A stretch of 64,000 nucleotides of DNA from Verrucomicrobiota bacterium. Its GTDB lineage: Bacteria > Verrucomicrobiota > Verrucomicrobiia > Limisphaerales > UBA9464. Location of the stretch: NCBI GenBank assembly GCA_017309115.1, contig JAFLEF010000024.1:1-64000 (forward strand). The letters run 5' to 3'. Numbering within the stretch: position 1 is the stretch's first letter; each line of letters opens with the position of its first letter. Below the pieces are notes generated by a model. The model did not search any database. It was not told the DNA's origin and saw nothing but the letters and a program-made list of their open reading frames with translations. Positions 1-64,000 of the stretch are shown piece by piece. Both the position numbers and the translations under genes were made by a program.

Positions 1-397
1 TGTCGCTCCAACCTCCGCCGCCTCCGGTTGAGCGACAGGCCCCGCCGGGGCATACCTAAGAACATCTCCGCCGGGGGGATGCTGGCGAGCCATTTCATAT
101 CGCTAAATGTCGGTATCCTTAACATTATAAATCAGCGACAGACGATCTGTCGCAATATCTGTACTACGACGAGGGTGCTTGAGGCTTAAGGCGCTGTCGA
201 TGAGTCTTCAAGAGAAGGCGTGTTCGGATACCGAGGCAATATTGCGACAGTTCCGAGGCGGACGAATCGCAATACCTGTATTGCGACGGAATCCGATGTT
301 TCGAACCGGTTGTAAATCAACCGATTTTGAAATGGGGTTGGCGGATATCACGCCATATGACGATGGCGTCCCCACCGGTCGGGTTCGGGCAGAGTAA
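1..397. other. Non-coding, dyad-rich DNA
   Basis: No credible gene is visible here. The stretch holds several short inverted repeats built on the hexamer GCGACA and its complement TGTCGC, which occurs at 1-6, 32-37, 135-140, 148-153 and 244-249. Bases 1-37 form a hairpin with about 12-bp arms and one bulged base. Bases 135-153 form a 7-bp-arm hairpin. Bases 267-286 are an 8-bp-arm dyad (TCGCAATA / TATTGCGA) with a 4-base centre, and an imperfect copy of it lies at 150-171. A 10-bp palindrome GCAATATTGC is at 236-245. Function is unknown. Confidence 0.5.
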
Positions 398-658
398 AGG
401 GACGGCAGGCCATGCCGCGAGGTCCTGCATCAGCCACTCGGCGAATTGGGGGAGTGGATGCGGGCTGAGCGACGGCAGCGTCTCCCGGTCGTCCTGACGC
501 GGGCCGAGGTGAAATCCGTCCTGGACGCGGCGAGTCCAGAGGTCCGGTTGCCGCTCCAACTGCTTTACGGCACCGGATTGCGGGTCATCGAGATGTTGCG
601 CCTGCGCGTGAAGGACCTGCATCTGCCGCAGCGATTCATCCTGGTTCGGGCTAGCTGA
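398..658 (+). pseudogene. Integron-type tyrosine recombinase fragment
   Basis: The open frame from 398 (no start codon needed) encodes about 86 residues that read like the middle of an integron integrase: a VLHQPLGELG stretch, then RLPVVLT followed by a helix, then LLYGTGLRVIEMLRLRVKD. The Arg in GTGLR matches the first catalytic Arg of the tyrosine recombinase family. The N-terminal core-binding domain is missing upstream, beyond an in-frame stop at 395-397. The C-terminal part with the HxxR box and the catalytic Tyr is missing downstream. The frame ends at 656-658, exactly where an array of 7-bp repeats begins, so the gene is a remnant and cannot be active. A 70-codon reading from TTG 446 would be the only intact frame. 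The family call is firm for so short a piece; the integron subtype is inferred from sequence flavour. Confidence 0.7.
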
Positions 659-701
659 GAGCTGAGAGGTCAGCGGTCAGAGGTAAGGGGTAAGGGGTAA
701 G
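654..701. repeat. Heptanucleotide repeat array
   Basis: Seven consecutive 7-bp units: GCTGAGA twice, GGTCAGC, GGTCAGA, GGTAAGG twice, then a partial GGTAAG. The same unit types recur at 16822-16900. The array starts inside the last codons of the integrase fragment. Confidence 0.85.
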
Positions 702-827
702 CCTCTCCAAGTCTCACCCTCTCACGTTCGCCGGCTCTCCCCCCTCCTTTTTCCCGTTGGGGTGACACTGCGCGGAGCCTTTCCCAGGGTCTATCCGGCG
801 GCAACCCGTGGAGGGTTCCGCCTGCGT

Positions 828-1319
828 TCAGGCGGTCAGTACGAGTCGCTGGCAGATTTGTTCCACCAGTTCATCGGGAGAGGCGGCGACATCGAAGCAG
901 GGGATGTCGGCGGGGGGTTCGAGGGTGGCAAACTGACTATCCAGCAGGGTGGGAGGCATGAAATGTCCCTTCCGTTCCCGCAGGCGGGAAGCGATCAACT
1001 CTTTTGAACCGTGCAGGTGGGCAAACTTCACGCCGGGTTCGCCGTGGAGCAGCAGCTGACGGTGGCTCTGGCGCAGGGCGGAACAGGCGATCACGGCGCT
1101 GCGTCCGGCGGCATTCTCGTTCCTCATGAACGACTGGATGGCCAGCAACCAGGGCCGCCGATCGTCATCGGTCAACGGAGTTCCCGCCCGCATTTTGGCG
1201 ACGTTTTCGGGTGGGTGAAACGAATCACCATCCCGAAACGACCAACCGAGCCGCTTGGCGACACGTTCTCCGACGGTGCTCTTTCCCGAGCCGGAAACGC
1301 CCATGACAATCAGGATCAC
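828..1319 (-). CDS. gntK: Gluconokinase
   Basis: Phosphorylates D-gluconate with ATP to 6-phosphogluconate in the cytoplasm, feeding the pentose phosphate or Entner-Doudoroff route. The 163-residue length is normal for the GntK/IdnK family. A Walker A loop GVSGSGKS is at residues 7-14, followed by the family's DGDSFHPPENVAKM region, which positions gluconate, and by the RERKGHFMPPTLLDSQ segment near residue 115. The ATG at 1317-1319 gives a start that fits family alignments. It stands alone, with no transporter or dehydratase nearby, so its role in gluconate use cannot be refined from context. The region 1320-1592 on its other side has no gene. Confidence 0.93.
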   Translation of the reverse strand: MILIVMGVSGSGKSTVGERVAKRLGWSFRDGDSFHPPENVAKMRAGTPLTDDDRRPWLLAIQSFMRNENAAGRSAVIACSALRQSHRQLLLHGEPGVKFAHLHGSKELIASRLRERKGHFMPPTLLDSQFATLEPPADIPCFDVAASPDELVEQICQRLVLTA

Positions 1320-1592
1320 GGGTGAAGTTTAAGCGGAAAGCGGGAAGGGAAGAACTGGGAAAGTCATGGGCCGGCAAAATCGGCTGGCGAGCGCCACCCG
1401 TCCGACCCGACCGAACTCTGAACGGGAAAGTCGTTTACTTCTGTCGATGCCTTGGCCGAAAATGTCGGGAGGTAGGGCTCACGAGTCTCTATTCGTCTCC
1501 CGGAGATTTCCGGGTCCAGCGGCATGTCTGCTGCTTCCGAATGGGACTGGTGGGTGCCCACCCCCGAGCGGGACGAAAACCCATACTGATTG

Positions 1593-2909
1593 ATGTTTCT
1601 GAACCTAGGAAGCCGACCTCAAATCTGGAGCCGAGCCTTTGCTCTGGCTGTGGCGGCGATTCCCAGTACCTCCACGGAGGTGTTCGGGGTGGAGGCCGAC
1701 CAAGTTTTGTCGTTTAATCCGGGGAAGTTCATCATTCAACCGCAGTTCGACTTTAGCAGCCAATACACGGACAACTTGTTCTACGCGGCCCAGGGTTCGG
1801 AGATTTCCGCGACGACCTTCAATCCGCCGTTGGAGTCGGACGTGTTGTGGTATCTGACCCCGGGCGTGGAGGTTCAATATGGTCGAAATCCGGAAAACTC
1901 GATCAAAGTTTCGGGTTTCTACGATCAGATTCTGTATACCAAGAATCCGGATTTCAATTCGGACCAGCAGCGGTTCGCGGTGGAGACGCGTCTGGAATTC
2001 GGCCGCTTTGTGCTCAAAGGGGGAGACAATATCAGTTGGCTAGACACGATTCTGGGGGGCAATACTGCGGTTCGGGACCGTACGCCCATCCGGCAGTTTA
2101 TCTGGACCGACAATTATCGGCTCACCTACGACGCCACGATGAAGACGGATTTCTATCTCGGGGTGAACCACAACCGGATAGACTACCTGCAAACCGTCAA
2201 TTTGTACGATCAGGGCACGGTTCTGGGAACGTTGGGGGCCACCTACAAGCCAACGGAGCGAATTGATGTGTTTGTGGAGGCGGAAGGGGGGCATACCTCT
2301 CTGGAGCCCAACGCTCCCTTCCAGGCCCCGGTCAATCCTTCGAACATTTACGGTGGATTTGTGGGCGCCAGTGGGACGTTTACCTCGCGTCTGGATGGCG
2401 AAATCAAGGTCGGCTACGAGACCCGGGATTTCCCCGGAGCCACGGTGGATACTTCCAACACGGGTTCGCCCGCCGTGGTCATGGGTTTGACCTACACCCA
2501 GAGTGCCCGCCGGCTGTACAATCTCTCGTATGAGCGTCGGGTGGGCGTGTCCTCCCAGGTTCCCGACCAATCCTACATTTTCGACCTCGTCTATCTGACC
2601 TTCACGCAATCCATCGGCACTTCCGGGCGATGGTTGCTGCAGGTCCGCGGAGGTGTGTCCTTGGGCGATTACAGCGAACGCATCACGTACTTGGGAGGAG
2701 TCATTCCCATCAATAACGCCCGGACCGACCAAACCTACTCGGCTTCGTTGACCATGTCGTACCAGCCCAATGCTTGGCTGACGGCCTCGGCCGCCTACCA
2801 ATTTGAAAAATACACTGCTGAGTTTCCCGATCAGTTGGCGTTCGATCTCAGCGGACTGAACGATTTCCACGTTAACCGCATCGTACTTCGAGTCTCCATT
2901 GGCTACTGA
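1593..2909 (+). CDS. Outer-membrane beta-barrel protein of exopolysaccharide cluster
   Basis: A 438-residue secreted protein. The start is taken as ATG 1593, with a TTG directly before it. An N-terminal signal peptide runs to about residue 32, and the mature part is full of alternating aromatic/polar beta strands ending in a terminal aromatic-rich strand (VLRVSIGY), typical of outer-membrane barrels. It lies directly before a Wza-type export gene and a Wzc-type kinase gene in the same direction, overlapping or nearly touching the next gene. Barrels in this position in exosortase-linked polysaccharide loci are thought to form or assist the export pore; that role is inferred from context. I saw no conserved catalytic motif. 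Confidence 0.75.
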   Translation: MFLNLGSRPQIWSRAFALAVAAIPSTSTEVFGVEADQVLSFNPGKFIIQPQFDFSSQYTDNLFYAAQGSEISATTFNPPLESDVLWYLTPGVEVQYGRNPENSIKVSGFYDQILYTKNPDFNSDQQRFAVETRLEFGRFVLKGGDNISWLDTILGGNTAVRDRTPIRQFIWTDNYRLTYDATMKTDFYLGVNHNRIDYLQTVNLYDQGTVLGTLGATYKPTERIDVFVEAEGGHTSLEPNAPFQAPVNPSNIYGGFVGASGTFTSRLDGEIKVGYETRDFPGATVDTSNTGSPAVVMGLTYTQSARRLYNLSYERRVGVSSQVPDQSYIFDLVYLTFTQSIGTSGRWLLQVRGGVSLGDYSERITYLGGVIPINNARTDQTYSASLTMSYQPNAWLTASAAYQFEKYTAEFPDQLAFDLSGLNDFHVNRIVLRVSIGY

Positions 2910-2910
2910 C

Positions 2911-3489
2911 ATGAAAACGACATCGAAACTCCTGAAATTTCTCGTGGTGTGGGTCACCGTGCTGGCCTCCGGGTGGATCTCGGCGGAAGCTCAGTTGGCC
3001 AACCGAAAGATTCAACCGAACGACGTCCTGATCATTCGGGTTCTCAACGAACCGGACATGACCCAGGAGGCCAAAGTCACCAATGATGGTCGGGTGAACT
3101 ACTTCTTTATCGGTGACGTGGAAGTGGGTGGAAAGACCATCGGCGAAGCCAAGGCCTTCATTCAGGAAGCCCTGAACAAGGATTACCTGGTGGATCCGCA
3201 GGTCAGCATTGAGGTCCGCCAGTACGCCCTGCAGGTCATTACGGTGCTGGGTGCCGTCAACAAGGCCGGCCAGGTGCAGTTGCCTCCCGACCGTCAGGTG
3301 GACATTGTGGAGGCCATTGGTCTGGCGGGTGATTTCAACCGGTACGCCAACAAGAGCCGGATCGAGTTGCGCCGCCGCGGGCAAAACACTCGGTACTCGT
3401 ATGATGATTTGCGAAAACTGACGGATCCCGCCAAAAAGATTTACGTCGAGCCGGACGACGTCATCGACGTTGCCGAATCCAAGTTCTAA
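2911..3489 (+). CDS. Polysaccharide export protein, Wza family
   Basis: A 192-residue periplasmic/outer-membrane export protein. The start is ATG 2911, one base after the preceding stop codon. A signal peptide covers about residues 1-28 (WVTVLASGWISAEA), then a Poly_export (PES) domain with the usual PNDVLIIRVLNEPDMTQE opening and a GRVNYFFIGDVEVGGKT segment, then one SLBB-like domain (VITVLGAVNKAGQVQLP). It lacks a lipobox cysteine and the extra domains of E. coli Wza, so it is a short form. Tight spacing on both sides indicates co-transcription with the barrel gene and the tyrosine kinase gene. Together they would carry a surface polysaccharide across the envelope. Confidence 0.9.
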   Translation: MKTTSKLLKFLVVWVTVLASGWISAEAQLANRKIQPNDVLIIRVLNEPDMTQEAKVTNDGRVNYFFIGDVEVGGKTIGEAKAFIQEALNKDYLVDPQVSIEVRQYALQVITVLGAVNKAGQVQLPPDRQVDIVEAIGLAGDFNRYANKSRIELRRRGQNTRYSYDDLRKLTDPAKKIYVEPDDVIDVAESKF

Positions 3490-3506
3490 TGCAGCCCCGC
3501 TGATTT

Positions 3507-5690
3507 ATGGACGACCAATCCCAACCCCAGGCCAGCAACGCCGGAAGCGGCACGACCGATGCCCACAAACTGCGCGAGTACTGGCATACTGTCCTCGAAC
3601 GTCGGTGGCTGATTTTGTCGGCACTGACGGTCGTGGTGGTGCTCGGAGTACTTTATGCCTTCCGCACCACGCCGATTTACGAAGCAGTGGCCCGGCTCCA
3701 GATCGATCCCGAAACCGGGGGTGTCCTGAGCCTTCGCGACGCCATTTCCTGGGGCAATAAGGACCAGGAATACCTGCAGACTCAATATCGCAACCTGCAG
3801 AGCCGGTCGCTGATTGAAGGCGTCATTGCCAAACTCAAGCTGGATACGGACCCCCGTTACGCCCCGCAGCAGGACAAGGTCAAGGCGGTGCTCGACGACT
3901 TGGAAATCGCGCCGATTCGTCTGACGCGGTTGGTCGAGGTGAAGGCCCGCCATCCCAACAACCAAGTGGCGGCGGACATTGCGAACACCACGGTGGACAT
4001 GTTCATCGTGCAGAATCAGGACCGGAAAAGCCAAAAGGCCATTGCCGGGTACATGATGCTCAAGCGCGAAGCCACCGCCCAGGAAACGGAACTAACTGCA
4101 GCTATCGAAGCCTTGCAAAAGTACCGGGTGGAGAAGGGCATGGTCTCGCTGGTCGACGACTTGAAGCAGGGCGAAAATGTGGATGCTCAGGCCCTACGCA
4201 ACGCCCGACAGGAGCTCGATGCCCAATCCACGCGGGCCGCCGAGCTGCAGAAGATGACCGACGAAGGGGATCGGTGGATCAAGGAAGGCAAGGACATTGC
4301 CGACTTCCCCGGGGTGAATCAGGACAAGTTGGTCAACGAGTTGAAGGGCCGGCTCGCCATTGCCGAATCGACCCTCTCGGTTCTCCGCACGCGGTATCGG
4401 GATAAGCATCCCAAAGTGATCGAGGTCTTGAATTCCATCGCGACCGACCGCGAGAAATTGAAGGTCGAATCCCAACGTGCTTACGACGCCATGCTGACCG
4501 GGTATCAGGTGGAGAAAGCCCGCGAACAGCAGGCCATGGCCAAGTATCGCGAGGCCGAAAAACGGATGACCGACCTGAACGCGGCGCGGACCAAGTTCGA
4601 CATCCTGAACCGGCAAAAGGAACGCTCGGAATTCATGTACCAGCAGGTGCTGGCCAAGATGCGGGAATACGATCTGAACTCCAAAGACACGGCGCAAAAC
4701 ATGGTGATCGTGGATCGGGCCACGCCTCAGCCACGGCCGGTGAAGCCGAACAAGCCGCTGATTCTGGCCGCCAGTTTGGTGGGTGGACTCGCGTTGGCTC
4801 TGGGCCTCGCGTTCTTCATCAGCTTCCTCGACGACTCGATCAAGAGTCAGGAAGACATCGAGAATTACCTTCGTCTGCCGTTCCTCGGCTACATTCCCAA
4901 CATCAAGTCGACGAACGTCGTGGAGCGCGACTTGCAAGCGCACCATCATCCCACGTCGAGCACGGCGGAAGGATTCCGGACGTTGCGAGCCGCGGTCGCC
5001 CTCGCCCGGAACTCCGACAAACTGCGGGTCATTTCGATCACCAGCACGATTCCGTCCGAAGGTAAGTCACTGGTCGCTTCGAACTTCGCCATCGTCACGG
5101 CCCAAACTGGCCTGAAGACACTGCTGGTGGATGCTGACTTGCGTCGTCCCTCGGTGCACAAGGCCTTCCAATTGCAGAGCCCGATCGGTCTCTCGGCCTA
5201 TCTGGCCGACCGGGTCCGGAGCGTCTCCGAGATTGCCCACTCGAGTGAGGTTCCCAACCTCGACGTCGTGTGCTGTGGGGCGATTCCGGCCAATCCGTCG
5301 GAATTGGTCAGCTCCAAGCGAATGCTCCAGTTCCTGGAGGAAGCGTCGCAGAAGTACGATCGAGTGGTGCTTGATTGTCCCCCGATCTCTGCCGTGGCTG
5401 ACCCGCTGGTCGTGGGTGCGATGAGCGACGGCGTGATCTTCGTGACCAAGTTCAACAAGATCCGTCGGGAACACGCTTTGCGTTCCGTGCAGCGAGTGCA
5501 GGACGCGGGCATCCACATTATCGGACTGGTCCTCAACGACATCGATTTCGAAGGCAAGGACTCGTACTACTACAGCTACCACTACTACCAAAACCGGTAT
5601 TATTCCTCCCACTACCGCAGCCGGACCGGAGCCGAGGCGACGCCGGGCAAGAAGGGTGGCAAAGAGACGGCCGATTCCAGCAAGTCCTAA
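3507..5690 (+). CDS. Polysaccharide co-polymerase / tyrosine autokinase, Wzc type
   Basis: A 727-residue inner-membrane protein that sets polysaccharide chain length and regulates export by autophosphorylation. An N-terminal Wzz domain starts with a membrane segment at about 34-52. A long periplasmic coiled-coil region runs to about 410, and a second membrane segment lies at about 418-442 after the PRPVKPNKP proline-rich motif. The BY-kinase domain has Walker A SEGKS near 515, Walker A' VDADLRRP near 541 and Walker B VVLDCPP near 620. A tyrosine cluster, nine Tyr in 21 residues, lies at about 687-707 and is the expected autophosphorylation tail. It is the last gene of the export set and is followed by an intrinsic terminator. 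A cognate phosphatase and the glycosyltransferases are not in the window. Confidence 0.92.
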   Translation: MDDQSQPQASNAGSGTTDAHKLREYWHTVLERRWLILSALTVVVVLGVLYAFRTTPIYEAVARLQIDPETGGVLSLRDAISWGNKDQEYLQTQYRNLQSRSLIEGVIAKLKLDTDPRYAPQQDKVKAVLDDLEIAPIRLTRLVEVKARHPNNQVAADIANTTVDMFIVQNQDRKSQKAIAGYMMLKREATAQETELTAAIEALQKYRVEKGMVSLVDDLKQGENVDAQALRNARQELDAQSTRAAELQKMTDEGDRWIKEGKDIADFPGVNQDKLVNELKGRLAIAESTLSVLRTRYRDKHPKVIEVLNSIATDREKLKVESQRAYDAMLTGYQVEKAREQQAMAKYREAEKRMTDLNAARTKFDILNRQKERSEFMYQQVLAKMREYDLNSKDTAQNMVIVDRATPQPRPVKPNKPLILAASLVGGLALALGLAFFISFLDDSIKSQEDIENYLRLPFLGYIPNIKSTNVVERDLQAHHHPTSSTAEGFRTLRAAVALARNSDKLRVISITSTIPSEGKSLVASNFAIVTAQTGLKTLLVDADLRRPSVHKAFQLQSPIGLSAYLADRVRSVSEIAHSSEVPNLDVVCCGAIPANPSELVSSKRMLQFLEEASQKYDRVVLDCPPISAVADPLVVGAMSDGVIFVTKFNKIRREHALRSVQRVQDAGIHIIGLVLNDIDFEGKDSYYYSYHYYQNRYYSSHYRSRTGAEATPGKKGGKETADSSKS

Positions 5691-5709
5691 CCACCTTGGT
5701 GCACCATCT

Positions 5710-5739
5710 GGCCGCTTCCCGCGTGGGAGCGGCCTTTTT
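5710..5739 (+). terminator. Rho-independent terminator
   Basis: A GC-rich hairpin (arms GGCCGCTTCCC and GGGAGCGGCC, loop GCG, one bulged T) followed by TTTTTCTTT. It lies 20 bases after the stop of the tyrosine kinase gene. The leftward DUF456 gene ends just beyond it, so it may serve both strands, though the T-tract favours the + strand. Confidence 0.85.
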
Positions 5740-5741
5740 CT

Positions 5742-6248
5742 TTAGTGGGCGAATCGATTCATCAGCAGGGTGAAGACCCACAGGGCGATCATGGCGAGGC
5801 TGCATCCGATCTTTCCCAGGGTCCCGGCCAACATGCCAATGGCGGCACCGACACCGGCCTTGCCTGCTTCCCGCCATTCCCGGCCGCCTAGCATTTCGGC
5901 CAACGCCGCGCCCAGCAGGGGCAGCAGGACCAGACCGAACGGAGGAAACACAAAAATGCCGAGGATGGCGCCCAGGCCGGCGCCGACCACTCCGCGCCAA
6001 GTGGCACCCAGGCGCTTGGCGCCATAGGTCGTCGCCAGGAAATCAAGGGCCAGAGAGAGCGCCGCCAGGAGGCCCAGGCCGATAATGATGATCCAATGCG
6101 GCGCGGCGGCGCCAAACCACAGTTTGTGTCCCAAAGCGGCCGCAAAGATCAGGGGGGTTCCGGGTAGCCCGGGCAATACGGCCCCGGCGACCCCAATCAT
6201 CATGACCAAGAGAGTCAGGAGAAACCCAATCACATCGGTGGCGCTCAC
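5742..6248 (-). CDS. DUF456 family membrane protein
   Basis: A 168-residue integral membrane protein of the DUF456 family, function unknown. It has an N-terminal hydrophobic hairpin with the typical GVAGAVLPGLPGTPLIF motif (residues 19-35), a WIIIIGLGLLAALSLALDFLATTYGAKR segment, and then glycine-rich helices (GVVGAGLGAILG) before a last membrane segment. Family members have 4-5 membrane spans and two internal glycine-zipper-like repeats, as here. It is transcribed alone, toward the end of the polysaccharide set. 173 bases separate it from the cupin gene on its upstream side. Confidence 0.88.
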   Translation of the reverse strand: MSATDVIGFLLTLLVMMIGVAGAVLPGLPGTPLIFAAALGHKLWFGAAAPHWIIIIGLGLLAALSLALDFLATTYGAKRLGATWRGVVGAGLGAILGIFVFPPFGLVLLPLLGAALAEMLGGREWREAGKAGVGAAIGMLAGTLGKIGCSLAMIALWVFTLLMNRFAH

Positions 6249-6377
6249 GGCCGAAAACTAGCCGGAGTTTTCCTCAATGCCATCCGGTAGGGCGACGCTC
6301 TGTGGAGCCTATGGAGTGCGGCAGACCTTCTAGCCACTCATGAGGAACACGCCGGCGAGACGCCAGCGCTCCCAGAC

Positions 6378-6397
6378 GGCTCGGTGGAACCTCGCCC
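6378..6397 (-). repeat. Copy of dispersed GGGCGAGG...CCGAGCC element
   Basis: Read on the - strand, this 20-base stretch matches the core of the elements at 28796-28827 and 35708-35739, except for one missing T. It sits in the 173-bp gap between the DUF456 and cupin genes. Confidence 0.6.
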
Positions 6398-6421
6398 GAC
6401 CGAGGCACACCTTGCGGTTGC

Positions 6422-6751
6422 TCAGGCGACAGTCAGCGGTCCATCGAAGACCGTCAGGCTGATCACTTCGGTTCGCGCAACATGGGGACCATGCCGGACT
6501 CCTCGGGCGACATGGAAGAAGGTTCCCGGTCCGTAGATCACACCGTCCTCCTCCCACTCGCCGGATAGCACATAGACGGATTCATTGGCGTTGGGATGGA
6601 CGTGAGCCGGTACGGTGACACCGGCGCGGAACTTCCGCAGGACCGTCACGCCGCCGGTGACTTCATCGCGGCGAAGAATTCGGAGCTCAACACCCGGATA
6701 CGGCCCGGGTTGCCAGGGCCCATCGGCGGCTGGAACGGTACAGGGAAACAT
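6422..6751 (-). CDS. Cupin domain protein (ChrR-like)
   Basis: A 109-residue single cupin. The metal-binding motif 1 (HVHPNANESVYVLSGEWE, residues about 53-70) and the second motif (YGPGTFFHVARGVRHGPH, about 73-90) are both present, so the fold should bind a divalent metal. Small cupins of this kind resemble the C-terminal domain of ChrR anti-sigma factors, but no partner sigma gene is nearby. It starts 51 bases after the stop of the zinc-dependent dehydrogenase gene on the same strand, so the two are probably co-transcribed. Substrate and role are unknown. Confidence 0.82.
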   Translation of the reverse strand: MFPCTVPAADGPWQPGPYPGVELRILRRDEVTGGVTVLRKFRAGVTVPAHVHPNANESVYVLSGEWEEDGVIYGPGTFFHVARGVRHGPHVARTEVISLTVFDGPLTVA

Positions 6752-6802
6752 CGCCGCAGCCTCGCGTTTGGCCGTCGGGATGCAAGTCGCCGACGCTCGG
6801 CC

Positions 6803-7852
6803 TCAGAGAACTTGGGGACGGACAACGACCTTGAGGGCTCCAGGTTGGGCGATGGAGGCCAGCTGAATGGCGGCGGCTGTCTCGCCGAGGGGGAACTCGT
6901 GAGTGACCAAGGGACGGACATCCAGTCGCCGCGAGAACACGAGGCGGGCCACCTCCCGTTGCAGCGTGAAGTCCGAGGAATAACTTCCCACCAAGGACTT
7001 CTCGTCGACGCAAATCTGGGCCAGATCCAGCGGCGTCTCGTGACCTCGCAAGGTATGGGCAAAGAGCAAGACGAAGCCGCCGCCCCGTACCAGGGTCTGT
7101 CCCTGTCGGACCGCCGCATCACTCGGAACCGTCACGACGACGGCATCCACTCCCCGACCCTCACTAAACCGCTGGACTTGCTCGCCCAGATTCGGATCGG
7201 CGCCATCCACGGTCAGCTCAGCTCCGAACTGACGGCCCAACGTACGGCGGGATTCCATGAGATCTGATCCCATCACGCGGTAACCGGCCAGGGTCAGCAG
7301 CCGGGTGAAGAGCAGTCCGATGGGTCCCTGGCCGACGACCAGGACGGTATCGCCGCGTTGCAGGGGCAGTGTGCGGACTCCTTTGAGCACTGTATTCACC
7401 GGCTCCAGCAAAGCGCCTTCGATCCAGGAATTGCGTTGGGGAATGGGTACGACGCCGGGCAAACAGAATGGCAGGACCCGGACGAACTCCGCGAACCCTC
7501 CCCCGGCCGGTTCGAATCCGGCCGTGATGCCGGTGCGACGGTACGTGGCGCACTGGGCGAAGGCTCCATGGCGGCAGTAGTGGCAGGTTTGGCAGGGAAC
7601 GTGGTGGTGCAGGCCAACGCGGTCGCCCACCTGAAACCCGCGCACCCGCGCTCCCACCTTCACGATGGTGCCGGCGGTTTCATGGCCGAAGATTCGGGGC
7701 GGTGGCACGGAGCCCGACTGAATCTTTTTAATGTCAGTCGGACACACGCCACAGGCTTCCACGCGCACCAGGATTTCAGCGCTTGTGAGACGAGGCACGG
7801 GCACCGTTTCGAGCCGCAGATCCTGGATTCCCCGATAGACGATCGCGCGCAT
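6803..7852 (-). CDS. Zinc-dependent alcohol/polyol dehydrogenase (MDR family)
   Basis: A 349-residue cytosolic oxidoreductase of the medium-chain dehydrogenase family. From ATG 7852 the protein begins MRAIVYRG as in most relatives. Catalytic zinc ligands are in CGVCPTD (Cys34/37) and GHE (His57, Glu58). A structural zinc lobe has Cys 87, 90, 93 and 101. The nucleotide-binding motif is GQGPIGLL near 175. Substrate cannot be told; sorbitol- and threonine-dehydrogenase-like enzymes share these features. The open frame continues 40 codons upstream (to 7972) and there encodes RRQFLRATG, which looks like a twin-arginine signal core but lacks a proper hydrophobic stretch. I kept the shorter start. 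The cupin gene follows 51 bases downstream. Confidence 0.85.
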   Translation of the reverse strand: MRAIVYRGIQDLRLETVPVPRLTSAEILVRVEACGVCPTDIKKIQSGSVPPPRIFGHETAGTIVKVGARVRGFQVGDRVGLHHHVPCQTCHYCRHGAFAQCATYRRTGITAGFEPAGGGFAEFVRVLPFCLPGVVPIPQRNSWIEGALLEPVNTVLKGVRTLPLQRGDTVLVVGQGPIGLLFTRLLTLAGYRVMGSDLMESRRTLGRQFGAELTVDGADPNLGEQVQRFSEGRGVDAVVVTVPSDAAVRQGQTLVRGGGFVLLFAHTLRGHETPLDLAQICVDEKSLVGSYSSDFTLQREVARLVFSRRLDVRPLVTHEFPLGETAAAIQLASIAQPGALKVVVRPQVL

Positions 7853-7972
7853 CTCCCGGGGCAGTCGTGTTGTCACCCGGCGATGAAGTGCCAGGAAGCC
7901 GGTTGCTCGCAAGAATTGACGTCGACCCATCAACAGCGTCGATATCGCGCTGCCGCCGGCAGGTGCGTCCAC

Positions 7973-8423
7973 TTCGGAACCGTCGCGACCATTTCTCTGG
8001 GATTTGAGCCCCGAGGAATTGAAGGGCCGGCCGATCCGGACGGGTCAGCATTGCTTGGCGTGCACGGCGGGGAGCGGAAGCAGTTGCACCGGCCAAGTGG
8101 TGACGGCGTGAATTTGAAAAGGGTTTGGCTGCTTCGGCGCTACCCACTAACCAGTTGAGAGTTGAGAGTTGAACGTTGAGAGTAGCGAAAACCGGTGAAC
8201 CGGATCTGCATGGTGTCCACAAACCCATTGGCATCTCTAACGTGTTGGATTCGAGGTCTTTTCTCTCAACTCTCAACTTTCAACTCTCAACCGGTTTGTG
8301 GGTAGAAAAGACTTGGAGTCCAGCGCGTAAGAAGTGCATGAGGGTTTGTTGATCCCAATGCAGATCCGGTTCACCGGTTTTCGCTCCTTTCAACGAAGGG
8401 GCGGGTCGGGCTAAAACCGCGGC
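7973..8423. other. Intergenic region carrying a composite inverted repeat
   Basis: No gene is visible. Its right half, 8140-8391, is a two-module inverted repeat described separately. The left part, 7973-8139, shows nothing recognisable. Confidence 0.6.
8140..8391. repeat. Interlocked inverted repeat with heptad arrays
   Basis: Two modules, each present in both orientations, in the order A-B-A'-B'. Module A (8140-8182) begins CTACCCAC and carries four GTTGAGA-type heptads at 8154-8181. Its inverted copy A' is 8264-8304, with heptads at 8264-8291. Module B (8183-8263) contains a 28-bp segment (8184-8211) repeated perfectly in inverse orientation at 8358-8385. The similarity of B and B' extends with mismatches over roughly 80 bp, to the shared GTCTTTTCT end. 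Because the pairs interlock, only one pair can form a simple hairpin at a time. Confidence 0.85.
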
Positions 8424-9749
8424 GTGCTGGAGCGCGTTTTTCGCCTGCAGGCCAATGGAACGACGGTTCGCCGGGAACTGATCGCCGGTCTGACCACGTT
8501 CGCCGCCATGGCTTACATCCTGGCGGTGAATCCGCTGGTGCTGGCCGACGGAACGGGCATGGACCGGGGGGCGCTGATCACCGCCACGGCATTGGCGTCG
8601 GCGGTGATGACCGTGTTGATGGCCCTGGCGACCAACTACCCGTTTGCCCTCGCGCCTGGCATGGGGCTGAACGCCTTTTTCACCTACACCCTGGTTCGGG
8701 GCGCGGAGATTCCCTGGCCAGCGGCCTTGGGTTTGGTTTTCTACAGTGGAGTTTTGTTTTTGCTCCTGACGGTGACCGGAGTTCGGAAGCGGCTGATTGC
8801 GGCCATTCCGCACGAACTCAAGGTGGCGATCAGCTGCGGCATTGGTTTGTTCATCGCCTTTATCGGACTGAAGAACGGCGGTCTGGTGGTCAAGAGCGAT
8901 GCAACCCTGGTGACTCTGGGGCAACTCGGCCAGCCAGCCACGCTTCTGGTGCTATTCGGGATTATCCTGGCGGCAGTGCTCATGGCCCGACGGGTTCCCG
9001 GGGGATTGATGGTCACCGTGCTGATCCTGACCGGGGTCGGCTTCTGGATTCCTTCGCCCACTGGGTCGGGAACGTTGAGTCAATGGCCGGAGCACGGATG
9101 GGTGTCGGCGCCGGCTTCCTTGTCGCCGTTGTTTCTAAAGTTCGATCTGGGCTGGTTCTGGGATCACTGGCGGATGGCCCTGCCGCTGGTGCTCACGCTC
9201 CTGTTCGTCGATGTGTTCGATAATCTGGGCACGTTGCTGGGGTTGGGTCAGCGCGTGGGGTATCTGGATGACCAAGGCAACCTCCCGCGATTGGGACGAG
9301 CGCTGACGGCGGATGCGGGTGCGGCGATGATTGGGTCGGCCTTGGGAACCAGCACGGTTACCAGCTACATCGAATCGGCGGCGGGAATTGAAGCGGGTGG
9401 AAGGACGGGATTAACGGCGTGGGTCGTGTCCGCCTGCTTTCTGTTGGCCTTGGTCTTCAGTCCGGTGATTGCGTTGATCCCGGCTGCTGCGACCGCGCCG
9501 ATTCTGGTCGTGGTGGGCGTGTTCATGATGCAGAGCCTGACGACGCTCGACCTCCGTGATCTGACCAAGGCGGCGCCGGTGGTGGTGACCATGCTGGCGA
9601 TGCCGCTGACCTTCAGCATTGCCGAAGGACTGGCGTTGGGATTCGTGGTGTATGTCGGGGTGAAGGCGGGCGCGGGTCGGGCGCGGGAGATCGCGCCGAT
9701 TTCATGGGTCCTCGGGGTCTTGTTTCTGGTGCAATTGGTCACGCGATGA
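8424..9749 (+). CDS. NCS2 purine permease (AzgA/PbuG type)
   Basis: A 441-residue inner-membrane transporter with about 12-14 hydrophobic spans. The N-terminal signature (RRELIAGLTTFAAMAYIL) and the ALAPGMGLNAFF motif near residue 88 are those of the AzgA-type branch of the NCS2/NAT superfamily, which imports hypoxanthine, guanine or adenine by proton symport. Start is GTG 8424. The stop codon overlaps the ATG of the following lipoprotein gene (ATGA), implying translational coupling. That lipoprotein looks like a nucleoside-cleaving enzyme, so the pair plausibly releases and imports purine bases. Length is typical for the family. Confidence 0.92.
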   Translation: MLERVFRLQANGTTVRRELIAGLTTFAAMAYILAVNPLVLADGTGMDRGALITATALASAVMTVLMALATNYPFALAPGMGLNAFFTYTLVRGAEIPWPAALGLVFYSGVLFLLLTVTGVRKRLIAAIPHELKVAISCGIGLFIAFIGLKNGGLVVKSDATLVTLGQLGQPATLLVLFGIILAAVLMARRVPGGLMVTVLILTGVGFWIPSPTGSGTLSQWPEHGWVSAPASLSPLFLKFDLGWFWDHWRMALPLVLTLLFVDVFDNLGTLLGLGQRVGYLDDQGNLPRLGRALTADAGAAMIGSALGTSTVTSYIESAAGIEAGGRTGLTAWVVSACFLLALVFSPVIALIPAAATAPILVVVGVFMMQSLTTLDLRDLTKAAPVVVTMLAMPLTFSIAEGLALGFVVYVGVKAGAGRAREIAPISWVLGVLFLVQLVTR

Positions 9750-10675
9750 ACCTCAATTTGAGTCACTGGACGCTGATCCTTCGCTTGGGCGTTGGCCTGG
9801 GGTTGGCTTTGTTCTGGGGCGGATGCGCCTCGGGTCCGCTCACGCCGGAAGACCGGATGTTATCCCTGCGGCCGCTTTACGGCATTACCGCACCAACGGT
9901 CGAAGAACTCGCCGCTTTGGAGCGGATGGCGGGATTGAATGAGGCTTCCGGACGTCGGCAGGTGCACAACGGTGTCACGTTTCGCCAAGTCAGCATTCAG
10001 GGGCGTCCCTGCCTGCTGTTCGTTTCAGGAGTGAGTGTCGTAAATGCGGCCATGACCACGCAGGCGGCTTTGGATCGGTTTCCCCTGACCCATGTGGTGT
10101 TGCTGGGGTCGGCGGGCGGGGTGAATCCCGCGCGGGAACCGGGTGACGTGGTGATTCCTGAGAATTGGGCCTACCACACGGAGGCGGCGGTGGTGAATCC
10201 GTTGCCGGGTGGCGGCTGGGAAGCGTCACCGCAGGCGGCCGGGTTACCCAACTTCGGTATGATTTTTCCGGAGAACGTGAGCGTAGTGCGATCGGGAAGT
10301 CCGCAACCGGAAGCGATGCCGTTGTTCCCGGTGGACCGGGGTTTGTGGGCGGCGGCGAGCAAGGTGGCGAGCGACGCCAATTCGCCGGGAAGCGGGTCCG
10401 GTCGGGTGGTTTCGGGAGGAACTGGCGTGAGCGGACCTGTCTTTGTGGCCAACCGGGACTATCGCGTCTGGTTGTTTGAAGCGTGGCAGGCGGAAGTCGT
10501 GGATCTGGAGTCCACCGCTGTGGCTCAAGTGTGCTGGGCCAATCGCGTGCCGTTTATTGCGGTTCGAGCGGTGGCGGGTTTGGCGGGGAGTCCGCTGGCC
10601 CGACCTCCCGAAGAACCCCCGGTGGACCGGGCGGCGCGGGTGTTGCTGGCCATGTTGAACGTCTTGCCGGACTGA
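9746..10675 (+). CDS. Lipoprotein nucleoside phosphorylase / nucleosidase
   Basis: A 309-residue lipoprotein. ATG 9746 overlaps the permease stop as ATGA. A signal peptide ends in a lipobox with Cys27 (LFWGGC). The mature part belongs to the PNP/UDP phosphorylase superfamily: VVLLGSAGGVNPAREPGDVVIP matches the family's GxAGG...GD.V segment, and VVDLESTAVAQVCW near residue 255 matches the ExxA.A.V. ribose-binding Glu region of MTA/SAH nucleosidase-like enzymes. An extracytoplasmic member next to a purine base importer suggests that nucleosides are cleaved outside the inner membrane and the base taken up. Whether it is phosphorolytic or hydrolytic cannot be told. Confidence 0.82.
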   Translation: MNLNLSHWTLILRLGVGLGLALFWGGCASGPLTPEDRMLSLRPLYGITAPTVEELAALERMAGLNEASGRRQVHNGVTFRQVSIQGRPCLLFVSGVSVVNAAMTTQAALDRFPLTHVVLLGSAGGVNPAREPGDVVIPENWAYHTEAAVVNPLPGGGWEASPQAAGLPNFGMIFPENVSVVRSGSPQPEAMPLFPVDRGLWAAASKVASDANSPGSGSGRVVSGGTGVSGPVFVANRDYRVWLFEAWQAEVVDLESTAVAQVCWANRVPFIAVRAVAGLAGSPLARPPEEPPVDRAARVLLAMLNVLPD

Positions 10676-10713
10676 GTCCGCGAGCGGGATTGCCGAAGGA
10701 CTTCCGGAATCCG

Positions 10714-11196
10714 TCAGCAGCTGGTGGGAACTCGTTGGAGTACTTTGACGCAATGGGGAATGGCCCCCACCACGAACTCCAGACACTCCACGGCGCCGGC
10801 TGGCTTTCCGGGCAGGCACAGAACGAGGCTTTGTCCGACTACCGCCCCCAGCCCGCGGGAGAGAATGGCATTCGGCGTAATCGCGAGGGACTTCAGGCGC
10901 ATCGCTTCGCCGAACCCCGGAATCTCCCGATCGGCAATTTCCCGAATCGCTTCCGGCGTGACGTCCCGCAGCGCGACTCCGGTACCGCCGGTGGTCAGAA
11001 TCAGGTGGGCGCCCTGGGCGATCAGTTCCCGCACGGCCCGCTGGATGGCCCGCAGTTCGTCCGGCACGAGCGCTTCACCAACGACCGTCCATTGATGTCG
11101 GGCGGCGGCTTCGCGGAGGGCGGGTCCGCCCAGATCTTCGTATTCGCCCCGCGATGCCCGGTCAGAAATGGTCACGATGCCACACGTGAGTTGCAT
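10714..11196 (-). CDS. mog: Molybdopterin adenylyltransferase (MogA/MoaB family)
   Basis: A 160-residue enzyme that adenylates molybdopterin before molybdenum insertion. The family motif TTGGTGVALRDVTPEA is at residues 68-83, the N-terminal TISDRASRGEYEDLGGP segment at 9-25, and a late LPGKPAGAVECLEF segment near 128. The length fits MogA/MoaB rather than MoeA. No other molybdenum cofactor gene is nearby. It is divergent from the YihY-type gene with 59 bases between the start codons, a space likely to hold both promoters. Confidence 0.92.
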   Translation of the reverse strand: MQLTCGIVTISDRASRGEYEDLGGPALREAAARHQWTVVGEALVPDELRAIQRAVRELIAQGAHLILTTGGTGVALRDVTPEAIREIADREIPGFGEAMRLKSLAITPNAILSRGLGAVVGQSLVLCLPGKPAGAVECLEFVVGAIPHCVKVLQRVPTSC

Positions 11197-11255
11197 GGCG
11201 GGACTCTGGCAGGTTGGTCTTTGAAGCTCCAGCGTCCCGGCGTACGCTCGCCGTC

Positions 11256-12662
11256 ATGGCGGAACCCGCTCCGAATCCCCCCGGTCGCTTGAGCCGGTTG
11301 CAAGCGCAGGTTCGCACCCTGATCAACGAGGATGCGGTGGCGGAAGCCGAAGGGCAGCTGAGTTCACAACATCGGTTTGCTCACTTCTGGATTCTGGTGG
11401 GTCAGATGTTTCTGAAGAACCGGGGTCCGGTTCGGGCGGCGTCCCTCGCTTACACCACGTTGCTGGCGTTGGTTCCGTTGTTGGCCATTTCCCTTAGCGT
11501 GGCGTCGTTGTTCTTGCCCCGGAAGGAGGATGAGCGCCGAGCAGCCTTGGTGAAACTGATCGAGGAAGGGGTCAAGCGGGCCGCGCCAACGTTGGGGTTG
11601 TCTGGCGAGGGCGGGGAGGAACAGCGGAAGGATGTGGCGAACCGGATCGTGGGGTTCGTGGAGCAGATCCATTTGCGCACGATTACCGCTTCGGCCGCGG
11701 TGGGGCTGATTGTTGTGGCAATAGGACTGTTACGAACCGTAGAGGTGGCCTTTAACGATATCTGGGGCGTGACACGAGGCCGAACGTTGTTGATGAGCAT
11801 CGTCTTTTATTGGGCAGTCATCACGTTGGGGCCGGCGGTACTCTTGGTGGCCAAAGGCGCCAGTGTGCTGTCGTTTTTTACCCGGCATACGGCGTCTCTG
11901 GAAGGTTCGGCGGCGGGACAACTTCTTCTGTTGATGACTGTGCTGGTCACGCCGGTCCTCATGGCTCTGGCCTACAGCGCGCTCTACCTCTGGATGCCCA
12001 ACACCCGGGTCAAGTGGCAGGCGGCGTTGGTGGGGGGAGCGGTGGCTTCGGCGCTCTGGACGATCAACAACCAGTTATCCTCGCTCTATCACAGCAAAGT
12101 GCTCACCTACAACGCGATCTACGGGAGTTTGGGCGCCCTGCCCATCTTCCTGGTCGGCGTCTATTTCACTTGGCTGATCGTCTTGTTCGGCGCCCAGGTG
12201 TCCTACGTGTACCAGAATCGGAAGGCGTATTTGCAGGAACGCGTTGCCGGACGGGTCCACCAACAAGCCCGGGAGTTTGCGGCGGTTCGGTTGATGACCC
12301 GGATCGCCACCCGGTTTGGGGCCGGGGAAATGCCGGAAGGTTTCAGCATGTTGGCAGAGCAGCTGGGACTGCCGCCGAACTTAACCAAAGAGATCCTGCA
12401 AACGTTGACCCAAGCTCGGTTGCTCACCGAGGCCCGGGGCGCGGAGTATTCGTTCGTCCCGGCGCGTCCGCTGGCTCAGATCTCCGTCCGGGATGTCTTG
12501 CAGGCGATGCGGTGTGGTTCCGGCTCGGACTTGCTCACAGCCCCCGATGCCCAGCGACCGATCGTGAGTGGCGTCCTCCAAGAAATCCGATCTGCGGCAG
12601 ACGCCCGCTCGGAGGCGGTTTCGTTCGAGGACCTGGTGCGCAAGAGTGCCAAGGCTGTTTGA
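11256..12662 (+). CDS. YihY/UPF0761 family membrane protein
   Basis: A 468-residue inner-membrane protein of the YihY (formerly ribonuclease BN/BrkB) family. ATG 11256 is preferred because upstream codons are unlike the family. After about 45 cytoplasmic residues come six membrane spans between about 50 and 310 (for example SLAYTTLLALVPLLAISLSVASLFL and the late FLVGVYFTWLIVLFGAQVSYVYQN). The tail of about 140 residues resembles a winged-helix fold (LAEQLGLPPNLTKEILQTLTQARLL), as seen in the long YihY subfamily. Function is unknown; the ribonuclease naming of the family is historical. Its stop codon abuts the stop of the convergent gene. Confidence 0.88.
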   Translation: MAEPAPNPPGRLSRLQAQVRTLINEDAVAEAEGQLSSQHRFAHFWILVGQMFLKNRGPVRAASLAYTTLLALVPLLAISLSVASLFLPRKEDERRAALVKLIEEGVKRAAPTLGLSGEGGEEQRKDVANRIVGFVEQIHLRTITASAAVGLIVVAIGLLRTVEVAFNDIWGVTRGRTLLMSIVFYWAVITLGPAVLLVAKGASVLSFFTRHTASLEGSAAGQLLLLMTVLVTPVLMALAYSALYLWMPNTRVKWQAALVGGAVASALWTINNQLSSLYHSKVLTYNAIYGSLGALPIFLVGVYFTWLIVLFGAQVSYVYQNRKAYLQERVAGRVHQQAREFAAVRLMTRIATRFGAGEMPEGFSMLAEQLGLPPNLTKEILQTLTQARLLTEARGAEYSFVPARPLAQISVRDVLQAMRCGSGSDLLTAPDAQRPIVSGVLQEIRSAADARSEAVSFEDLVRKSAKAV

Positions 12663-14060
12663 TCAACCTTTGAAGCCGAGGAGTTTACGCTCCTTGATCA
12701 TCCGTGCGACCTGCTCGGGAACCTTTTCTTCCCAACCTGGAGTGTTGCTTTGGATTTCCTGCAACACGTCCCGGCTGAAGATGCTCATTTTGGACTCATC
12801 GATGTCCCGCAGGGGCTGCATGAACTTGTTCTCGAGGAGGTAGTCGTAGAGGTGCTGGAGGTGCGGGGCCACTTGGAGATTGCCGGCCGTGATGATCGCT
12901 CCTGAGCGGGCGTCCTTGAGCGGATAGCAGTACACCTTGAGGTCATTTCGGAAGAGCCGGCCGAAGGACTCGAGAATGCCACCTTCGAGGTCTCCGTAGT
13001 ACTTCTCTTCGAAGAGGTCCTTGAGGGTGGGAACACCAATAACGATACCAATCGGGAGTTTGGTGAACCGGAACAGGTAACTCGCCAGTCGGAAGAACTC
13101 GCCGTAATTGGAGATCAGCACCGGATGCCCCAGGGTTCCCAGCAAATCGACCCGATCCAGGAAGTCGCGATGATCGATTTTGCCGGCGACGTTCAGGTTC
13201 TTGAGCGTCATTTCGACCAGTACCATTAGGTCCTGACCGGCAACCTTCGGATCCTGAACCATTTGGGCTTTGGCCCGATGAAGCATATCGGCCGTTACCC
13301 GGGTCACCGGCCGGAACGATCCGCGTTCGACCAGGATGCTCTTCTTATGAAGCGCATCGGCGGGTTGAACCAGTTCGCCGGACGGCATAAACATGGCGGC
13401 GTTGGTGAGGCCCCTTTCGACCAACTGGAGGGCAAGCAAGCGATTGTCGACCCGGGCGAACTGCGGGCCGCGGAACTGGATCATGTCCACCTCGATGCGG
13501 TCGATGGACAGGTTATCGAGCAGGGCGTTGATGATCGCCTCGGGATGCCAGTGTTGGTAGAGGGCCGCGTGGATCAGATTGACGCCCAGAATTCCCAGAG
13601 CTTCCTGCTGTTGAAGGTTTTCCCGATCCCACATGCGCACGTGCATGATAATGTCACTGGGTCCGGCGCCGGGTTCAGTTTGAAAGCGGATTCCCATCCA
13701 GCCGTGGGTTTCATCCCGGCGTTTGAAGCTGCGGGCAGCGACGGTATCGGCGAACACGAAGAACCGAGTATTATCGCCCCGGGACGACGCTAAGCGCTCC
13801 ACCAAGAGGGTGTATTCCCGGTCGAGCATCGACTCGAGCCGTTCGAGACTTACGTAGCGGGAGGCCGTTCCGTAGATCGCATCGCTGACCACCATGTCGT
13901 ACGCCGAGATGCTTTTGGCGATGGTTCCACTGGCGCCGCCGACCCGAAAGAACCACCGGGCAACTTCCTGACCGGCGCCGATTTCGGCAAAAACGCCGTA
14001 TTTGGCGCTGTCGAGATTGATCTGGAGGGCTTTCTGATGGGTATCGAGTTGGTCACTCAT
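12663..14060 (-). CDS. Conserved protein of unknown function (about 465 aa)
   Basis: A 465-residue soluble protein; ATG 14060 gives MSDQLDTHQKALQINLD. The opening region (YGVFAEIGAGQEVARWFFRVGGASGTIAKSISAYDM) is strongly conserved in a family I have seen in several phyla, but I cannot attach a reaction to it. No signal peptide or membrane span is visible. Repeated features are a FFVFADTVAARS stretch near 105 and a GHPVLISNYGEFFRLASYLFRF stretch near 315. Its 5' side has an unusually long gap (525 bases) with a promoter and a hairpin terminator on the same strand, so its expression could depend on read-through (see the separate entry). Convergent with the YihY-type gene. Confidence 0.75.
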   Translation of the reverse strand: MSDQLDTHQKALQINLDSAKYGVFAEIGAGQEVARWFFRVGGASGTIAKSISAYDMVVSDAIYGTASRYVSLERLESMLDREYTLLVERLASSRGDNTRFFVFADTVAARSFKRRDETHGWMGIRFQTEPGAGPSDIIMHVRMWDRENLQQQEALGILGVNLIHAALYQHWHPEAIINALLDNLSIDRIEVDMIQFRGPQFARVDNRLLALQLVERGLTNAAMFMPSGELVQPADALHKKSILVERGSFRPVTRVTADMLHRAKAQMVQDPKVAGQDLMVLVEMTLKNLNVAGKIDHRDFLDRVDLLGTLGHPVLISNYGEFFRLASYLFRFTKLPIGIVIGVPTLKDLFEEKYYGDLEGGILESFGRLFRNDLKVYCYPLKDARSGAIITAGNLQVAPHLQHLYDYLLENKFMQPLRDIDESKMSIFSRDVLQEIQSNTPGWEEKVPEQVARMIKERKLLGFKG

Positions 14061-14162
14061 CGCGGGCCGCAAGGAATCACAGAGGTGGCTTGTCAGCTAG
14101 TGGGAACCTTTCGGGAAGGAAGATACAATGGGAGGACCCGAAACTCGTCGTCGAGGCCCCCG

Positions 14163-14210
14163 AAAAATAATAAACCCGGGCGTCAGTCAGAGGATGACTG
14201 TCCGCCCGGG
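14163..14210 (-). terminator. Strong intrinsic terminator upstream of the unknown gene
   Basis: Arms CCCGGGCG (14175-14182) and CGCCCGGG (14203-14210) plus inner arms CAGTCA / TGACTG around a 5-base loop. On the - strand the hairpin is followed by TTTATTATTTTT (14174 down to 14163). It lies about 103 bases before the start of the leftward gene at 14060. Confidence 0.75.
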
Positions 14211-14343
14211 GGAATTTTCAGAACAAGTTCAGTAGGATTATGTAGAGATTCCCGCCCGATGAACTACGGCGAACGGGAAATTGGTTGAACCACTGAAGAC
14301 CTCTTCAGCAGCCCGAAAACTTCAAATCCTGACCCTCTCGGGA
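14165..14343 (-). ncRNA. Possible small RNA or attenuated leader
   Basis: Inferred from signals, not from family recognition. A promoter-like pair reads leftward, and the expected transcript start is near 14343. The predicted transcript of about 180 bases holds a hairpin with 6-bp arms CTGAAG / CTTCAG around AGGT, then a longer stem pairing CCCGTTCG with CGGGCGGG, and ends in the strong terminator hairpin and U-tract. Size and layout fit a free-standing RNA (6S RNA size class) or a terminating leader of the downstream gene. I could not match it to tmRNA, RNase P or a known riboswitch by eye. Confidence 0.35.
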
Positions 14344-14349
14344 CGGGCG

Positions 14350-14377
14350 AAAATAGGGAACAACTGCGAACGGTCAA
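14350..14377 (-). promoter_or_regulatory. Sigma70-like promoter
   Basis: Read on the - strand: -35 TTGACC (14372-14377), a 16-base spacer, and -10 TATTTT (14350-14355). It would start transcription near 14343, just before the hairpin-rich stretch that ends in the terminator at 14163-14210. Confidence 0.45.
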
Positions 14378-14585
14378 GGCACCAACTGGAATATTTTTTG
14401 GAGAATCGAAATGGTCGTTCCTTCAATCTAACGGAACTATTTCTCGTGCAGTTATTTAGGAAAATATCAGGGAGGGTCTGGACGCGAAGTCCGGGGTTAT
14501 GAGCGCGCCGGCATTTACGGGGACCTGATGCGGAATCCGGTCTTTGACCTTGCTCTCCAGGGGTGATTTCCCGTTTAACGCCGCC

Positions 14586-15365
14586 ATGCCCGACTGGCTT
14601 GCGGTCGTCATTTTGGGGTGCATTGAAGGAATTACGGAGTTCCTGCCCATTTCGTCCACGGGGCATTTGCTCCTGGCGGAGCACTGGTTGGGACACCGGA
14701 GTCAGCTTTTCAACGTGGTTATCCAAACCGGAGCTGTGATGGCCGTTGTGCTGGTTTTTGCCCAACGGGTGAAGGAACTGCTGACCGGTTGGTCGAAACC
14801 GGAGGTTCAAGATTATCTGTTCAAGCTGGGTGCGGCCTTTCTCCTCACTGCGGTGGGTGGGCTCTTGATGAAGAAGTTCGACCTGAAGCTCCCTTCGGAT
14901 CCGCGACCGGTGGCCCTAGCCACCTTGTTGGGTGGTGTGGCCTTTATCGTGTTGGAACGATGGCTCCAGGGAAGACCCACGGCCGATCAAGTCACGTGGA
15001 CCGTGGCGTTGGTGATTGGGGGCGGTCAGCTGATTGCTGCGGCCTTTCCCGGGGCGTCCCGCTCGGGAACGACCATTTTGTTGGCCTTGGCGCTTGGATT
15101 GAGTCGTCCAGCGGCGGCGGAGTTTTCCTTCCTATTGGGTATTCCGACGCTTTTGGCGGCGGGGTTGAAGGAAGTCTACGACGCGACCAAGGAAGGTTCC
15201 CCGCACGAACCGTGGAGTTTGGTAGCTCTGGGCACTCTGGTGTCAGCGGTGACCGCCTTCCTGGCCGTGAAGTGGCTGCTGGGCTACATCCGCCAGCACA
15301 CGTTCGTGCCGTTTGGTTGGTATCGGATCGTGGTCGGAACGCTGATCTTGCTGTTGGTCAAGTAA
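14586..15365 (+). CDS. uppP: Undecaprenyl-diphosphatase
   Basis: A 259-residue inner-membrane enzyme that dephosphorylates undecaprenyl diphosphate, recycling the lipid carrier for peptidoglycan and other wall polymers, and conferring bacitracin tolerance. ATG 14586 is chosen because family members start about here. The signature EGITEFLPISSTGH is at residues 14-27, with the catalytic Glu and Ser region. The second signature FPGASRSGTT, with its Arg, is near 154-163. About eight membrane spans are present, of normal length. The next gene on the strand (pyrH) is 139 bases away, so a separate promoter is likely. Confidence 0.95.
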   Translation: MPDWLAVVILGCIEGITEFLPISSTGHLLLAEHWLGHRSQLFNVVIQTGAVMAVVLVFAQRVKELLTGWSKPEVQDYLFKLGAAFLLTAVGGLLMKKFDLKLPSDPRPVALATLLGGVAFIVLERWLQGRPTADQVTWTVALVIGGGQLIAAAFPGASRSGTTILLALALGLSRPAAAEFSFLLGIPTLLAAGLKEVYDATKEGSPHEPWSLVALGTLVSAVTAFLAVKWLLGYIRQHTFVPFGWYRIVVGTLILLLVK

Positions 15366-15504
15366 CGACACGCCAGGTCCGGTTTGCGGTAGGAAGTAAC
15401 CCGTGCGGTTTAATAAAAATTGATTCGGAACGAATACGGGCGGCGGGCTCGGTAGGGCGCTCGTTTGACCGGTGGTGACGACCCTGTTACAACGGCCGGC
15501 GCCG

Positions 15505-16245
15505 ATGAAAAAGACCCGCTCCAAGGCCAAACTCACCCCAAAATACAAACGCATCCTGATCAAACTGAGCGGCGAAGCGCTCGGGGGGGAGGCTGGGTTC
15601 GGCATTTCTCCTGAGGCCGTCCACGACATGGCCGCTCAGATTGCCGAAGTCCGGGAGCTCGGCGTGGAAGTGGTAATCGTTGTGGGTGGCGGGAACATCT
15701 TTCGCGGCCTTCAAGGCAGCGAAAAAGGCATTGAACGAGCCACCGGTGACTACATGGGCATGCTCGCCACAGTCATCAACGCCCTCGCCTTGCAGGACGC
15801 ACTCGAAAAGAAGGAAGTTCTGACCCGGGTCCTCAGCGCCATCACTATGACGGCGATCGCTGAACCGTTCATCCGCCGCCGGGCGATCCGACACCTGGAA
15901 AAGGGTCGAGTAGTGATCTTCGCGGCCGGCACCGGTAATCCTTTCTTCTCCACCGACACCGCGGCTGCCCTACGCGCCAACGAGATTGGCGCCGAAGCCG
16001 TGCTCAAGGCCACCAAAGTGGACGGCATCTACGACAAGGACCCCAAGAAGTTCCCCGACGCCAAACGCTACGACCGCATTACCTACGCCGAAGCCCTCGA
16101 GAAACGTCTCAAGGTCATGGATGCTGCCGCGTTCGCCTTGTGTCAGGACAACAAGATGCCCATCGTCGTGTTCGATTTCTTCCAACCGCATAACTTGCTG
16201 CGCGTCGTCACGGGTGCTGCTGTCGGCACCGTGGTGACCAATTAA
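15505..16245 (+). CDS. pyrH: Uridylate kinase
   Basis: A 246-residue cytosolic UMP kinase of the amino-acid-kinase fold that makes UDP for nucleotide and wall precursor synthesis. ATG 15505 gives a short basic leader, then [15 protein letters not shown], the nucleotide-binding start of the family. Other landmarks are [10 protein letters not shown] near 63, the [35 protein letters not shown] region from about 125, and the [12 protein letters not shown] loop near 170. It is followed after 12 bases by frr, the classic pyrH-frr arrangement, so both are probably one transcript. Confidence 0.96.
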
Positions 16246-16257
16246 ATTTTTGTCCCC

Positions 16258-16812
16258 ATGACTGACGAAATTCTGCTCGAAACCGAAGAGAAGATGCTCA
16301 AAACCGAGGAGCATCTGGTCCACCAGTTCTCCGGCGTTCGCACCGGTAAGGCCTCCCCGGCCCTGATCGAAAACGTGATGGTCGAAGCCTATGGCTCGAT
16401 GATGCGCCTCAAGGAACTGGCCACGATTACCGCCCCGGAGGCCCGCATGCTGATGGTTCAACCCTTCGACGTCGGCAATACTAAGGCCATCGAAAAGGGC
16501 ATCCAGAACGCCAACATGGGCCTCAACCCCGCCACCCAAGGCAAGTTCATCCGCATCGTCCTGCCCGACCTCAGCGCCGAACGACGCGCCGAGTTCGTGA
16601 AGCTCTGCAAGAAAATGACCGAGGATGGCCGGGTCGCCATCCGCAACGAGCGGCGTCAGGCGATGGAAGCCCTCAAAAAGGCCAAGAACGACGGGGTTTC
16701 CGAAGACGAGATCGAAACCGCTGAGGCGGAGGTCCAGAAGCTCACCGATAGCTATATCGCCAAGCTCGAAGGACATCTCGCCCACAAGGAAAAAGAAATC
16801 CTGACGGTGTGA
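16258..16812 (+). CDS. frr: Ribosome recycling factor
   Basis: A 184-residue protein that, with EF-G, splits post-termination ribosomes. The sequence runs from the long helix (MLKTEEHLVHQFSGVRTGKASPALIENV) through the small beta domain (YGSMMRLKELATITAPEARMLMVQPFD) back to the helical bundle with RIVLPDLSAERRAEFVK and a C-terminal KLEGHLAHKEKEIL. Length and motif order are those of the family. It follows pyrH by 12 bases. Nine bases after its stop codon a 39-bp-arm inverted repeat begins, which could end the transcript. Confidence 0.97.
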   Translation: MTDEILLETEEKMLKTEEHLVHQFSGVRTGKASPALIENVMVEAYGSMMRLKELATITAPEARMLMVQPFDVGNTKAIEKGIQNANMGLNPATQGKFIRIVLPDLSAERRAEFVKLCKKMTEDGRVAIRNERRQAMEALKKAKNDGVSEDEIETAEAEVQKLTDSYIAKLEGHLAHKEKEILTV

Positions 16813-16821
16813 GGGTGAAGA

Positions 16822-16975
16822 AGCTGAGAGCTGAGAGCTGAGAGCTGAGAGGTAAAGCCGGTAAGGGGTCAGCGGTAAGCGGTAAGCGGTAAGCGGTAAG
16901 AAGCCCTTTCGGCAGGAGCCTCACTTCAGTGGTTTTCGGCTTTTTCTCTCAGCTCTCAGCTCTCAGCTCTCAGCT
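16822..16975. repeat. 39-bp-arm inverted repeat of heptanucleotides
   Basis: The left arm, 16822-16860, consists of four AGCTGAG units and AGGTAAAGCCG. The right arm, 16937-16975, is its reverse complement with two mismatches. The 76-base loop contains a second heptad array, GGTCAGC followed by GGTAAGC three times and a partial copy (16867-16900). The right arm ends 10 bases before the exonuclease start codon. Unit types match the array at 654-701. The arm sequence CGGCTTTTT in the right half could act as a terminator tail for frr. Confidence 0.9.
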
Positions 16976-16985
16976 CTCTTGCGCC

Positions 16986-17507
16986 ATGAGCTTCGTGATG
17001 GTGGATGTCGAGGCGGATGGCCCGATACCTGGCGACTATTCCATGATCTGCTTCGGGGCCGTCGTGGTTCGAGGCGACTTGTCTGATTCGTTCTACGGCC
17101 GACTGCGCCCGATCTCGTCCCGCTGGATTCCCGAGGCCCTCGCCATCTCGGGCTTTACCCGGGAACAAACCCTGGAATTTCCCGAACCGGAGCCCGTGAT
17201 GCGCGAGTTCGCCGACTGGTTGGCGGCGCATTCCAAAGGCCGGCCAGTGTTTATCGCCGACAACAACGGCTTCGATTGGCAGTTCATCAATTGGTATTTC
17301 CACCACTTCACCGGCGCCAATCCGTTCGGCTTCTCCTCCCAAAACCTGGGATCCCTCTACAAGGGCGCCGTGCGAAATCTGTCCCGCACCTTCAAGCACC
17401 TCCGCAAGACGCCGCACACGCACCACCCGGTTGATGACGCGCGGGGCAACGCTGAAGCGTTCGTGGAGTTCACGCGCGATCTGAACTTCGGTCTCAAGTT
17501 CGAGTAA
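16986..17507 (+). CDS. 3'-5' exonuclease, DEDD superfamily
   Basis: A 173-residue nuclease of the RNase-T-like/DEDDh fold. ATG 16986 is chosen since the frame upstream is only repeat DNA. Acidic motifs are DVEADGP (Asp7, Glu9), DNNGFDW (about 92-98) and the C-terminal HHPVDDARGNAEAF (His plus Asp, about 146-159). The combination resembles the small Rv2179c-like exoribonuclease branch more than DNA polymerase epsilon subunits; this finer call is an inference. The start codon lies 10 bases after the inverted heptad repeat, so little room remains for a normal promoter. Confidence 0.82.
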   Translation: MSFVMVDVEADGPIPGDYSMICFGAVVVRGDLSDSFYGRLRPISSRWIPEALAISGFTREQTLEFPEPEPVMREFADWLAAHSKGRPVFIADNNGFDWQFINWYFHHFTGANPFGFSSQNLGSLYKGAVRNLSRTFKHLRKTPHTHHPVDDARGNAEAFVEFTRDLNFGLKFE

Positions 17508-17703
17508 CGCTCAATCAGCGGCCGCCCGCCCCGATTGCCGAATTCGGGACTCGATCATCCCACGGATGGGACGCGCCCTCGAACAGGGTTCCCGATCGTG
17601 ACCGTTCACTCCGCCAATTCCCCCGGGAATCCGCACCAATTCTCGGATTCCCCCCTCTGGCATGGCTTCTGCGCCCGGGCATCCGGCATCCCGCTCCATG
17701 CCT

Positions 17704-20175
17704 ATGAACCTCTTCCGATTTCTGATTCGACCGTTCCGGCAACATCCGGCCTTTGCCGCAATCGCGGTTCTCACCCTGGCGCTCGGCATCGGGGCCAACA
17801 CCGCCATCTTTAGTGTCATCCACGCGGTCCTGATTCGTCCCTTTCCGTATCCAGAACAAGAACAGATCGTCTTCATCTCCGGTGTGCTGCGTCGGGACGC
17901 CACCGCAACCACCTCGGTCAATTCTCTCGACCTCCTGGATTTCCAGCGCGAGGCCACGGCCTTTGCGGGTTTGGGTGGAGCTCAGGACGCTCAGTTGGTG
18001 GTCACTGGCAGTCAGGAGGCTGCGCGCGTGAAAGGAGCCAATGTCTCGCCATCCGTTCTCGAGTTGCTGCGCACGCCGCCGCTGCTGGGTCGACTGTTGT
18101 TGCCGAGTGACGATGTTCCCGGAGCCGCCCCGGTCTGTGTGTTATCCGACCGGGCGTGGGAACGGTTCTTTCAACGGAATCCGAATGTGGTGGGCAAGAG
18201 CGTGGTGCTGAACGGCACGAGTCACGAAGTCGTCGGGGTCATGCCGGGCAATTTCAAGTTCTGGAACGCCTGGTTCTATCGGCCGCTAACCTTGGGAATT
18301 CCGGAGGATCTTCGGAACACTCGGGGCGTGCAGATGAACATTTGGGCGGTGGGACGCCTCAAGCCGGGAATCAGCCACGCGCAAGCCACTGAGGACCTCG
18401 ACCGCATCGCCCGCCGAATCGAAGCGGCGTTTCCGATCGAGAACCGCGACCTCACCGTGCGGGTTCAAGAACTGGCCGAAACGGTCGGTGCGAGTCTGCG
18501 GCCCACCTTGCTCCTCCTGTTTGGAGCGGTGGGCTGCGTGTTGCTCATCGCCTGCGTCAACGTCACCAATTTGCTGCTCGCCCAGGGTGCCTCGCGAAGT
18601 CGGGAACTGGCCGTGCGCACGGCCCTCGGCGCCACTCAGGGACGAATCCTGCGCCTGTTGCTGGGGGAGACATTGCCCCTGGGACTGCTCGCCGCGGCGT
18701 TCGGCATTCTGCTCGCGTGGGGCGGCTTGAAACTCATTCTTTCAGTCATTCCCGTGGAGTTGATTCCCGCCGAAGCCACCGTGCGACTCAGTTGGCCGGT
18801 GCTGGCCTTCACGGTGGGAGTATCCCTGGTAACTTCGCTGGTCGCCGGATTGGTTCCAGCGTGGCAAGCCTCGCGCATCGATTCCGCGGATGCCCTCAAG
18901 GAGGGTGGTCGCACGGTCGGTGGGGAACGCGTAGGTCGGCTGCGCAGTGGTCTGGTCGTGGCAGAGGTGGCTCTGGCCTTCACCCTGTTAATCGGCGCCG
19001 GCCTGCTGGTTCGAAGTCTGCTGCAAGTGGCCCGAATAGATCCCGGCTTTCGGGTGGACAACCTAGTCGTGGCCTCCGCGCAGTTGCCCGAATCCCGCTA
19101 TTCGGATCCGGATCGCTCGCTCGCTCTCATTCGAAATCTGCGGGAGCGCGTTCATCTGCTTCCCGGTGTGGTCTCCTCGGGAATCCTGGGAACCCTGCCG
19201 ATGACGGGAGACAACTTCAGTGTTCCCTTGTTGGTGGAGGGACGCACCTACACGGCACAGGACGACCTACGATCTGTGACCTACACCACCGCCACCCCCG
19301 GGGCCATGGAAGCGATCGGACTGAAACTGAAGGAAGGGCGCTTCTTCAACGAGTTGGACCGGGCCGGAGGAGAACGCGTGGCGATCCTGAACGCCAAGGC
19401 CGCCCGTCAGTTTTTTGGCGACGAGAATCCGGTGGGCCGAAAGGTGGCCTCCGGAGTTCCGCGTTCCCTTTTGAGCAACCAAGAGATCACGGGTTTGTTG
19501 GCCGCTTTGGCGGATCCTCCCTTCGCGCGCGTGATCGGCGTCGTCTCCGACACCCGGCGCTACTCGCTCACCGCCGAGCCCCCTCCGGAAGTGTTCTACC
19601 CCTTCGAACAGGGCCTCGCCGTGCCCATGGTGCGCAACAATCTCGGCGTGGTTGTTCACAGTCACGGCAATCCCCAGAACGTGGTGGCCGCACTCCGCCA
19701 GGAGCTCCGGAATATGGACTCCGAACTCCCGCTCGACACCGTCCGAACCATGACTTCGATTGTCGATGAATCCCTGCGCGGACAGCGCTTCGTCGTCGTC
19801 CTGCTGGGATTGTTCGCCGGACTCGCCCTTCTGCTCGCCACCCTCGGGATCTACAGCGTAATGGCGTGGATGGTCAGCCAAAGGACCCGCGAACTCGGCA
19901 TCCGCCTGGCCCTGGGCGCCTCCCCCTGGGGAATGATCCGAATGGTGGTCGCCCAAGGAAGTCGTCCCGTCCTGCTCGGCTTGCTCTTGGGACTTGGGTT
20001 GGCGCTGGCCCTCTCCCGCGTCATCGCCAGCCAGTTGGTGAACACAACGCCGCATGATGTGCCGACCTACGCCGTCGCGGGACTGGGATTGCTGGCCGTG
20101 GCGTTGCTGGCCTGCTGGATTCCCGCCCGCCGCGCGGCCCGGGTGGATCCGATGAATGCCCTCCGCAGCGAGTAA
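17704..20175 (+). CDS. ADOP-type ABC permease (1 of 6)
   Basis: An 823-residue membrane protein made of two MacB/FtsX permease halves. It has one membrane span near 18-42 (AVLTLALGIGANTAIFSV), a periplasmic MacB-core domain to about 250, an FtsX block with spans near 265, 325 and 365, a second span-plus-core unit from about 415, and a final FtsX block with spans near 696, 755 and 789. It ends in ACWIPARRAARVDPMNALRSE-like sequence. No ATPase domain is present. Duplicated permeases without an ATPase are known from Acidobacteria and Verrucomicrobia; substrates are unknown. First of four consecutive copies, 33 bases before the next. ATG 17698 is an equally possible start. Confidence 0.9.
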   Translation: MNLFRFLIRPFRQHPAFAAIAVLTLALGIGANTAIFSVIHAVLIRPFPYPEQEQIVFISGVLRRDATATTSVNSLDLLDFQREATAFAGLGGAQDAQLVVTGSQEAARVKGANVSPSVLELLRTPPLLGRLLLPSDDVPGAAPVCVLSDRAWERFFQRNPNVVGKSVVLNGTSHEVVGVMPGNFKFWNAWFYRPLTLGIPEDLRNTRGVQMNIWAVGRLKPGISHAQATEDLDRIARRIEAAFPIENRDLTVRVQELAETVGASLRPTLLLLFGAVGCVLLIACVNVTNLLLAQGASRSRELAVRTALGATQGRILRLLLGETLPLGLLAAAFGILLAWGGLKLILSVIPVELIPAEATVRLSWPVLAFTVGVSLVTSLVAGLVPAWQASRIDSADALKEGGRTVGGERVGRLRSGLVVAEVALAFTLLIGAGLLVRSLLQVARIDPGFRVDNLVVASAQLPESRYSDPDRSLALIRNLRERVHLLPGVVSSGILGTLPMTGDNFSVPLLVEGRTYTAQDDLRSVTYTTATPGAMEAIGLKLKEGRFFNELDRAGGERVAILNAKAARQFFGDENPVGRKVASGVPRSLLSNQEITGLLAALADPPFARVIGVVSDTRRYSLTAEPPPEVFYPFEQGLAVPMVRNNLGVVVHSHGNPQNVVAALRQELRNMDSELPLDTVRTMTSIVDESLRGQRFVVVLLGLFAGLALLLATLGIYSVMAWMVSQRTRELGIRLALGASPWGMIRMVVAQGSRPVLLGLLLGLGLALALSRVIASQLVNTTPHDVPTYAVAGLGLLAVALLACWIPARRAARVDPMNALRSE

Positions 20176-20208
20176 CCTTCGTTCCGTGCCCTTCCCCTGA
20201 ACCCCTCC

Positions 20209-22689
20209 ATGAATTCATTCGCGTTTGCCTGGCGTCAGTTGCGGAAAAATCCCGGCTTCACCGCGGTCGCTATTCTGGTGCTGACCCTCGGCATCGGCGC
20301 CAACACGACCCTCTTCACGCTGATCAATGCCGTCATTCTCCGGCCGATCGCCGGCCGTGAACCCGAACGGCTGGTGGGAGTGTATTCCGAGGACACCACC
20401 CGCCCCGGCCAGTTCCGTGGCTTCTCCTATCCGAATTTCCAGGACGTCCGAGCCGGCCGGGACGTCTTCGAAGACGTGTTCGCCTTCAATCCCAGTCAGG
20501 TCGGCGTGCTGGAGGGCGACCAAACGCGTCGGGTCTCGTCGCTCAACGTCAGCGCGAACTACTTCTCCGTTTTGGGCGCGCCGATGTCGCTGGGCCGGGA
20601 ATTTCTTCCCGAGGAAGAAGCGTCCGGAGTTCCCGTGGTCATCGTCAGTTACCCGTGGTGGCAGCAGAACGGCGCGCGCCCGGAGATCATTGGTCAAACC
20701 CTTACGATCAACGGCCGGTCCTTCACCGTGGTGGGGGTGGCCGCCCGCAATTTCACCGGAACGGTCCCGACGTTTCCCGCGGACGTGTTTCTGCCCCTGC
20801 ACGCCGATCAGGAATCGCCGGGATTCCTCCGCCAGCGCGACCGCCATTCCTGGATGTTGATCGGTCGACTCAAGCCAGGGCTTTCCCTCGAAGCCGCCAA
20901 CGAACGTCTGCTCGCCCTCAGTCAGCAAATGGCCGAAGCCAATCCGGGCGAGAACCGGACCCAAAAGCTCGTGGTGGCCAGACTCCCCCGCATGGCCATG
21001 ACCATGCAACCCCACGACGATCACGGCCAGCTCGGGGCGCTGAGCGCCTTGTTGCTCACGTTGTCGGGAGCGGTGTTGCTGATTGCTTGTCTCAACTTGG
21101 CGAACCTGATGCTCGCCCGAGGAACGGCCCGATGCCGCGAGATTTCCATTCGCTTTGCTCTGGGTGCCACCCGGCGCACGGTCCTGGGTCAGCTTCTGGT
21201 GGAGGGTCTCCTGTTGGCGCTGTTCGGAAGCCTGTTGGGCCTGCTGGTGTCGGCCTGGACCGCTGAGAATTTGGTGGCCGCCCTGAATGCCATCAGCCCA
21301 GCCCGCCTGGAGCTCGACACCCGGCCCGATTACCGAGTGGTGGCCGCCACGCTGGGATTCTGCCTGCTCGCGGTGATTTTCTTCGCCCTTGGACCCGCAT
21401 GGAAGCTGGCGCGGATCGACGCCCAGAGCGGTCTGAACGAACGGGAGGGAACCACTCAATCCACCGCGGGCCGCAGTCTGTGGGCACCGCGCCATCTGCT
21501 CGTGATGGGTCAAGTGGCCCTGTCCCTCGCTCTGCTGGTGGCGGCGGGATTGTTCGTGCGGGGAGCGCTTCGAACGGTGGCCCCGGATCTCGGCTTCCCC
21601 TTGGAGCGCGGCTTTTACCTGGAATTGGATGGCGGGTTGGCGGGTTACTCCGAAACCCGAACGCGCCAGGTGTATGCCGAGGTTCTCGAACGAGTCCGAA
21701 CCCTTCCCGGCGTCGAGTCGGCATCACTCGCCGCTACGATTCCCCTGGGAATGTTGTCCATGGGCGAAGGCGTACAGCGCGCCGGATCGCCGCTTCCTCC
21801 TCCCACCTCCGCAACCTCGCCGGCGGAGGGCGAGGCCATTGGCGCCACCTTCAATGTCGTCAGCTCCGACTACTTCCGCACGCTGGGCGTCCGAGTTCAG
21901 CGCGGTCGGGAATTCCAGGACAATGAATTCCAACCCGGCGGGACCCGGCGCGTCGCCCTTGTGAACTCGATTCTCGCCGAGAAACTCTGGCCCGGAGAAG
22001 ACATCCTTGGACGCCAAATCCAATTCGGTCGGGACGGGACGATGGAAGTCGTGGGCGTGGTGGCTCCCTTCAAGTTTCACCTGAGCGAACACACGCTGAA
22101 TCCCATGGTGCTGGTGCCCTTTGGCCAGGACTTCCGCCCGGCCATGATCCTGCAGATCCGCGCCCTACCCGGAATGGATTCCGTCCGGTTGCTGGGCGTG
22201 GTCCGGGCTGAACTTCAACGACTGGATCCCAATCTACCGGTGCTCGGAGCCAAGACCCTGCAGAATCACGTGGAGACCAATGTGCAGGTCTGGGTGATTC
22301 GCACCGGGGCCGGTCTCTTTGTCGCGCTCGGGCTGATTGCGCTGCTGCTGGCGGTGGTTGGCGTTTATGCCGTCAAGGCGTTCATGGTGGCGTGCCGCAC
22401 GCGGGAAATCGGGATTCGCATGGCCCTGGGCGCCGATCGCTCCGAAGTGGTGGGAATGGTGCTATGGGACGGTCTGAAGATCACGGTCCTCGGATTCGGC
22501 CTGGGGCTGTTGCTGTCGGCAGGACTGGCCCGGGCAATGAGGGGATTCCTGTTTGAAGTTCAGCCGTTCGATCCCTGGGTATTCGGAGTCTCCTTGATCG
22601 CCCTGTCCCTGTCGGCAGGACTCGCCTGCTGGCTGCCCGCCCGCCGCGCGGCCCGGGTGGATCCGATGGTCGCTCTGCGGACCGAATGA
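20209..22689 (+). CDS. ADOP-type ABC permease (2 of 6)
   Basis: An 826-residue paralogue of the preceding gene with the same order: N-terminal span (VLTLGIGANTTLFTLINAV), MacB-like periplasmic core, FtsX block, second core, second FtsX block. The first FtsX block has LANLMLARGTARCREISIR, and the tail reads ACWLPARRAARVDPMVALRTE-like. It begins MNSFAFAWRQLRKNPGF, the conserved start of the family, which supports ATG 20209. Its periplasmic cores differ clearly from copy 1 in sequence, so the copies are old duplicates rather than a recent amplification. No ATPase gene is adjacent. Confidence 0.9.
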   Translation: MNSFAFAWRQLRKNPGFTAVAILVLTLGIGANTTLFTLINAVILRPIAGREPERLVGVYSEDTTRPGQFRGFSYPNFQDVRAGRDVFEDVFAFNPSQVGVLEGDQTRRVSSLNVSANYFSVLGAPMSLGREFLPEEEASGVPVVIVSYPWWQQNGARPEIIGQTLTINGRSFTVVGVAARNFTGTVPTFPADVFLPLHADQESPGFLRQRDRHSWMLIGRLKPGLSLEAANERLLALSQQMAEANPGENRTQKLVVARLPRMAMTMQPHDDHGQLGALSALLLTLSGAVLLIACLNLANLMLARGTARCREISIRFALGATRRTVLGQLLVEGLLLALFGSLLGLLVSAWTAENLVAALNAISPARLELDTRPDYRVVAATLGFCLLAVIFFALGPAWKLARIDAQSGLNEREGTTQSTAGRSLWAPRHLLVMGQVALSLALLVAAGLFVRGALRTVAPDLGFPLERGFYLELDGGLAGYSETRTRQVYAEVLERVRTLPGVESASLAATIPLGMLSMGEGVQRAGSPLPPPTSATSPAEGEAIGATFNVVSSDYFRTLGVRVQRGREFQDNEFQPGGTRRVALVNSILAEKLWPGEDILGRQIQFGRDGTMEVVGVVAPFKFHLSEHTLNPMVLVPFGQDFRPAMILQIRALPGMDSVRLLGVVRAELQRLDPNLPVLGAKTLQNHVETNVQVWVIRTGAGLFVALGLIALLLAVVGVYAVKAFMVACRTREIGIRMALGADRSEVVGMVLWDGLKITVLGFGLGLLLSAGLARAMRGFLFEVQPFDPWVFGVSLIALSLSAGLACWLPARRAARVDPMVALRTE

Positions 22690-22737
22690 CCGCGGAAGCG
22701 CTCGGAATTCTAAACCGAAACCTCAGCTTCAATTCCT

Positions 22738-25104
22738 ATGTCCGACCTCCGGTTCGCTCTGCGGCAACTTCTGAAACATCCCGGGTTCGCGGGTGTGGCC
22801 GTCCTGATCGTGGCGCTCGGAATCGGGTCGGTCACCGCGATCTTTAGCGCCGTCAACGCGTTGATCCTTCAACCTCCCGACTGGCCGCAACCGGAACGAC
22901 TCGTCGCTGTCTACGAATCCAATCTGCCCCGCAACGCTCCGTTCTTCTCCAGTTCTTATCCCAACTACCTGGACTGGCAGGCTCGCGGTCACAGTTGGGA
23001 ATCCCTGGGGGCCGTGGCCGGACGTCCGATGAACCTTACGGGCGGCGATCAGGCCGAGTATCTCCAGGTCCGGGCGATGACGGCCAATCTGTTGCCCACC
23101 CTTGGAATCCGGTTGGCCAAAGGAAGGGGATTTCACGCCGAGGAAGATCGCCCCGGACAAAATCGGGTGGCGGTGATTTCCCACGGGTTCTGGCAGCGCC
23201 GTTTTGGAGGAGCCTCCGAGGTTCTGGGACAGCAGGTCGAACTCGACGGGATTCGTCACGAGGTGGTCGGGGTGTTGGCGGAGGGCACGCTCTTTCCGGG
23301 TGGGCTGGAGATTGGAATCCCGTTGGGTGCCGATCCCGCCACCGAGCGGAGAATGAACCACGAACTCGATGTCTATGGCCGATTGAAACCAGGGGTCAGC
23401 CTGGAAGAGGCGGACACCGAACTTAAATCGATCGCGGCGCAGATCTGGACCGAGCATCCCGAGTTGGATCGCGGCTGGAGCACCCGTTTGGTCCCCCTCG
23501 TTCAGGATTTGCTCGCCCCGGAATTACACACCGGGCTCTGGGTGTTGCTCGGAGCAGTCGGTCTGCTGTTGCTGATCGCCCTCGCCAATTTCTCCAATTT
23601 GCTCCTGATCCGTTCGGCCGCCCGCGCCCATGAACTGGCGGTTCGGACGGCTTTGGGGGCCACTCGCGGTCGGGTCATTCGGCAGCTCCTGACGGAGAGT
23701 CTGGTCCTGACCGTACTCGGTGGATTTCTTGGCGTGGTCGTTTCACTCGGGGCGGTGGAGATTCTTCAGGCCACGGACCTACCCCGGGCCGGCGAGATTG
23801 CCTTGGACGCCCGGGTTCTGGGAGTCGCTCTGGGCCTTACCCTGCTGTCGGGACTGCTGGCGGGTCTGGGTCCGGCCTGGAGGGCTTCGCAATCCCGACC
23901 CCAGGAGGCGCTTCGGGGGCGCGCTCGAGGTTCCGGTCCAGCCTCGCGCTGGCGGGACGCCCTGGTCGTTGCCCAACTGACCCTGTCCTTCGCGCTGTTG
24001 ATCGGCTCGTCCATGTTGGTGCGCAGTTTCTGGCGGCTCCAGCAGGTGAACCCGGGATTCACCACCGAACGGGTGCTGTCTGTCTCGTTGCGTCCCCAGG
24101 ATAACGAGCGCGCCGCCCAGTTCTACGAGCGCGTCACCGAACGAATTGCCGCCTTACCGGAAGTGGCCGGCGTGGGCCTCATCAGCAGCCTCCCGCTCAC
24201 CGACGGCAACACCAGCAACAACATCTTTCCGGTCGGCCCATCGCCCCTTCCGGAAGAAGAGTCCATCCAATCCAGCTGGCGGCTGGTCGATGGTGGCTAC
24301 TTCGGTGCCTTGCAGATTCCCCTGCTGCGCGGCACCACGTTTGCCGGTCTGAGTCCGGAGCAGGCGAGCCAGTCGATCGTGGTTTCCGCGTCCCTGGCCC
24401 GCCAACTGTTCGGCGAGGCCGACCCCATCGGGCGTCAAACGGAACGCGGGGCCAAAGGCGGTGCCCGTCTGACCGTAATTGGAGTGGTGGGCGATGTGCG
24501 AAGCGAACGATTGAACCTCAAACCCGCGCCGACGTTTTACATGTCGATGCACCGGTTCGTGTACGGACCCATGCGGATGGTGATCCGAACCACGGGAGCG
24601 GTGGAACCCCTGATGAGCTCGATACGCCAGGTGGTTCGAGAACTGGATCCGAAGGTTCCGATCTTTCGGGTGCAGACCATGGAGGAGTTCCGCTCCGAAA
24701 GCCTGAGTCGGGAACGTCTGATCACGGGATTGCTCACCGGGTTTGCGGTTTCGGCGTTGTTCCTGGCGGCCTTGGGAACGTACGGGTCCATGGCCTTCAC
24801 GGTGCAGCAGCGGACCCGCGAGATCGGAATTCGCATTGCCGTGGGCGCCGAAGCTTCCGATGTGGTGAGGTTGATGGCCATTCACGCCGTCCGCCTGGTG
24901 GGTGTGGGGTTGGGCCTGGGTCTGCTGGTTGCCGTCGCTTCGGGCCGGCTCCTGACGTCGCTGTTGTTTGATGTCCGGATGCTCGACCCGTGGAGCTATG
25001 GCGTGGCCACCGTGGCCTTGATCCTGGCCGCTGGGGTGGCCTGCCTGCTCCCCGCCGTCCGGGCGACTCGCATTGATCCCTTGGTCGCCTTGCGGTCGGA
25101 ATGA
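22738..25104 (+). CDS. ADOP-type ABC permease (3 of 6)
   Basis: A 788-residue member, slightly shorter because the second periplasmic core is smaller. It starts MSDLRFALRQLLKHPGF at ATG 22738. The first membrane span (AVLIVALGIGSVTAIFSAV), first FtsX block (LANFSNLLLIRSAARAHELAVR) and second FtsX block (RTREIGIRIAVGAEASDVV) are intact. The C-terminus carries LLPAVRATRIDPLVALRSE. It lies 48 bases after copy 2. Its stop codon overlaps an ATG (25101) of the next frame, but the family start of copy 4 is further on. Confidence 0.9.
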   Translation: MSDLRFALRQLLKHPGFAGVAVLIVALGIGSVTAIFSAVNALILQPPDWPQPERLVAVYESNLPRNAPFFSSSYPNYLDWQARGHSWESLGAVAGRPMNLTGGDQAEYLQVRAMTANLLPTLGIRLAKGRGFHAEEDRPGQNRVAVISHGFWQRRFGGASEVLGQQVELDGIRHEVVGVLAEGTLFPGGLEIGIPLGADPATERRMNHELDVYGRLKPGVSLEEADTELKSIAAQIWTEHPELDRGWSTRLVPLVQDLLAPELHTGLWVLLGAVGLLLLIALANFSNLLLIRSAARAHELAVRTALGATRGRVIRQLLTESLVLTVLGGFLGVVVSLGAVEILQATDLPRAGEIALDARVLGVALGLTLLSGLLAGLGPAWRASQSRPQEALRGRARGSGPASRWRDALVVAQLTLSFALLIGSSMLVRSFWRLQQVNPGFTTERVLSVSLRPQDNERAAQFYERVTERIAALPEVAGVGLISSLPLTDGNTSNNIFPVGPSPLPEEESIQSSWRLVDGGYFGALQIPLLRGTTFAGLSPEQASQSIVVSASLARQLFGEADPIGRQTERGAKGGARLTVIGVVGDVRSERLNLKPAPTFYMSMHRFVYGPMRMVIRTTGAVEPLMSSIRQVVRELDPKVPIFRVQTMEEFRSESLSRERLITGLLTGFAVSALFLAALGTYGSMAFTVQQRTREIGIRIAVGAEASDVVRLMAIHAVRLVGVGLGLGLLVAVASGRLLTSLLFDVRMLDPWSYGVATVALILAAGVACLLPAVRATRIDPLVALRSE

Positions 25105-25130
25105 CCCGGAATCTGAGAACTCATTTTATT

Positions 25131-27572
25131 ATGACCGACCTGAAATACGCCTGGCGCCAATTGCTCAGAAACCCGGGTTTCACCGGTGTCGCCATTCTGA
25201 CTCTAGCGCTGGGAGTCGGCGCGGCGACCGCGGTATTTTCCGTGGTCAATGCGGTCCTCTTGCGACCGCTTCCCTATCCGGACTCGGACCGTCTGGTGCG
25301 CCTGTATTCCGAGTTTCCCAACTTTCCCCAGGGCGGTTTGCGTCGCTTCGCCGTGTCGGTTCCAGAGTACTTCGATCTCAAACAGGAAACCAAATCCTGG
25401 GAATCGCTGGAGGCGTGGGCCACTGGCGGGGTGAACCTTGCCGGAGCAGGACAACCGACCCGGGCTACGGCTGCCGCAGTCACCGGAGGAATGTTCTCCT
25501 CCCTGGGTATTCCACCGCTTCTGGGACGAACCCTTACGCCCGCGGACGATGCTCCGGGTGGCGCTTCCGTGGCCGTGATCTCTTACGGACTCTGGCAACG
25601 CTTTCTCGGCGCCGATCCCGCCGTGGTCGGCCAAAACATTCTGCTCAATGGAACCCGATGCACCATCCTGGGCGTCATGCCCCGGGATTTCGAATTCCCT
25701 CCAGGAGCCACGGACCCTACTGAACTCTGGGCGCCGTTGGGTCTGGACCCTGCCAATCCCGGAGGAAGAGCAGATCACAGCCTCAGCCTCCTCGGCCGTC
25801 TGCGCACAGGTGTGACCCGGGAACAAGCCCAGGCGGAGTTGGAGTCCCTGGCCCATCACTGGGGTGAGACGTCTTCGGGTCATCGGTTCGACGACACCAA
25901 ACACACGCTCGTGAGCTATGGTCTGCATGAGGAGGTGGTCCGAAGCGTGCGACCCGCGATGCGAATGCTACTCGGTGCGGTAGGATTCCTTCTGCTCATT
26001 TCGTGCGTGAACGTGGCCAATCTGCTCCTCGCCCGCGCGGAGTCCCGACAAAGAGAGATTGCCATTCGGGGTGCCCTCGGTGCCGGCCGGGCACGTCTGA
26101 TTCGTCAGTTCGCCATTGAAGGACTGCTGCTGTCATCGGCCGGAGTTCTCTTCGGATGCCTGATCGCCTTTGGCAGTCTGGAAATCCTCAAGTCCGCCAG
26201 CTACGCCAGCATTCCCCGCGCCTCGGAAATCGCCGTAGATGGTCGCGTAATCGGATTTGCCGCCGCCGTGTGTCTCTTAACGGGAATCGGCTTTGGTCTG
26301 ACGCCACTGGTTCATGTCCTCCGCCGCAGTTTGAACCCGGCCTTGAGAGTCTCGGCCGGTTCCGCCGGAGGAACTGCGGGCACGCAACACTTTCGGCAAG
26401 TGCTGGTGGTGGGCGAATTGGCCCTCGCACTGTGTCTGTTGATTGGCACCGGGTTGATGCTCCGAGGCTTCTGGAAACTTCAGGAAGTTCCGGCCGGTTT
26501 TGATTCCCAGAATGTCACGACTATGACGGTGGCGCTGCCCGAATCCCGATACGGACGTCCCGAGGTTCTGGAGTTCTGGAGGAGTCTGGACGAACGCTTG
26601 TCCGCCCTCCCGGGATTGGAATCCGTCGCAATGGCCACCGGCCTGCCCCCCAGCTACTCCAGCTCGCATAGCGATACTCAGATCGAAGACTTCGTACCGC
26701 GGGACGGGGGGCCCATTCAAAACGTGGAGTTCTACCAGGTGGTCAGTCCCGGCTACTTCCGTACGCTCCGGATCCCGCTGTTGGAGGGACGACTTTTCGA
26801 CGGGCGCGATGGTCCGCAGGCACCCGAGGTGGCCGTCATCAATCAGACCATGGCGCGCACCTTCTGGGGCAACCGCAGTGCCGTGGGACGGCGGATCCGG
26901 CCGAGCGGCACTACCAATTGGTGCACGGTGATCGGAGTCGTTGCCGACACCAAAAATGGTGGCCTCGACAAACCAACAGGCACCGAGATCTATCTTCCCT
27001 TCACCCAGCCCGCTGGACAGAACCGTTCTCAACGAATGTCTCTCCTGATCCGAACGCCCAGCAATACCCCAGCCGTCGTCAATGTGGTTCGCGGTGAAGT
27101 GGCGCGCTTGGATCCCGGACTGCCGCTCTCACGGGTGCGAACGTTGGAGGACCTAGTCGCGGCGGCCCAATCCCGTCCCAGATACTTCACCCTGCTGTTT
27201 ACCGTCTTTGCGGCTGTGGCCTTGGCGCTCGCCGCAGTGGGAATCTATGGAGTCATCTCGTACTCAGTGTCCCGGCAGTCGAAAGAGTTCGGTCTGCGCA
27301 TGGCGCTGGGCGCGCGCCGGGATCACGTGTTGGGCATCGTGTTGCGGCGGGGACTGAAACTAACCCTCGTCGGGATGGTCGTCGGATTGTTGAGTGCGTT
27401 AGCGTTGACGCGACTCCTTTCCTCGCTGCTCTTTGGCATCACTCCGACGGATCCGGCCACGTTCGTTACGGTCTCCCTCCTGATGGCGGCGGTGGCGTTT
27501 CTCGCGACCTATCTTCCTGCGCGTCGGGCGACCTTGGTCGATCCCGCTGACGTCCTGCGGGCGGAAGGCTAA
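25131..27572 (+). CDS. ADOP-type ABC permease (4 of 6)
   Basis: An 813-residue member. ATG 25131 gives the family start MTDLKYAWRQLLRNPGF; the ATG at 25101 overlapping the previous stop would add ten atypical residues. Both permease halves are complete, with VNVANLLLARAESRQREIAIR in the first FtsX block and SRQSKEFGLRMALGARRDHV in the second. The C-terminal motif is changed to YLPARRATLVDPADVLRAEG, the least conserved ending of the four. It is followed after 65 bases by a GH20-like hydrolase gene in the same direction, so a link to glycan handling is possible but unproven. Confidence 0.9.
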   Translation: MTDLKYAWRQLLRNPGFTGVAILTLALGVGAATAVFSVVNAVLLRPLPYPDSDRLVRLYSEFPNFPQGGLRRFAVSVPEYFDLKQETKSWESLEAWATGGVNLAGAGQPTRATAAAVTGGMFSSLGIPPLLGRTLTPADDAPGGASVAVISYGLWQRFLGADPAVVGQNILLNGTRCTILGVMPRDFEFPPGATDPTELWAPLGLDPANPGGRADHSLSLLGRLRTGVTREQAQAELESLAHHWGETSSGHRFDDTKHTLVSYGLHEEVVRSVRPAMRMLLGAVGFLLLISCVNVANLLLARAESRQREIAIRGALGAGRARLIRQFAIEGLLLSSAGVLFGCLIAFGSLEILKSASYASIPRASEIAVDGRVIGFAAAVCLLTGIGFGLTPLVHVLRRSLNPALRVSAGSAGGTAGTQHFRQVLVVGELALALCLLIGTGLMLRGFWKLQEVPAGFDSQNVTTMTVALPESRYGRPEVLEFWRSLDERLSALPGLESVAMATGLPPSYSSSHSDTQIEDFVPRDGGPIQNVEFYQVVSPGYFRTLRIPLLEGRLFDGRDGPQAPEVAVINQTMARTFWGNRSAVGRRIRPSGTTNWCTVIGVVADTKNGGLDKPTGTEIYLPFTQPAGQNRSQRMSLLIRTPSNTPAVVNVVRGEVARLDPGLPLSRVRTLEDLVAAAQSRPRYFTLLFTVFAAVALALAAVGIYGVISYSVSRQSKEFGLRMALGARRDHVLGIVLRRGLKLTLVGMVVGLLSALALTRLLSSLLFGITPTDPATFVTVSLLMAAVAFLATYLPARRATLVDPADVLRAEG

Positions 27573-27637
27573 GCGTTCGAACTGTTTCTCTTCGGGAGGC
27601 TCGCACCGCCGCGGTCCAGACGGTATGAAGGCTGCCG

Positions 27638-28744
27638 ATGAAGACGTGGGGAATTCTCCTGGGGCTGCTGTTTGGCGTCGGCTGTTTGCGGGCCGCGGAA
27701 ACCAACGCGGCCCGCGTGCTTCCGGTCCGGGGCTTCTGCATTGAGGCGCCGTCGCCCAATCGGCTCGACGACTTTGTGAAGTTCATCGAGGAGGAACTCG
27801 CGCCACGGTCGGTGAACGTCCTCATCCTGCGGGTGGATTACCGGTTCCAGTATCAGAGCCGTCCCGAGTTGGCGGATCCCACTGGACTGTCTCGGGCGGA
27901 TGCCCAGAAGCTCGCGGCCGCCTGCCGTCGGCACCAAATCCGAATCATCCCGCAGGTCAATCTGCTCGGACATCAGTCGTGGCAATCCCAGCTGGGTAAG
28001 CTGCTGCAGGTTTATCCCGAGTTCGACGAGACGCCGCAGGTGAAACTGCCGGAGAAGTACAAGTGGCCGAATCCCGATCGGCTCTACTGCAAAAGTTACT
28101 GCCCGCGGCATCCGCAGGTTCATGACGTGGTGTTCGCGTTGATGGATGAGGTCTGTGACGCCTTTGGTGCCGACGCCTTTCACGCCGGCATGGATGAAGT
28201 GTTTTATCTGGGAGAAGACCAATGCCCGCGCTGCCGTGGACGCAGCAAAGCCGAACTGTTTGCCGATGAACTCAAGGCCATCCAGGGCCACCTGAAGAAG
28301 TCGCAGCGTCAGCTGTGGATCTGGGGCGATCGCTTGTTGGACGGCCGAACCACCGGGTTGGGCGAATGGGAGGCGAGCTTCAATGACACCCACGGGGCGG
28401 TGGATCTGATCCCGAAGGACATCGTCATTTGTGACTGGCACTACGAGCAGCCCGCCCCGACGGCAGTGTATTTCGCGATGAAGGGATTCGGGGTGGTGAG
28501 TTGTCCCTGGAGAAATCCCGAAGTGGGCGTCGCGCAGGTGAAGGATATGCACCGCTTTCGGGAAGAATCCCCGGCGGTCCTGCGGGACCGTTTCCTGGGC
28601 GTGATGCAAACCGTGTGGTCAGGCTCCGGCGGCTTCTTGGATCAGTTCTACGGACGCCGGACCAATGCGCCCGCCAAGAATCCGGACCACACCGAAGCCA
28701 CCTGTTTCCGCAAGACCTTCGAAGAAATCACGTCGGACCGGTAG
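27638..28744 (+). CDS. Secreted glycoside hydrolase, GH20-like
   Basis: A 368-residue protein with a signal peptide (cleavage near Ala20 in GCLRAAE). It is a TIM-barrel-like enzyme with the GH20 catalytic pair in HAGMDEVFY (about 181-189), where Asp-Glu act in substrate-assisted hydrolysis of beta-N-acetylhexosaminides. A CPRCRGRSK segment follows, usual in bacterial relatives annotated as family 20 hydrolases. It lacks the N-terminal GH20b domain, so it is a short form, and specificity cannot be stated. It is the last gene of the rightward group with the four permeases. Beyond it lie about 265 bases of dispersed repeats. Confidence 0.8.
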   Translation: MKTWGILLGLLFGVGCLRAAETNAARVLPVRGFCIEAPSPNRLDDFVKFIEEELAPRSVNVLILRVDYRFQYQSRPELADPTGLSRADAQKLAAACRRHQIRIIPQVNLLGHQSWQSQLGKLLQVYPEFDETPQVKLPEKYKWPNPDRLYCKSYCPRHPQVHDVVFALMDEVCDAFGADAFHAGMDEVFYLGEDQCPRCRGRSKAELFADELKAIQGHLKKSQRQLWIWGDRLLDGRTTGLGEWEASFNDTHGAVDLIPKDIVICDWHYEQPAPTAVYFAMKGFGVVSCPWRNPEVGVAQVKDMHRFREESPAVLRDRFLGVMQTVWSGSGGFLDQFYGRRTNAPAKNPDHTEATCFRKTFEEITSDR

Positions 28745-28754
28745 GGAACGAGAA

Positions 28755-28786
28755 GGTCTCCCGCGGAGGACGCGGAGTTCGCGGAG
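28755..28786. repeat. 32-bp dispersed repeat (GCGGAGGACGCGGAG type)
   Basis: Identical over 32 bp to the reverse complement of 43756-43787. It lies 10 bases after the GH20-like gene. Confidence 0.85.
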
Positions 28787-28795
28787 GAAGAAACG

Positions 28796-28827
28796 GGTAG
28801 GGCGAGGCTCCCGCCGAGCCGTTCGCG
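28796..28827 (+). repeat. Dispersed GGTAGGGCGAGG element
   Basis: A 32-base element with 29 identities to 35708-35739. The core is also found inverted at 6378-6397. Confidence 0.75.
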
Positions 28828-28850
28828 CCCCACCGTAGCCGAGGGAACAA

Positions 28851-28938
28851 GGCGCTGACTCTCCCGGAACACTCCACGCGCCAGATTCCCAATAACGCGT
28901 CAGGGCACGGAATGGCGCCTCCTCCCGTCGGCGGCTAC
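28851..28938 (+). repeat. 88-bp dispersed repeat, copy 1
   Basis: Runs from GGCGCTGACT to GGCGGCTAC. Close copies are 30403-30490 and 31083-31170. All contain GAACACTCCA, ACGCGTCAGGGCA and ATGGCGCCTCC. Together with neighbouring repeats it fills the gap between the GH20-like and SGNH genes. Confidence 0.85.
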
Positions 28939-29010
28939 GAGCGCGGGAATGGCATCTCACGGAGCGAAACCGTTGGGTACGGTTCCGATCCCATGCCACT
29001 GTAGGGTCAA

Positions 29011-30375
29011 ATGGCGCCTTCAGACCCACCGATCCAGCGCACCACGTCGACCCGAAACCGGCCAACCCTGTCCTGGACGGTTGCCTGGATTCTCTTGGGC
29101 TTCGGGCTCCTATCGGTCGGATGGATGGTGACGTACGGCTACCATCTCAACCTGGCACCCCTGTATTATGGCGGACTTCTCTCCGGATTCCTCCTGGTGG
29201 TGCTGTCCAAACGACTGTCGCTTGGCGTGGTGTTCCATAACGTCGCCAACACCCTTCTGTTACTGGTCGTCGGACTGTGCGCGCTCGACGCGATCCACGG
29301 TCTTCGAACTAGGTCCTCTCGCGCGGCACCGTCGGCGCAGCGGGCGTTTTCCTTCGAGGTGGCTCGCGGCGATCCGCAACAGTTCCGCAACTGGTGGAAG
29401 GACTACGTGCAGGAATGGAACCGACTGTTCCAAGAGATCACCATGCCGGATCCCTCGGGACAATTGCCCTTCCGGTTCCGACCTGGGTCCCAGGTCCAGT
29501 TCCGCGAGAGCCTGTTCTCCATCAATTCCTACGGACTCCGCGACCGGGAGTTTCCTTTCGAGAAGCAAGGCCAGTACCGGATTGTGGCGTTGGGAGAATC
29601 CACCACCATGGGCGTGACGCTCCAGGAAACTGACCGACCCTGGTCGTTGGCTCTGGAGGAGCGGATCCGTCAAAGCCCAGATGGCCCGCGCCCCGTCCAA
29701 GTCATCAACGCAGGTGTTTCGGGCTACACATTGGCCGACGGTCTGAATTTACTGCGGGAGACCGTCCTGCCGCTGAAGCCCGATCTGCTCATCTCGTACT
29801 TCGGGTACAACGGCTTCGATTTCCTCATCGGGCCGACGTCGATTTTGCGGGAGACCGCGCCCGTCCGGAAATCCCGACCGTCGCCCACGTTGGAACGGTT
29901 TGAGTATCAGTGGAACCTGCAACGCTACCGCCGACGCAACTTCCAGCCGGACCCGGATCCCGTCATGGTTGCCCGCCTCACCGAAGGCCTTCTGGAGTCC
30001 CACTACGCCAAGCTCTACGCGGATCTCATTGCGGTCGCCCAGGAGAACGACATCCCCTTGGTGCTCGCGAGTTTCAACATGGCGGTCGATCACGGCAGTG
30101 CGCCGGAAGTGATTGAGTTCTATCGGGCGGTCTTCCCCTCGGTGAACTTTTCAATCCTCGCCAATCAGGTGCACACCCGCCTAATTCGGTCACTGGCGGA
30201 ACAACACGAGGGCGTCTGGTTCGTGGACATCTCCGATGGTCTGGATGGCGCTCACGAGCACTACATCGACCTCGTCCACTTTACCCAGTCCGGAAGGGAA
30301 CGTTTGGCGCAGAATCTCCATACTGAACTCCAGGACCTCCTGAAGGCAGAGGAGCAAAGACACGGACTTCCCTAA
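29011..30375 (+). CDS. Membrane-anchored SGNH/GDSL hydrolase
   Basis: A 454-residue protein. Three hydrophobic spans lie in the first 95 residues (about 23-45, 50-66, 75-92), then an SGNH hydrolase domain. Block I is ALGESTTMG with the nucleophile Ser near 197, block II/III includes VINAGVSGYT and YFGYNGFDF, and block V is DLVHFTQSGRERLA with the Asp-His pair near 420. Such enzymes usually deacylate or deacetylate lipids or polysaccharides; the active domain would face the periplasm. Neighbours are dispersed repeats on both sides, so no operon partner is evident. ATG 29011 is the first start in frame and gives a basic N-terminus. Confidence 0.82.
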   Translation: MAPSDPPIQRTTSTRNRPTLSWTVAWILLGFGLLSVGWMVTYGYHLNLAPLYYGGLLSGFLLVVLSKRLSLGVVFHNVANTLLLLVVGLCALDAIHGLRTRSSRAAPSAQRAFSFEVARGDPQQFRNWWKDYVQEWNRLFQEITMPDPSGQLPFRFRPGSQVQFRESLFSINSYGLRDREFPFEKQGQYRIVALGESTTMGVTLQETDRPWSLALEERIRQSPDGPRPVQVINAGVSGYTLADGLNLLRETVLPLKPDLLISYFGYNGFDFLIGPTSILRETAPVRKSRPSPTLERFEYQWNLQRYRRRNFQPDPDPVMVARLTEGLLESHYAKLYADLIAVAQENDIPLVLASFNMAVDHGSAPEVIEFYRAVFPSVNFSILANQVHTRLIRSLAEQHEGVWFVDISDGLDGAHEHYIDLVHFTQSGRERLAQNLHTELQDLLKAEEQRHGLP

Positions 30376-30402
30376 AGCGCCGAACCGCGACGGCGGGTGC
30401 GA

Positions 30403-30490
30403 GGCGCTGACTCCACTAGAACACTCCATGCGCCGGAGTCCTCGGAACGCGTCAGGGCATTGTATGGCGCCTCCTCCCGTCGGCGGCTAC
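30403..30490 (+). repeat. 88-bp dispersed repeat, copy 2
   Basis: The most diverged of the three copies (for example GCATTGTATGG where the others have GCACGGAATGG). It lies between the SGNH gene and the small membrane gene. Confidence 0.8.
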
Positions 30491-30505
30491 TCAACTTCCC
30501 CAAAC

Positions 30506-30844
30506 CTACTTCCCTTCCAGCGACTGAAAGACCGGCAGGAGAACCGCCAGGAGGACTGGAAAGAAGATCAGACACAGGGTCGTCATGGAGCCCGCCAGAA
30601 ACGTTAGCCCCCATTCCTGACCCTGACGTTCATTTCGTCGGACCAAGGCAAAGACGCAAAACGCCACCACCGGAATCGGTAAGGCCAGGAGCCACGGACT
30701 GAGATCCAGACAGAGTCGGGTAAAGGCCGGTAGCGTCTGCGACCAGTGCGGTGACAGTTTGGCCACCGCCGTGAGCATCGCCCAGAGGCTGACACAGGCG
30801 AAGGTGAAGGTGAGGGAGATCAGGAGGTAGGAGAGTTTTTTCAT
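30506..30844 (-). CDS. Small membrane protein, unknown function
   Basis: A 112-residue protein with three hydrophobic spans at about 4-26, 48-68 and 86-106, and a short basic segment (RRNERQGQEW) between spans two and three. I recognise no family. A second copy with about 75% identity over the first 65 residues and a frameshift lies at 31212-31543. Both copies have the same repeat (88-bp element) just beyond their 3' ends, so gene plus repeat were probably duplicated together. A role cannot be proposed. Confidence 0.65.
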   Translation of the reverse strand: MKKLSYLLISLTFTFACVSLWAMLTAVAKLSPHWSQTLPAFTRLCLDLSPWLLALPIPVVAFCVFALVRRNERQGQEWGLTFLAGSMTTLCLIFFPVLLAVLLPVFQSLEGK

Positions 30845-30920
30845 GGCCCAGTTTGTGAGGGATTGAACTCGGGTATGACACGGCGGTTACAGTTGGCAAC
30901 CTCCCAATTTGAAATCCTGA

Positions 30921-31079
30921 TTTTTCCGTCTAACGCTATCTACGAAGAGCCGGCATTTCATCTCCGTCACCGGTGGTCATTACCTCCAACTCGACGATCC
31001 CGAGCTCGTGATCAACGCCATCCAGGGGTTGTTGGCGGAGCTCCACAAAGCCAAGTCACTGCCACTTCAGAAGCCCTAG
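30921..31079 (+). pseudogene. C-terminal fragment of an alpha/beta hydrolase
   Basis: The open frame encodes about 52 residues, with SRHFISVTGGHYLQLDDPEL then VINAIQGLLAEL, before the stop at 31077-31079. This matches the last 45 residues of the intact hydrolase at 36012-36914 (SRQSVAASAGHYVQAEDPAL then VIAAIQDLLAAL), including the catalytic His in GHY. No start codon or N-terminal part is present, and a stop lies just upstream at 30918-30920. It is a remnant of a deleted paralogue. Confidence 0.75.
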
Positions 31080-31082
31080 GTT

Positions 31083-31170
31083 CTGACTGACTCCACCGGA
31101 ACACTCCACGCGCCAGATTCCCATTTACGCGTCAGGGCACGGAATGGCGCCTCCTTCCGTCGGCGGCTAC
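31083..31170 (+). repeat. 88-bp dispersed repeat, copy 3
   Basis: Very close to copy 1 at 28851-28938, differing mainly in the first 15 bases and a few internal positions. It begins four bases after the hydrolase fragment ends. Confidence 0.85.
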
Positions 31171-31211
31171 GGACCTGGTCAGTCACCACTCAACTCTCAA
31201 CTTCCCCAAAC

Positions 31212-31543
31212 CTACTTCGCCTCCAGCGACTGAAAGACCGGGAGGAGAACTGCCAATAGAACCGGAAAGAAGATCAGGACTAGGATCGTCATCGATCCCG
31301 CGACAAAGGTTGGACCGAATTTCCGTCGGTCCTCTTTGGCGCCCCGACGAAGATACAGACCGCCACCTCCAGAATCGGTAGAACCAGGAGCCACGGGCTC
31401 ATATCCAAACAGAGTCGGGTGAACGCCGGCAGGGATTGCGACCAGTTCGGTGACAGTTTGGCCACCGCGGTGAGCATCGCCCAAAGACTGACGCAGACGA
31501 AGGTGAACGTGAGGGCGATCAGGAGGTAGGGAAGTTTCTTCAT
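31212..31543 (-). pseudogene. Frameshifted copy of the small membrane gene
   Basis: Starts at 31543 and matches the 112-residue protein of 30506-30844 for about 65 residues (SLWAMLTAVAKLSPNWSQ). A net loss of about four bases near 31325-31350 then shifts the frame. The third span (LIFFPVLLAVLLPVFQSLE) continues in another frame to 31212. The intact gene tells which frame is right on each side, so this is a disrupted duplicate rather than two genes. Confidence 0.8.
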
Positions 31544-31556
31544 GACTTAGGCGCCG

Positions 31557-32816
31557 TTACGACTTCTGACCGCGAGGGACAAAGACCAGCAGTGCCAGGA
31601 TCCCACCGATAACCGCGATCGTCGCCAGCGCCTTGCCTCCCAGGCCGGCCCATGAAGCGGGTAAATCAAACGCGACCGGCCGAAAGCCATTCGTGGTCTT
31701 GATCAAGCTAACAGCAGCCCCTCCCGGGAGAACTTCGGTGATGCTTTCGCCCCCTCGGACATACTGGGCATTGAAGGCTCCCACCTCTCGATCCATTTCA
31801 ACCGCTCGCGTCTCGAGCAAGTAGCGCGTGGTTTGCGAGGCCGCCGAGCCAAAGGCCGGGACGGTTTCATCCTGCCAGAAGCCACGCCAAGGTTGATCGG
31901 GGGTCAACTCCCTCGTGACGAGCCGGAGCCGCTGATCCTTCATGGTGATCTCTGCCCGCGGAAAATGAAGGGGCCCCTTTTCGGAGAACTCGAGCTTCAA
32001 GGTGAGGGCGTTGCCCAAATCGACGGTGAGTACCGACAGCTCATTGGCGCTCACCACCATGATCGCCTTTGCGGCCAGCGCGTTGGTAATCAGATGAGGC
32101 GATACCTTGACCTCACTGAAGTCGATCCAGTCGGGATGGGCGCCTGAGTTGGGCTGTCGGGCCACTCCTGGCAATGACGCCTTCAAGGCATTCAAAAACA
32201 GCACGACAAGTTCAGGCTCGAGTCCATCGAACCGGTTCAATTTGGGCGTCGGGAGAATGGGTGCGTTCGCCCCGGAGGAGGTGACTGAACCATTGGGACC
32301 CCTAAAGTAATCCGCGACGCGGTATCCAAACCGCTCTTTAGCGTCATACAGCCATCGTTGTTCGAAGGGATAGAGACTCTTAGTCCGCGTCGTTTGATCG
32401 AGAATCCGAGGTGCTGCCTGAGTGGGGAAAACTTGGCTTGCGGCAACGGTGTCGAGGTTTTCGATTCCAAGGATAACAGAACCTTCACCGGCGATCTCCT
32501 CGATCAGACTCCAGCGGATGCCATTGGTGAGGAAGCCGAGCTTCGCGACGCGAACGTTCCGCAATTCCTCCGCATCCTTCGGATCCGACGGCACGTTCTC
32601 TCGGAGAAGCTTCTGAAAGCGCCTTTCGTCTTTTTCTACCGTCTGCCGGATGAACGCCAGATTCGCCTGAGGTGTTGGCTTTCTCAGGGCGACCTCTAGA
32701 ACCCTGGTCACGAGGGCGACGTCGTTGCTGTGTTGAGGCGATTGCGCGAAGCAAAGGTGAATCGGGGTCACGGCCACAGCGATCCACAGCCGGAGCAAAA
32801 TAGATCTGAGTTTCAT
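31557..32816 (-). CDS. Secreted or membrane-anchored protein of unknown function
   Basis: A 419-residue protein with a signal peptide (about 1-25, ending LCFAQ), a long soluble part and a C-terminal membrane span at about 392-412 (ALATIAVIGGILALLVFV) followed by a short basic tail (PRGQKS). The layout is that of a periplasmic domain anchored at its C-terminus. No catalytic motif was recognised, and the C-terminal tail lacks a PEP or LPXTG box. It lies between the frameshifted membrane gene and the BlaR1-like gene, same strand, with 32 bases to the latter's stop, so it could be the last gene of the BlaI/BlaR1 transcript. Confidence 0.65.
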   Translation of the reverse strand: MKLRSILLRLWIAVAVTPIHLCFAQSPQHSNDVALVTRVLEVALRKPTPQANLAFIRQTVEKDERRFQKLLRENVPSDPKDAEELRNVRVAKLGFLTNGIRWSLIEEIAGEGSVILGIENLDTVAASQVFPTQAAPRILDQTTRTKSLYPFEQRWLYDAKERFGYRVADYFRGPNGSVTSSGANAPILPTPKLNRFDGLEPELVVLFLNALKASLPGVARQPNSGAHPDWIDFSEVKVSPHLITNALAAKAIMVVSANELSVLTVDLGNALTLKLEFSEKGPLHFPRAEITMKDQRLRLVTRELTPDQPWRGFWQDETVPAFGSAASQTTRYLLETRAVEMDREVGAFNAQYVRGGESITEVLPGGAAVSLIKTTNGFRPVAFDLPASWAGLGGKALATIAVIGGILALLVFVPRGQKS

Positions 32817-32848
32817 GCTGGAGAATGCGACCCGAGTTCAGTGGCCGT

Positions 32849-35221
32849 TCACCGTTTCAACACTCCATTGAATGGGTTTTCGTCACCTTGCTTCCTCAGT
32901 TTGATAACAATCTCCGCGCCATCCAAGGCCGAGGGTGGAATAGAGAACTGCGTTCCTTTGAACCCCGGAGCCGACACACTACCACCGAGGGTGTCCGACA
33001 TTTCTTTCGGAATCTCCGAGCAACTCCAGCGGCCGTCCGCGTCGGTCGTCACCACCAAATGGTCCAAGGCCAGAAACTCTTTGCCGTCTCCTTTGAAGTC
33101 AGGTCGAGGTCCGCTGAGGCGCACCAACGCTCCGGAGAGGGGCTCGCCCGCTTGATTCAACACCCGGCCGTGGATGCGCACTCCGGGTTCCGCGCGGTAG
33201 ATGAACTCCGCGGGAAACGGACCGTGTTGACGCCGGGTCCATTGGACGATTCGGGGAACATATTCGGGATGATCCGCCCAAATGGTGATGTAGTTCAGAT
33301 CGGCATGCGGATACCGGAGCGTCGCCCAGCCGTCCGAGTCGGTGTATTCGGTGCCGATGCGGGAGTGGACTCCGGGTTCGGCCACTTCAATCCGCAGCTC
33401 CATATTGCGGATCGGCTTGCCGGTGACGGCGTTCACGGCCTGGAAGCGCAGCTTACCCTGCCAGTCGTTCTTGGGATAGCGCGTGATCGGAGCGTCCCGC
33501 CACGCCGCCGGGAGATCCGGTCCGCCCACGGCCATTCCCACAATGACTTCCGAGGCGTCCGTCCAGGTGCTGATTAGGTCGACGCTCTGAACCACTCGGT
33601 GCGGATGCGGATTCTGGAAACTCGCTAGGATCAGACGCAGGGAATTGCCGTATTCCGCCACGCCCGCGGGAGCCTTGCCGGTCCAGGCGATCCGAGCGTC
33701 GGTGCCGGTCAATTGAGCCGTACTTTCGTAGCGCTGGCGCCAGTAGTTGAGCGTGTCGGTGCCATACTCGATGGGAATGTCGGCCGTCCGACCGTCGGCG
33801 TAGTTCAGACGAATCGTCGCAATCGCCGTTCCGGGTTTCTCATAATACGTCGTGGTGTGGAGCAAATAGAGGCGGCCAAACGCGCGGCCAATCGGAATGC
33901 CGTTTACCTCTGGACGGAAGTACCAAGCGTTGAGGCGCTGGGAATTTCGACCGGCCAGACGCACCAAGCCCGTGATGTTGAACGGCACGCCAAAGAAGGT
34001 TTGTTCGCCATGGGGAATCTGCATCCACATGCCGGGATCGTCCTGACGTCGCAGCAACACACGGTCGCTGGTCAGTTCCCGAGGAAAGTCGGTGAAGTCT
34101 TCGAGGTTGATGGCTTCGAGTGGCTTTTCGGTGACAGCCGGATTCCGAGTGAGCGCGCAGGACCCAAGAAATCCGATCGCGAGAACTCCCAGTAAGGCAT
34201 TCAGCCAGACGATCGGTCGCACCTTGAGCGCCAGAAGACGGGCTTTGAGAGGACCGGCGCCTTCCAGAATGCCGATTCGTTCGAGCTGCCACGTGGTTGC
34301 TCCCGGAGCGGGATAGGACGCAAGCTTCAGCAGTGTGGCGCCGTAGGACTGCTGGGTCGTTTGACCAGACTGGGCGAGGACGAGTTGATCGCAGGCCAGT
34401 TCCCGATCCTGCCGCATCCGTCGGATGGCCCAGGCCACGAGCGGATTGAACCAATGCACCATTCCGACCAGGGACATCCAGGCATTGGTGAGTGGATCCC
34501 GCCGGCGCAGGTGACCGAATTCGTGGAGCAGAATGTTGCGCCACTCCGCGTCGCTCAGAACTTGGAGCAACGAAGCAGGTACCAGCAGCACCGGCCGGAA
34601 CACTCCGAAGAGACACGGTGTCTCCAGATCGGGAGCCGCCCGCAGTTCAGTCGGGCGCGAAATCCCCATCACCTCGCGACATTCCTCGGACAGTCGAAGC
34701 ACGCGCGCATCCGCGACCAGCGGCCAGCGGCGCACAGTGCGGCGATAGAGCGCCAGGCCCAGCCAATGGCGAACCGCCAGCGCCAGGAGTCCCAACAACC
34801 AGAGCCAAGCGGCCAGCTTGGCCCAGGTCGAAAGGGAGGAGTCGGGCGACGATTCGGGACGGGTGGTCGGTCCAAAGGCATAGGGCGCTGCGGGACTGGC
34901 CGTGGGCTCCGTTGACCGGAGAGGCTCCCTGGCCGCGGCCGATTCGACGGGAACTGCGGGAACCGGAGCCAAAGTCGCGGGCAAGGCCCACAACTGGGTT
35001 CGCAGTGATTCGATCGGCCGCGGCCAGGTCCAGGAACTGACGGGTAGGGTTGGCAGAGACAATCTGAGCAGAACGACAAACCAAAGGGCGAAGCTCCACG
35101 TTGGGCCGAGCGGCCGGCGCAGAAGGCGTTGGATCACCAGGACAAGGAGGATCAACGCGGAGGCTTCCAGGCTCGCGACGGCGAGGCCGGTCCACAGGTC
35201 TACGAACACGGCAGGGGTCAT
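32849..35221 (-). CDS. BlaR1/MecR1-like M56 sensor protease with beta-sandwich ectodomain
   Basis: A 790-residue membrane protein. The first 340 residues form a peptidase M56 domain: spans near 8-28, 38-55 and 130-148, then the zinc site LLHEFGHLRRRD (about 227-238; HEFGH is the HExxH motif), and a further span near 335 ending at a Cys (FLGSCAL). Beyond it lie about 450 residues outside the membrane. They include a carboxypeptidase-regulatory-like segment (HGRVLNQAGEPLSGALVRL) rather than the penicillin-binding domain of true BlaR1, so the signal is not known to be a beta-lactam. ATG 35221 overlaps the stop of the BlaI-like gene (ATGA). It would cleave that repressor on sensing a signal. Confidence 0.87.
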   Translation of the reverse strand: MTPAVFVDLWTGLAVASLEASALILLVLVIQRLLRRPLGPTWSFALWFVVLLRLSLPTLPVSSWTWPRPIESLRTQLWALPATLAPVPAVPVESAAAREPLRSTEPTASPAAPYAFGPTTRPESSPDSSLSTWAKLAAWLWLLGLLALAVRHWLGLALYRRTVRRWPLVADARVLRLSEECREVMGISRPTELRAAPDLETPCLFGVFRPVLLVPASLLQVLSDAEWRNILLHEFGHLRRRDPLTNAWMSLVGMVHWFNPLVAWAIRRMRQDRELACDQLVLAQSGQTTQQSYGATLLKLASYPAPGATTWQLERIGILEGAGPLKARLLALKVRPIVWLNALLGVLAIGFLGSCALTRNPAVTEKPLEAINLEDFTDFPRELTSDRVLLRRQDDPGMWMQIPHGEQTFFGVPFNITGLVRLAGRNSQRLNAWYFRPEVNGIPIGRAFGRLYLLHTTTYYEKPGTAIATIRLNYADGRTADIPIEYGTDTLNYWRQRYESTAQLTGTDARIAWTGKAPAGVAEYGNSLRLILASFQNPHPHRVVQSVDLISTWTDASEVIVGMAVGGPDLPAAWRDAPITRYPKNDWQGKLRFQAVNAVTGKPIRNMELRIEVAEPGVHSRIGTEYTDSDGWATLRYPHADLNYITIWADHPEYVPRIVQWTRRQHGPFPAEFIYRAEPGVRIHGRVLNQAGEPLSGALVRLSGPRPDFKGDGKEFLALDHLVVTTDADGRWSCSEIPKEMSDTLGGSVSAPGFKGTQFSIPPSALDGAEIVIKLRKQGDENPFNGVLKR

Positions 35222-35625
35222 GATTTGGATGGGTCTGAGTTTTCGTCGAGGATCCGCTTCATCTCCTCCACTTCCTCCGGGCTGAGTCGCTGCTTCTTCA
35301 CGAAGTGGATCAACGCCGGCCGCAGCGCTCCACCGAACACCCGTTCGAGAAACGAACTGCTCTCCGCGTTGACCAAGTCCTCGCGACTCAGTGCTGCGGA
35401 GTAGAGGTAGAGATTCTTGTAGCGCTCGGCCCGGACGACCCGCTTTTGCAACAGGCGCGCCAACATGGTTCGGACCGTATTGGGATGCCACTTCTCGCGA
35501 GGGGCCAGCGCTTCAATCAAGTCGTATGCCGGCTGCGGCGACTTTTCCCAGAGCAGCGTCATCAGTTTCCACTCCTGCGGACTCAGCGCCACGTTCGGAC
35601 GCCCCTTCTGTTTGTTACGACTCAT
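35218..35625 (-). CDS. BlaI/MecI/CopY-family repressor
   Basis: A 135-residue DNA-binding protein. A winged helix-turn-helix occupies about residues 12-85 (ALSPQEWKLMTLLWEKSPQPA, then HPNTVRTMLARLLQKRVV), followed by a C-terminal dimerisation helix region. The family represses its own operon and is inactivated by cleavage through a BlaR1-type protease, which is encoded directly downstream with a 4-base stop/start overlap. A perfect TACA-GC-TGTA palindrome 16 bases before its start codon is the expected operator. Regulated targets besides the operon itself are not evident. Confidence 0.93.
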   Translation of the reverse strand: MSRNKQKGRPNVALSPQEWKLMTLLWEKSPQPAYDLIEALAPREKWHPNTVRTMLARLLQKRVVRAERYKNLYLYSAALSREDLVNAESSSFLERVFGGALRPALIHFVKKQRLSPEEVEEMKRILDENSDPSKS

Positions 35626-35640
35626 CGGATGGCTGGTTTA

Positions 35641-35654
35641 ACTACAGCTGTAGT
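35641..35654 (-). promoter_or_regulatory. BlaI-type operator overlapping a promoter
   Basis: ACTACAGCTGTAGT is a perfect 14-bp palindrome containing the TACA-N2-TGTA core typical of BlaI/MecI operators. On the - strand TTGCTA lies 17 bases before TGTAGT, so the palindrome covers the putative -10 region of the repressor gene. Repression by occlusion would follow. Confidence 0.75.
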
Positions 35655-36011
35655 GAGAGGACGTAGCAAACAGATTCGTCGGAAAAGGCGGAAGTCGGGG
35701 TCAGGCAGGTAGGGCGAGGTTTCCACCGAGCCGTTCGCGTCTCGGCGAATGACGCGGCCGGAGTCCACACACGATCGGCTCCGCGAAGCGTCGCCCCACC
35801 GGCCGAGCCCCCAACAGTCCTGGGTTGGTGCAGGAATCCGTCCCGAGTTTGGGACGTCTTCGTCCCGCTAACGGACGCTTCGCCAACGCTCGCCAACAGG
35901 AAAGGCCGGATTTCCGGGCTTTGATTGCTGGCATACTCCCTGCAACCACCGACGAATGACGGCTGGTCACAGTTCTCGCATTCCCCGTTCCGATACGGGC
36001 GTCCTTCGCTC
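35655..36011. other. Intergenic region with dispersed repeats
   Basis: Holds the GGTAGGGCGAGG element at 35708-35739 and GC-rich DNA related to the flanks of copy 28796-28827. Promoters for the divergent repressor and hydrolase genes must lie here, but only the repressor side shows a clear one. Confidence 0.55.
35708..35739 (+). repeat. Dispersed GGTAGGGCGAGG element
   Basis: 29 of 32 bases match 28796-28827. It lies about 85 bases upstream of the repressor gene. Confidence 0.75.
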
Positions 36012-36914
36012 ATGAACGTCTCGCCTTCTCACTGGTCCTGGACAATTGCCGTCCTCGTCGGCGTGTTGTCCCTAGGCTGTCTCGGCGCAGATGCCCCGGT
36101 CGCGACGAGTTCGGCGCAGAAGATCGAAGTTCAGGGTCGGCCCATGCAGTTTCAGACTCAGGGGACCGGCCGACCCACTTTGGTGATTGAGACCGGACTG
36201 GGGGAACCCGGCGTCAACAGCGGCTCCTGGAAGGCCGTCCTCGATTCGTTGTCGCGCAGCAACCGCATCTTCCAGTACGACCGAGCCGGACTCGGCGGAA
36301 GCGCGGCGCCTGCCAAAACACCCCGGACCATCCGCGATCAGGCGGAGGACCTGCACCAACTCCTAGTCCAAACAAAAGAGCCGGGACCCTTCGTTCTGGT
36401 CGGCCACTCCATGGGAGGTTTGGTGGTCCGAGGCTATGCCGCGGAGCATCCCGAGCAGGTGGCCGGAATCGTTCTGGTGGACTCTTCTCATCCCGACCAA
36501 TGGAAACGCTGGCTCGCCGCGCTGCCCCCGGAAACGCCGTCGGAGCCTCCGTCGATCCGCGGGGCGCGAAAGCATCTCACAGCAACGCTGGCTGATCCCC
36601 AGAGCAATCCCGAGAATCTCGACCTAGCCGCCAGTGCCGATCAGATCCGGGCTCTGGGAACACTGGGATCCATCCCGTTGAGAGTCGTGACGCACAGCCC
36701 GAAGTGGGTGATGGTTCCCGACCTTCCGGAGCCTGTTTCCCAGCAGATAGAACAGGACTGGCAGGATCTTCAGAAGAGTCTGCTCGCGTTGTCCACGGCG
36801 AGTCGTCAGTCGGTTGCCGCGAGTGCCGGCCACTATGTTCAAGCCGAAGACCCGGCCCTGGTGATCGCCGCCATCCAGGATCTTCTGGCGGCGCTTCCTT
36901 CGAAGTCACCGTAG
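36012..36914 (+). CDS. Alpha/beta hydrolase lipoprotein
   Basis: A 300-residue lipoprotein: signal peptide with lipobox LSLGC, Cys23. The alpha/beta hydrolase domain has an oxyanion region (VIETGLGEPGVNSGSW), nucleophile elbow GHSMGG near 131-136, and a catalytic His in AGHYVQAEDP near 280. The NRIFQYDRAGLGGS segment is common in hydrolases of this branch. Substrate is unknown. It starts a tight rightward series (25 bases to the next permease gene). A truncated paralogue of its C-terminus lies at 30921-31079. ATG 36012 is used since the frame upstream shows no coding character. Confidence 0.85.
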   Translation: MNVSPSHWSWTIAVLVGVLSLGCLGADAPVATSSAQKIEVQGRPMQFQTQGTGRPTLVIETGLGEPGVNSGSWKAVLDSLSRSNRIFQYDRAGLGGSAAPAKTPRTIRDQAEDLHQLLVQTKEPGPFVLVGHSMGGLVVRGYAAEHPEQVAGIVLVDSSHPDQWKRWLAALPPETPSEPPSIRGARKHLTATLADPQSNPENLDLAASADQIRALGTLGSIPLRVVTHSPKWVMVPDLPEPVSQQIEQDWQDLQKSLLALSTASRQSVAASAGHYVQAEDPALVIAAIQDLLAALPSKSP

Positions 36915-36939
36915 CGTTCATTCCACTCCGCATTTCCGC

Positions 36940-39267
36940 ATGAACGACCTCAAGTTTGCGCTGCGTCAGATTCTTCGACAGCCCACGCTGACGGCCGTCG
37001 CGGTGGTGTCCCTGGCGGTGGGCATCGGGCTTAACACGGCGGTCTTCAGCATCATCAACGCCGTCTTCTTTCAGACCTTGCGGGGCGTGCCGGATCCCGG
37101 CCACGTGGTGTTTGCTAATGAACGGGTCAGCCGGGAGACCTTCCGGGAACTTCGGTCATCGGTTCAGTCGCTCGCAGGATTGACCGCTTTCCAGCCGGAG
37201 ACGCTGGAAGTGGGTTGGAGGGATCAAGTGCGACGGGTGCCCATCCCAATGGTCGCCGATAACTACTTTGCCGTACTCGGAGTCCAACCCCGTCTCGGAC
37301 GATTCTTCGAAGCTCATCCCGCCACTTTGCCGGCGCCGACTGAAGTGGTTCTGGAGTACGAGTTCTGGCGACAGGAATGTCAGGCGGACCCGGCCATCAT
37401 CGGTCAATCCCTGCGACTCAATGGAACCGTGCACACGATTGTCGGCGTGGCGCCCTCGGCCTTTCATGGTCCGGGACCGGAGAGACCCCTGCTCTGGGTG
37501 CCGCTGGGAAGCCTTTCGCCGCTTCCGCCGAATATCGAAGAAGGCAAGGACCGCAACCTCCGTCTGCTCGGCCGGCTGCGAAAGGACGTTTCGTTGGAGC
37601 AGGCCCAGGCGGAATTGTCCGTCCTGCTTCAATCGATTTCCAAACGGGATGATCCTGTTTCCCAACCCCTGGTGCTCGGAATCGGCCGCGAAGTCTGGAC
37701 CGGTGGAACTTCGCTGGAGAAACAAGCGGAGTTCCTCCTGGTCACCGCCGTGCCGCTCGTGGCGGTGGGAACCTTGCTGCTGATCGCCTGCTCCAATGTC
37801 GCCAATCTTCTGCTCGCTCGGGGTGTGGCCCGCCGACGTGAGATGGCGATTCGCCTCGCCACCGGGGCCAGCCGCTGGCGAATCGTCCGTCAGCTCCTGA
37901 TGGAAGGGGCGCTGCTCGCGGCCTTGGGCGCTGGAGCCGGATTGCTGGTGTCCACTTGGACCGTGCGTTTCGTGTTCGCCACCTTCGCCAATTACTCGCG
38001 CCTGGAGGCTCCGCTGGACGGCCGGGTTCTGACCTACCTGGGCGCGCTCGCCGTCCTCAGCACCCTGCTGTTCGCGCTCGTCCCGGCTTGGGAATCCAGC
38101 CGGGCCGATGTGTCCGAGGCCTTGAAGTCAGAAGGTGCCGGCACCAGTCCCGGGCCCTCCACCAGCCGGCTGCGAAACGCCTTCCTAATCATTCAACTGG
38201 CCGGAGCCGTGGCCTTGCTCGTGATCTCTGCGACCTTTGTCCGCAGTCTTCTGCTCAGTCAGTTCGGTGAAAGCGCCCGGTTTGAGAATCAGCTGCTGGT
38301 GGCGCAGCTCCCGGAGTTGGCTGCGCCCCTGCCGGAAGCCGAACGCCGACGCGAGGTGCGCGACGCCTTGAAGTCCGTGCCCGGAGTTCTCGCGGTCACC
38401 TTCCAGACGGCCGGGCCGGCCGACCTGAAGGTGCTGCCACCGGACGGAAGTCCTCCCGCCACCAACGCGCCGGCGGTCCGGGTGACGCAGATTGATTCGG
38501 AGTTTCTCGTGGCGGTGGGACAGTCGCTTCAGATGGGACGGGAGCTTTCGGTGCCCGGTGCCAACCCGTCCCGTGAGATTCTGGTTAATCGCGCAGCCGT
38601 CAGCCGCTACTGGCCGGAGGGCTCTCCGTTGGGCCGCCAACTCCATCTGGAAACGTGGGGTGCGCTGGAGGTGGTGGGCGTGCTGGAGGATGGCGAGCCG
38701 TTGCCCAATCTCTACGCGGCCGTGCGGGACGAAACCGTTACTCCGACGGCCGTGATTCGCACCTCCGCTCCGGCGTCGGAATCGGTGGAATCGGTTCGGC
38801 GGATCCTGCGGCAGTCAGCGGTGGCGGGATCGGTGGTTCAAGTCGCTCCGTTGCGCGATCTGCGACGACAAGGACTGAAGGAAATGACTCAGGTGTCCCT
38901 GCTGTTGGGAGGCTTGGCGTTGGCGCTTGCGGCCACGGGAATCTACGGATCCATGGCGTTCACCAGCAGTCAGCGCGTTCGCGAAATGGGGATTCGAATG
39001 GCCCTCGGGGCGACCCGTGCGCAGGTCGTGGCATTGCTGGTGCGGCAGGGATTGAAAATGACGGTGGCGGGCGGCCTCCTCGGTCTGCTGCTGGCGCTCG
39101 CGGCTTTCCAACTTCTTTCTGGTCTGATTTTTGGTCAGTGGAAACTGGAACCCTCCGTGCTGGTGGCGGTCTGGGGAATCTTTGCTTTCGTGACGTTGCT
39201 CGCGAGTTGGATCCCGGCCCGCGCCGTGGGCCGTACGAATCCGCTGACTGCGCTCCGTCAGAATTAA
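36940..39267 (+). CDS. ADOP-type ABC permease (5 of 6)
   Basis: A 775-residue, two-half MacB/FtsX permease without ATPase, starting MNDLKFALRQILRQPTL. The first span is VAVVSLAVGIGLNTAVFSII; the first FtsX block has SNVANLLLARGVARRREMAIR; the second has QRVREMGIRMALGATRAQV; the C-terminus is WIPARAVGRTNPLTALRQN. The second periplasmic core is the shortest of the six copies. It sits 25 bases after a lipoprotein hydrolase gene and 25 bases before a small lipoprotein gene, so it belongs to a five-gene series with another permease at the end. Confidence 0.9.
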   Translation: MNDLKFALRQILRQPTLTAVAVVSLAVGIGLNTAVFSIINAVFFQTLRGVPDPGHVVFANERVSRETFRELRSSVQSLAGLTAFQPETLEVGWRDQVRRVPIPMVADNYFAVLGVQPRLGRFFEAHPATLPAPTEVVLEYEFWRQECQADPAIIGQSLRLNGTVHTIVGVAPSAFHGPGPERPLLWVPLGSLSPLPPNIEEGKDRNLRLLGRLRKDVSLEQAQAELSVLLQSISKRDDPVSQPLVLGIGREVWTGGTSLEKQAEFLLVTAVPLVAVGTLLLIACSNVANLLLARGVARRREMAIRLATGASRWRIVRQLLMEGALLAALGAGAGLLVSTWTVRFVFATFANYSRLEAPLDGRVLTYLGALAVLSTLLFALVPAWESSRADVSEALKSEGAGTSPGPSTSRLRNAFLIIQLAGAVALLVISATFVRSLLLSQFGESARFENQLLVAQLPELAAPLPEAERRREVRDALKSVPGVLAVTFQTAGPADLKVLPPDGSPPATNAPAVRVTQIDSEFLVAVGQSLQMGRELSVPGANPSREILVNRAAVSRYWPEGSPLGRQLHLETWGALEVVGVLEDGEPLPNLYAAVRDETVTPTAVIRTSAPASESVESVRRILRQSAVAGSVVQVAPLRDLRRQGLKEMTQVSLLLGGLALALAATGIYGSMAFTSSQRVREMGIRMALGATRAQVVALLVRQGLKMTVAGGLLGLLLALAAFQLLSGLIFGQWKLEPSVLVAVWGIFAFVTLLASWIPARAVGRTNPLTALRQN

Positions 39268-39292
39268 ACTCCGCCCACGATCCCGTCCTCCT

Positions 39293-39640
39293 ATGAACTC
39301 GTCGTTCCTTCAACGAATCTTGATCGCCCCCCGTTCCTATCTACTCGCTGCGCTGGTGGCGTTCGGCGCCGTGGGCTGTCGACCCGGCAAATCAGTTTCA
39401 TTCGAGGCGGCCGGCCATTCGGTCTCGGCCTCGATCCGAGGGGACCACGCCTTGGAAACCACTCCCGATCGCGCGGTGCTTCAGGGCACCTTCGGCCGGG
39501 TGACGATCGAACGCAGCCGAGTGCAGGTGGACGACGGCCAATGGGTCAATATCCCGGCCGACACCTCCATTCGCCTCGAGGCTTCGCCGCGCAAGATCTG
39601 GCTCGCCGCCGGGAACGTAACGACCAGCCGGTCCCGCTAA
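39293..39640 (+). CDS. Small lipoprotein, unknown function
   Basis: A 115-residue protein with a signal peptide and lipobox FGAVGC, Cys29. The mature part of about 86 residues is predicted beta-rich (SVSASIRGD, GRVTIERSRVQVDDGQW) and ends in a Ser/Arg tail. I do not recognise a family. It is placed between a permease and a beta-propeller gene with 25- and 29-base gaps, so it is likely a periplasmic partner of that operon. Confidence 0.7.
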   Translation: MNSSFLQRILIAPRSYLLAALVAFGAVGCRPGKSVSFEAAGHSVSASIRGDHALETTPDRAVLQGTFGRVTIERSRVQVDDGQWVNIPADTSIRLEASPRKIWLAAGNVTTSRSR

Positions 39641-39669
39641 CGAACTTCTCCTAATTTCGACTGACCCCC

Positions 39670-40974
39670 GTGCTGACTTCCCCTCCATGGCCTAAGTCCG
39701 GAGAGATTCCTGGGGTCTACAGAGTGCCCCGGGGACGGTCGTCGTTGGCCATGCTTACCGGGATGGGCCTGGTGGCTGGGAGTCTGCTGTTGGTCACCGG
39801 GGCGACGACCACGAATTCTGCGCCGGAATGGAATCAATGGTTGGGTGGCTCGGGCCGGCAACTCACGGTGCCGAACATTCCAGCCAAGTCCACTGCCCCA
39901 GAGATTCAGGAGCGGTGGCGGCGGTCCTTAGGTAGCGGATTTGCCGGCATTTCCATCTGGGGTGACCAGGCCGTGACGGCGATGACGGACGGCAAGCAGG
40001 ACGTGGCCGTGCTGTTGGACACGGCGACCGGCGCCGAACGGTGGCGGTTTCCTCTGGACCGTACTCGGAAACGAGCGGAGGGCGTCCCGCTGGGCCCGCT
40101 GTCCACACCTGCCCTCGACGGAGAGGCCTGCTATGTCCAGGGCTTGGACGGGCGGTTTGTCTGCCTGGGTCGAGCCGCGGGTGACGTTCGCTGGGAAGTG
40201 AATTTGAAGCGCGCCTTCCAAGCGCACGAGCCGGGGTATGGTTTTGCCAGCTCGCCTCTGCTGACGGAGGACTTGGTGATTCTGCTGCCAGCCGGATCGT
40301 CGTCCTCCGCCATCGTGGCGTTGAATCGAGCGACGGGAACCCTGCGCTGGCGTGCTTCCTTGGGCACCTCGACGGAATACGCCTCGGCTACACTCGCCGG
40401 GCTTCCTGGTGCCGCCCAGGTGGTGGCCCAGTTGGGTGAGAAACTGGTGGGCGTTTCCGCGGCCGACGGAAGGGTGCTCTGGGAAATCAAGGAAGCGGGT
40501 GGCGGGCTGTGGACTCCCTCGGTGCTCAACTCCGGGGAGGTGTTTTTTCCGGGAAGTGGTCGGACCCTTCTCGCCGATCTTTCGTCGGCGCCGCCGCGGC
40601 AGGTCTGGAGCAGCCCAGTGTTTGAGGGCGTGATGGGTCCAGTGGTGGAGCTCCACGGTCAGCTGATTGGCTATCATCAGCGCCGGCTGACGGGATTGGA
40701 TGTGGCGACCGGAAACCAGCTTTGGCAACGGGCCGAGGAATCCGACGGCCAGCTGCTCTCGTATGGCCCGTGGTTGATTCACTTCCATGACCGAACTGGA
40801 ATCTTGGAGATTTGCTCGGTGGATCGGACTGGATTGAAAGTTTGCGGGCGCCAATCGGTTTGCCATCCCACGCGATCCGAGACCCCACTCACGTTTTCCC
40901 AGGGCGTTCTGTATCTTCGACTGCCCGAGGAATTGGTGGCCCTGAAGCTTGATCCTTTGGTTGGCACGAATTGA
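39670..40974 (+). CDS. PQQ-like beta-propeller protein
   Basis: A 434-residue exported protein built of repeated beta-propeller blades of the PQQ/BamB-like type: repeated patterns such as LLDTATGAERWRFPL, GLDGRFVCLGRAAGDVRWEV, ALNRATGTLRWRA and GLDVATGNQLWQR show a Trp docking signature. A hydrophobic segment at about 29-50 (LTGMGLVAGSLLLVTGA) should export or anchor it. GTG 39670 gives a basic N-region; ATG 39751 is an alternative. No lipobox is seen, and quinoprotein catalytic residues cannot be verified, so a scaffold or binding role is as likely as an enzyme. It is the fourth gene of the five-gene series. Confidence 0.75.
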   Translation: MLTSPPWPKSGEIPGVYRVPRGRSSLAMLTGMGLVAGSLLLVTGATTTNSAPEWNQWLGGSGRQLTVPNIPAKSTAPEIQERWRRSLGSGFAGISIWGDQAVTAMTDGKQDVAVLLDTATGAERWRFPLDRTRKRAEGVPLGPLSTPALDGEACYVQGLDGRFVCLGRAAGDVRWEVNLKRAFQAHEPGYGFASSPLLTEDLVILLPAGSSSSAIVALNRATGTLRWRASLGTSTEYASATLAGLPGAAQVVAQLGEKLVGVSAADGRVLWEIKEAGGGLWTPSVLNSGEVFFPGSGRTLLADLSSAPPRQVWSSPVFEGVMGPVVELHGQLIGYHQRRLTGLDVATGNQLWQRAEESDGQLLSYGPWLIHFHDRTGILEICSVDRTGLKVCGRQSVCHPTRSETPLTFSQGVLYLRLPEELVALKLDPLVGTN

Positions 40975-40998
40975 ACCGTTGAGCCCGCAACCTCAGTC

Positions 40999-43401
40999 AT
41001 GAACTTTTGGAGAATTCTGCTGCGACGATTGGGACGACATCCCGGATTCACTGCGGTGGCGGTTCTGACGCTGGCCCTGGGCATTGGCACGAACACCGCG
41101 GTGTTCACCGTGGCCCACACCCTTCTGCTCAAGCCGCTGCCGTGGCCGGAATCCGAACGGGTGGTCAATCTTTGGGAAAGCAATGCCAGCAAAGGTGCGG
41201 CGCAGGCTCCGATGGCGGCCGCGCAGTTCCTCGACCTTCAGCAAGAATCCCGGAGCTTTAGCGCCCTGGCGGCGTGGTCTCCGGCGGCGGTGAATCTGGC
41301 GGCCGGAGAGGCTCCGCCGGAACGGTATCCGGGCGCTCTGGTCACCGAAGACTTCTTCCGCGTCGTCGCCACTCCACCCGCCCTCGGACGGGGGTTTGCT
41401 TCGGATCAATTCGTTGCGGGCAAGGATGCCGTGGTGTTGATCGGCCATGCGGTGTGGCAGGGTCGGTTCGGAGGGGATCCGGGAATCATCGGGCGAACGC
41501 TACAGATCAATGGGCGCTCTCGCACGGTGGTGGGCATTCTCCCGGCCGGATTCGACTGGCCGGCCAAGGCTCAGTTTTGGGTGCCGAAGGTGTTCAGCGC
41601 CCAGGAAACGGAGGATCGGGACTTCAAGGCCCAACGCGTTCTGGCCCGGCTGGCCGACGGAGTCAGTCTGGAGTCGGCCCGTGCGGAGACGGCCACCCGG
41701 TTTGCCGCCCTGGTCCGTGAGCATCCGGATGTGCTGACCGGCTGGAGTGTTCGGGTGAATCCGGTTCTCGAGGATCTGGCGGGTCCGCTTCGTCCGGCGT
41801 TCAACCTCCTGCTGGCAGCCGTGGCCCTCGTGCTGCTGATGGCCTGCATCAACGTCGCGAGTCTGTTGCTGGCCCGGGGCGCGGCGTCCTCTGGGGAACT
41901 GTCATTGCGGCTGGCGTTGGGCGCGTCGCGCGGAGCGGTGATTCGGGAGATGCTGACCGAGAGTGGCGTGTTGGCGGTGCTGGGTGGATTGGGCGGCGTG
42001 TGGCTGGCCCAGGTGTTGGTGGGCGTTTTGGTGGCCGTGGCACCGGCTGGGCTGCCGCGGATGGATCAGGTGAAGGTGGACGAATGGGCCTTGGGATTCA
42101 CCGTGGCTCTCTGCGCTTTAACTACGTTGATCGCGGGCGGACTTCCCGCCTGGCACTTGTCCCACGCGGACCCGATGGACGCGTTACGCGCCGGTGGGAA
42201 TCGCGCCACAGAGGGAGCCAGCCGCTGGCGTCGAGGCCTGGTGATCTTCCAGATTGCTGCGGCCGTGGTGGTGTTGGTCGGCGCGGGATTGTTGCTGCGC
42301 AGTTTGGATCGCGTTCTGCGCCGCGACCTTGGCTTTCAACCCGAGCGGTTGGTGACGGCCCGCTTGGAATTGCCGCCGATTCGCTACTCCAGCGACGGCC
42401 AGCGAAACCAGTTTGCCGACGAAGTCCTCCGACGACTGACGGCCGTGCCCGGTCTGGAAGCCGCGGCGTTTGCCACGGCCCTTCCGCTTCAGGGGTGGCC
42501 ACAGTACATCTTCCGGCTGGAGGAGAATCCGGGAATCAAAGTCAGCGACGCGCCGACCACGGGTTACACCGGGGTAAGCCCGAGCTACTTCACCACCTTG
42601 GGCATGCGGGTTCTGGGAGGGCGCGGGTTTTCCGAAGCGGATCGGGAGGGCGCGCCGGCCGTGTGCATGGTCAACGAGGCCTTTGCTCGGCGCCATTTTG
42701 GGTCGCGGAATCCGCTGGGTCAGCGGTTGGAGGTGGGCTTCAGCGAACCGCCGCAGTGGATGGAGATCGTGGGCGTCGTGAACGACACCACCAACGAGGC
42801 CCTGGAAGGCGACGTGCGCGAACAGGTTTTTGTGCCGCTGCGTCAGCAACCGGAATTCCTGACCGCGAATCCGGCGCTCAGCCTGATGGTGCGTCAGAAC
42901 GGAGCGGGGTTCGAAGGAATTCGCGAAGCGGTATGGGCCGTCGACCGCGATCAACCGGTGCATTTGCTCCAGCCTATGACGCAGATCCTGGCCCAAGCTT
43001 CGGCCCAACGGCGCTTCACGGTCACCGTGCTGGCGGTCTTTGCCGGCCTGGCCTTGCTGTTGGCGGCGGTGGGCTTGTACGGCGTGATGAGTGGCAACGT
43101 CGTGGCCCGGACTCGGGAGCTGGGAATCCGGGTGGCCCTGGGAGCCAGCCGGGGCCAGCTCCTGGGACTGATCCTGGGGCAAGGTGCGCGGGCCTTGGCC
43201 CTGGGACTCCTGGGCGGCTGGCTGGGAGCCTGGGCGTTGTCGGGCTGGCTGCGGGGGTTGTTGTATCAAACCGCGCCGGTGGATGGCTGGACCTACTTGG
43301 CGGTGGCGGTGGTCCTTTCGGGGGTGGGCTTGATCGCCTGTTGGATCCCCGCCCGCCGCGCCTCCCGGGTGGATCCTCTGGTGGCCCTGCGGAATGAATA
43401 G
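40999..43401 (+). CDS. ADOP-type ABC permease (6 of 6)
   Basis: An 800-residue two-half MacB/FtsX permease without ATPase, starting MNFWRILLRRLGRHPGF. Spans and domains follow the same order as in the other copies; the first FtsX block has INVASLLLARGAASSGELSLR, the second RTRELGIRVALGASRGQLL, and the C-terminus ACWIPARRASRVDPLVALRNE-like sequence close to copies 1 and 2. It follows the beta-propeller gene by 24 bases and ends the series. The 422 bases after it are repeats. Confidence 0.9.
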   Translation: MNFWRILLRRLGRHPGFTAVAVLTLALGIGTNTAVFTVAHTLLLKPLPWPESERVVNLWESNASKGAAQAPMAAAQFLDLQQESRSFSALAAWSPAAVNLAAGEAPPERYPGALVTEDFFRVVATPPALGRGFASDQFVAGKDAVVLIGHAVWQGRFGGDPGIIGRTLQINGRSRTVVGILPAGFDWPAKAQFWVPKVFSAQETEDRDFKAQRVLARLADGVSLESARAETATRFAALVREHPDVLTGWSVRVNPVLEDLAGPLRPAFNLLLAAVALVLLMACINVASLLLARGAASSGELSLRLALGASRGAVIREMLTESGVLAVLGGLGGVWLAQVLVGVLVAVAPAGLPRMDQVKVDEWALGFTVALCALTTLIAGGLPAWHLSHADPMDALRAGGNRATEGASRWRRGLVIFQIAAAVVVLVGAGLLLRSLDRVLRRDLGFQPERLVTARLELPPIRYSSDGQRNQFADEVLRRLTAVPGLEAAAFATALPLQGWPQYIFRLEENPGIKVSDAPTTGYTGVSPSYFTTLGMRVLGGRGFSEADREGAPAVCMVNEAFARRHFGSRNPLGQRLEVGFSEPPQWMEIVGVVNDTTNEALEGDVREQVFVPLRQQPEFLTANPALSLMVRQNGAGFEGIREAVWAVDRDQPVHLLQPMTQILAQASAQRRFTVTVLAVFAGLALLLAAVGLYGVMSGNVVARTRELGIRVALGASRGQLLGLILGQGARALALGLLGGWLGAWALSGWLRGLLYQTAPVDGWTYLAVAVVLSGVGLIACWIPARRASRVDPLVALRNE

Positions 43402-43465
43402 CCGTAGACGGTAGAGGGAGAAGGCTCCCGTGGAGGCGCAGAGGCGCGGAGAAAGGCAGGGTATA

Positions 43466-43619
43466 ACCGCAGATTGGCGCAGATTTCCGCAGATTTCTGG
43501 GAGGCCGAAAACTCGACTCAACTCATACCGGGAATCGATTTCTACAGCTCTGACCAACCCACCTTGATCTGGTCCAACTCCCTTCCCGAAATCTGTGTTA
43601 ATCGGCGTTAATCTGCGGT
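43466..43619. repeat. Inverted repeat with CGCAGATT units
   Basis: The left arm, 43466-43497, contains three CGCAGATT units spaced 10-11 bases. The right arm, 43588-43619, is its inverse with about eight mismatches in 32. A 90-base loop separates them. Spacing near one helical turn could matter for protein binding. Confidence 0.7.
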
Positions 43620-43755
43620 TCATCCCATCCCCACCGATTCCAACCCCGGAGCAATGGAGTTCCAGGTAATCTGTAGGAACGCTTCGCCCTGGGTCGCTAT
43701 CGCTCACCTGTGTCCCCTCCTGTTTTCCTGAGTTCCAGATTCACTCGTTTCCCCA

Positions 43756-43787
43756 CTCCGCGAACTCCGCGTCCTCCGCGGGAGACC
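43756..43787. repeat. 32-bp dispersed repeat, inverse copy
   Basis: Exact reverse complement of 28755-28786. Confidence 0.85.
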
Positions 43788-43823
43788 TCCTCCCAATTCC
43801 CCATCGCTGGGAATCCTGGTTCG

Positions 43824-44741
43824 CTAAACTCCCGCTTCCATTTGCTTACGGATGTGTGGGATTCGAGGCCGTATCAGTTCCAGCCAGGCCGAGACCGTCG
43901 GTGAAACTTCACCCTTTTGTCGCACGAGCACGAGGTCAATGGGAGGTGACCCGGGATGCACCGGCAAGAAGACCACGCCGGGTTGGCGAAAGCTCCGCAC
44001 ACAGCCGGGAACGAGCGAAACCCCGATACCGGCGGCCACCGCCATCAGCACCGTCTGCATCATCGGCGGCTCGCTGACGAGGCGGGGCGTGAAGCCCGCT
44101 TTCGCGCAAAGCTGGATCATCGAATCCACCAGCTCCGGGGCCTCACTGCGCTTGAACAAGACGAAGTCCTCCTGGGCGAACTTTCCCAGTACTCCCTGCT
44201 TTGCCTTCGCGAGGGAATGCGATTGCGGCAGCGCGAGCATCAGTCGGTCGCGGTAGATGCGTTCCTGCTCAAAATTCTTCTCCTGTTCCTGGCTGAGCGG
44301 ACGCGTGAAGCCCACATCGATCTTCGCCCGCGTGAACGCCTGCAATTGCTGCTCAGGAGTCATCTCAAACAGATGCACCCGCACAGCGGGAAACCTTCGA
44401 CGATACTCCTGGATGAGTTCGGACAGGAAACCCGCCACCGCAGAGCTGAAGCTGCCGATGGCGAGTGAACCGGTTTCACCGCGTGCGGCGCGACGGGCAA
44501 CCTGTTTCGCAAGTTCAGCGTGGGCGAGGATCTCTTTTGCCTCGCGCAGAAACGCATGACCAGCCGCAGTCAGCTTGACGCTGCGCCTAGTGCGCAGCAG
44601 GAGCGCCACGCCGAGTTCATTCTCCAGTGATTTGATCTGCTGGCTGATGGCGGGCTGTGCCACGTGAAGCTCCTCAGCGGCGCGCGTGAAGTTCTGTCGC
44701 TCTGCCACGGCTACAAAATAGCGGAGGTAGCGCAATTCCAT
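43824..44741 (-). CDS. LysR-family transcriptional regulator
   Basis: A 305-residue regulator. ATG 44741 gives MELRYLRYFVAVAERQNFTRAAEELHVAQPAISQQIKSLE, the classic LysR helix-turn-helix start, with GAGGAG directly before it. An effector-binding domain (type 2 periplasmic-binding fold) fills residues 90-295, with LMLALPQSHSLAK and VAAGIGVSLVPG typical of the family. It is divergent from an AhpD-like gene with 137 bases between the starts, so that gene is the most likely target. The inducer is unknown; relatives of this kind respond to aromatic acids or oxidative compounds, which is only a hint. Confidence 0.93.
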   Translation of the reverse strand: MELRYLRYFVAVAERQNFTRAAEELHVAQPAISQQIKSLENELGVALLLRTRRSVKLTAAGHAFLREAKEILAHAELAKQVARRAARGETGSLAIGSFSSAVAGFLSELIQEYRRRFPAVRVHLFEMTPEQQLQAFTRAKIDVGFTRPLSQEQEKNFEQERIYRDRLMLALPQSHSLAKAKQGVLGKFAQEDFVLFKRSEAPELVDSMIQLCAKAGFTPRLVSEPPMMQTVLMAVAAGIGVSLVPGCVRSFRQPGVVFLPVHPGSPPIDLVLVRQKGEVSPTVSAWLELIRPRIPHIRKQMEAGV

Positions 44742-44878
44742 CTCCTCGAAGAGTAATCGCTTCGCCTTATCACTGCGAGAGGAAGATGCGATTTCAGCAA
44801 TCAATGGTCACTGGCTAGTTTCACCTCGTCGCCGGAGAAACCGGAGCGACAAGAGAAACAAGACAACGGCAGCAAAAC

Positions 44879-45436
44879 ATGAACACGACCAACAGCAATC
44901 TCCTCCAGCCCCTGACCATCGCCACCGCTCCTGACTCCTCGAAGCCGGTACTCGAAGGCATCCAGAAGGCCTTCGGCTTCATCCCGAACCTAATGGCGAC
45001 GTTTGCCAACTCGCCCGAGGTCCTTAAGGGCTATCTGGCTTTGGATGCCGAGTGGGAGAAAACCGCATTCACCCCGCCGGAGCGCCAAATGGTGCTCATT
45101 ACCGCAAGTCTCGAGAACGGCTGCAGCTACTGTTTGGCGGCGCACTGCACCATCGCAAAGGGTTTCATGGGAGTTCCGGCCGAAGTCGTCGCCGCCATCC
45201 GTACCCGGAAAGCCACCGGCGACACCAAGGTCGATGCGTTGGTGGCCCTCGTTCGTGAACTGGTTTCCCAACGCGGCCATGCCCAGCCGGCAACCATCGA
45301 ACGATTTCTCGCCGCCGGTTACTCGAAGCCGCAGGTGATGGAGTTGCTGCTCGGCATCGCCCTCAAGACGATCAGCAACTACCTTGACCACCTCAATCCC
45401 GCGCCGCTGGATGCCGCGTTTGCCGCCGAAAAATAA
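44879..45436 (+). CDS. Carboxymuconolactone decarboxylase / AhpD-like protein
   Basis: A 185-residue protein of the CMD/AhpD-like superfamily. The redox centre is CSYCLAAHC (Cys82, Cys85, His89), the CxxC-x3-H pattern of peroxidase-related AhpD-like proteins, preceded by ERQMVLITASLENG. The N-terminal IQKAFGFIPNLMATFANSPEVLKGYLALD segment is usual for the subfamily. It probably has disulfide reductase or peroxidase-supporting activity rather than true decarboxylase activity. Divergent LysR gene upstream, likely its regulator. Its stop codon lies 75 bases before the convergent NlpC/P60-type gene ends. Confidence 0.9.
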   Translation: MNTTNSNLLQPLTIATAPDSSKPVLEGIQKAFGFIPNLMATFANSPEVLKGYLALDAEWEKTAFTPPERQMVLITASLENGCSYCLAAHCTIAKGFMGVPAEVVAAIRTRKATGDTKVDALVALVRELVSQRGHAQPATIERFLAAGYSKPQVMELLLGIALKTISNYLDHLNPAPLDAAFAAEK

Positions 45437-45511
45437 TCTCGGTGGTGCCGCGATCGAGTGCCAAGCAAGTACCAGGCATTCCAACCTCGGACTCACTCTT
45501 GCCAGTTGGGC

Positions 45512-46810
45512 TCAGTTCGCGGCATCCAGGATCCGGAAATGGCTCGTGGTCCCATTCAACGGCAGGGTGGTGGACGCGTTGGTGACCACGTCCACGGTGG
45601 ACCATTCGCCCACCAACAGATTGGTCGTGATTTGAACCGCGAACGGCGGGGTTCCTCCCGCCCAACTCAGATTCAGCGAGCCGCCCTGAACCGAGGCATT
45701 GAGGACCGGGGCGGTGGGCGTGGGGAAAAGGTACCGGGTGGCATGGTGCAGGTTTTGGTAGAACCAGTTGTCCGAGGTGATGGGCAGGATGCGGACTCCG
45801 GGCGGTGGAATGTTGGCCCCGGTTCCAATCCCGTTGCCCAGGTCAAACACGGCCGGGGTGTTGTCATGACTGCTGAGGATCAACGGGAAGGGCGCCGCTG
45901 CCCCATTGGTCTGAGTTCCGTACTGACCCAGCCAGATCACCACGTGAGAGATGTTCGGCCCGCGGTTGGGCTCCGCATTGATATAGAGGAGATCCCCGGG
46001 TTGAAGCTGGGCGAACAACGAGTCCAACGAACCCGGGGCATTGATGGCGCCCGTGCTGGCGTTGGGACCGTTGAAGTACTGACCTTCAATCATCGTACCC
46101 CACCGGGAGATGCCCCAGCCTCCGTCCGAGGCAGGAACATCTTCCTCGCCTTGGGTGCCGATACCGGTGGGCAGCTGTAGACCTAGGGCAACATTGTAAA
46201 CGAGCGCGGCAAAGTTGCTGCAGTCGATTCCTTCGGTCCCCAAACCGGCGGATTGTTGGTAGGGATTCGCGATTTTCCCCTGACCCGTGGTGGTGTTGAG
46301 TTCCGCCTCCTGGCTGACCACCGACCACTTCCAATAGTTGGGCGCCGTGGTGGGAGCGGAGACAAAGCCATTGGCGTAGGGGTTCCACACCGGATGATGG
46401 TGGTGCTGATACGGCACGCCGATGAACTGACTGGCCACCGCGAGAAGGCGCTGCTGTTGATAAGTCAGTTCATCCATTCCCGCCGGAGCCGGGGCGATGT
46501 CGCCGGCGTTGAAGACCGTCCCACCGTTGGGAAGGGTATGGGCCGGGTTGGCCACCGCGAACAACTGCGGAATCACCGGCCCCCAGCTGTCATGGCGAAA
46601 CGCCGGGCTGTACCAGTCAGCGAAGGCCGGCGAGGACGAATACGTGGTCAGGGCAGTCACGCGCGTGGCGAGATCGGGGGCGGAAGAAACCTCGGAGGAC
46701 ACCGAGATCTGGAACGGGGAGACGTAGGATTGGCCCAGCGCCCCAACGAACAGGGTGGACGTTAGGGCCGCCGTGAGAACGCGACGAGGCAACGGACGGA
46801 TCGAGATCAT
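45512..46810 (-). CDS. Secreted NlpC/P60-like protein with C-terminal Ig-like segment
   Basis: A 432-residue protein. ATG 46810 gives a normal signal peptide (MISIRPLPRRVLTAALTS, cleavage near ALGQS). The middle domain has the NlpC/P60 signature: the nucleophile Cys in GTEGIDCSNFAALVYN (about 197) and the His in NISHVVIWLGQ (about 287), with YQHHHHPVW earlier. The last 80 residues (VLNASVQGGSLNLSWAGGTPP, then WSTVDVVTNAS) are a short beta-sandwich tail common at the end of secreted Verrucomicrobial proteins. Likely a cell-wall peptidase or amidase; the substrate is inferred from family only. No partner gene is adjacent. Confidence 0.8.
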   Translation of the reverse strand: MISIRPLPRRVLTAALTSTLFVGALGQSYVSPFQISVSSEVSSAPDLATRVTALTTYSSSPAFADWYSPAFRHDSWGPVIPQLFAVANPAHTLPNGGTVFNAGDIAPAPAGMDELTYQQQRLLAVASQFIGVPYQHHHHPVWNPYANGFVSAPTTAPNYWKWSVVSQEAELNTTTGQGKIANPYQQSAGLGTEGIDCSNFAALVYNVALGLQLPTGIGTQGEEDVPASDGGWGISRWGTMIEGQYFNGPNASTGAINAPGSLDSLFAQLQPGDLLYINAEPNRGPNISHVVIWLGQYGTQTNGAAAPFPLILSSHDNTPAVFDLGNGIGTGANIPPPGVRILPITSDNWFYQNLHHATRYLFPTPTAPVLNASVQGGSLNLSWAGGTPPFAVQITTNLLVGEWSTVDVVTNASTTLPLNGTTSHFRILDAAN

Positions 46811-47138
46811 GAACGTGTGCGAAGGTTGATGACGTTCCACCGAAGTCAGCGAGTCACAGGCTCGGGGCACGCTGGAACGCGGTTTGTTTGGGCGCCCCCA
46901 AATTCCCCGGTTGTCGCCCGGCTGTCCAGAAATGCCCGCCTGGAATGACAGGTAATCCATAGCAGGTAATTACCTGGCACTCTCTTGGGTTCGCACACTT
47001 CTGGAGCAGCCGGGCGCTCCGCCGCCTAAAGGCGGGACTCCGAACCCCCAACGCGCTCAGGGAACCCGCGAAGAATGACAAGGAATCCATAGCCGACTTT
47101 TTCTGTGCGGTTCCGGGCCGATCGGGCATTTACGGGTG
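46811..47138. other. Intergenic region with palindrome and direct repeats
   Basis: Divergent genes flank it. It holds a perfect palindrome CAGGTAATTACCTG (46963-46976), an imperfect direct repeat of about 21 bases with the shared end AATCCATAGC (46943-46963 and 47073-47093), and a CCGCCTAAAGGCGG hairpin near 47020-47034 within a GC-rich segment. No gene is supported. Confidence 0.6.
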
Positions 47139-48710
47139 ATGGTGACCGTCCGAGCCGATCCCGTGGATGACGCCGAACTGCTCTCGCGCTATGCGGTGAG
47201 CCGTTCGGAAGAGGCGTTCGCCGAGTTGGTGCGGCGTCACTTGGACCTGGTCCACTCGGCCGCTCTCCGCCAGGCGGGAGGCAATGCCGCGGCCGCCGCT
47301 GACATCGCTCAAATGGTTTTCATCGAACTGGCCCGGCAGGCGGGGACCCTAAGCCGGCATCCCGCCTTGATCGGCTGGCTCTATACAACCACCCACCGAC
47401 TCGCCGCGCGTTACCTCCGGACGGAAAGCCGAAGAAGACGACGCGAAGAAGAAGCCCAGCACAGGCAGCAACTTCAGCATTCGGCGGAACCCGTGGCCGA
47501 TTGGGGCCAACTCGCCCCGGTCCTGGATGCCGCCCTGAATGAACTGGGCGAATCCGATCGGCTCGCGTTGCTGTGGCGTCATTTCGAACGCCGGCCGTTC
47601 TCGGAAGTGGGTGCCCGATTGGGCCTAAATGAACATGCGGCGCGAATGCGGGTGGATCGGGCCTTGGATAAACTGCGAGGTCGCTTGGCGAAACGGGGAA
47701 TTCACTCCACCTCCGCCGCGCTGACCGTGGCGCTTAGCGGTCCCGTGGTCGTCGCTTCTCCTCCTCAGCTCGCCGCGTCGATTACCCTCGCCGCAGTCGC
47801 CGCCACGCCCCTGGCCCTCAGCACCTTTGGATTTCTCACCGTAATGTCTTCTACTCCGCTCAAGCTTGCCGCCACGGCGCTGGTCTGTGGTGTCGTCGCT
47901 ACTCTGCTCGTGGTCCGTCAGGAATCGGCCCACCGCCAACGGGAGGCGGATCTGACGCGCCAGCTGAACCAAGCGCGGGCGGACCTTCAGTCCGTTGAGG
48001 AAGGCTTGCGCCAATCCGAACAGGAACGCCTTCGCCAGGCCGCCTCCACGGAGGAACTGCTGCGATTGCGGAGGGATGTGGCAGCGCTTCGTCGAGCTGC
48101 GGGTTCCCCCGGGAGAGCAACGGAAACGAACGCCGTTGCTCTTCCCGCTTCCGCGAGCCGGATTTCCTCGACCAAGTTCGCGATGACCATTCCTGTGACC
48201 ATACCTGCCGGTTCCACCTTGCTGACCGACAAATGGACCACCCGCGACGGAAAGGTCGCCTTCGCCCTCGTGACGCCCACTTCGATTGGGACTACCGAAG
48301 CACCGCAGGTCAGCATAATGGCGCGGGTGTTTGAGTGTACCGAAGAGCGGGTCCAAGAGTTGAGTAAGGCGTTGGGCGGGTCTCATTTCGTCAGCGAGGA
48401 ACAGAGGCGGGAACGGGCTTTGGCGGACGGCGTACCTTATCGAAGCCGCACTCAATCCGCGGGATTGTTCACCGAAGACCAACTGAAAACCTTTCTCGCG
48501 CATCTAGAGTCCGCCGAGGGAGTGGATCAGTTGATGGCTCCCGGCGTTACGACTGCGAGCGGCCGGCAAGCTCAGGTTGGGATGCTGAGCGATTCTCCGG
48601 ATGATCCGGTGAACGGCCTGATGTTAAACTTCGTTCCCACCCTCACCGAACAGGGCGACGTGGAGCTCCTCATGAACGTGGACCGAGAGGGGGATCGCAG
48701 CGACCCGTAG
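47139..48710 (+). CDS. ECF sigma factor fused to membrane, coiled-coil and secretin-like regions
   Basis: A 523-residue protein; ATG 47139 (GTG just before). Residues 1-185 are an ECF sigma factor: region 2 from about 18-85 (SEEAFAELVRRHLDLVHSAAL, then DIAQMVFIELARQ) and region 4 from about 130-180 (LGESDRLALLWRHFERRPFSEV). A hydrophobic stretch follows at about 190-265, with two likely spans, then a Glu/Gln-rich coiled coil at about 268-325. The tail of about 190 residues contains APGVTTASGRQAQVGM and LMLNFVPTLTEQGDVELLMN, reminiscent of the secretin beta domain pattern. Membrane attachment would keep the sigma domain inactive until release; that mechanism is inferred. Confidence 0.8.
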   Translation: MVTVRADPVDDAELLSRYAVSRSEEAFAELVRRHLDLVHSAALRQAGGNAAAAADIAQMVFIELARQAGTLSRHPALIGWLYTTTHRLAARYLRTESRRRRREEEAQHRQQLQHSAEPVADWGQLAPVLDAALNELGESDRLALLWRHFERRPFSEVGARLGLNEHAARMRVDRALDKLRGRLAKRGIHSTSAALTVALSGPVVVASPPQLAASITLAAVAATPLALSTFGFLTVMSSTPLKLAATALVCGVVATLLVVRQESAHRQREADLTRQLNQARADLQSVEEGLRQSEQERLRQAASTEELLRLRRDVAALRRAAGSPGRATETNAVALPASASRISSTKFAMTIPVTIPAGSTLLTDKWTTRDGKVAFALVTPTSIGTTEAPQVSIMARVFECTEERVQELSKALGGSHFVSEEQRRERALADGVPYRSRTQSAGLFTEDQLKTFLAHLESAEGVDQLMAPGVTTASGRQAQVGMLSDSPDDPVNGLMLNFVPTLTEQGDVELLMNVDREGDRSDP

Positions 48711-48729
48711 CCTCAGCCGTGTGTGTGCA

Positions 48730-50022
48730 CTAGGTCCGAGTAGAAGACACCGGCTTGCCGAGCAGCCTCGAGCCCGCTAGGCCGCGAAACCATGCCGGCA
48801 GCACCCGTTCGCGGCGACGCCCATTCAGCAACCCGCCGATGAACGTGGAGCGCACGAAGAGATCGTAGGTGAGCAGAGAAAGCGCGATCGTGACTGTCGA
48901 AACGAAGAGCAGCTTGAGCGACCAGTGCCCCGGTAGTTCGGCGACCGCCACCTGCAACCAAACGACGAGCGGCAGATGGACCAGATACATCCAGTAGGAC
49001 GAATCCGCGACGTAGCGAACGCTCGGGTTGGGTCGACGGCAAAGTTTTCTAAAGACGCCGATGGTCAGGAACACGAGCGACCACATCGTGAGCGCGTAAC
49101 TCAGCGCATAGACTGCATGCGCCGCGGTGTAGTGGGGATGGCCTGGATCGCGTTCTATTTCACCCAACAGCAGAATCGCGCCGATACCGAGACCCGCCCC
49201 AATCCAACGCAGTGCGGTGAGCCTGGCGAATTGGGGAATCAACTCGCGCTGCCGACTCAACATCCAGCCGAGGACAAAGAACCCTCCGTAGATCGTCAGC
49301 GCCGGGAAGTGCGGCTTGAGCGACTTATCCGGCGTGTCCATGCCCCAGAAATTCATGAACCACAGTGTACCGGCGGTTGGCACTGCAAGGATGACCAAGG
49401 CCACCGGGGAGTTCGCCAGCCAAGCCACACCTCGGTCGGCCTGCCGGACCAGCACTTCCTGCCACGAACCGGTTCGGCTCAGCACTCCCCGCGCGACCAA
49501 AAACAGCGTGGTGATCAGCGCGAGGTAGTACAGAAACCACAGATGCGATCCGGTGAAGATCCCGGCCGGCAGCGTGGCGAGGGTTTGAAAGCCACCGACC
49601 AGACCGGCCCCGATATCCACGTCACCCCGCAGGCTGGCGGACCCCATGATCCAGCCGGAGATCACCAGCGGACGCAGGAGAAACCAGCCAATCACAAACG
49701 GTACCAGGATGCGGGTTACCCGCGAACGCACGAAGTCTCCCGTTCGTTTGCGATGAAACGTCAGGTGACTGAAGAAGCCCGCCAGCAGGAAGAACAGTTC
49801 CATCCGGAACGAGTGGCTGACGGCCATGAACGCCGTCACCAGCGGACTGGTCGAGACGTCCTGCACCGCCCAGCCCATAAAGACCGGCACGAACGACAGA
49901 CACGCGTGGAACACAACGCCGAGAACGAGCGCAAAGGCCCGCGTGGCATCGAGGTAATCCAATCGCGCGTCATCGGCGGAGCGCAGAGCGATGGGTTGGA
50001 TTCGACCGGTGGGAGAGGTCAT
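48730..50022 (-). CDS. Membrane acyltransferase family 3
   Basis: A 430-residue integral membrane acyltransferase of the OpgC/OafA-like family. It starts with ARLDYLDATRAFALVLGVVFHACLSF, where the Arg-Asp...His pattern and the first span match the family, and has about ten further spans, among them FRMELFFLLAGFFSHL and a late SSYWMYLVHLPLVVWLQVAV. Such proteins transfer acetyl or succinyl groups to periplasmic glucans, O-antigen or other polymers. The acceptor cannot be told. It is transcribed leftward, 35 bases after the preceding leftward gene, so these two may be co-transcribed. Confidence 0.88.
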   Translation of the reverse strand: MTSPTGRIQPIALRSADDARLDYLDATRAFALVLGVVFHACLSFVPVFMGWAVQDVSTSPLVTAFMAVSHSFRMELFFLLAGFFSHLTFHRKRTGDFVRSRVTRILVPFVIGWFLLRPLVISGWIMGSASLRGDVDIGAGLVGGFQTLATLPAGIFTGSHLWFLYYLALITTLFLVARGVLSRTGSWQEVLVRQADRGVAWLANSPVALVILAVPTAGTLWFMNFWGMDTPDKSLKPHFPALTIYGGFFVLGWMLSRQRELIPQFARLTALRWIGAGLGIGAILLLGEIERDPGHPHYTAAHAVYALSYALTMWSLVFLTIGVFRKLCRRPNPSVRYVADSSYWMYLVHLPLVVWLQVAVAELPGHWSLKLLFVSTVTIALSLLTYDLFVRSTFIGGLLNGRRRERVLPAWFRGLAGSRLLGKPVSSTRT

Positions 50023-50057
50023 GGCAAGAGGCAGATTCAGACAGCGGGCCGACCGAT

Positions 50058-50675
50058 TCAGTAGAAGCCGATTTCATCTACCTCGTAGGCGAACGCGTCC
50101 CGGGCCAGGCCAAAGGAGACCAGGTTGACGCTGGTAATCGACTTCGCGTTGAGCGGGGTCTGTTCCGACCAAGCGCGCTTCATGTCCTTGAAAGGGATAC
50201 GAACCTCCTGAAATTCCCCGCGCTTGCCGACAATCGGCGTGCTGGTGTGGTAGTCGAAGTTGGTAATCCCGGCCGTGCCCACTTGAACGCTCAAAATGCC
50301 CTGGGTGACCTTCACCTTCAGGCGAACTCCGGTGTATCCAGTCAGATCCTTCGTCTTGCCCTCTCCGGCGACAAGGGACACATAGCTAACGAAGGCGGGA
50401 ACGCCGCGTCCGGGCACGAGGTCCCCTTTTACGGAGAGCACACCTTTTTCACACTTCGGCGTCGCCTGCGAACGGCTGCCTACGGACGCATCATTGACCA
50501 GGATTCGTTCCTGCCCGAACTGGTTGAGACGGGCGTCCGCGTAGTCGTCGAGGAGCAACGGTACTTTCGGCGACTCGGCCGCCATCGGGCCGAGGTTGAT
50601 CAACAGACCGGCGAAGCCGACGGCGAGGAAGGTGTGAAGGGATTTTCCCACAGCGGGAATTGAGGGTGTCTTCAT
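50058..50675 (-). CDS. Exported CIA30-like protein
   Basis: A 205-residue protein with a signal peptide (FLAVGFAGLLINLGPMAAES). The mature domain reads like the CIA30/galactose-binding-like jelly roll: LLLDDYADARLNQFGQ start, DLTGYTGVRLKVKVTQG middle and VNLVSFGLARDAFAYEVDEIGFY end. Proteins of this fold bind carbohydrate or act as assembly factors; the bacterial secreted ones have no settled role. It is upstream of an acyltransferase gene on the same strand and divergent from a sigma gene with about 208 bases between the starts. Confidence 0.75.
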   Translation of the reverse strand: MKTPSIPAVGKSLHTFLAVGFAGLLINLGPMAAESPKVPLLLDDYADARLNQFGQERILVNDASVGSRSQATPKCEKGVLSVKGDLVPGRGVPAFVSYVSLVAGEGKTKDLTGYTGVRLKVKVTQGILSVQVGTAGITNFDYHTSTPIVGKRGEFQEVRIPFKDMKRAWSEQTPLNAKSITSVNLVSFGLARDAFAYEVDEIGFY

Positions 50676-50883
50676 GGTGACGTTCTTGGCTGCGGCTGGA
50701 TCGTTTAATCCGACGCGTCGCCAGCAGGTGTCCGAATCGGGGAGGTCGGTGACAAAGATTCCGCTTTAAACACCGAGAATCCCTCACGAACCGTCGGTGA
50801 TCTTGCTGATCATCCGGGTTCCCTTGAAAAATCCTGTCACCGCTGCGGTCATTACTGGCACAGGTTCCAAAAGGATGACACGC

Positions 50884-52536
50884 ATGGGCGATACGCTGAC
50901 CTCGCTTGAATTCATCACGGATGCCGAACTCGTCACCGCTTGCCGGCGTGGCGACCGCGAGGCCTTCGCCCAGATCGTCGAGCGCTATCAGCGCCTGCTC
51001 TGCTCGCTGGCGTATTCGGCCACGGGGAGTCTGGGCGAAAGCGAAGACGTGGCGCAGGACGCCTTCGTTGATGCCTGGCGGCAGATGCACACCCTGCGTG
51101 AACCGGAAAAGCTGCGCCCTTGGTTGTGTGGTATTCTGCGCTTCAAGCTCGGGCGGCGGCACCGCTCGGCGCAGCAGGAACCGTTACGACAAGCGGAGCC
51201 CCTCGAGGCGGCCGACGACATGCCGTCGGACGACGTGCCCGCTGTGGAGCTGACGATGAACCGGGAGGAGGAAGCGATCCTGTGGCAGGCTTTGGAAGGC
51301 GTGCCCGAGATTTACCGGGAACCGCTGGTGCTGTATTACCGCGAGCATCGTTCCGTGGAACATGTGGCCGCCGCACTCGACCTCACGGAAGACGCGGTTA
51401 AGCAACGTCTCGCACGCGGCCGAAGAATTTTGCAGGAACGAGTTCTGTCGTTTGTGGAAACCGCTCTTTCGCGGAGCACTCCCGGTCGGGCGTTCACGCT
51501 CGGGGTAATCGCGGCCCTGCCGGAATGGGTGTTACCGGCCAAAGCCGCCGGGTTGGGGGCAGCCATGGCCAATGGCAGCGTCCTGGCCAAGACAACGAGC
51601 CTCGCGGCGATACTGGCCTCCGGCTCGGGCGTGGTTTCAGCGGTGCTGGCCTTGCGGGCGAATCTGGATCAGGCGCGGACCCCGCGGGAGCGCCGTGCGG
51701 TGGTCAAGATTACCGCGGCCGTGTTCTTCGGCGCCTGGGCCCTGCTGACCGGCCTGTACGTGCTGCGGGCGGCGGCGTTTCGTTGGCCGGATGCCGCTTT
51801 AGTGCTGGCCGCGATCACGCAGGCCTTTGTGTTGGCGTTTATCATCGGTCTGCCGGTGGCGTTGCTACGAGTTATGCGCCGGATGCGCCGTTTGCGTTCG
51901 GCCGAGCGACGACGGCATCCCGAATTGTTTGGCGATCCGCGGGATCAGGTGGGCTCCGCTGCGGGGGAGTATCGCAGCCGCTGGCAACTGCTGGGCGTGC
52001 CGCTTGTGCACATCCGGTTCTCGTCACCCGATGATGGCGAGCGACCGGTCTTCGGCTGGATTGCCGGCGGAGATCGCGCCTACGGACTCCTGTTGGCATG
52101 GGGAGGTTATGCGGTCGCACCGTTCAGCTTAGGTGCCGTCGCGGTGGGCTTCTTCGCCCTGGGATCAGTCAGTTTCGGAGTGATTTCGGTCGGTACGGCG
52201 GGGGTCGGTTGGCTTGCCATCGGCTGCATGGCTGTGGGAGTGAGAGCCTATGCGTGGCTGTCCGCGCTGGGCTGGCAGACCGCGGCGGGTGGTGGCTTCT
52301 CCATCGCCCGGACTGCCGCGGAAGGGCCGGTGGCGTTCGCGTCCCACGCCAACGACGCCGTTGCCCGGCAGATGCTCGCCGCACCCGAGGGCGACCCCGG
52401 TCAGCTAACCTTCGTGATCATCATTTCCCTGGCGTCACTCATCCCCATCGCCCTTTACGCCCGGGCGGTGCGGCAGCGCCTGGGCCGACAATCCGCGCCG
52501 GAGGAGAGCGCCCCGGGATCATCGCCGGGCCGATGA
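50884..52536 (+). CDS. ECF sigma factor fused to a multi-span membrane domain with glycine pentads
   Basis: A 550-residue protein. ATG 50884 has AAAGGA about nine bases upstream. Residues 1-185 form an ECF sigma factor: region 2 (DREAFAQIVERYQRLLCSLAY, then EDVAQDAFVDAWRQ) and region 4 (VPEIYREPLVLYYREHRSVE, then LTEDAVKQRLARGRRIL). Hydrophobic spans lie near 230-255, 275-297 and 305-328. A polar segment follows, then eight pentads of the form A-x-G-x-x in about residues 410-450 (ALGSV, SFGVI, SVGTA and so on), and a last span near 515-535. The membrane part has no similarity I recognise to anti-sigma domains. Direct fusion makes this a one-protein membrane-bound sigma device. Confidence 0.8.
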   Translation: MGDTLTSLEFITDAELVTACRRGDREAFAQIVERYQRLLCSLAYSATGSLGESEDVAQDAFVDAWRQMHTLREPEKLRPWLCGILRFKLGRRHRSAQQEPLRQAEPLEAADDMPSDDVPAVELTMNREEEAILWQALEGVPEIYREPLVLYYREHRSVEHVAAALDLTEDAVKQRLARGRRILQERVLSFVETALSRSTPGRAFTLGVIAALPEWVLPAKAAGLGAAMANGSVLAKTTSLAAILASGSGVVSAVLALRANLDQARTPRERRAVVKITAAVFFGAWALLTGLYVLRAAAFRWPDAALVLAAITQAFVLAFIIGLPVALLRVMRRMRRLRSAERRRHPELFGDPRDQVGSAAGEYRSRWQLLGVPLVHIRFSSPDDGERPVFGWIAGGDRAYGLLLAWGGYAVAPFSLGAVAVGFFALGSVSFGVISVGTAGVGWLAIGCMAVGVRAYAWLSALGWQTAAGGGFSIARTAAEGPVAFASHANDAVARQMLAAPEGDPGQLTFVIIISLASLIPIALYARAVRQRLGRQSAPEESAPGSSPGR

Positions 52537-52964
52537 CCACGAAGAAACAGAGAGTGACGCCAAAGTAATCGTCATACCACCAGCCTACCGCGACCACGAG
52601 GCTCGTCGAGTCGCGATTCAAGGTGGAACCCCGCCTCATCGGCCCACTTCTTTCCCTCCCATTCCTGTATCCCTGCTTTCCAGATTCATCCCCCCTCTTC
52701 GCTCGCCGGAGCAAGTCGTCGTGGCATGACTTTCAACGTGCTCGGAGTCGCGGGGACGGCCCGGTGATCCATCCCAACCGGTGATAGGTCACTGCGGTGC
52801 GGGACCCAAATCGCCAACGACAATCGAGGCGCAAGGAACGAACCCGGACCGCTGCAGGGTTCGGCGGGAGGCCACGTTGTTGACGTTGCAGCGCGTGACT
52901 GGCGTCACTCCGAGTCGACGACACTCCACTGGCCGGCTACTGCACTCCCCAGAGGGCGTTCCGT
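52537..52964. other. Intergenic region, one repeat-like motif
   Basis: Between convergent genes. A TTTCCAGATTCATCC motif near 52677-52692, preceded by pyrimidine-rich DNA, resembles the one near 43730. No gene, terminator or other element is recognised in the rest. Confidence 0.5.
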
Positions 52965-55304
52965 TCAACGTCCGCTGAGTTGCTGAGCTCGGCGGACCAG
53001 GTCGATGAACTCGGAGCGGTAGCCCTCGCGATCGGGTCCCAGTCCGGCTTCCGCCAGGCGGGAGACCTTGTCCCAGGTCAGATCGCCCTTGTGCGGCGAG
53101 TTCCGCAGCAGCATGCCGTAGCCAGCAACCGCAGTGGCGAACTTGAAATCGGCACTGGCCTGATTGAATTCCCGGTCCGTGTCCTTCACGGGAAGTTCCA
53201 ACAGCTTGCTTTGATCACCATCCGGAGCCTTGTAGCGCAGCCGGAGCAGGAACAGCTCGTCGGCATGGGGCGCCTTTTCCCGGGCTTCCGAGGCGGGTGG
53301 CTGGACCTGATAGCGCAGGGGATCCACTCCCGCGAGACTCGGCGAGGCCGGCTCAATTTCGTACAACACCGTGACTTGGTGTCCGGCGCCGACGTCGCCG
53401 GCGTCCTTCTGATCGTCGTTGAAGTCGCGATCGCGGAGCGCGCGATTCTCGTAGCCCAGGAGCCGATAGGATTTCACCCGAGTGGGATTGAACTCGACCT
53501 GGACCTTCACGTCCTTGGCCACGGTGACCAGCGTGCCTTCGAGTTGTTCGCCCAGGACCTTGCGGGCTTCGGTGAAGGAATCGACATAGGCGTAGTTGCC
53601 GTTCCCCTTGTCGGCGAGCAGTTCCATGGTGGAATCCTTGAGATTGCCGAGACCATATCCGAGAACGCTAAGGAACACGCCCGACTTGGCTTTTTCCTCG
53701 ATGAGCTTTTGCAGTTGGGCGGGATCGCTGATCCCGATGTTGAAGTCACCGTCGGTGCACAGGATCACACGGTTCACCCATTCGCGGTTGAAACGGTTGG
53801 TGGCCAATCGATAGGCGTCCACGATTCCGGCGGCTCCAGCGGTGCCGCTGCCGGCGCGGAGCGCTTCGATGGTGTTCTGGATCTGGGTGCGACCGTCGGC
53901 GGTGACGCGGGTGGGTTCCAGCGCAATGCGGGATTCCCCGGCGTAGGTCACGATGCCCACAGAATCCTTCTCGGTAAGACGGTCGAGCAGGAGCCGGAGC
54001 GAACGCTTCACCAGGGGCAACTTGTTCTCGGGTTCCATCGAGCCGCTGACATCGAGCAGGAAGATCAGGTTGGCCGGCGGTCGTTCCTGGCGATCGGTTT
54101 GGGGAGTCTGCAGGCCGATGCGAATCAGTTTGTTTCCTTCCTTCCACGGGGAGTCGGCGATTTCGATCGCGGTGGCGAAGGGTTCGCCGCGGCGCGGTGC
54201 GGGATAGTCGTAGCGGAAGTAGTTGATCAATTCCTCCACGCGAACGGCATCGGGAGGCGGCAGGCTGCCGTCGCGCAGGAAGCGGCGGACATTGGCGTAA
54301 CTGGCGGTGTCCACATCCAGGCCGAAGGTGGAGAGCCGTGCGGCCAGGACTTCCTTGAAGGGGTTGTCTTGAATGGCGCTGTAGCTTTCGGTGCCGGACT
54401 CGGCGTAGCGCCAGGTCGGAGCGTCGGCCAAGCGCGCCAGCTGTTCCGCCTCCACCAGCTTTACGTCCTGACCCAAGGCGAGTTCCCCGGCTTTGCCAGC
54501 TGCTGCGGAAGCCGAGAGGGTTCGGCCCAGGTTGAGCTGATTCTGCTGGGGAATCAGGCTGTAGCGCCGCGCTAGGAGCGGATCCATCCGATAGAAATTT
54601 TCGGTCCCGTTGGCTGCGACGGTGGCGTTGTCGACGGCGTTGAGTGAGGGAATCGCCGACAACGATTCAGACTGACGTTGCGCCAGTTCACCGTTGTCGT
54701 TCCGCGTGATTGATCCCAGGGGTGTCGGACCAGCCGACTGGGAATTCAGGGCTAGATCCGTAACACCACGTTCCGCCTTGTCTTTTCCGAATTGCAGGCC
54801 GACCTGCGGTTTTGGCGTGGCCGTAATGCCTCTGAATTCGGACTCCTCGCGGATGACTTCAGTCGGAACGGGCTTTAACGCCAAGCGATCCACTTCGGGC
54901 GGGGGAGTCAGGGACTGCTTCCGACTGAGAACCGGCTGAGGAAGGGACAACAACGCGAGTACCAGAGCGGCGAGACCGGCGGTGGCCCAGATCAACTGCT
55001 GCCGCCAAAGTCGGAGCAGATCGCCGAAGGTCTGCCGTTGGGGTTCCGCTCGGGAAGGCTTGGGTTGGGAAACCGCTTCGGGGGTGGAACGGAGGAGGGT
55101 GGTTCGTTGCGCTTCAGAGAGGGCGACAGCGGGTTCCGCGGCGAACTCGCGGGCGAGGAGATCGCTGGTGTGCCGCAGCGCCTCCATCTCGGTAAGGAGT
55201 TCGGGCGATTGATTCAGGGCGGCCTCGACTTCGGCGCGTTCGGCTGGGCTGAGTTCGTCGAGTAGATACGCGGTGAGTTCGGGGGAATCGGGGGAAAGCT
55301 TCAT
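52965..55304 (-). CDS. Membrane VWA-domain protein with anti-sigma-like N-terminus
   Basis: A 779-residue protein. Residues 1-60 resemble the helical N-terminus of anti-sigma factors (AYLLDELSPAERAEVEAAL) without zinc ligands. A single span at about 104-122 leads to a large periplasmic part. There a YfbK-type N-terminal domain (about 285-380) is followed by a VWA domain with the metal-site motif FLLDVSGSMEPENK near 412-425 and by a DUF3520-like C-terminus (VTVLYEIEP, then LFLLRLRYKAPDG). It lies 19 bases after an ECF sigma gene on the same strand. The two are likely a sigma factor and its membrane partner, which may act as anti-sigma factor and sense an extracytoplasmic ligand. Confidence 0.85.
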   Translation of the reverse strand: MKLSPDSPELTAYLLDELSPAERAEVEAALNQSPELLTEMEALRHTSDLLAREFAAEPAVALSEAQRTTLLRSTPEAVSQPKPSRAEPQRQTFGDLLRLWRQQLIWATAGLAALVLALLSLPQPVLSRKQSLTPPPEVDRLALKPVPTEVIREESEFRGITATPKPQVGLQFGKDKAERGVTDLALNSQSAGPTPLGSITRNDNGELAQRQSESLSAIPSLNAVDNATVAANGTENFYRMDPLLARRYSLIPQQNQLNLGRTLSASAAAGKAGELALGQDVKLVEAEQLARLADAPTWRYAESGTESYSAIQDNPFKEVLAARLSTFGLDVDTASYANVRRFLRDGSLPPPDAVRVEELINYFRYDYPAPRRGEPFATAIEIADSPWKEGNKLIRIGLQTPQTDRQERPPANLIFLLDVSGSMEPENKLPLVKRSLRLLLDRLTEKDSVGIVTYAGESRIALEPTRVTADGRTQIQNTIEALRAGSGTAGAAGIVDAYRLATNRFNREWVNRVILCTDGDFNIGISDPAQLQKLIEEKAKSGVFLSVLGYGLGNLKDSTMELLADKGNGNYAYVDSFTEARKVLGEQLEGTLVTVAKDVKVQVEFNPTRVKSYRLLGYENRALRDRDFNDDQKDAGDVGAGHQVTVLYEIEPASPSLAGVDPLRYQVQPPASEAREKAPHADELFLLRLRYKAPDGDQSKLLELPVKDTDREFNQASADFKFATAVAGYGMLLRNSPHKGDLTWDKVSRLAEAGLGPDREGYRSEFIDLVRRAQQLSGR

Positions 55305-55323
55305 GCGATGACGGGAAGGGGGT

Positions 55324-55881
55324 TCAGAGCGGATGGGTGACAGGGCGGGGTTGTTCCAGTTTCTCGAGTCGGCCGCGCAGGGTCTTCAGCGCGGTGTGGA
55401 GCAGGAATCCGACATTGCCCACACTGAGCGAGGTGACGGCGGCGATTTCCTGGTAACTGAGGTGGTGTTGGAATTTGAGTCGGACGACTTCGCGTTGATT
55501 CGCGGGGAGTCCGGTGAGGAGGGCTTCCACCTGGCCGGCCGTGTCCCTCGAGGCGGCAGTTTCCGCCGGAGACGGCTCCGGAGCGGGTCGGTGGTCCAGT
55601 TCAAGGTCTGTGAGCGGAGTCATTCGACGATCCTTTCGCAGCACGTCGAGAGCCCGATTGCGGCCGACGGTGAACAGCCACTGGGCCAGATGATCCTCCA
55701 CTGCGCCCGGGGGTTGCTGGTAGAGGCGCAGGAAGGTGTCCTGCACCACATCCCGGGCGGAATCGAGGTCACCGGTAAGACTCAGCGCGTAACGAACCAA
55801 CGGGGCTTCGTAACGTTCGAGACTTTCCCGGAGGACTTCATCCCGACTGCGGGTGTCTCTGGCCGATTGTTCAGACTCCAT
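55324..55881 (-). CDS. ECF sigma factor, VWA-linked
   Basis: A 185-residue RNA polymerase sigma factor. ATG 55881 gives MESEQSARDTRSRDEVLRESLERYEAPLVRYALSLTGD. Region 2 (YALSLTGDLDSARDVVQDTFLRLYQQ) and region 4 (LPANQREVVRLKFQHHLSYQEIAAVTSLSVGNVGFLLHTALKTL) are complete. The downstream gene encodes a membrane VWA protein with an anti-sigma-like N-terminus, 19 bases away, so the pair is probably one transcript and one regulatory unit. The frame continues 59 codons further upstream to 56058, but those residues look non-coding. Confidence 0.92.
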   Translation of the reverse strand: MESEQSARDTRSRDEVLRESLERYEAPLVRYALSLTGDLDSARDVVQDTFLRLYQQPPGAVEDHLAQWLFTVGRNRALDVLRKDRRMTPLTDLELDHRPAPEPSPAETAASRDTAGQVEALLTGLPANQREVVRLKFQHHLSYQEIAAVTSLSVGNVGFLLHTALKTLRGRLEKLEQPRPVTHPL

Positions 55882-56309
55882 GCCGTGCTGTCGGGATAAC
55901 GCGGAGCCGGGGGGATTATTAGAGGAAAGTTTCGCGAACTCGGACTGAGGCTGGCTTCGGCGCGAAGAACCGCGGGGATTGATCAAATGCAAACATATTG
56001 CATTGACGAAGTCGCCGGATTTTCTCACTGTAGTCACCGTCAAGTGTACGGCGAACATCCCATGGAGGCGTTCTGGAGTCCCCGCGAGTGGGCGGGGTTC
56101 TGGGTTGCGTTAGTGGGATGGGAGCGGTGCCGGTCGGGATAAGTCTTTTCCCAGCGGAGCGCTCGTGATGGAGGCGTCTCTGCTCGGGAGTGAACGGTGT
56201 AACGGTTGAAGCCGGGTCCGGATGGATCGCCGCGGCCCGGCTTCTTCACACCCACCTGCGGGTGGGTGGCTCTCTGGTTCGAAGTCAGTTGATAAAATCC
56301 CCTTTTGCC
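55882..56309. other. Divergent intergenic region, sigma and GTPase genes
   Basis: Contains the palindrome TGCAA-N5-TTGCA at 55988-56002 and otherwise GC-rich DNA. Promoters for both directions are expected here but none is clear by eye. Confidence 0.5.
55988..56002. promoter_or_regulatory. TGCAA-N5-TTGCA palindrome
   Basis: TGCAA, five bases (ACATA), TTGCA. The same arms and spacing occur at 59611-59625. It lies 107 bases before the sigma start and about 310 before the GTPase start. Candidate operator, protein unknown. Confidence 0.35.
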
Positions 56310-57590
56310 ATGCCCATTGCTTCCACGGCTCGACGACGCCTGCCCCGTACCGGTCAACCCCTGCCGGTCACCGTCCTCTCCGGATTTCTCGGGGCCGGAA
56401 AAACCACGCTGCTCAACCACATTCTCCACAATCGGGAGAATCGTCGGGTGGCTCTGATCGTGAATGACCTCAGCGAGGTCAACATCGATGTGGCTCTGGT
56501 CCGCGGGGGTGGAGCCGCCCTCAATCGGACCGAGGAGAAGCTCGTGGAAATGAGCAATGGCTGCATCTGCTGCACGTTGCGCGAGGACTTGCTGAAGGAG
56601 GTGGCGGCGCTGGCCCGGGAAGGTCGCTTTGATCAATTGGTCATTGAAAGCACCGGCATTAGCGAGCCGTTGCCAGTGGCCGAGACCTTCACCTTTACCG
56701 ATGAAGCGGGCCGGACACTGAACGACCTCGCCCGTCTTGACACGATGGTCACGGTGGTGGACGCGCTGAACTTCCTGCGTGATTACGGTTCGGCCGAGAG
56801 CCTGTCCGATCGGCGAATCGCTCGGGACGAGTCGGATGATCGGTGCGTCGTGGACTTGCTGATCGAGCAGGTGGAGTTCGCCGACGTTCTGGTGGTCAAC
56901 AAGACCGATCTGGTGACTTCGGCTCAGGTGGTGCAGTTGGAGGGCATCCTGCGGGCTCTGAATCCTCTGGCGAAGATCGTCTTCTCCCAGTTTGGACGAG
57001 TACCATTGGCGGAGGTTCTCGAGACGGGGCGCTTTAATTTTGAAACGGCGCGTCAGGCTCCGGGTTGGCTGCGGGAACTGCGCGGCGAACACACACCGGA
57101 GACCGAGGAATACGGGATCAGCAGTTTCGTGTACCGCGCGCGGCGTCCGTTCCATCCCGAACGGTTCATGCGAATGATTCAAGGCGACTGGCCGGGCGTG
57201 ATTCGCAGCAAAGGTTTCTTCTGGTTGGCCACCCGGATGGAATGGGCGGGCTCGTGGTCGCAAGCGGGCGCGGCGTGTCGAACTGAAGCGGGAGGCTTCT
57301 GGTGGGCGGCGGTGCCTAAGAATCAGTGGCCGGACGACGACGAGCAATGCCGCGAGATTGCTCGGCTTTGGAAGAAGCCATGGGGCGACCGGCGTCAGGA
57401 GATTGTTGTGATCGGGCTGGATCTCAACGTCGAACTCCTCACCGAACGTCTCGATGCCTGTCTGCTGACCGATGCCGAAATGGCGCTCGGTCCGGAAGGT
57501 TGGGCACACTTCCCTGATCCTTTCCTGCCCTGGACCGTTCGCGAAGAGCCGGCTCCGGAAGCGCCGCCCACGCAAGTTCGCGCCCGCTGA
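56310..57590 (+). CDS. COG0523 GTP-dependent metal chaperone
   Basis: A 426-residue GTPase of the CobW/ZNG1/YeiR class. ATG 56310 is followed by the P-loop [12 protein letters not shown] (25-32), the metal-binding CxCC motif (Cys85, Cys87, Cys88 in [11 protein letters not shown]), the [12 protein letters not shown] switch and the VVNKTDLV base-recognition motif near 200. A long C-terminal half with [23 protein letters not shown] is the CobW C-terminal domain. Members hand zinc to target proteins, usually under zinc limitation, though cobalt or iron versions exist. It is followed 25 bases later by a P1B ATPase gene, which supports a metal role. No cobalamin genes are nearby. Confidence 0.9.
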
Positions 57591-57615
57591 GCGCGAGAAT
57601 TTACCCCGATATCCC

Positions 57616-59574
57616 ATGCAAGTTTCCACGCTGCACCACGAACAGAAGGATGCGGAAGCGCTGACCCAGGCGGCGACCGGGCGGCTCAGCCAAACGATGA
57701 TTGGGTTTATCTTTGTCCTGAACTCCTACGTGATGGAATGGTTGTTCGTCCGGGGGAGTCTGGTGGCGGGCGGCAGTGCGCTCATTGGGGCATTGCTCCT
57801 GGGATATCCCCTCCTGGCGGCGTCCGTGGCGAGCCTGCGACGCGGGGAATTCGGAATCAACGAACTGGTCAGCATGGCCTTCCTGGCGTCGTTTGCGACC
57901 AACGATTACCGCACTGCCGGGGTGGTCGCCTTCTTCATGTTAATGGGCGAAGTCATCGAGACCCGGACGGCCGCTGGCGCGCGGGCTTCGATTGAATCGC
58001 TCGTTCGGTTGACGCCGACCCGGGCTCGTCGGGTTGTGGCTCAGGGCGAGGAAGAGGTGGCGGCGCAAGATCTGCGGGAGGGAGACTCGATTCGTGTTCG
58101 GCCGGGCGACAATCTGCCGGCGGATGGAGTGGTCCTTTCCGGCGAAGGCTCGGTGAATCAGGCGAGCATCACCGGCGAATCATTGCCCGTGGACAAGGGA
58201 GTGGGCGACGAGGTGTTCGCTGGGACCCAGAACCTGAATGGAGTTCTCGTGGTGCGCGTGACTCGGGCCGGGCAGGACACCACGCTCGGCAAGGTACGGG
58301 ATCTGATTCTCGCGGCGGAACAGACGAAGCTGCCGATCATGCGTCTGATCGACCAGTATGTGGGCTTTTACACGCCGTTGGTGTTGGTGCTGGCGGCGTT
58401 GGTCTGGGCGTTTACCAAGGATTTGCAACGGGTGATTGCGGTGCTGGTGGTGTCGTGTCCCTGCGCCTTTGTTTTGGCGACGCCGACCGCGATGGTCGCG
58501 GCCTTGGCGGCGGCGTCCCGGCTCGGGGTGTTGATCAAGAACGTGGCGGATCTCGAATTGGTGGCCCGCATTACGGCCTTCGTCTTCGACAAGACCGGCA
58601 CGGTCACGACCGGACGCCTGGCAGTGAGCCGGTTGTTTCCTCTCGAGGGATGTACTCCGGCCGACTTGTTGCGTTGCGCGGCATCGGTGGAGCGGTTCAG
58701 CAATCACCCGGTGGCTCGGGCCGTTCAGCAACTGGCCGACGAGGCGGGAGTCCCGTTGCCGGAAGCGGAGAACTTTTCGGAAAGTGCCGGTCAAGGAGTT
58801 CGGGCCCGCGTTGAAGGTCACGAGGTGCGGGTCGGTCGGGCCACTTGGTTGCGGGCTGAGGGCATTGCGGGTGATTTCGAGAGCAGTGTCGATCTTCAGG
58901 AGGCTTCGGGCTACAGCCTGATCTTTGTGGCTCGGGATCGTCAGTGTCTGGGATGGATTGCCCTGCAAGATCGGCTGCGACCGGAGGCGCCCGCGGCGCT
59001 ACAGGCCCTGCGGCAGATTGGGATTCATGCTCAGGCCTTGGTCTCGGGTGACCGGAAGCCGGTAGCCCAGCGGGTGGGGGCCGAATTGGGAATGAACGAA
59101 GTGGTCGCCGAGTGTTTGCCCCAGGACAAGGTGGCGTACGTGCGGTCGCTGAAGGCCGCCGGACATCGGGTGGCGGTGGTCGGAGATGGCGTCAATGATG
59201 CGCCGGCTCTGGCGGCGGGCGATCTGGGAATTGCCATGGGCGCTGCGGGCAGTGATGTGGCGTTGCACAGCGCTTCGATCGCTTTGATGAATAGTGAGTT
59301 GAGTCGGTTGCCCTTCCTTTGCGCGCTCTCCCGCGAGACCCGGCGCGTGATCCACCAGAACTTCCTGGTGGGCCTGCTGTTCATCGTCGGCGGGCTGTCC
59401 TTGGCGATGGCCGGTTATCTGAATCCAATTCTGGCGGCGATCCTGCACAATGCGGGATCGATCTTGGTCGTGTTCAACAGCGCCCGTCTGGTCCGTCAGG
59501 GAGAAGCACTGGAACCGGCAAATATCCGCCGGGTTTCGCCGGATTCCCCCTCATTGGAGCCGCAATTTGCCTGA
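57616..59574 (+). CDS. P1B-type heavy-metal transporting ATPase
   Basis: A 652-residue membrane ATPase. ATG 57616 begins MQVSTLHHEQKDAE. No N-terminal Cys-x-x-Cys metal domain is present, only a His-containing leader. The actuator motif is TGES near 190, the metal-binding CPC motif in VVSCPCAFVLATP is near 282, the phosphorylation site DKTGT is near 325, and the hinge GDGVNDAPAL is near 528, followed by two last spans ending with HNAGSILVVFNS. CPC plus His/Asp context is compatible with Zn, Cd, Pb or Cu transport; substrate is not decided by sequence alone. It is coupled to the metal chaperone gene upstream. Confidence 0.92.
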   Translation: MQVSTLHHEQKDAEALTQAATGRLSQTMIGFIFVLNSYVMEWLFVRGSLVAGGSALIGALLLGYPLLAASVASLRRGEFGINELVSMAFLASFATNDYRTAGVVAFFMLMGEVIETRTAAGARASIESLVRLTPTRARRVVAQGEEEVAAQDLREGDSIRVRPGDNLPADGVVLSGEGSVNQASITGESLPVDKGVGDEVFAGTQNLNGVLVVRVTRAGQDTTLGKVRDLILAAEQTKLPIMRLIDQYVGFYTPLVLVLAALVWAFTKDLQRVIAVLVVSCPCAFVLATPTAMVAALAAASRLGVLIKNVADLELVARITAFVFDKTGTVTTGRLAVSRLFPLEGCTPADLLRCAASVERFSNHPVARAVQQLADEAGVPLPEAENFSESAGQGVRARVEGHEVRVGRATWLRAEGIAGDFESSVDLQEASGYSLIFVARDRQCLGWIALQDRLRPEAPAALQALRQIGIHAQALVSGDRKPVAQRVGAELGMNEVVAECLPQDKVAYVRSLKAAGHRVAVVGDGVNDAPALAAGDLGIAMGAAGSDVALHSASIALMNSELSRLPFLCALSRETRRVIHQNFLVGLLFIVGGLSLAMAGYLNPILAAILHNAGSILVVFNSARLVRQGEALEPANIRRVSPDSPSLEPQFA

Positions 59575-59610
59575 ATCCGCACTTGCCCGGACCTCACTCC
59601 TGCTTAACGT

Positions 59611-59625
59611 TGCAATGTCTTTGCA
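59611..59625. promoter_or_regulatory. TGCAA-N5-TTGCA palindrome at a start codon
   Basis: TGCAA, TGTCT, TTGCA; extended to GTTGCAA/TTGCAAC at 59609-59627. It overlaps the ATG at 59615 of the Cys/His-rich protein. In RNA it could also pair as a small hairpin that hides the start codon. Confidence 0.4.
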
Positions 59626-60001
59626 ACACTTGGCCTCCCATGCGGGTTTACGTCGTCTGGTCCTGTCTTTTGGGGCGGGGTTGGTGACGTGTCTGCTGGT
59701 GTTGGCTGGGGTTCTGGCGGCGAATCCAGTCTGGCACGAGGTGTTGCACGATCACGATCAAAAGCCTGGGTCGTGTGCGGGAACCCATAAGGATTCCCCC
59801 TGTGATTCGTCCGAACCCGAGGCCGGCTGTGGCGTGTGTGCGTTCGCCCTGCAGCACGTCGATCTGGTCGGCTTGGAACCGGTGACGGTTTTGATTTCGG
59901 GCCATTGGACCGAGGTGGGATTTGCGGGGTCATTGGTGATGGTGCCTCAGCGGTCGGACCTCTCCGGCCACGGTCGCGGGCCGCCGGTCGGCGAAGCTTA
60001 A
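59615..60001 (+). CDS. Small Cys/His-rich exported or membrane protein
   Basis: A 128-residue protein with one hydrophobic segment near 15-38 (LVLSFGAGLVTCLLVLAGVLAAN). It is followed by HEVLHDHDQ, CAGTHKDSPC and GCGVCAF, giving five Cys and five His within about 45 residues. The pattern resembles DUF2946-like or metal-binding periplasmic proteins; I do not name it. It lies 40 bases after the P1B ATPase stop and starts inside a palindrome, so it probably belongs to the same metal-linked transcript. Confidence 0.68.
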   Translation: MSLQHLASHAGLRRLVLSFGAGLVTCLLVLAGVLAANPVWHEVLHDHDQKPGSCAGTHKDSPCDSSEPEAGCGVCAFALQHVDLVGLEPVTVLISGHWTEVGFAGSLVMVPQRSDLSGHGRGPPVGEA

Positions 60002-60094
60002 GTTTCTGAGCTTCCCTGCGCGGGAAGTGTCGTCGTGTCCATCGTGGCCGACGTCTTCGTCGTCTCGTTCTCCGCGCCTCGTCGCGCCTGTCCC

Positions 60095-60817
60095 ATGAAA
60101 TCCTTCCCGGCATCCGGCCGGAACCCCAATCGGGGCTTCACTCTGATCGAATTGCTCGTGGTGATTGCGATTATCGCCATCCTCGCGGGCTTGTTGCTGC
60201 CTGCTCTGGCTTCGGCGAAGTCGCGCGCGAACCGGACCGCTTGCACTTCGAATCTGCATCAGTTGGGTCTGGGAATTCAGATGTATGCCGACGACAACCG
60301 CGGATACTTCCCCGAAACGACCCACGAGACCGGTGAGACCAACCGTTCCTGGATCTTCACCATGCGTCCGTACCTTGGTAATACGGACCGAATTCGCATC
60401 TGCCCTTCGGATCCGTGGCGTCAGGCGCGGCTGACCAACAACGCCAGCAGTTATATCCCCAACGAATACGTCGTCGTGGATGCCCGGTCCGGCTTCGGTC
60501 AGGTCGAAGAATCCTTCCGCAACCTGAATGCGCTGAAGAATCCTGTGGAAACCATCACGACCTTCGAGGTCACCGACAATCCCGAGAAGATCAGCACCTC
60601 GTTTGACCACACCCATTCCCGGAACTGGTTCAAGGGTTGGAACGCGGTGCTGGAAGACATTCAGCCCGATCGCCATCGCACCGGTTCGCCCAGCCTCGAC
60701 CGCACCCGGGGCACGGCCAATTACTTGTACGCCTGTGGTCATGTCCTGCCCGTTGCCGCGAAGACCATGAAAGACCGCGTGGACCGCGGCGAAAACATCG
60801 CGAGACCGCCCCCTTGA
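60095..60817 (+). CDS. Type II secretion-like pseudopilin (prepilin N-terminus)
   Basis: A 240-residue protein. ATG 60095. The N-terminal class III signal [19 protein letters not shown], with the conserved Glu at position +5 after the Gly, and a hydrophobic helix that forms the pilin stalk are obvious. The rest is the DUF1559/H-x9-DG type globular domain common in Verrucomicrobia and Planctomycetes; the final segment has [13 protein letters not shown] where relatives usually have YADGHV. Such one-gene pseudopilins are numerous in these phyla and their roles are unknown. It may be exported by a pilin-like system encoded elsewhere. It lies in the metal-linked stretch but has no direct tie. Confidence 0.87.
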
Positions 60818-60867
60818 ACCCCTTTTGTTCCTAGTCCCCTACCTATTCACACACCACTCCTGAAATC

Positions 60868-61554
60868 ATGAAACAGTCCTACCTCACCGGATTGTGGCTG
60901 GCTTTGCTGGCCGCCCCATCCCTCAGTGCTGCCACCCCTCTCACTTCGGGTCACACCGATGTGGGGATTGGTTACGAAGGCGCCTTTGACCTTCACGTCC
61001 ACGATGAAGAGAACGACATCGAATATGCCCCGGACGAAGCCATCTTGGTGGTGGGCAGTGCGGGTCTTCAGTTCTCTCCCGGCGGCAATTTCAGTTTCCT
61101 CGGACCGGCCGGCACGCCCGTCTGGGTTTTGCCTGAAGAAGAGAATCCGGAACTGCTGTTCCTGGGAATTGGCGCGGAGGAACTCGCCCCGGCGGATTGG
61201 ACCGGCAACGTCACCTTGTCGCTGACCTCGGTGACCGGTCCGGGCAATTTCTACCTCTGGAACGTTAACTCGTTCGGAGTGCCCTCGGTCAAAATGGACT
61301 CGGCCGATGGGATCACCGGGGCCGACAACGTCTCGGTCATTCCGGGAAGCCATTCCCACTACAACTGGGGATTCTCCACCCCGGGAACCTACAGCGTCTC
61401 GTTTGAAGCCACCGGTCTGAACGTGCTGGACGGACCGCAGAACAGTGGGCCCGTGGCCTTCCAGTTCCAAGTGGTTCCCGAACCCGGAACATGGGCCCTT
61501 GCCGCGGTCGGAGCCGGAGCCCTGGCGTTGCTGGGCCGTCGTAGTTTGGGCTAA
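60868..61554 (+). CDS. PEP-CTERM surface protein with choice-of-anchor M domain
   Basis: A 228-residue protein: signal peptide (about 1-21), then an extracellular domain with LHVHDEENDIEYAPDEAILV, LPEEENPELLFLGIGAEE and SHSHYNWGFSTPGTYSV, the pattern of the choice-of-anchor M (TIGR03769-type) family. It has a C-terminal sorting signal VPEPGTWALAAVGAGALALL followed by GRRSLG, so it should be processed by an exosortase and linked to the surface. HxH pairs could bind metal. It is paired with a second protein of the same domain 19 bases later, which lacks the PEP signal. Confidence 0.88.
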   Translation: MKQSYLTGLWLALLAAPSLSAATPLTSGHTDVGIGYEGAFDLHVHDEENDIEYAPDEAILVVGSAGLQFSPGGNFSFLGPAGTPVWVLPEEENPELLFLGIGAEELAPADWTGNVTLSLTSVTGPGNFYLWNVNSFGVPSVKMDSADGITGADNVSVIPGSHSHYNWGFSTPGTYSVSFEATGLNVLDGPQNSGPVAFQFQVVPEPGTWALAAVGAGALALLGRRSLG

Positions 61555-61573
61555 TTCGGATCACCTAACGGGT

Positions 61574-62449
61574 ATGCGTGGTTTCTCGCGTTGGGGAATG
61601 AGCTGGCTGGGGCTGCTCTGGGCCGTGGTGGCCTGGGGCGCCGAGCCGGGTGAGCGGGTTCGTCTGACCAATGAGCATGTGGATCTCCGGATCATTTACG
61701 CTCCGGGCACGACCAACGAGCTCTACTTGGTGGCGCACAATGGGGATTCCCGCACCAACTATGCCTCGACCAACGTCGTTCTGGTCGCTCGGGAACCCGC
61801 GGAAACCACCATACCCCCGGGGTTCGAACAATTCGGCGAACCCGGCTCACCCTTCTGGATCCTGCCTTCCTCCCAGGATCCGCAGTTGCTCTATCTCGGA
61901 ATCTCCGGTGAAGGGCTTCCCGCCGGAACCTTTGATTCGGCGCCAGTGGTTCATCTGCGGCAGGTTCAAGCCCCCGGTTGGTTCTTCCTTTGGCAGTTCG
62001 ATCCCGGCGGCAACTTGCTGATGCGAATGGACAGCCGAAATGGCATTGGACCCGAGGATGCGGTCACGGCTCAAGTTGGTAGCCACGCGCACTACAACTG
62101 GGGCTTCTCGAGCAACGGCGTGTATGAAGTCACCTTCCAAGTGGAAGCGCGCTTGGCCGGAGCGACGACCAACCTGACCGCCCAACTCACCACGTTCCGC
62201 TTTGAAGTCGAGCCGGTGCCCGTGGGTCCCGCCAGCCCCGCCGTGCTGTCCGTGGTGGTGGCCGACGCCACGCATCTCCGGTGTCAACTGACGGGCGATC
62301 CGGGCGCCACGTATCAAGTGCAGTCGTCGCTGGACCTGACGACCTGGACCAACGGGGAACTGATTACTGCCGGAGCATCTCCGATTCCGGTGGCGGTGCC
62401 GTTGCCGGCCGGGGGCGGCCCGATTTTTCTGCGGGCACTCAATCCGTGA
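61574..62449 (+). CDS. Secreted choice-of-anchor M protein without sorting signal
   Basis: A 291-residue paralogue of the preceding gene. ATG 61574 (the frame upstream lies within the preceding gene) gives a signal peptide ending near VVAWGAE. It shares LPSSQDPQLLYLGISGEG and SHAHYNWGFSSNGVYEVTF with its neighbour. Instead of a PEP-CTERM tail it has a beta-sandwich tail (LSVVVADATHLRCQLTG, then YQVQSSLDLTTWTNGELI), a type found on many secreted Verrucomicrobial proteins. The two are likely co-transcribed. Confidence 0.82.
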   Translation: MRGFSRWGMSWLGLLWAVVAWGAEPGERVRLTNEHVDLRIIYAPGTTNELYLVAHNGDSRTNYASTNVVLVAREPAETTIPPGFEQFGEPGSPFWILPSSQDPQLLYLGISGEGLPAGTFDSAPVVHLRQVQAPGWFFLWQFDPGGNLLMRMDSRNGIGPEDAVTAQVGSHAHYNWGFSSNGVYEVTFQVEARLAGATTNLTAQLTTFRFEVEPVPVGPASPAVLSVVVADATHLRCQLTGDPGATYQVQSSLDLTTWTNGELITAGASPIPVAVPLPAGGGPIFLRALNP

Positions 62450-62464
62450 GATTGCCAGGACCGG

Positions 62465-62932
62465 CTACCTTCGGGGCGGACGCCGGGTGTTGAGTTCGAA
62501 CACATGGCGCAGGTGGCGCACCTCCCGCACCTGACCGTCGGTGAGGAGAACTTCCACGACATCGAAGCGCCATTTGACTCGGCGATCGGCTAAGGCTCGC
62601 AAATAGTCTTCGGCTGTCAGCGAGAGGAGGCGGCGTTTGCGGGCATTCACGGCGGCGGCGGGTCGCACCCAATCTTCGGAGGACCGGGTCTTCACCTCGA
62701 CGAACACCAGACAGTCCTCGTCCCGGAAGATCAGATCGATCTCGCCGTGGGTGGAACGGTAATTGGCCGTTAGAAACGTCAGGCCGTGATCCTGCAAAGA
62801 CCGTTTCGCCGCCAGTTCGCCGAGTCGGCCTCGCCGCAGGTGTTCTGGCTCGGAGTCTTTCCGGAGCAGTTGTTTCAGTTTGGCCCACCAACCCACAGGG
62901 GGAAATCCAGCACAAGGTGTCCGGGAAAACAA
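62465..62932 (-). CDS. YraN family nuclease-like protein (UPF0102)
   Basis: A 155-residue protein of the UPF0102/YraN family, a restriction-endonuclease-like fold. Motifs are RRGRLGELAAKRSLQDHG and the active-site-like GEIDLIFRDEDCLVFVEVKTRS. Family members are linked to DNA recombination or repair in studies, but no clear role is set. The start is uncertain: TTG 62932 is the longest frame, and GTG 62896 would give a start nearer the family norm. Convergent with the preceding surface gene. Confidence 0.88.
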   Translation of the reverse strand: MFSRTPCAGFPPVGWWAKLKQLLRKDSEPEHLRRGRLGELAAKRSLQDHGLTFLTANYRSTHGEIDLIFRDEDCLVFVEVKTRSSEDWVRPAAAVNARKRRLLSLTAEDYLRALADRRVKWRFDVVEVLLTDGQVREVRHLRHVFELNTRRPPRR

Positions 62933-63072
62933 ACCAGGAGCCCGGTTTGCGATCGATCAGGGCGAATTGAGGGAGCAAAGCGGCTGTTGGATTCGATGTC
63001 GGGGCTCTTAACCATTCCTCAAGCGACCCTTGAAATGCACCCTCGATTCCCCCACAGAAGGCGCGCGGCCAG

Positions 63073-64000
63073 ATGAGAACTCCGGACATGAACCAGCGAA
63101 ACGGTAAGCGGTCGAGATGGATTCGATGGATTGGCTTCGCGGCGGCCAACCTCACCGTCATGGGTCTGCTTGCGGGCGCAGCATTTCTCTATGGCTGGGC
63201 CCGCTTTACCCAGTCGTTGCCTGCGCTGCATGGGTGGCATCGGCAGGCTCCCACCGCGGAGTTTCGCGCCGCGGATGCGCGTCCCGGCTACACCTTCGAT
63301 AACTACCTGGATCAGGAGGCGAAGGTGTTCGAGCAGTTGAACGCGTTAGTGGCTGGACCGTGGAAGGCCGAGGCCGAGGGCAAATTCGACCGATTCCGGG
63401 CCGGGTCGGTCTGCAATCCCGAAAATACGCTCGAACGGAATTGGAACCGCAGTTTTGTCTTCAAAGCCGAACGGCCCATCGGCGGCGTGCTGCTGGTGCA
63501 TGGCCTGAGCGATGCGCCCTATTCCTTGCGGGCCTTGGCGGAGCGCCTGCACGCGGAAGGCTACACGGTGGTCGGTTTGCGGGTGCCCGGACACGGCACC
63601 TGTCCGCGCGCGCTGGCCGAGGTGGCCTGGGAGGACTGGACAGCGGCCGTGCAGGTCGCGGTCCGCGGAGTGCGCGAGATGATTCCCGCCCAGACGCCGC
63701 TGATCCTGGCGGGCTATTCCAACGGTGGCGCGTTGAGCGTCCACTATGTGACGTCAGCGCTGGAGGATAAATCGCTGCCGGCGGTGAACGCAGTGGTGCT
63801 GTTCTCCCCCATGATCGGCATCAGTCCGCTGGCGCGAGTGTCGCCGCTCTATCGCGTGGTCGCTGCACTTACCGGTGACCCAAAGGCGCAGTGGTCGGCG
63901 GTGAGCGCGGAAGTGGATCCGTTTAAGTATTGCTCCTGGCCGATGAACGCCAGTGAGCAGGCGTGGAAGGTCACTCAGGTCGTGGAGCAGCGGCTGGCGG
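63073..64000 (+). CDS. Membrane-anchored alpha/beta hydrolase, truncated by the window end
   Basis: The frame from ATG 63073 stays open to the end (about 309 residues seen). An N-terminal basic region and one span at about 24-43 (ANLTVMGLLAGAAFLYGWA) anchor it. The hydrolase domain has GGVLLVHGLSDAPYSL, GLRVPGHGTCP and the nucleophile elbow LAGYSNGGAL. The remaining catalytic residues lie beyond the window. It resembles monoacylglycerol-lipase-like esterases, but substrate is unknown. ATG 63088 is a second possible start. Confidence 0.85.
   Translation, partial: MRTPDMNQRNGKRSRWIRWIGFAAANLTVMGLLAGAAFLYGWARFTQSLPALHGWHRQAPTAEFRAADARPGYTFDNYLDQEAKVFEQLNALVAGPWKAEAEGKFDRFRAGSVCNPENTLERNWNRSFVFKAERPIGGVLLVHGLSDAPYSLRALAERLHAEGYTVVGLRVPGHGTCPRALAEVAWEDWTAAVQVAVRGVREMIPAQTPLILAGYSNGGALSVHYVTSALEDKSLPAVNAVVLFSPMIGISPLARVSPLYRVVAALTGDPKAQWSAVSAEVDPFKYCSWPMNASEQAWKVTQVVEQRLA

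Follow-up and report, generated by a model that had tools for sequence, protein, structure and literature searches.

A putative membrane-tethered ECF sigma factor with a permuted secretin-like tail from a Verrucomicrobiota genome

ECF sigma factors with membrane-anchored C-terminal extensions are known, examples being IutY (ECF243), SCO4117 (ECF52), ECF48 and ECF53 (PMC8999054). The sigma part of IutY is freed by Prc and RseP, and the same text treats proteolytic release as shown for IutY and expected for SCO4117, ECF48 and ECF53 (PMC8999054). Here we describe a gene in a window of 64,000 nucleotides (the whole stretch of DNA analysed, from contig JAFLEF010000024.1 of a Verrucomicrobiota bacterium) whose product resembles these proteins in joining an ECF sigma factor, a membrane span and an extracytoplasmic part, the last of these predicted here, in a single chain, with the predicted span lying C-terminal to sigma4 as in the IutY/ECF48/ECF52/ECF53 type. 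In proteins of that type an anti-sigma part is fused to the sigma factor (in ECF48, ECF52 and ECF53 a zinc finger) and the outer domains are of other kinds, that of SCO4117 being carbohydrate-binding; a secretin-like tail is described there for none of them (PMC8999054).

Architecture and neighbourhood of the window gene

Sigma-70 regions 2 and 4 were recognised in the window protein and no other sigma-70 region was, i.e. the arrangement of an ECF factor, so that the ECF sigma domain of the original prediction is borne out; over its full length, Pfam and NCBIfam reported the sigma domains only (Table 1). Pfam found no anti-sigma domain in it, and the juxtamembrane segment contains no cysteine. 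The predicted membrane-spanning stretch was recovered as one strong span separating the sigma part from the tail, and the predicted coiled coil as a long charged helix that probably forms one; the structure model gives a single helix over residues 241-321, and the alignments reveal within the long helix an LLRLR.(D/E)V motif common to relatives. The same architecture is seen in the orthologues L059 (genome G041), L072 (G050, its N-terminus lost at a contig end), L163 (G012) and L170 (G048). Ahead of the span, the juxtamembrane pattern is alike across the family irrespective of tail type (by-eye alignment of the window protein, five relatives and 19 paralogues from its own genome), whilst the structure model is of low confidence at this segment, which is possibly a hold-back element.

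Table 1. Features of the window gene and its product
Feature	Residues	Window position	Strand	Basis
Whole gene: ECF sigma part, predicted span, helix and permuted tail related to secretins	524 aa	47136..48710	+	
Sigma-70 region 2	31-100	47226..47435	+	
Sigma-70 region 4	133-181	47532..47678	+	
Juxtamembrane segment, pattern RG(I/V).STA.AL...AP..LA...	187-243	47694..47864	+	Alignment by eye
Predicted membrane span	244-262	47865..47921	+	Hydropathy and biological hydrophobicity scale
Long charged helix	263-321	47922..48098	+	Structure model and alignments
Tail part A: hairpin homologous to the C-terminal end of the secretin domain	351-385	48186..48290	+	hhalign; InvG 459-474
Tail part B: homologous to secretins from the first strand through the strands past the gate, where it stops	390-518	48303..48689	+	hhalign; InvG 298-431
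Core secretin motif, FTEDQLKTFL...GVDQLMAPGVTTASGRQAQVGML	442-484	48459..48587	+	Residues 442-481 53% identical to the genome's PilQ-like secretin; hhalign P 3.8e-9

The gene neighbourhood offered no hint of a partner: across 25 stretches, the window shared no neighbour gene in any of the pairs listed (60 of 62). The idea that the gene is elsewhere split, with a separate sigma gene beside a tail lacking one, was rejected, as 20 scanned loci yielded 15 with a sigma-less tail frame (that of L127 cut by a contig end) and an adjacent sigma gene in one, L119, where the sigma gene itself bears another tail; at L121 a sigma gene lies about 2 kb off. Upstream of the window's sigma gene, and divergently transcribed, is an NlpC/P60 protein (45512-46960, minus strand). 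Downstream, at 50797-52536 (plus strand), an ECF sigma domain is followed by a polytopic glycine-rich membrane domain with five to seven hydrophobic segments; a second such fusion lies at L024 (G000:C101), two copies being seen in the genome. A third ECF sigma gene (55324-56058) adjoins a YfbK-type VWA protein, the pair occupying 52965-56058 (minus strand), and a weak zf-HC2 match at the start of the VWA protein may mark a fused anti-sigma part.

A sigma-membrane chassis with exchangeable tails

In the window's own genome 22 sequences match the sigma part at E<=1e-15, one of them a 152-aa fragment, and matches occur in 41 of the 51 genomes of the taxonomic family and in seven of 39 sampled genomes of the class, the window's genome included. 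In the class sample 32 of 33 matches lie within open frames of at least 393 aa, and there the sigma part therefore nearly always has an extension; some shorter frames, of 254-354 aa, are among the matches listed in the taxonomic-family search. At G000:C34:47525-48069 (minus strand) a sigma fragment in a 152-aa frame adjoins a separate frame resembling a pseudopilin-like tail, and looks like a broken family member.

These comparisons show computationally a Verrucomicrobia family in which C-terminal domains are exchanged on one sigma-membrane chassis, among them secretin-like, pseudopilin-like and carboxypeptidase-regulatory-like ones as well as FKBP and TPR. CarboxypepD_reg repeats exceeded the cut-off in all three of the genome's paralogues scanned for them (L037, L038 and L047), and further tails in the same genome are secretin-like in normal order (L036), permuted secretin-like (L034) and pseudopilin-like (L033), the remainder being classed by eye. 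According to Pfam, the chassis of L222 ends with FKBP_N and FKBP_C and that of L235 with TPR repeats. HEAT repeats, a by-eye label for three of the genome's paralogues, were upheld in L041 alone, and there below the cut-off, with none in L040 or L052. A profile scan of 79 sigma ORFs, mostly picked for closeness to the window protein and including two cut neighbours at stretch ends, labelled 11 tails as permuted-secretin, 21 as pseudopilin-like and 47 as other, where the 11 include L036, truly of normal order, and L034 was missed.

The exchange is clearest between two species of one genus, whose members L168 (G035) and L169 (G032) have frames that align over 496 residues, as far as the helix motif, with 96.0% identity, a comparison that includes an in-frame stretch before the sigma domain. 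Their tails, pseudopilin-like in L168 and permuted secretin-like in L169, are unrelated, agreeing at 16.4% over 67 residues. L166 (G019) is 94.4% identical to L169 and has a pseudopilin-like tail as in L168. Mapped on a 26-row tree of the sigma part, the permuted tail requires four changes, two of them forced by well-supported branches; the window protein clusters with L059 and L072 (98/97), both with the same kind of tail. The proposal that all the closest sigma relatives share one tail was rejected, ten loci giving three permuted secretin tails, six pseudopilin-like and one other. Near-identical chassis with secretin-like versus pseudopilin-like ends would provide matched pairs for probing what the tails sense.

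Kinship of the second tail type is based on hhalign comparison with the genome's own pseudopilins: seven tails matched 14 of their globular parts with P 7e-10 over 32 columns, plus a collinear second motif, and none of 300 shuffles reached the score (maximum 24.1 versus 64.8; cross-controls 11.4 and 10.0). Pfam gave no convincing match for the pseudopilin-like tails, and a PDB sequence search with them returned no pilin.

Secretin ancestry and order of the tail

The tail had been predicted to carry secretin-type sequence, and profile comparisons uphold this more strongly than was claimed, finding homology against the stated alternative of a tail unrelated to secretins. Through residues 442-481, at 53% identity, the window protein matches a PilQ-like secretin encoded in its own genome (C39, L031; PF00263 E 4.8e-31); ten tails matched 17 bona fide secretins with hhalign P 3.8e-9 over 43 columns, and the core motif is the best-conserved part of the tail, with 49-53% identity to real secretins. 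Against a secretin profile the window tail scored 34.0 bits, and against one built from 16 short secretin-like domains 59.3; these values were reached by none of the 1682 and 1857 shuffles, respectively, that scored at all out of 2000 made (maxima 8.0 and 8.4). Searched against PDB sequences at E<=10, the tail profile retrieved 11 distinct sequences, ten of them secretins (the virion export protein and BfpB included), the best being InvG at 6.7e-5. PF00263 had no match above the Pfam cut-off in the window protein, and matched six of ten tail relatives at E<=1 (best 3.4e-4). Judged by its profile score, which is far above chance, the tail is secretin-related.

Structure prediction of the tail, suggested at the outset as a check, gave a divided answer. 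A Foldseek search with the tail model returned no PDB match at E<=0.001; on structural re-alignment of the Foldseek candidates, secretins took ranks 2-20, 22 and 23, with an unrelated viral protein ahead of them. The register of this re-alignment (model 1-164 against InvG 363-520) differs from that of the sequence match (InvG 298-431 plus 459-474), and because a sequential aligner is unable to follow a permutation we count the result as partial support.

Within the tail, the hairpin that belongs at the end of a secretin comes first, followed by the usual first strand, the helix and the core motif, and in relatives the leading hairpin, VPAGxSLLTGGWTT..RRALLLVTPT, resembles the secretin-domain end DGQTVVLGG..LLIFITPT. 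When 21 tails were compared with 17 short secretin-like domains in normal order (template of 195 positions), the second half of the tail aligned with template positions 1-119 (hhalign P 1.4e-21) and the first half with 142-193 (P 9.2e-7), the latter scoring 35.9 against a column-shuffle maximum of 13.8 (none of 300 reaching it) and 12.8 for the reversed profile. On a self-duplicated template the tail aligns continuously through the junction, for a score of 162.9 instead of 126.8; by best-domain bits, duplicating the profile raises the score of 19 of the 21 tails, and the junction is crossed in 18 of the 21 alignments, with zero gain for L060 and L138 and a flat score for the normal-order paralogue L036. 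The PDB search gave the same swapped order, positions 43-154 of the tail profile corresponding to InvG 298-431 and positions 10-25 to InvG 459-474, this second piece being short and weak (5.1 bits). Computation thus shows, at the level of sequence, a circularly permuted secretin core.

We consider it unlikely that the permutation is an artefact, with secretin descent confined to the second half and the leading hairpin an unrelated short beta element. Such a reading can point to the weak match of the hairpin to the 17 bona fide secretins taken alone (hhalign P 0.3), to the two tails unimproved by the duplicated profile, to L034, which by itself matches neither secretin-like profile (the tail profile finds it at 7-156 of 161, E 2.2e-7), and to the differing structural register; against it stand the significant match of the first half, its clean shuffle control, the continuous alignment over the junction and the swapped InvG order. 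In the permuted core, the motif passes to the next strands within about 20 residues, and the helix and sigma part precede the tail, i.e. there is no gate region and there are no N-domains; a pore role is therefore unlikely. A core of this kind would be useful for separating the pore-making from the docking-only parts of the secretin fold.

Membrane side, proposed mechanism and known counterparts

The tail is probably periplasmic, judging from the company its relatives keep. In tail relatives without a sigma part (such as L061, L068, L056, L088 and L119) a membrane anchor forms the N-terminus, and in one, L089, the start is signal-peptide-like. In a second ORF set the tail profile gave 33 matches, with HExxH ahead of a normal-order secretin-like stretch in 15; Pfam recognised M56 in all five that were scanned and Secretin over the cut-off in four (L096, L114, L143 and L150), not in L139. 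The latter, from the window's own genome (G000:C16, L139:3568-6153:-), has M56 over the cut-off and a C-terminal secretin-like domain in normal order. The C-terminal end of BlaR1 lies outside, and the pairing of FKBP_N with FKBP_C is typical of periplasmic isomerases. The periplasmic side is thus favoured by the stand-alone anchored tails and the M56-secretin and FKBP contexts. By eye, the charges on either side of the span do not clearly follow the positive-inside rule expected with an outside tail, and a rival consequently stays in play, in which two hydrophobic stretches (roughly 210-234 and 244-262) enter the membrane as a hairpin and the tail is cytoplasmic, touching the sigma part or RNA polymerase directly. 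The first of these stretches, the weaker, is present in the window protein and several relatives, and basic residues trail the second; nevertheless, the weaker stretch scores clearly poorer in the window protein, stand-alone tails have a single N-terminal span, and the M56 and FKBP contexts point to the outside, and we regard the hairpin as improbable.

We favour, at a probability of roughly 0.6, a reading in which a single-component ECF sigma factor is tethered to the membrane, senses through a periplasmic domain of secretin origin and is probably released by proteolysis. The sigma2-sigma4 part would be cytoplasmic, the single span would act as anchor and the long helix would hold the secretin-derived domain in the periplasm, where the permuted core may serve as a sensor or docking domain, not a pore. 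We infer that tethering would keep the sigma part off RNA polymerase, perhaps aided by the juxtamembrane segment, and that engagement of the tail by a periplasmic partner or stress would free it. By analogy with described anchored factors, release probably proceeds by regulated intramembrane proteolysis; the window's genome has an M50 peptidase, which lends weak support since all 14 control genomes have one likewise.

As to what engages the tail, the genome encodes three secretins over the Pfam cut-off (C61, C57 and C39) and has 107 prepilin-type N-methylation matches (one in the window at 60119-60199, plus strand), so possible partners exist, and sensing of secretins or export machines is a plausible putative role. 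The pseudopilin-like alternative tail speaks indirectly for some connection with export or pilus machinery. As partner we tentatively favour a secretin or some other component of a type II secretion or type IV pilus system, though with the odds against it. A shade less probable is the broader idea that the sigma family reads the state of type II secretion or type IV pili through copied machine parts (permuted secretin core or pseudopilin-like domain) used as exchangeable periplasmic baits, whose docking, or its loss, would free the sigma factor. If right, bacteria reuse pieces of export and pilus machines as the sensing end of a transcription factor, in one chain with sigma, and a secretin core that is permuted and makes no pore would count as a new type of domain. 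Weightier, with not quite an even chance, is the reading that the tail binds some ligand or protein in the periplasm as a generic domain, descended from secretins and with no remaining tie to export machines. The FKBP, TPR and carboxypeptidase-regulatory-like sibling tails show a chassis whose use is not restricted to export machines, and they speak for a more general sensor family; the preponderance of tails labelled other and the divergence of the tail (23-32% identity between the window tail and orthologous tails) point the same way, although the core secretin motif is the part best kept and near-identical chassis bear the pseudopilin-like alternative. For the original prediction as a whole, of a regulator sensing export pores or the outer compartment directly, secretin kinship, an intervening predicted span and a tail probably outside the cytoplasm, judging from its relatives (anchored stand-alone tails and M56 proteins), find support, and direct sensing of export pores is a possibility; the large family with exchangeable tails, the permutation and the lack of gate and N-domains were overlooked.

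Membrane-anchored ECF factors are a known kind, and the permuted secretin sensor was not found in print: the literature titles and abstract openings listed, a coverage that does not extend to key ECF classification papers, contained no report of a sigma-secretin architecture, of a permuted secretin sensor or of its swap with a pseudopilin-like tail. Like secretins (PF00263: GspD, InvG, PilQ), the tail contains regions homologous to the two ends of the core, and unlike them it is permuted, falls below the Pfam cut-off, lacks the gate region and N-domains and is fused to a sigma factor. To our knowledge, Psp proteins are unrelated to the window protein and carry neither a secretin-like domain nor an ECF factor. 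Psp proteins bind mislocalised secretins at the Yersinia inner membrane, and the Psp response, with inner-membrane secretin binders that turn on genes, provides a functional precedent for secretin sensing (PMC5596341). The M56 (BlaR1) proteins of Verrucomicrobia share with the window protein a secretin-like C-terminal domain on a one-component membrane signalling protein, and differ from it in having a peptidase in place of the sigma factor and the secretin domain in normal order.
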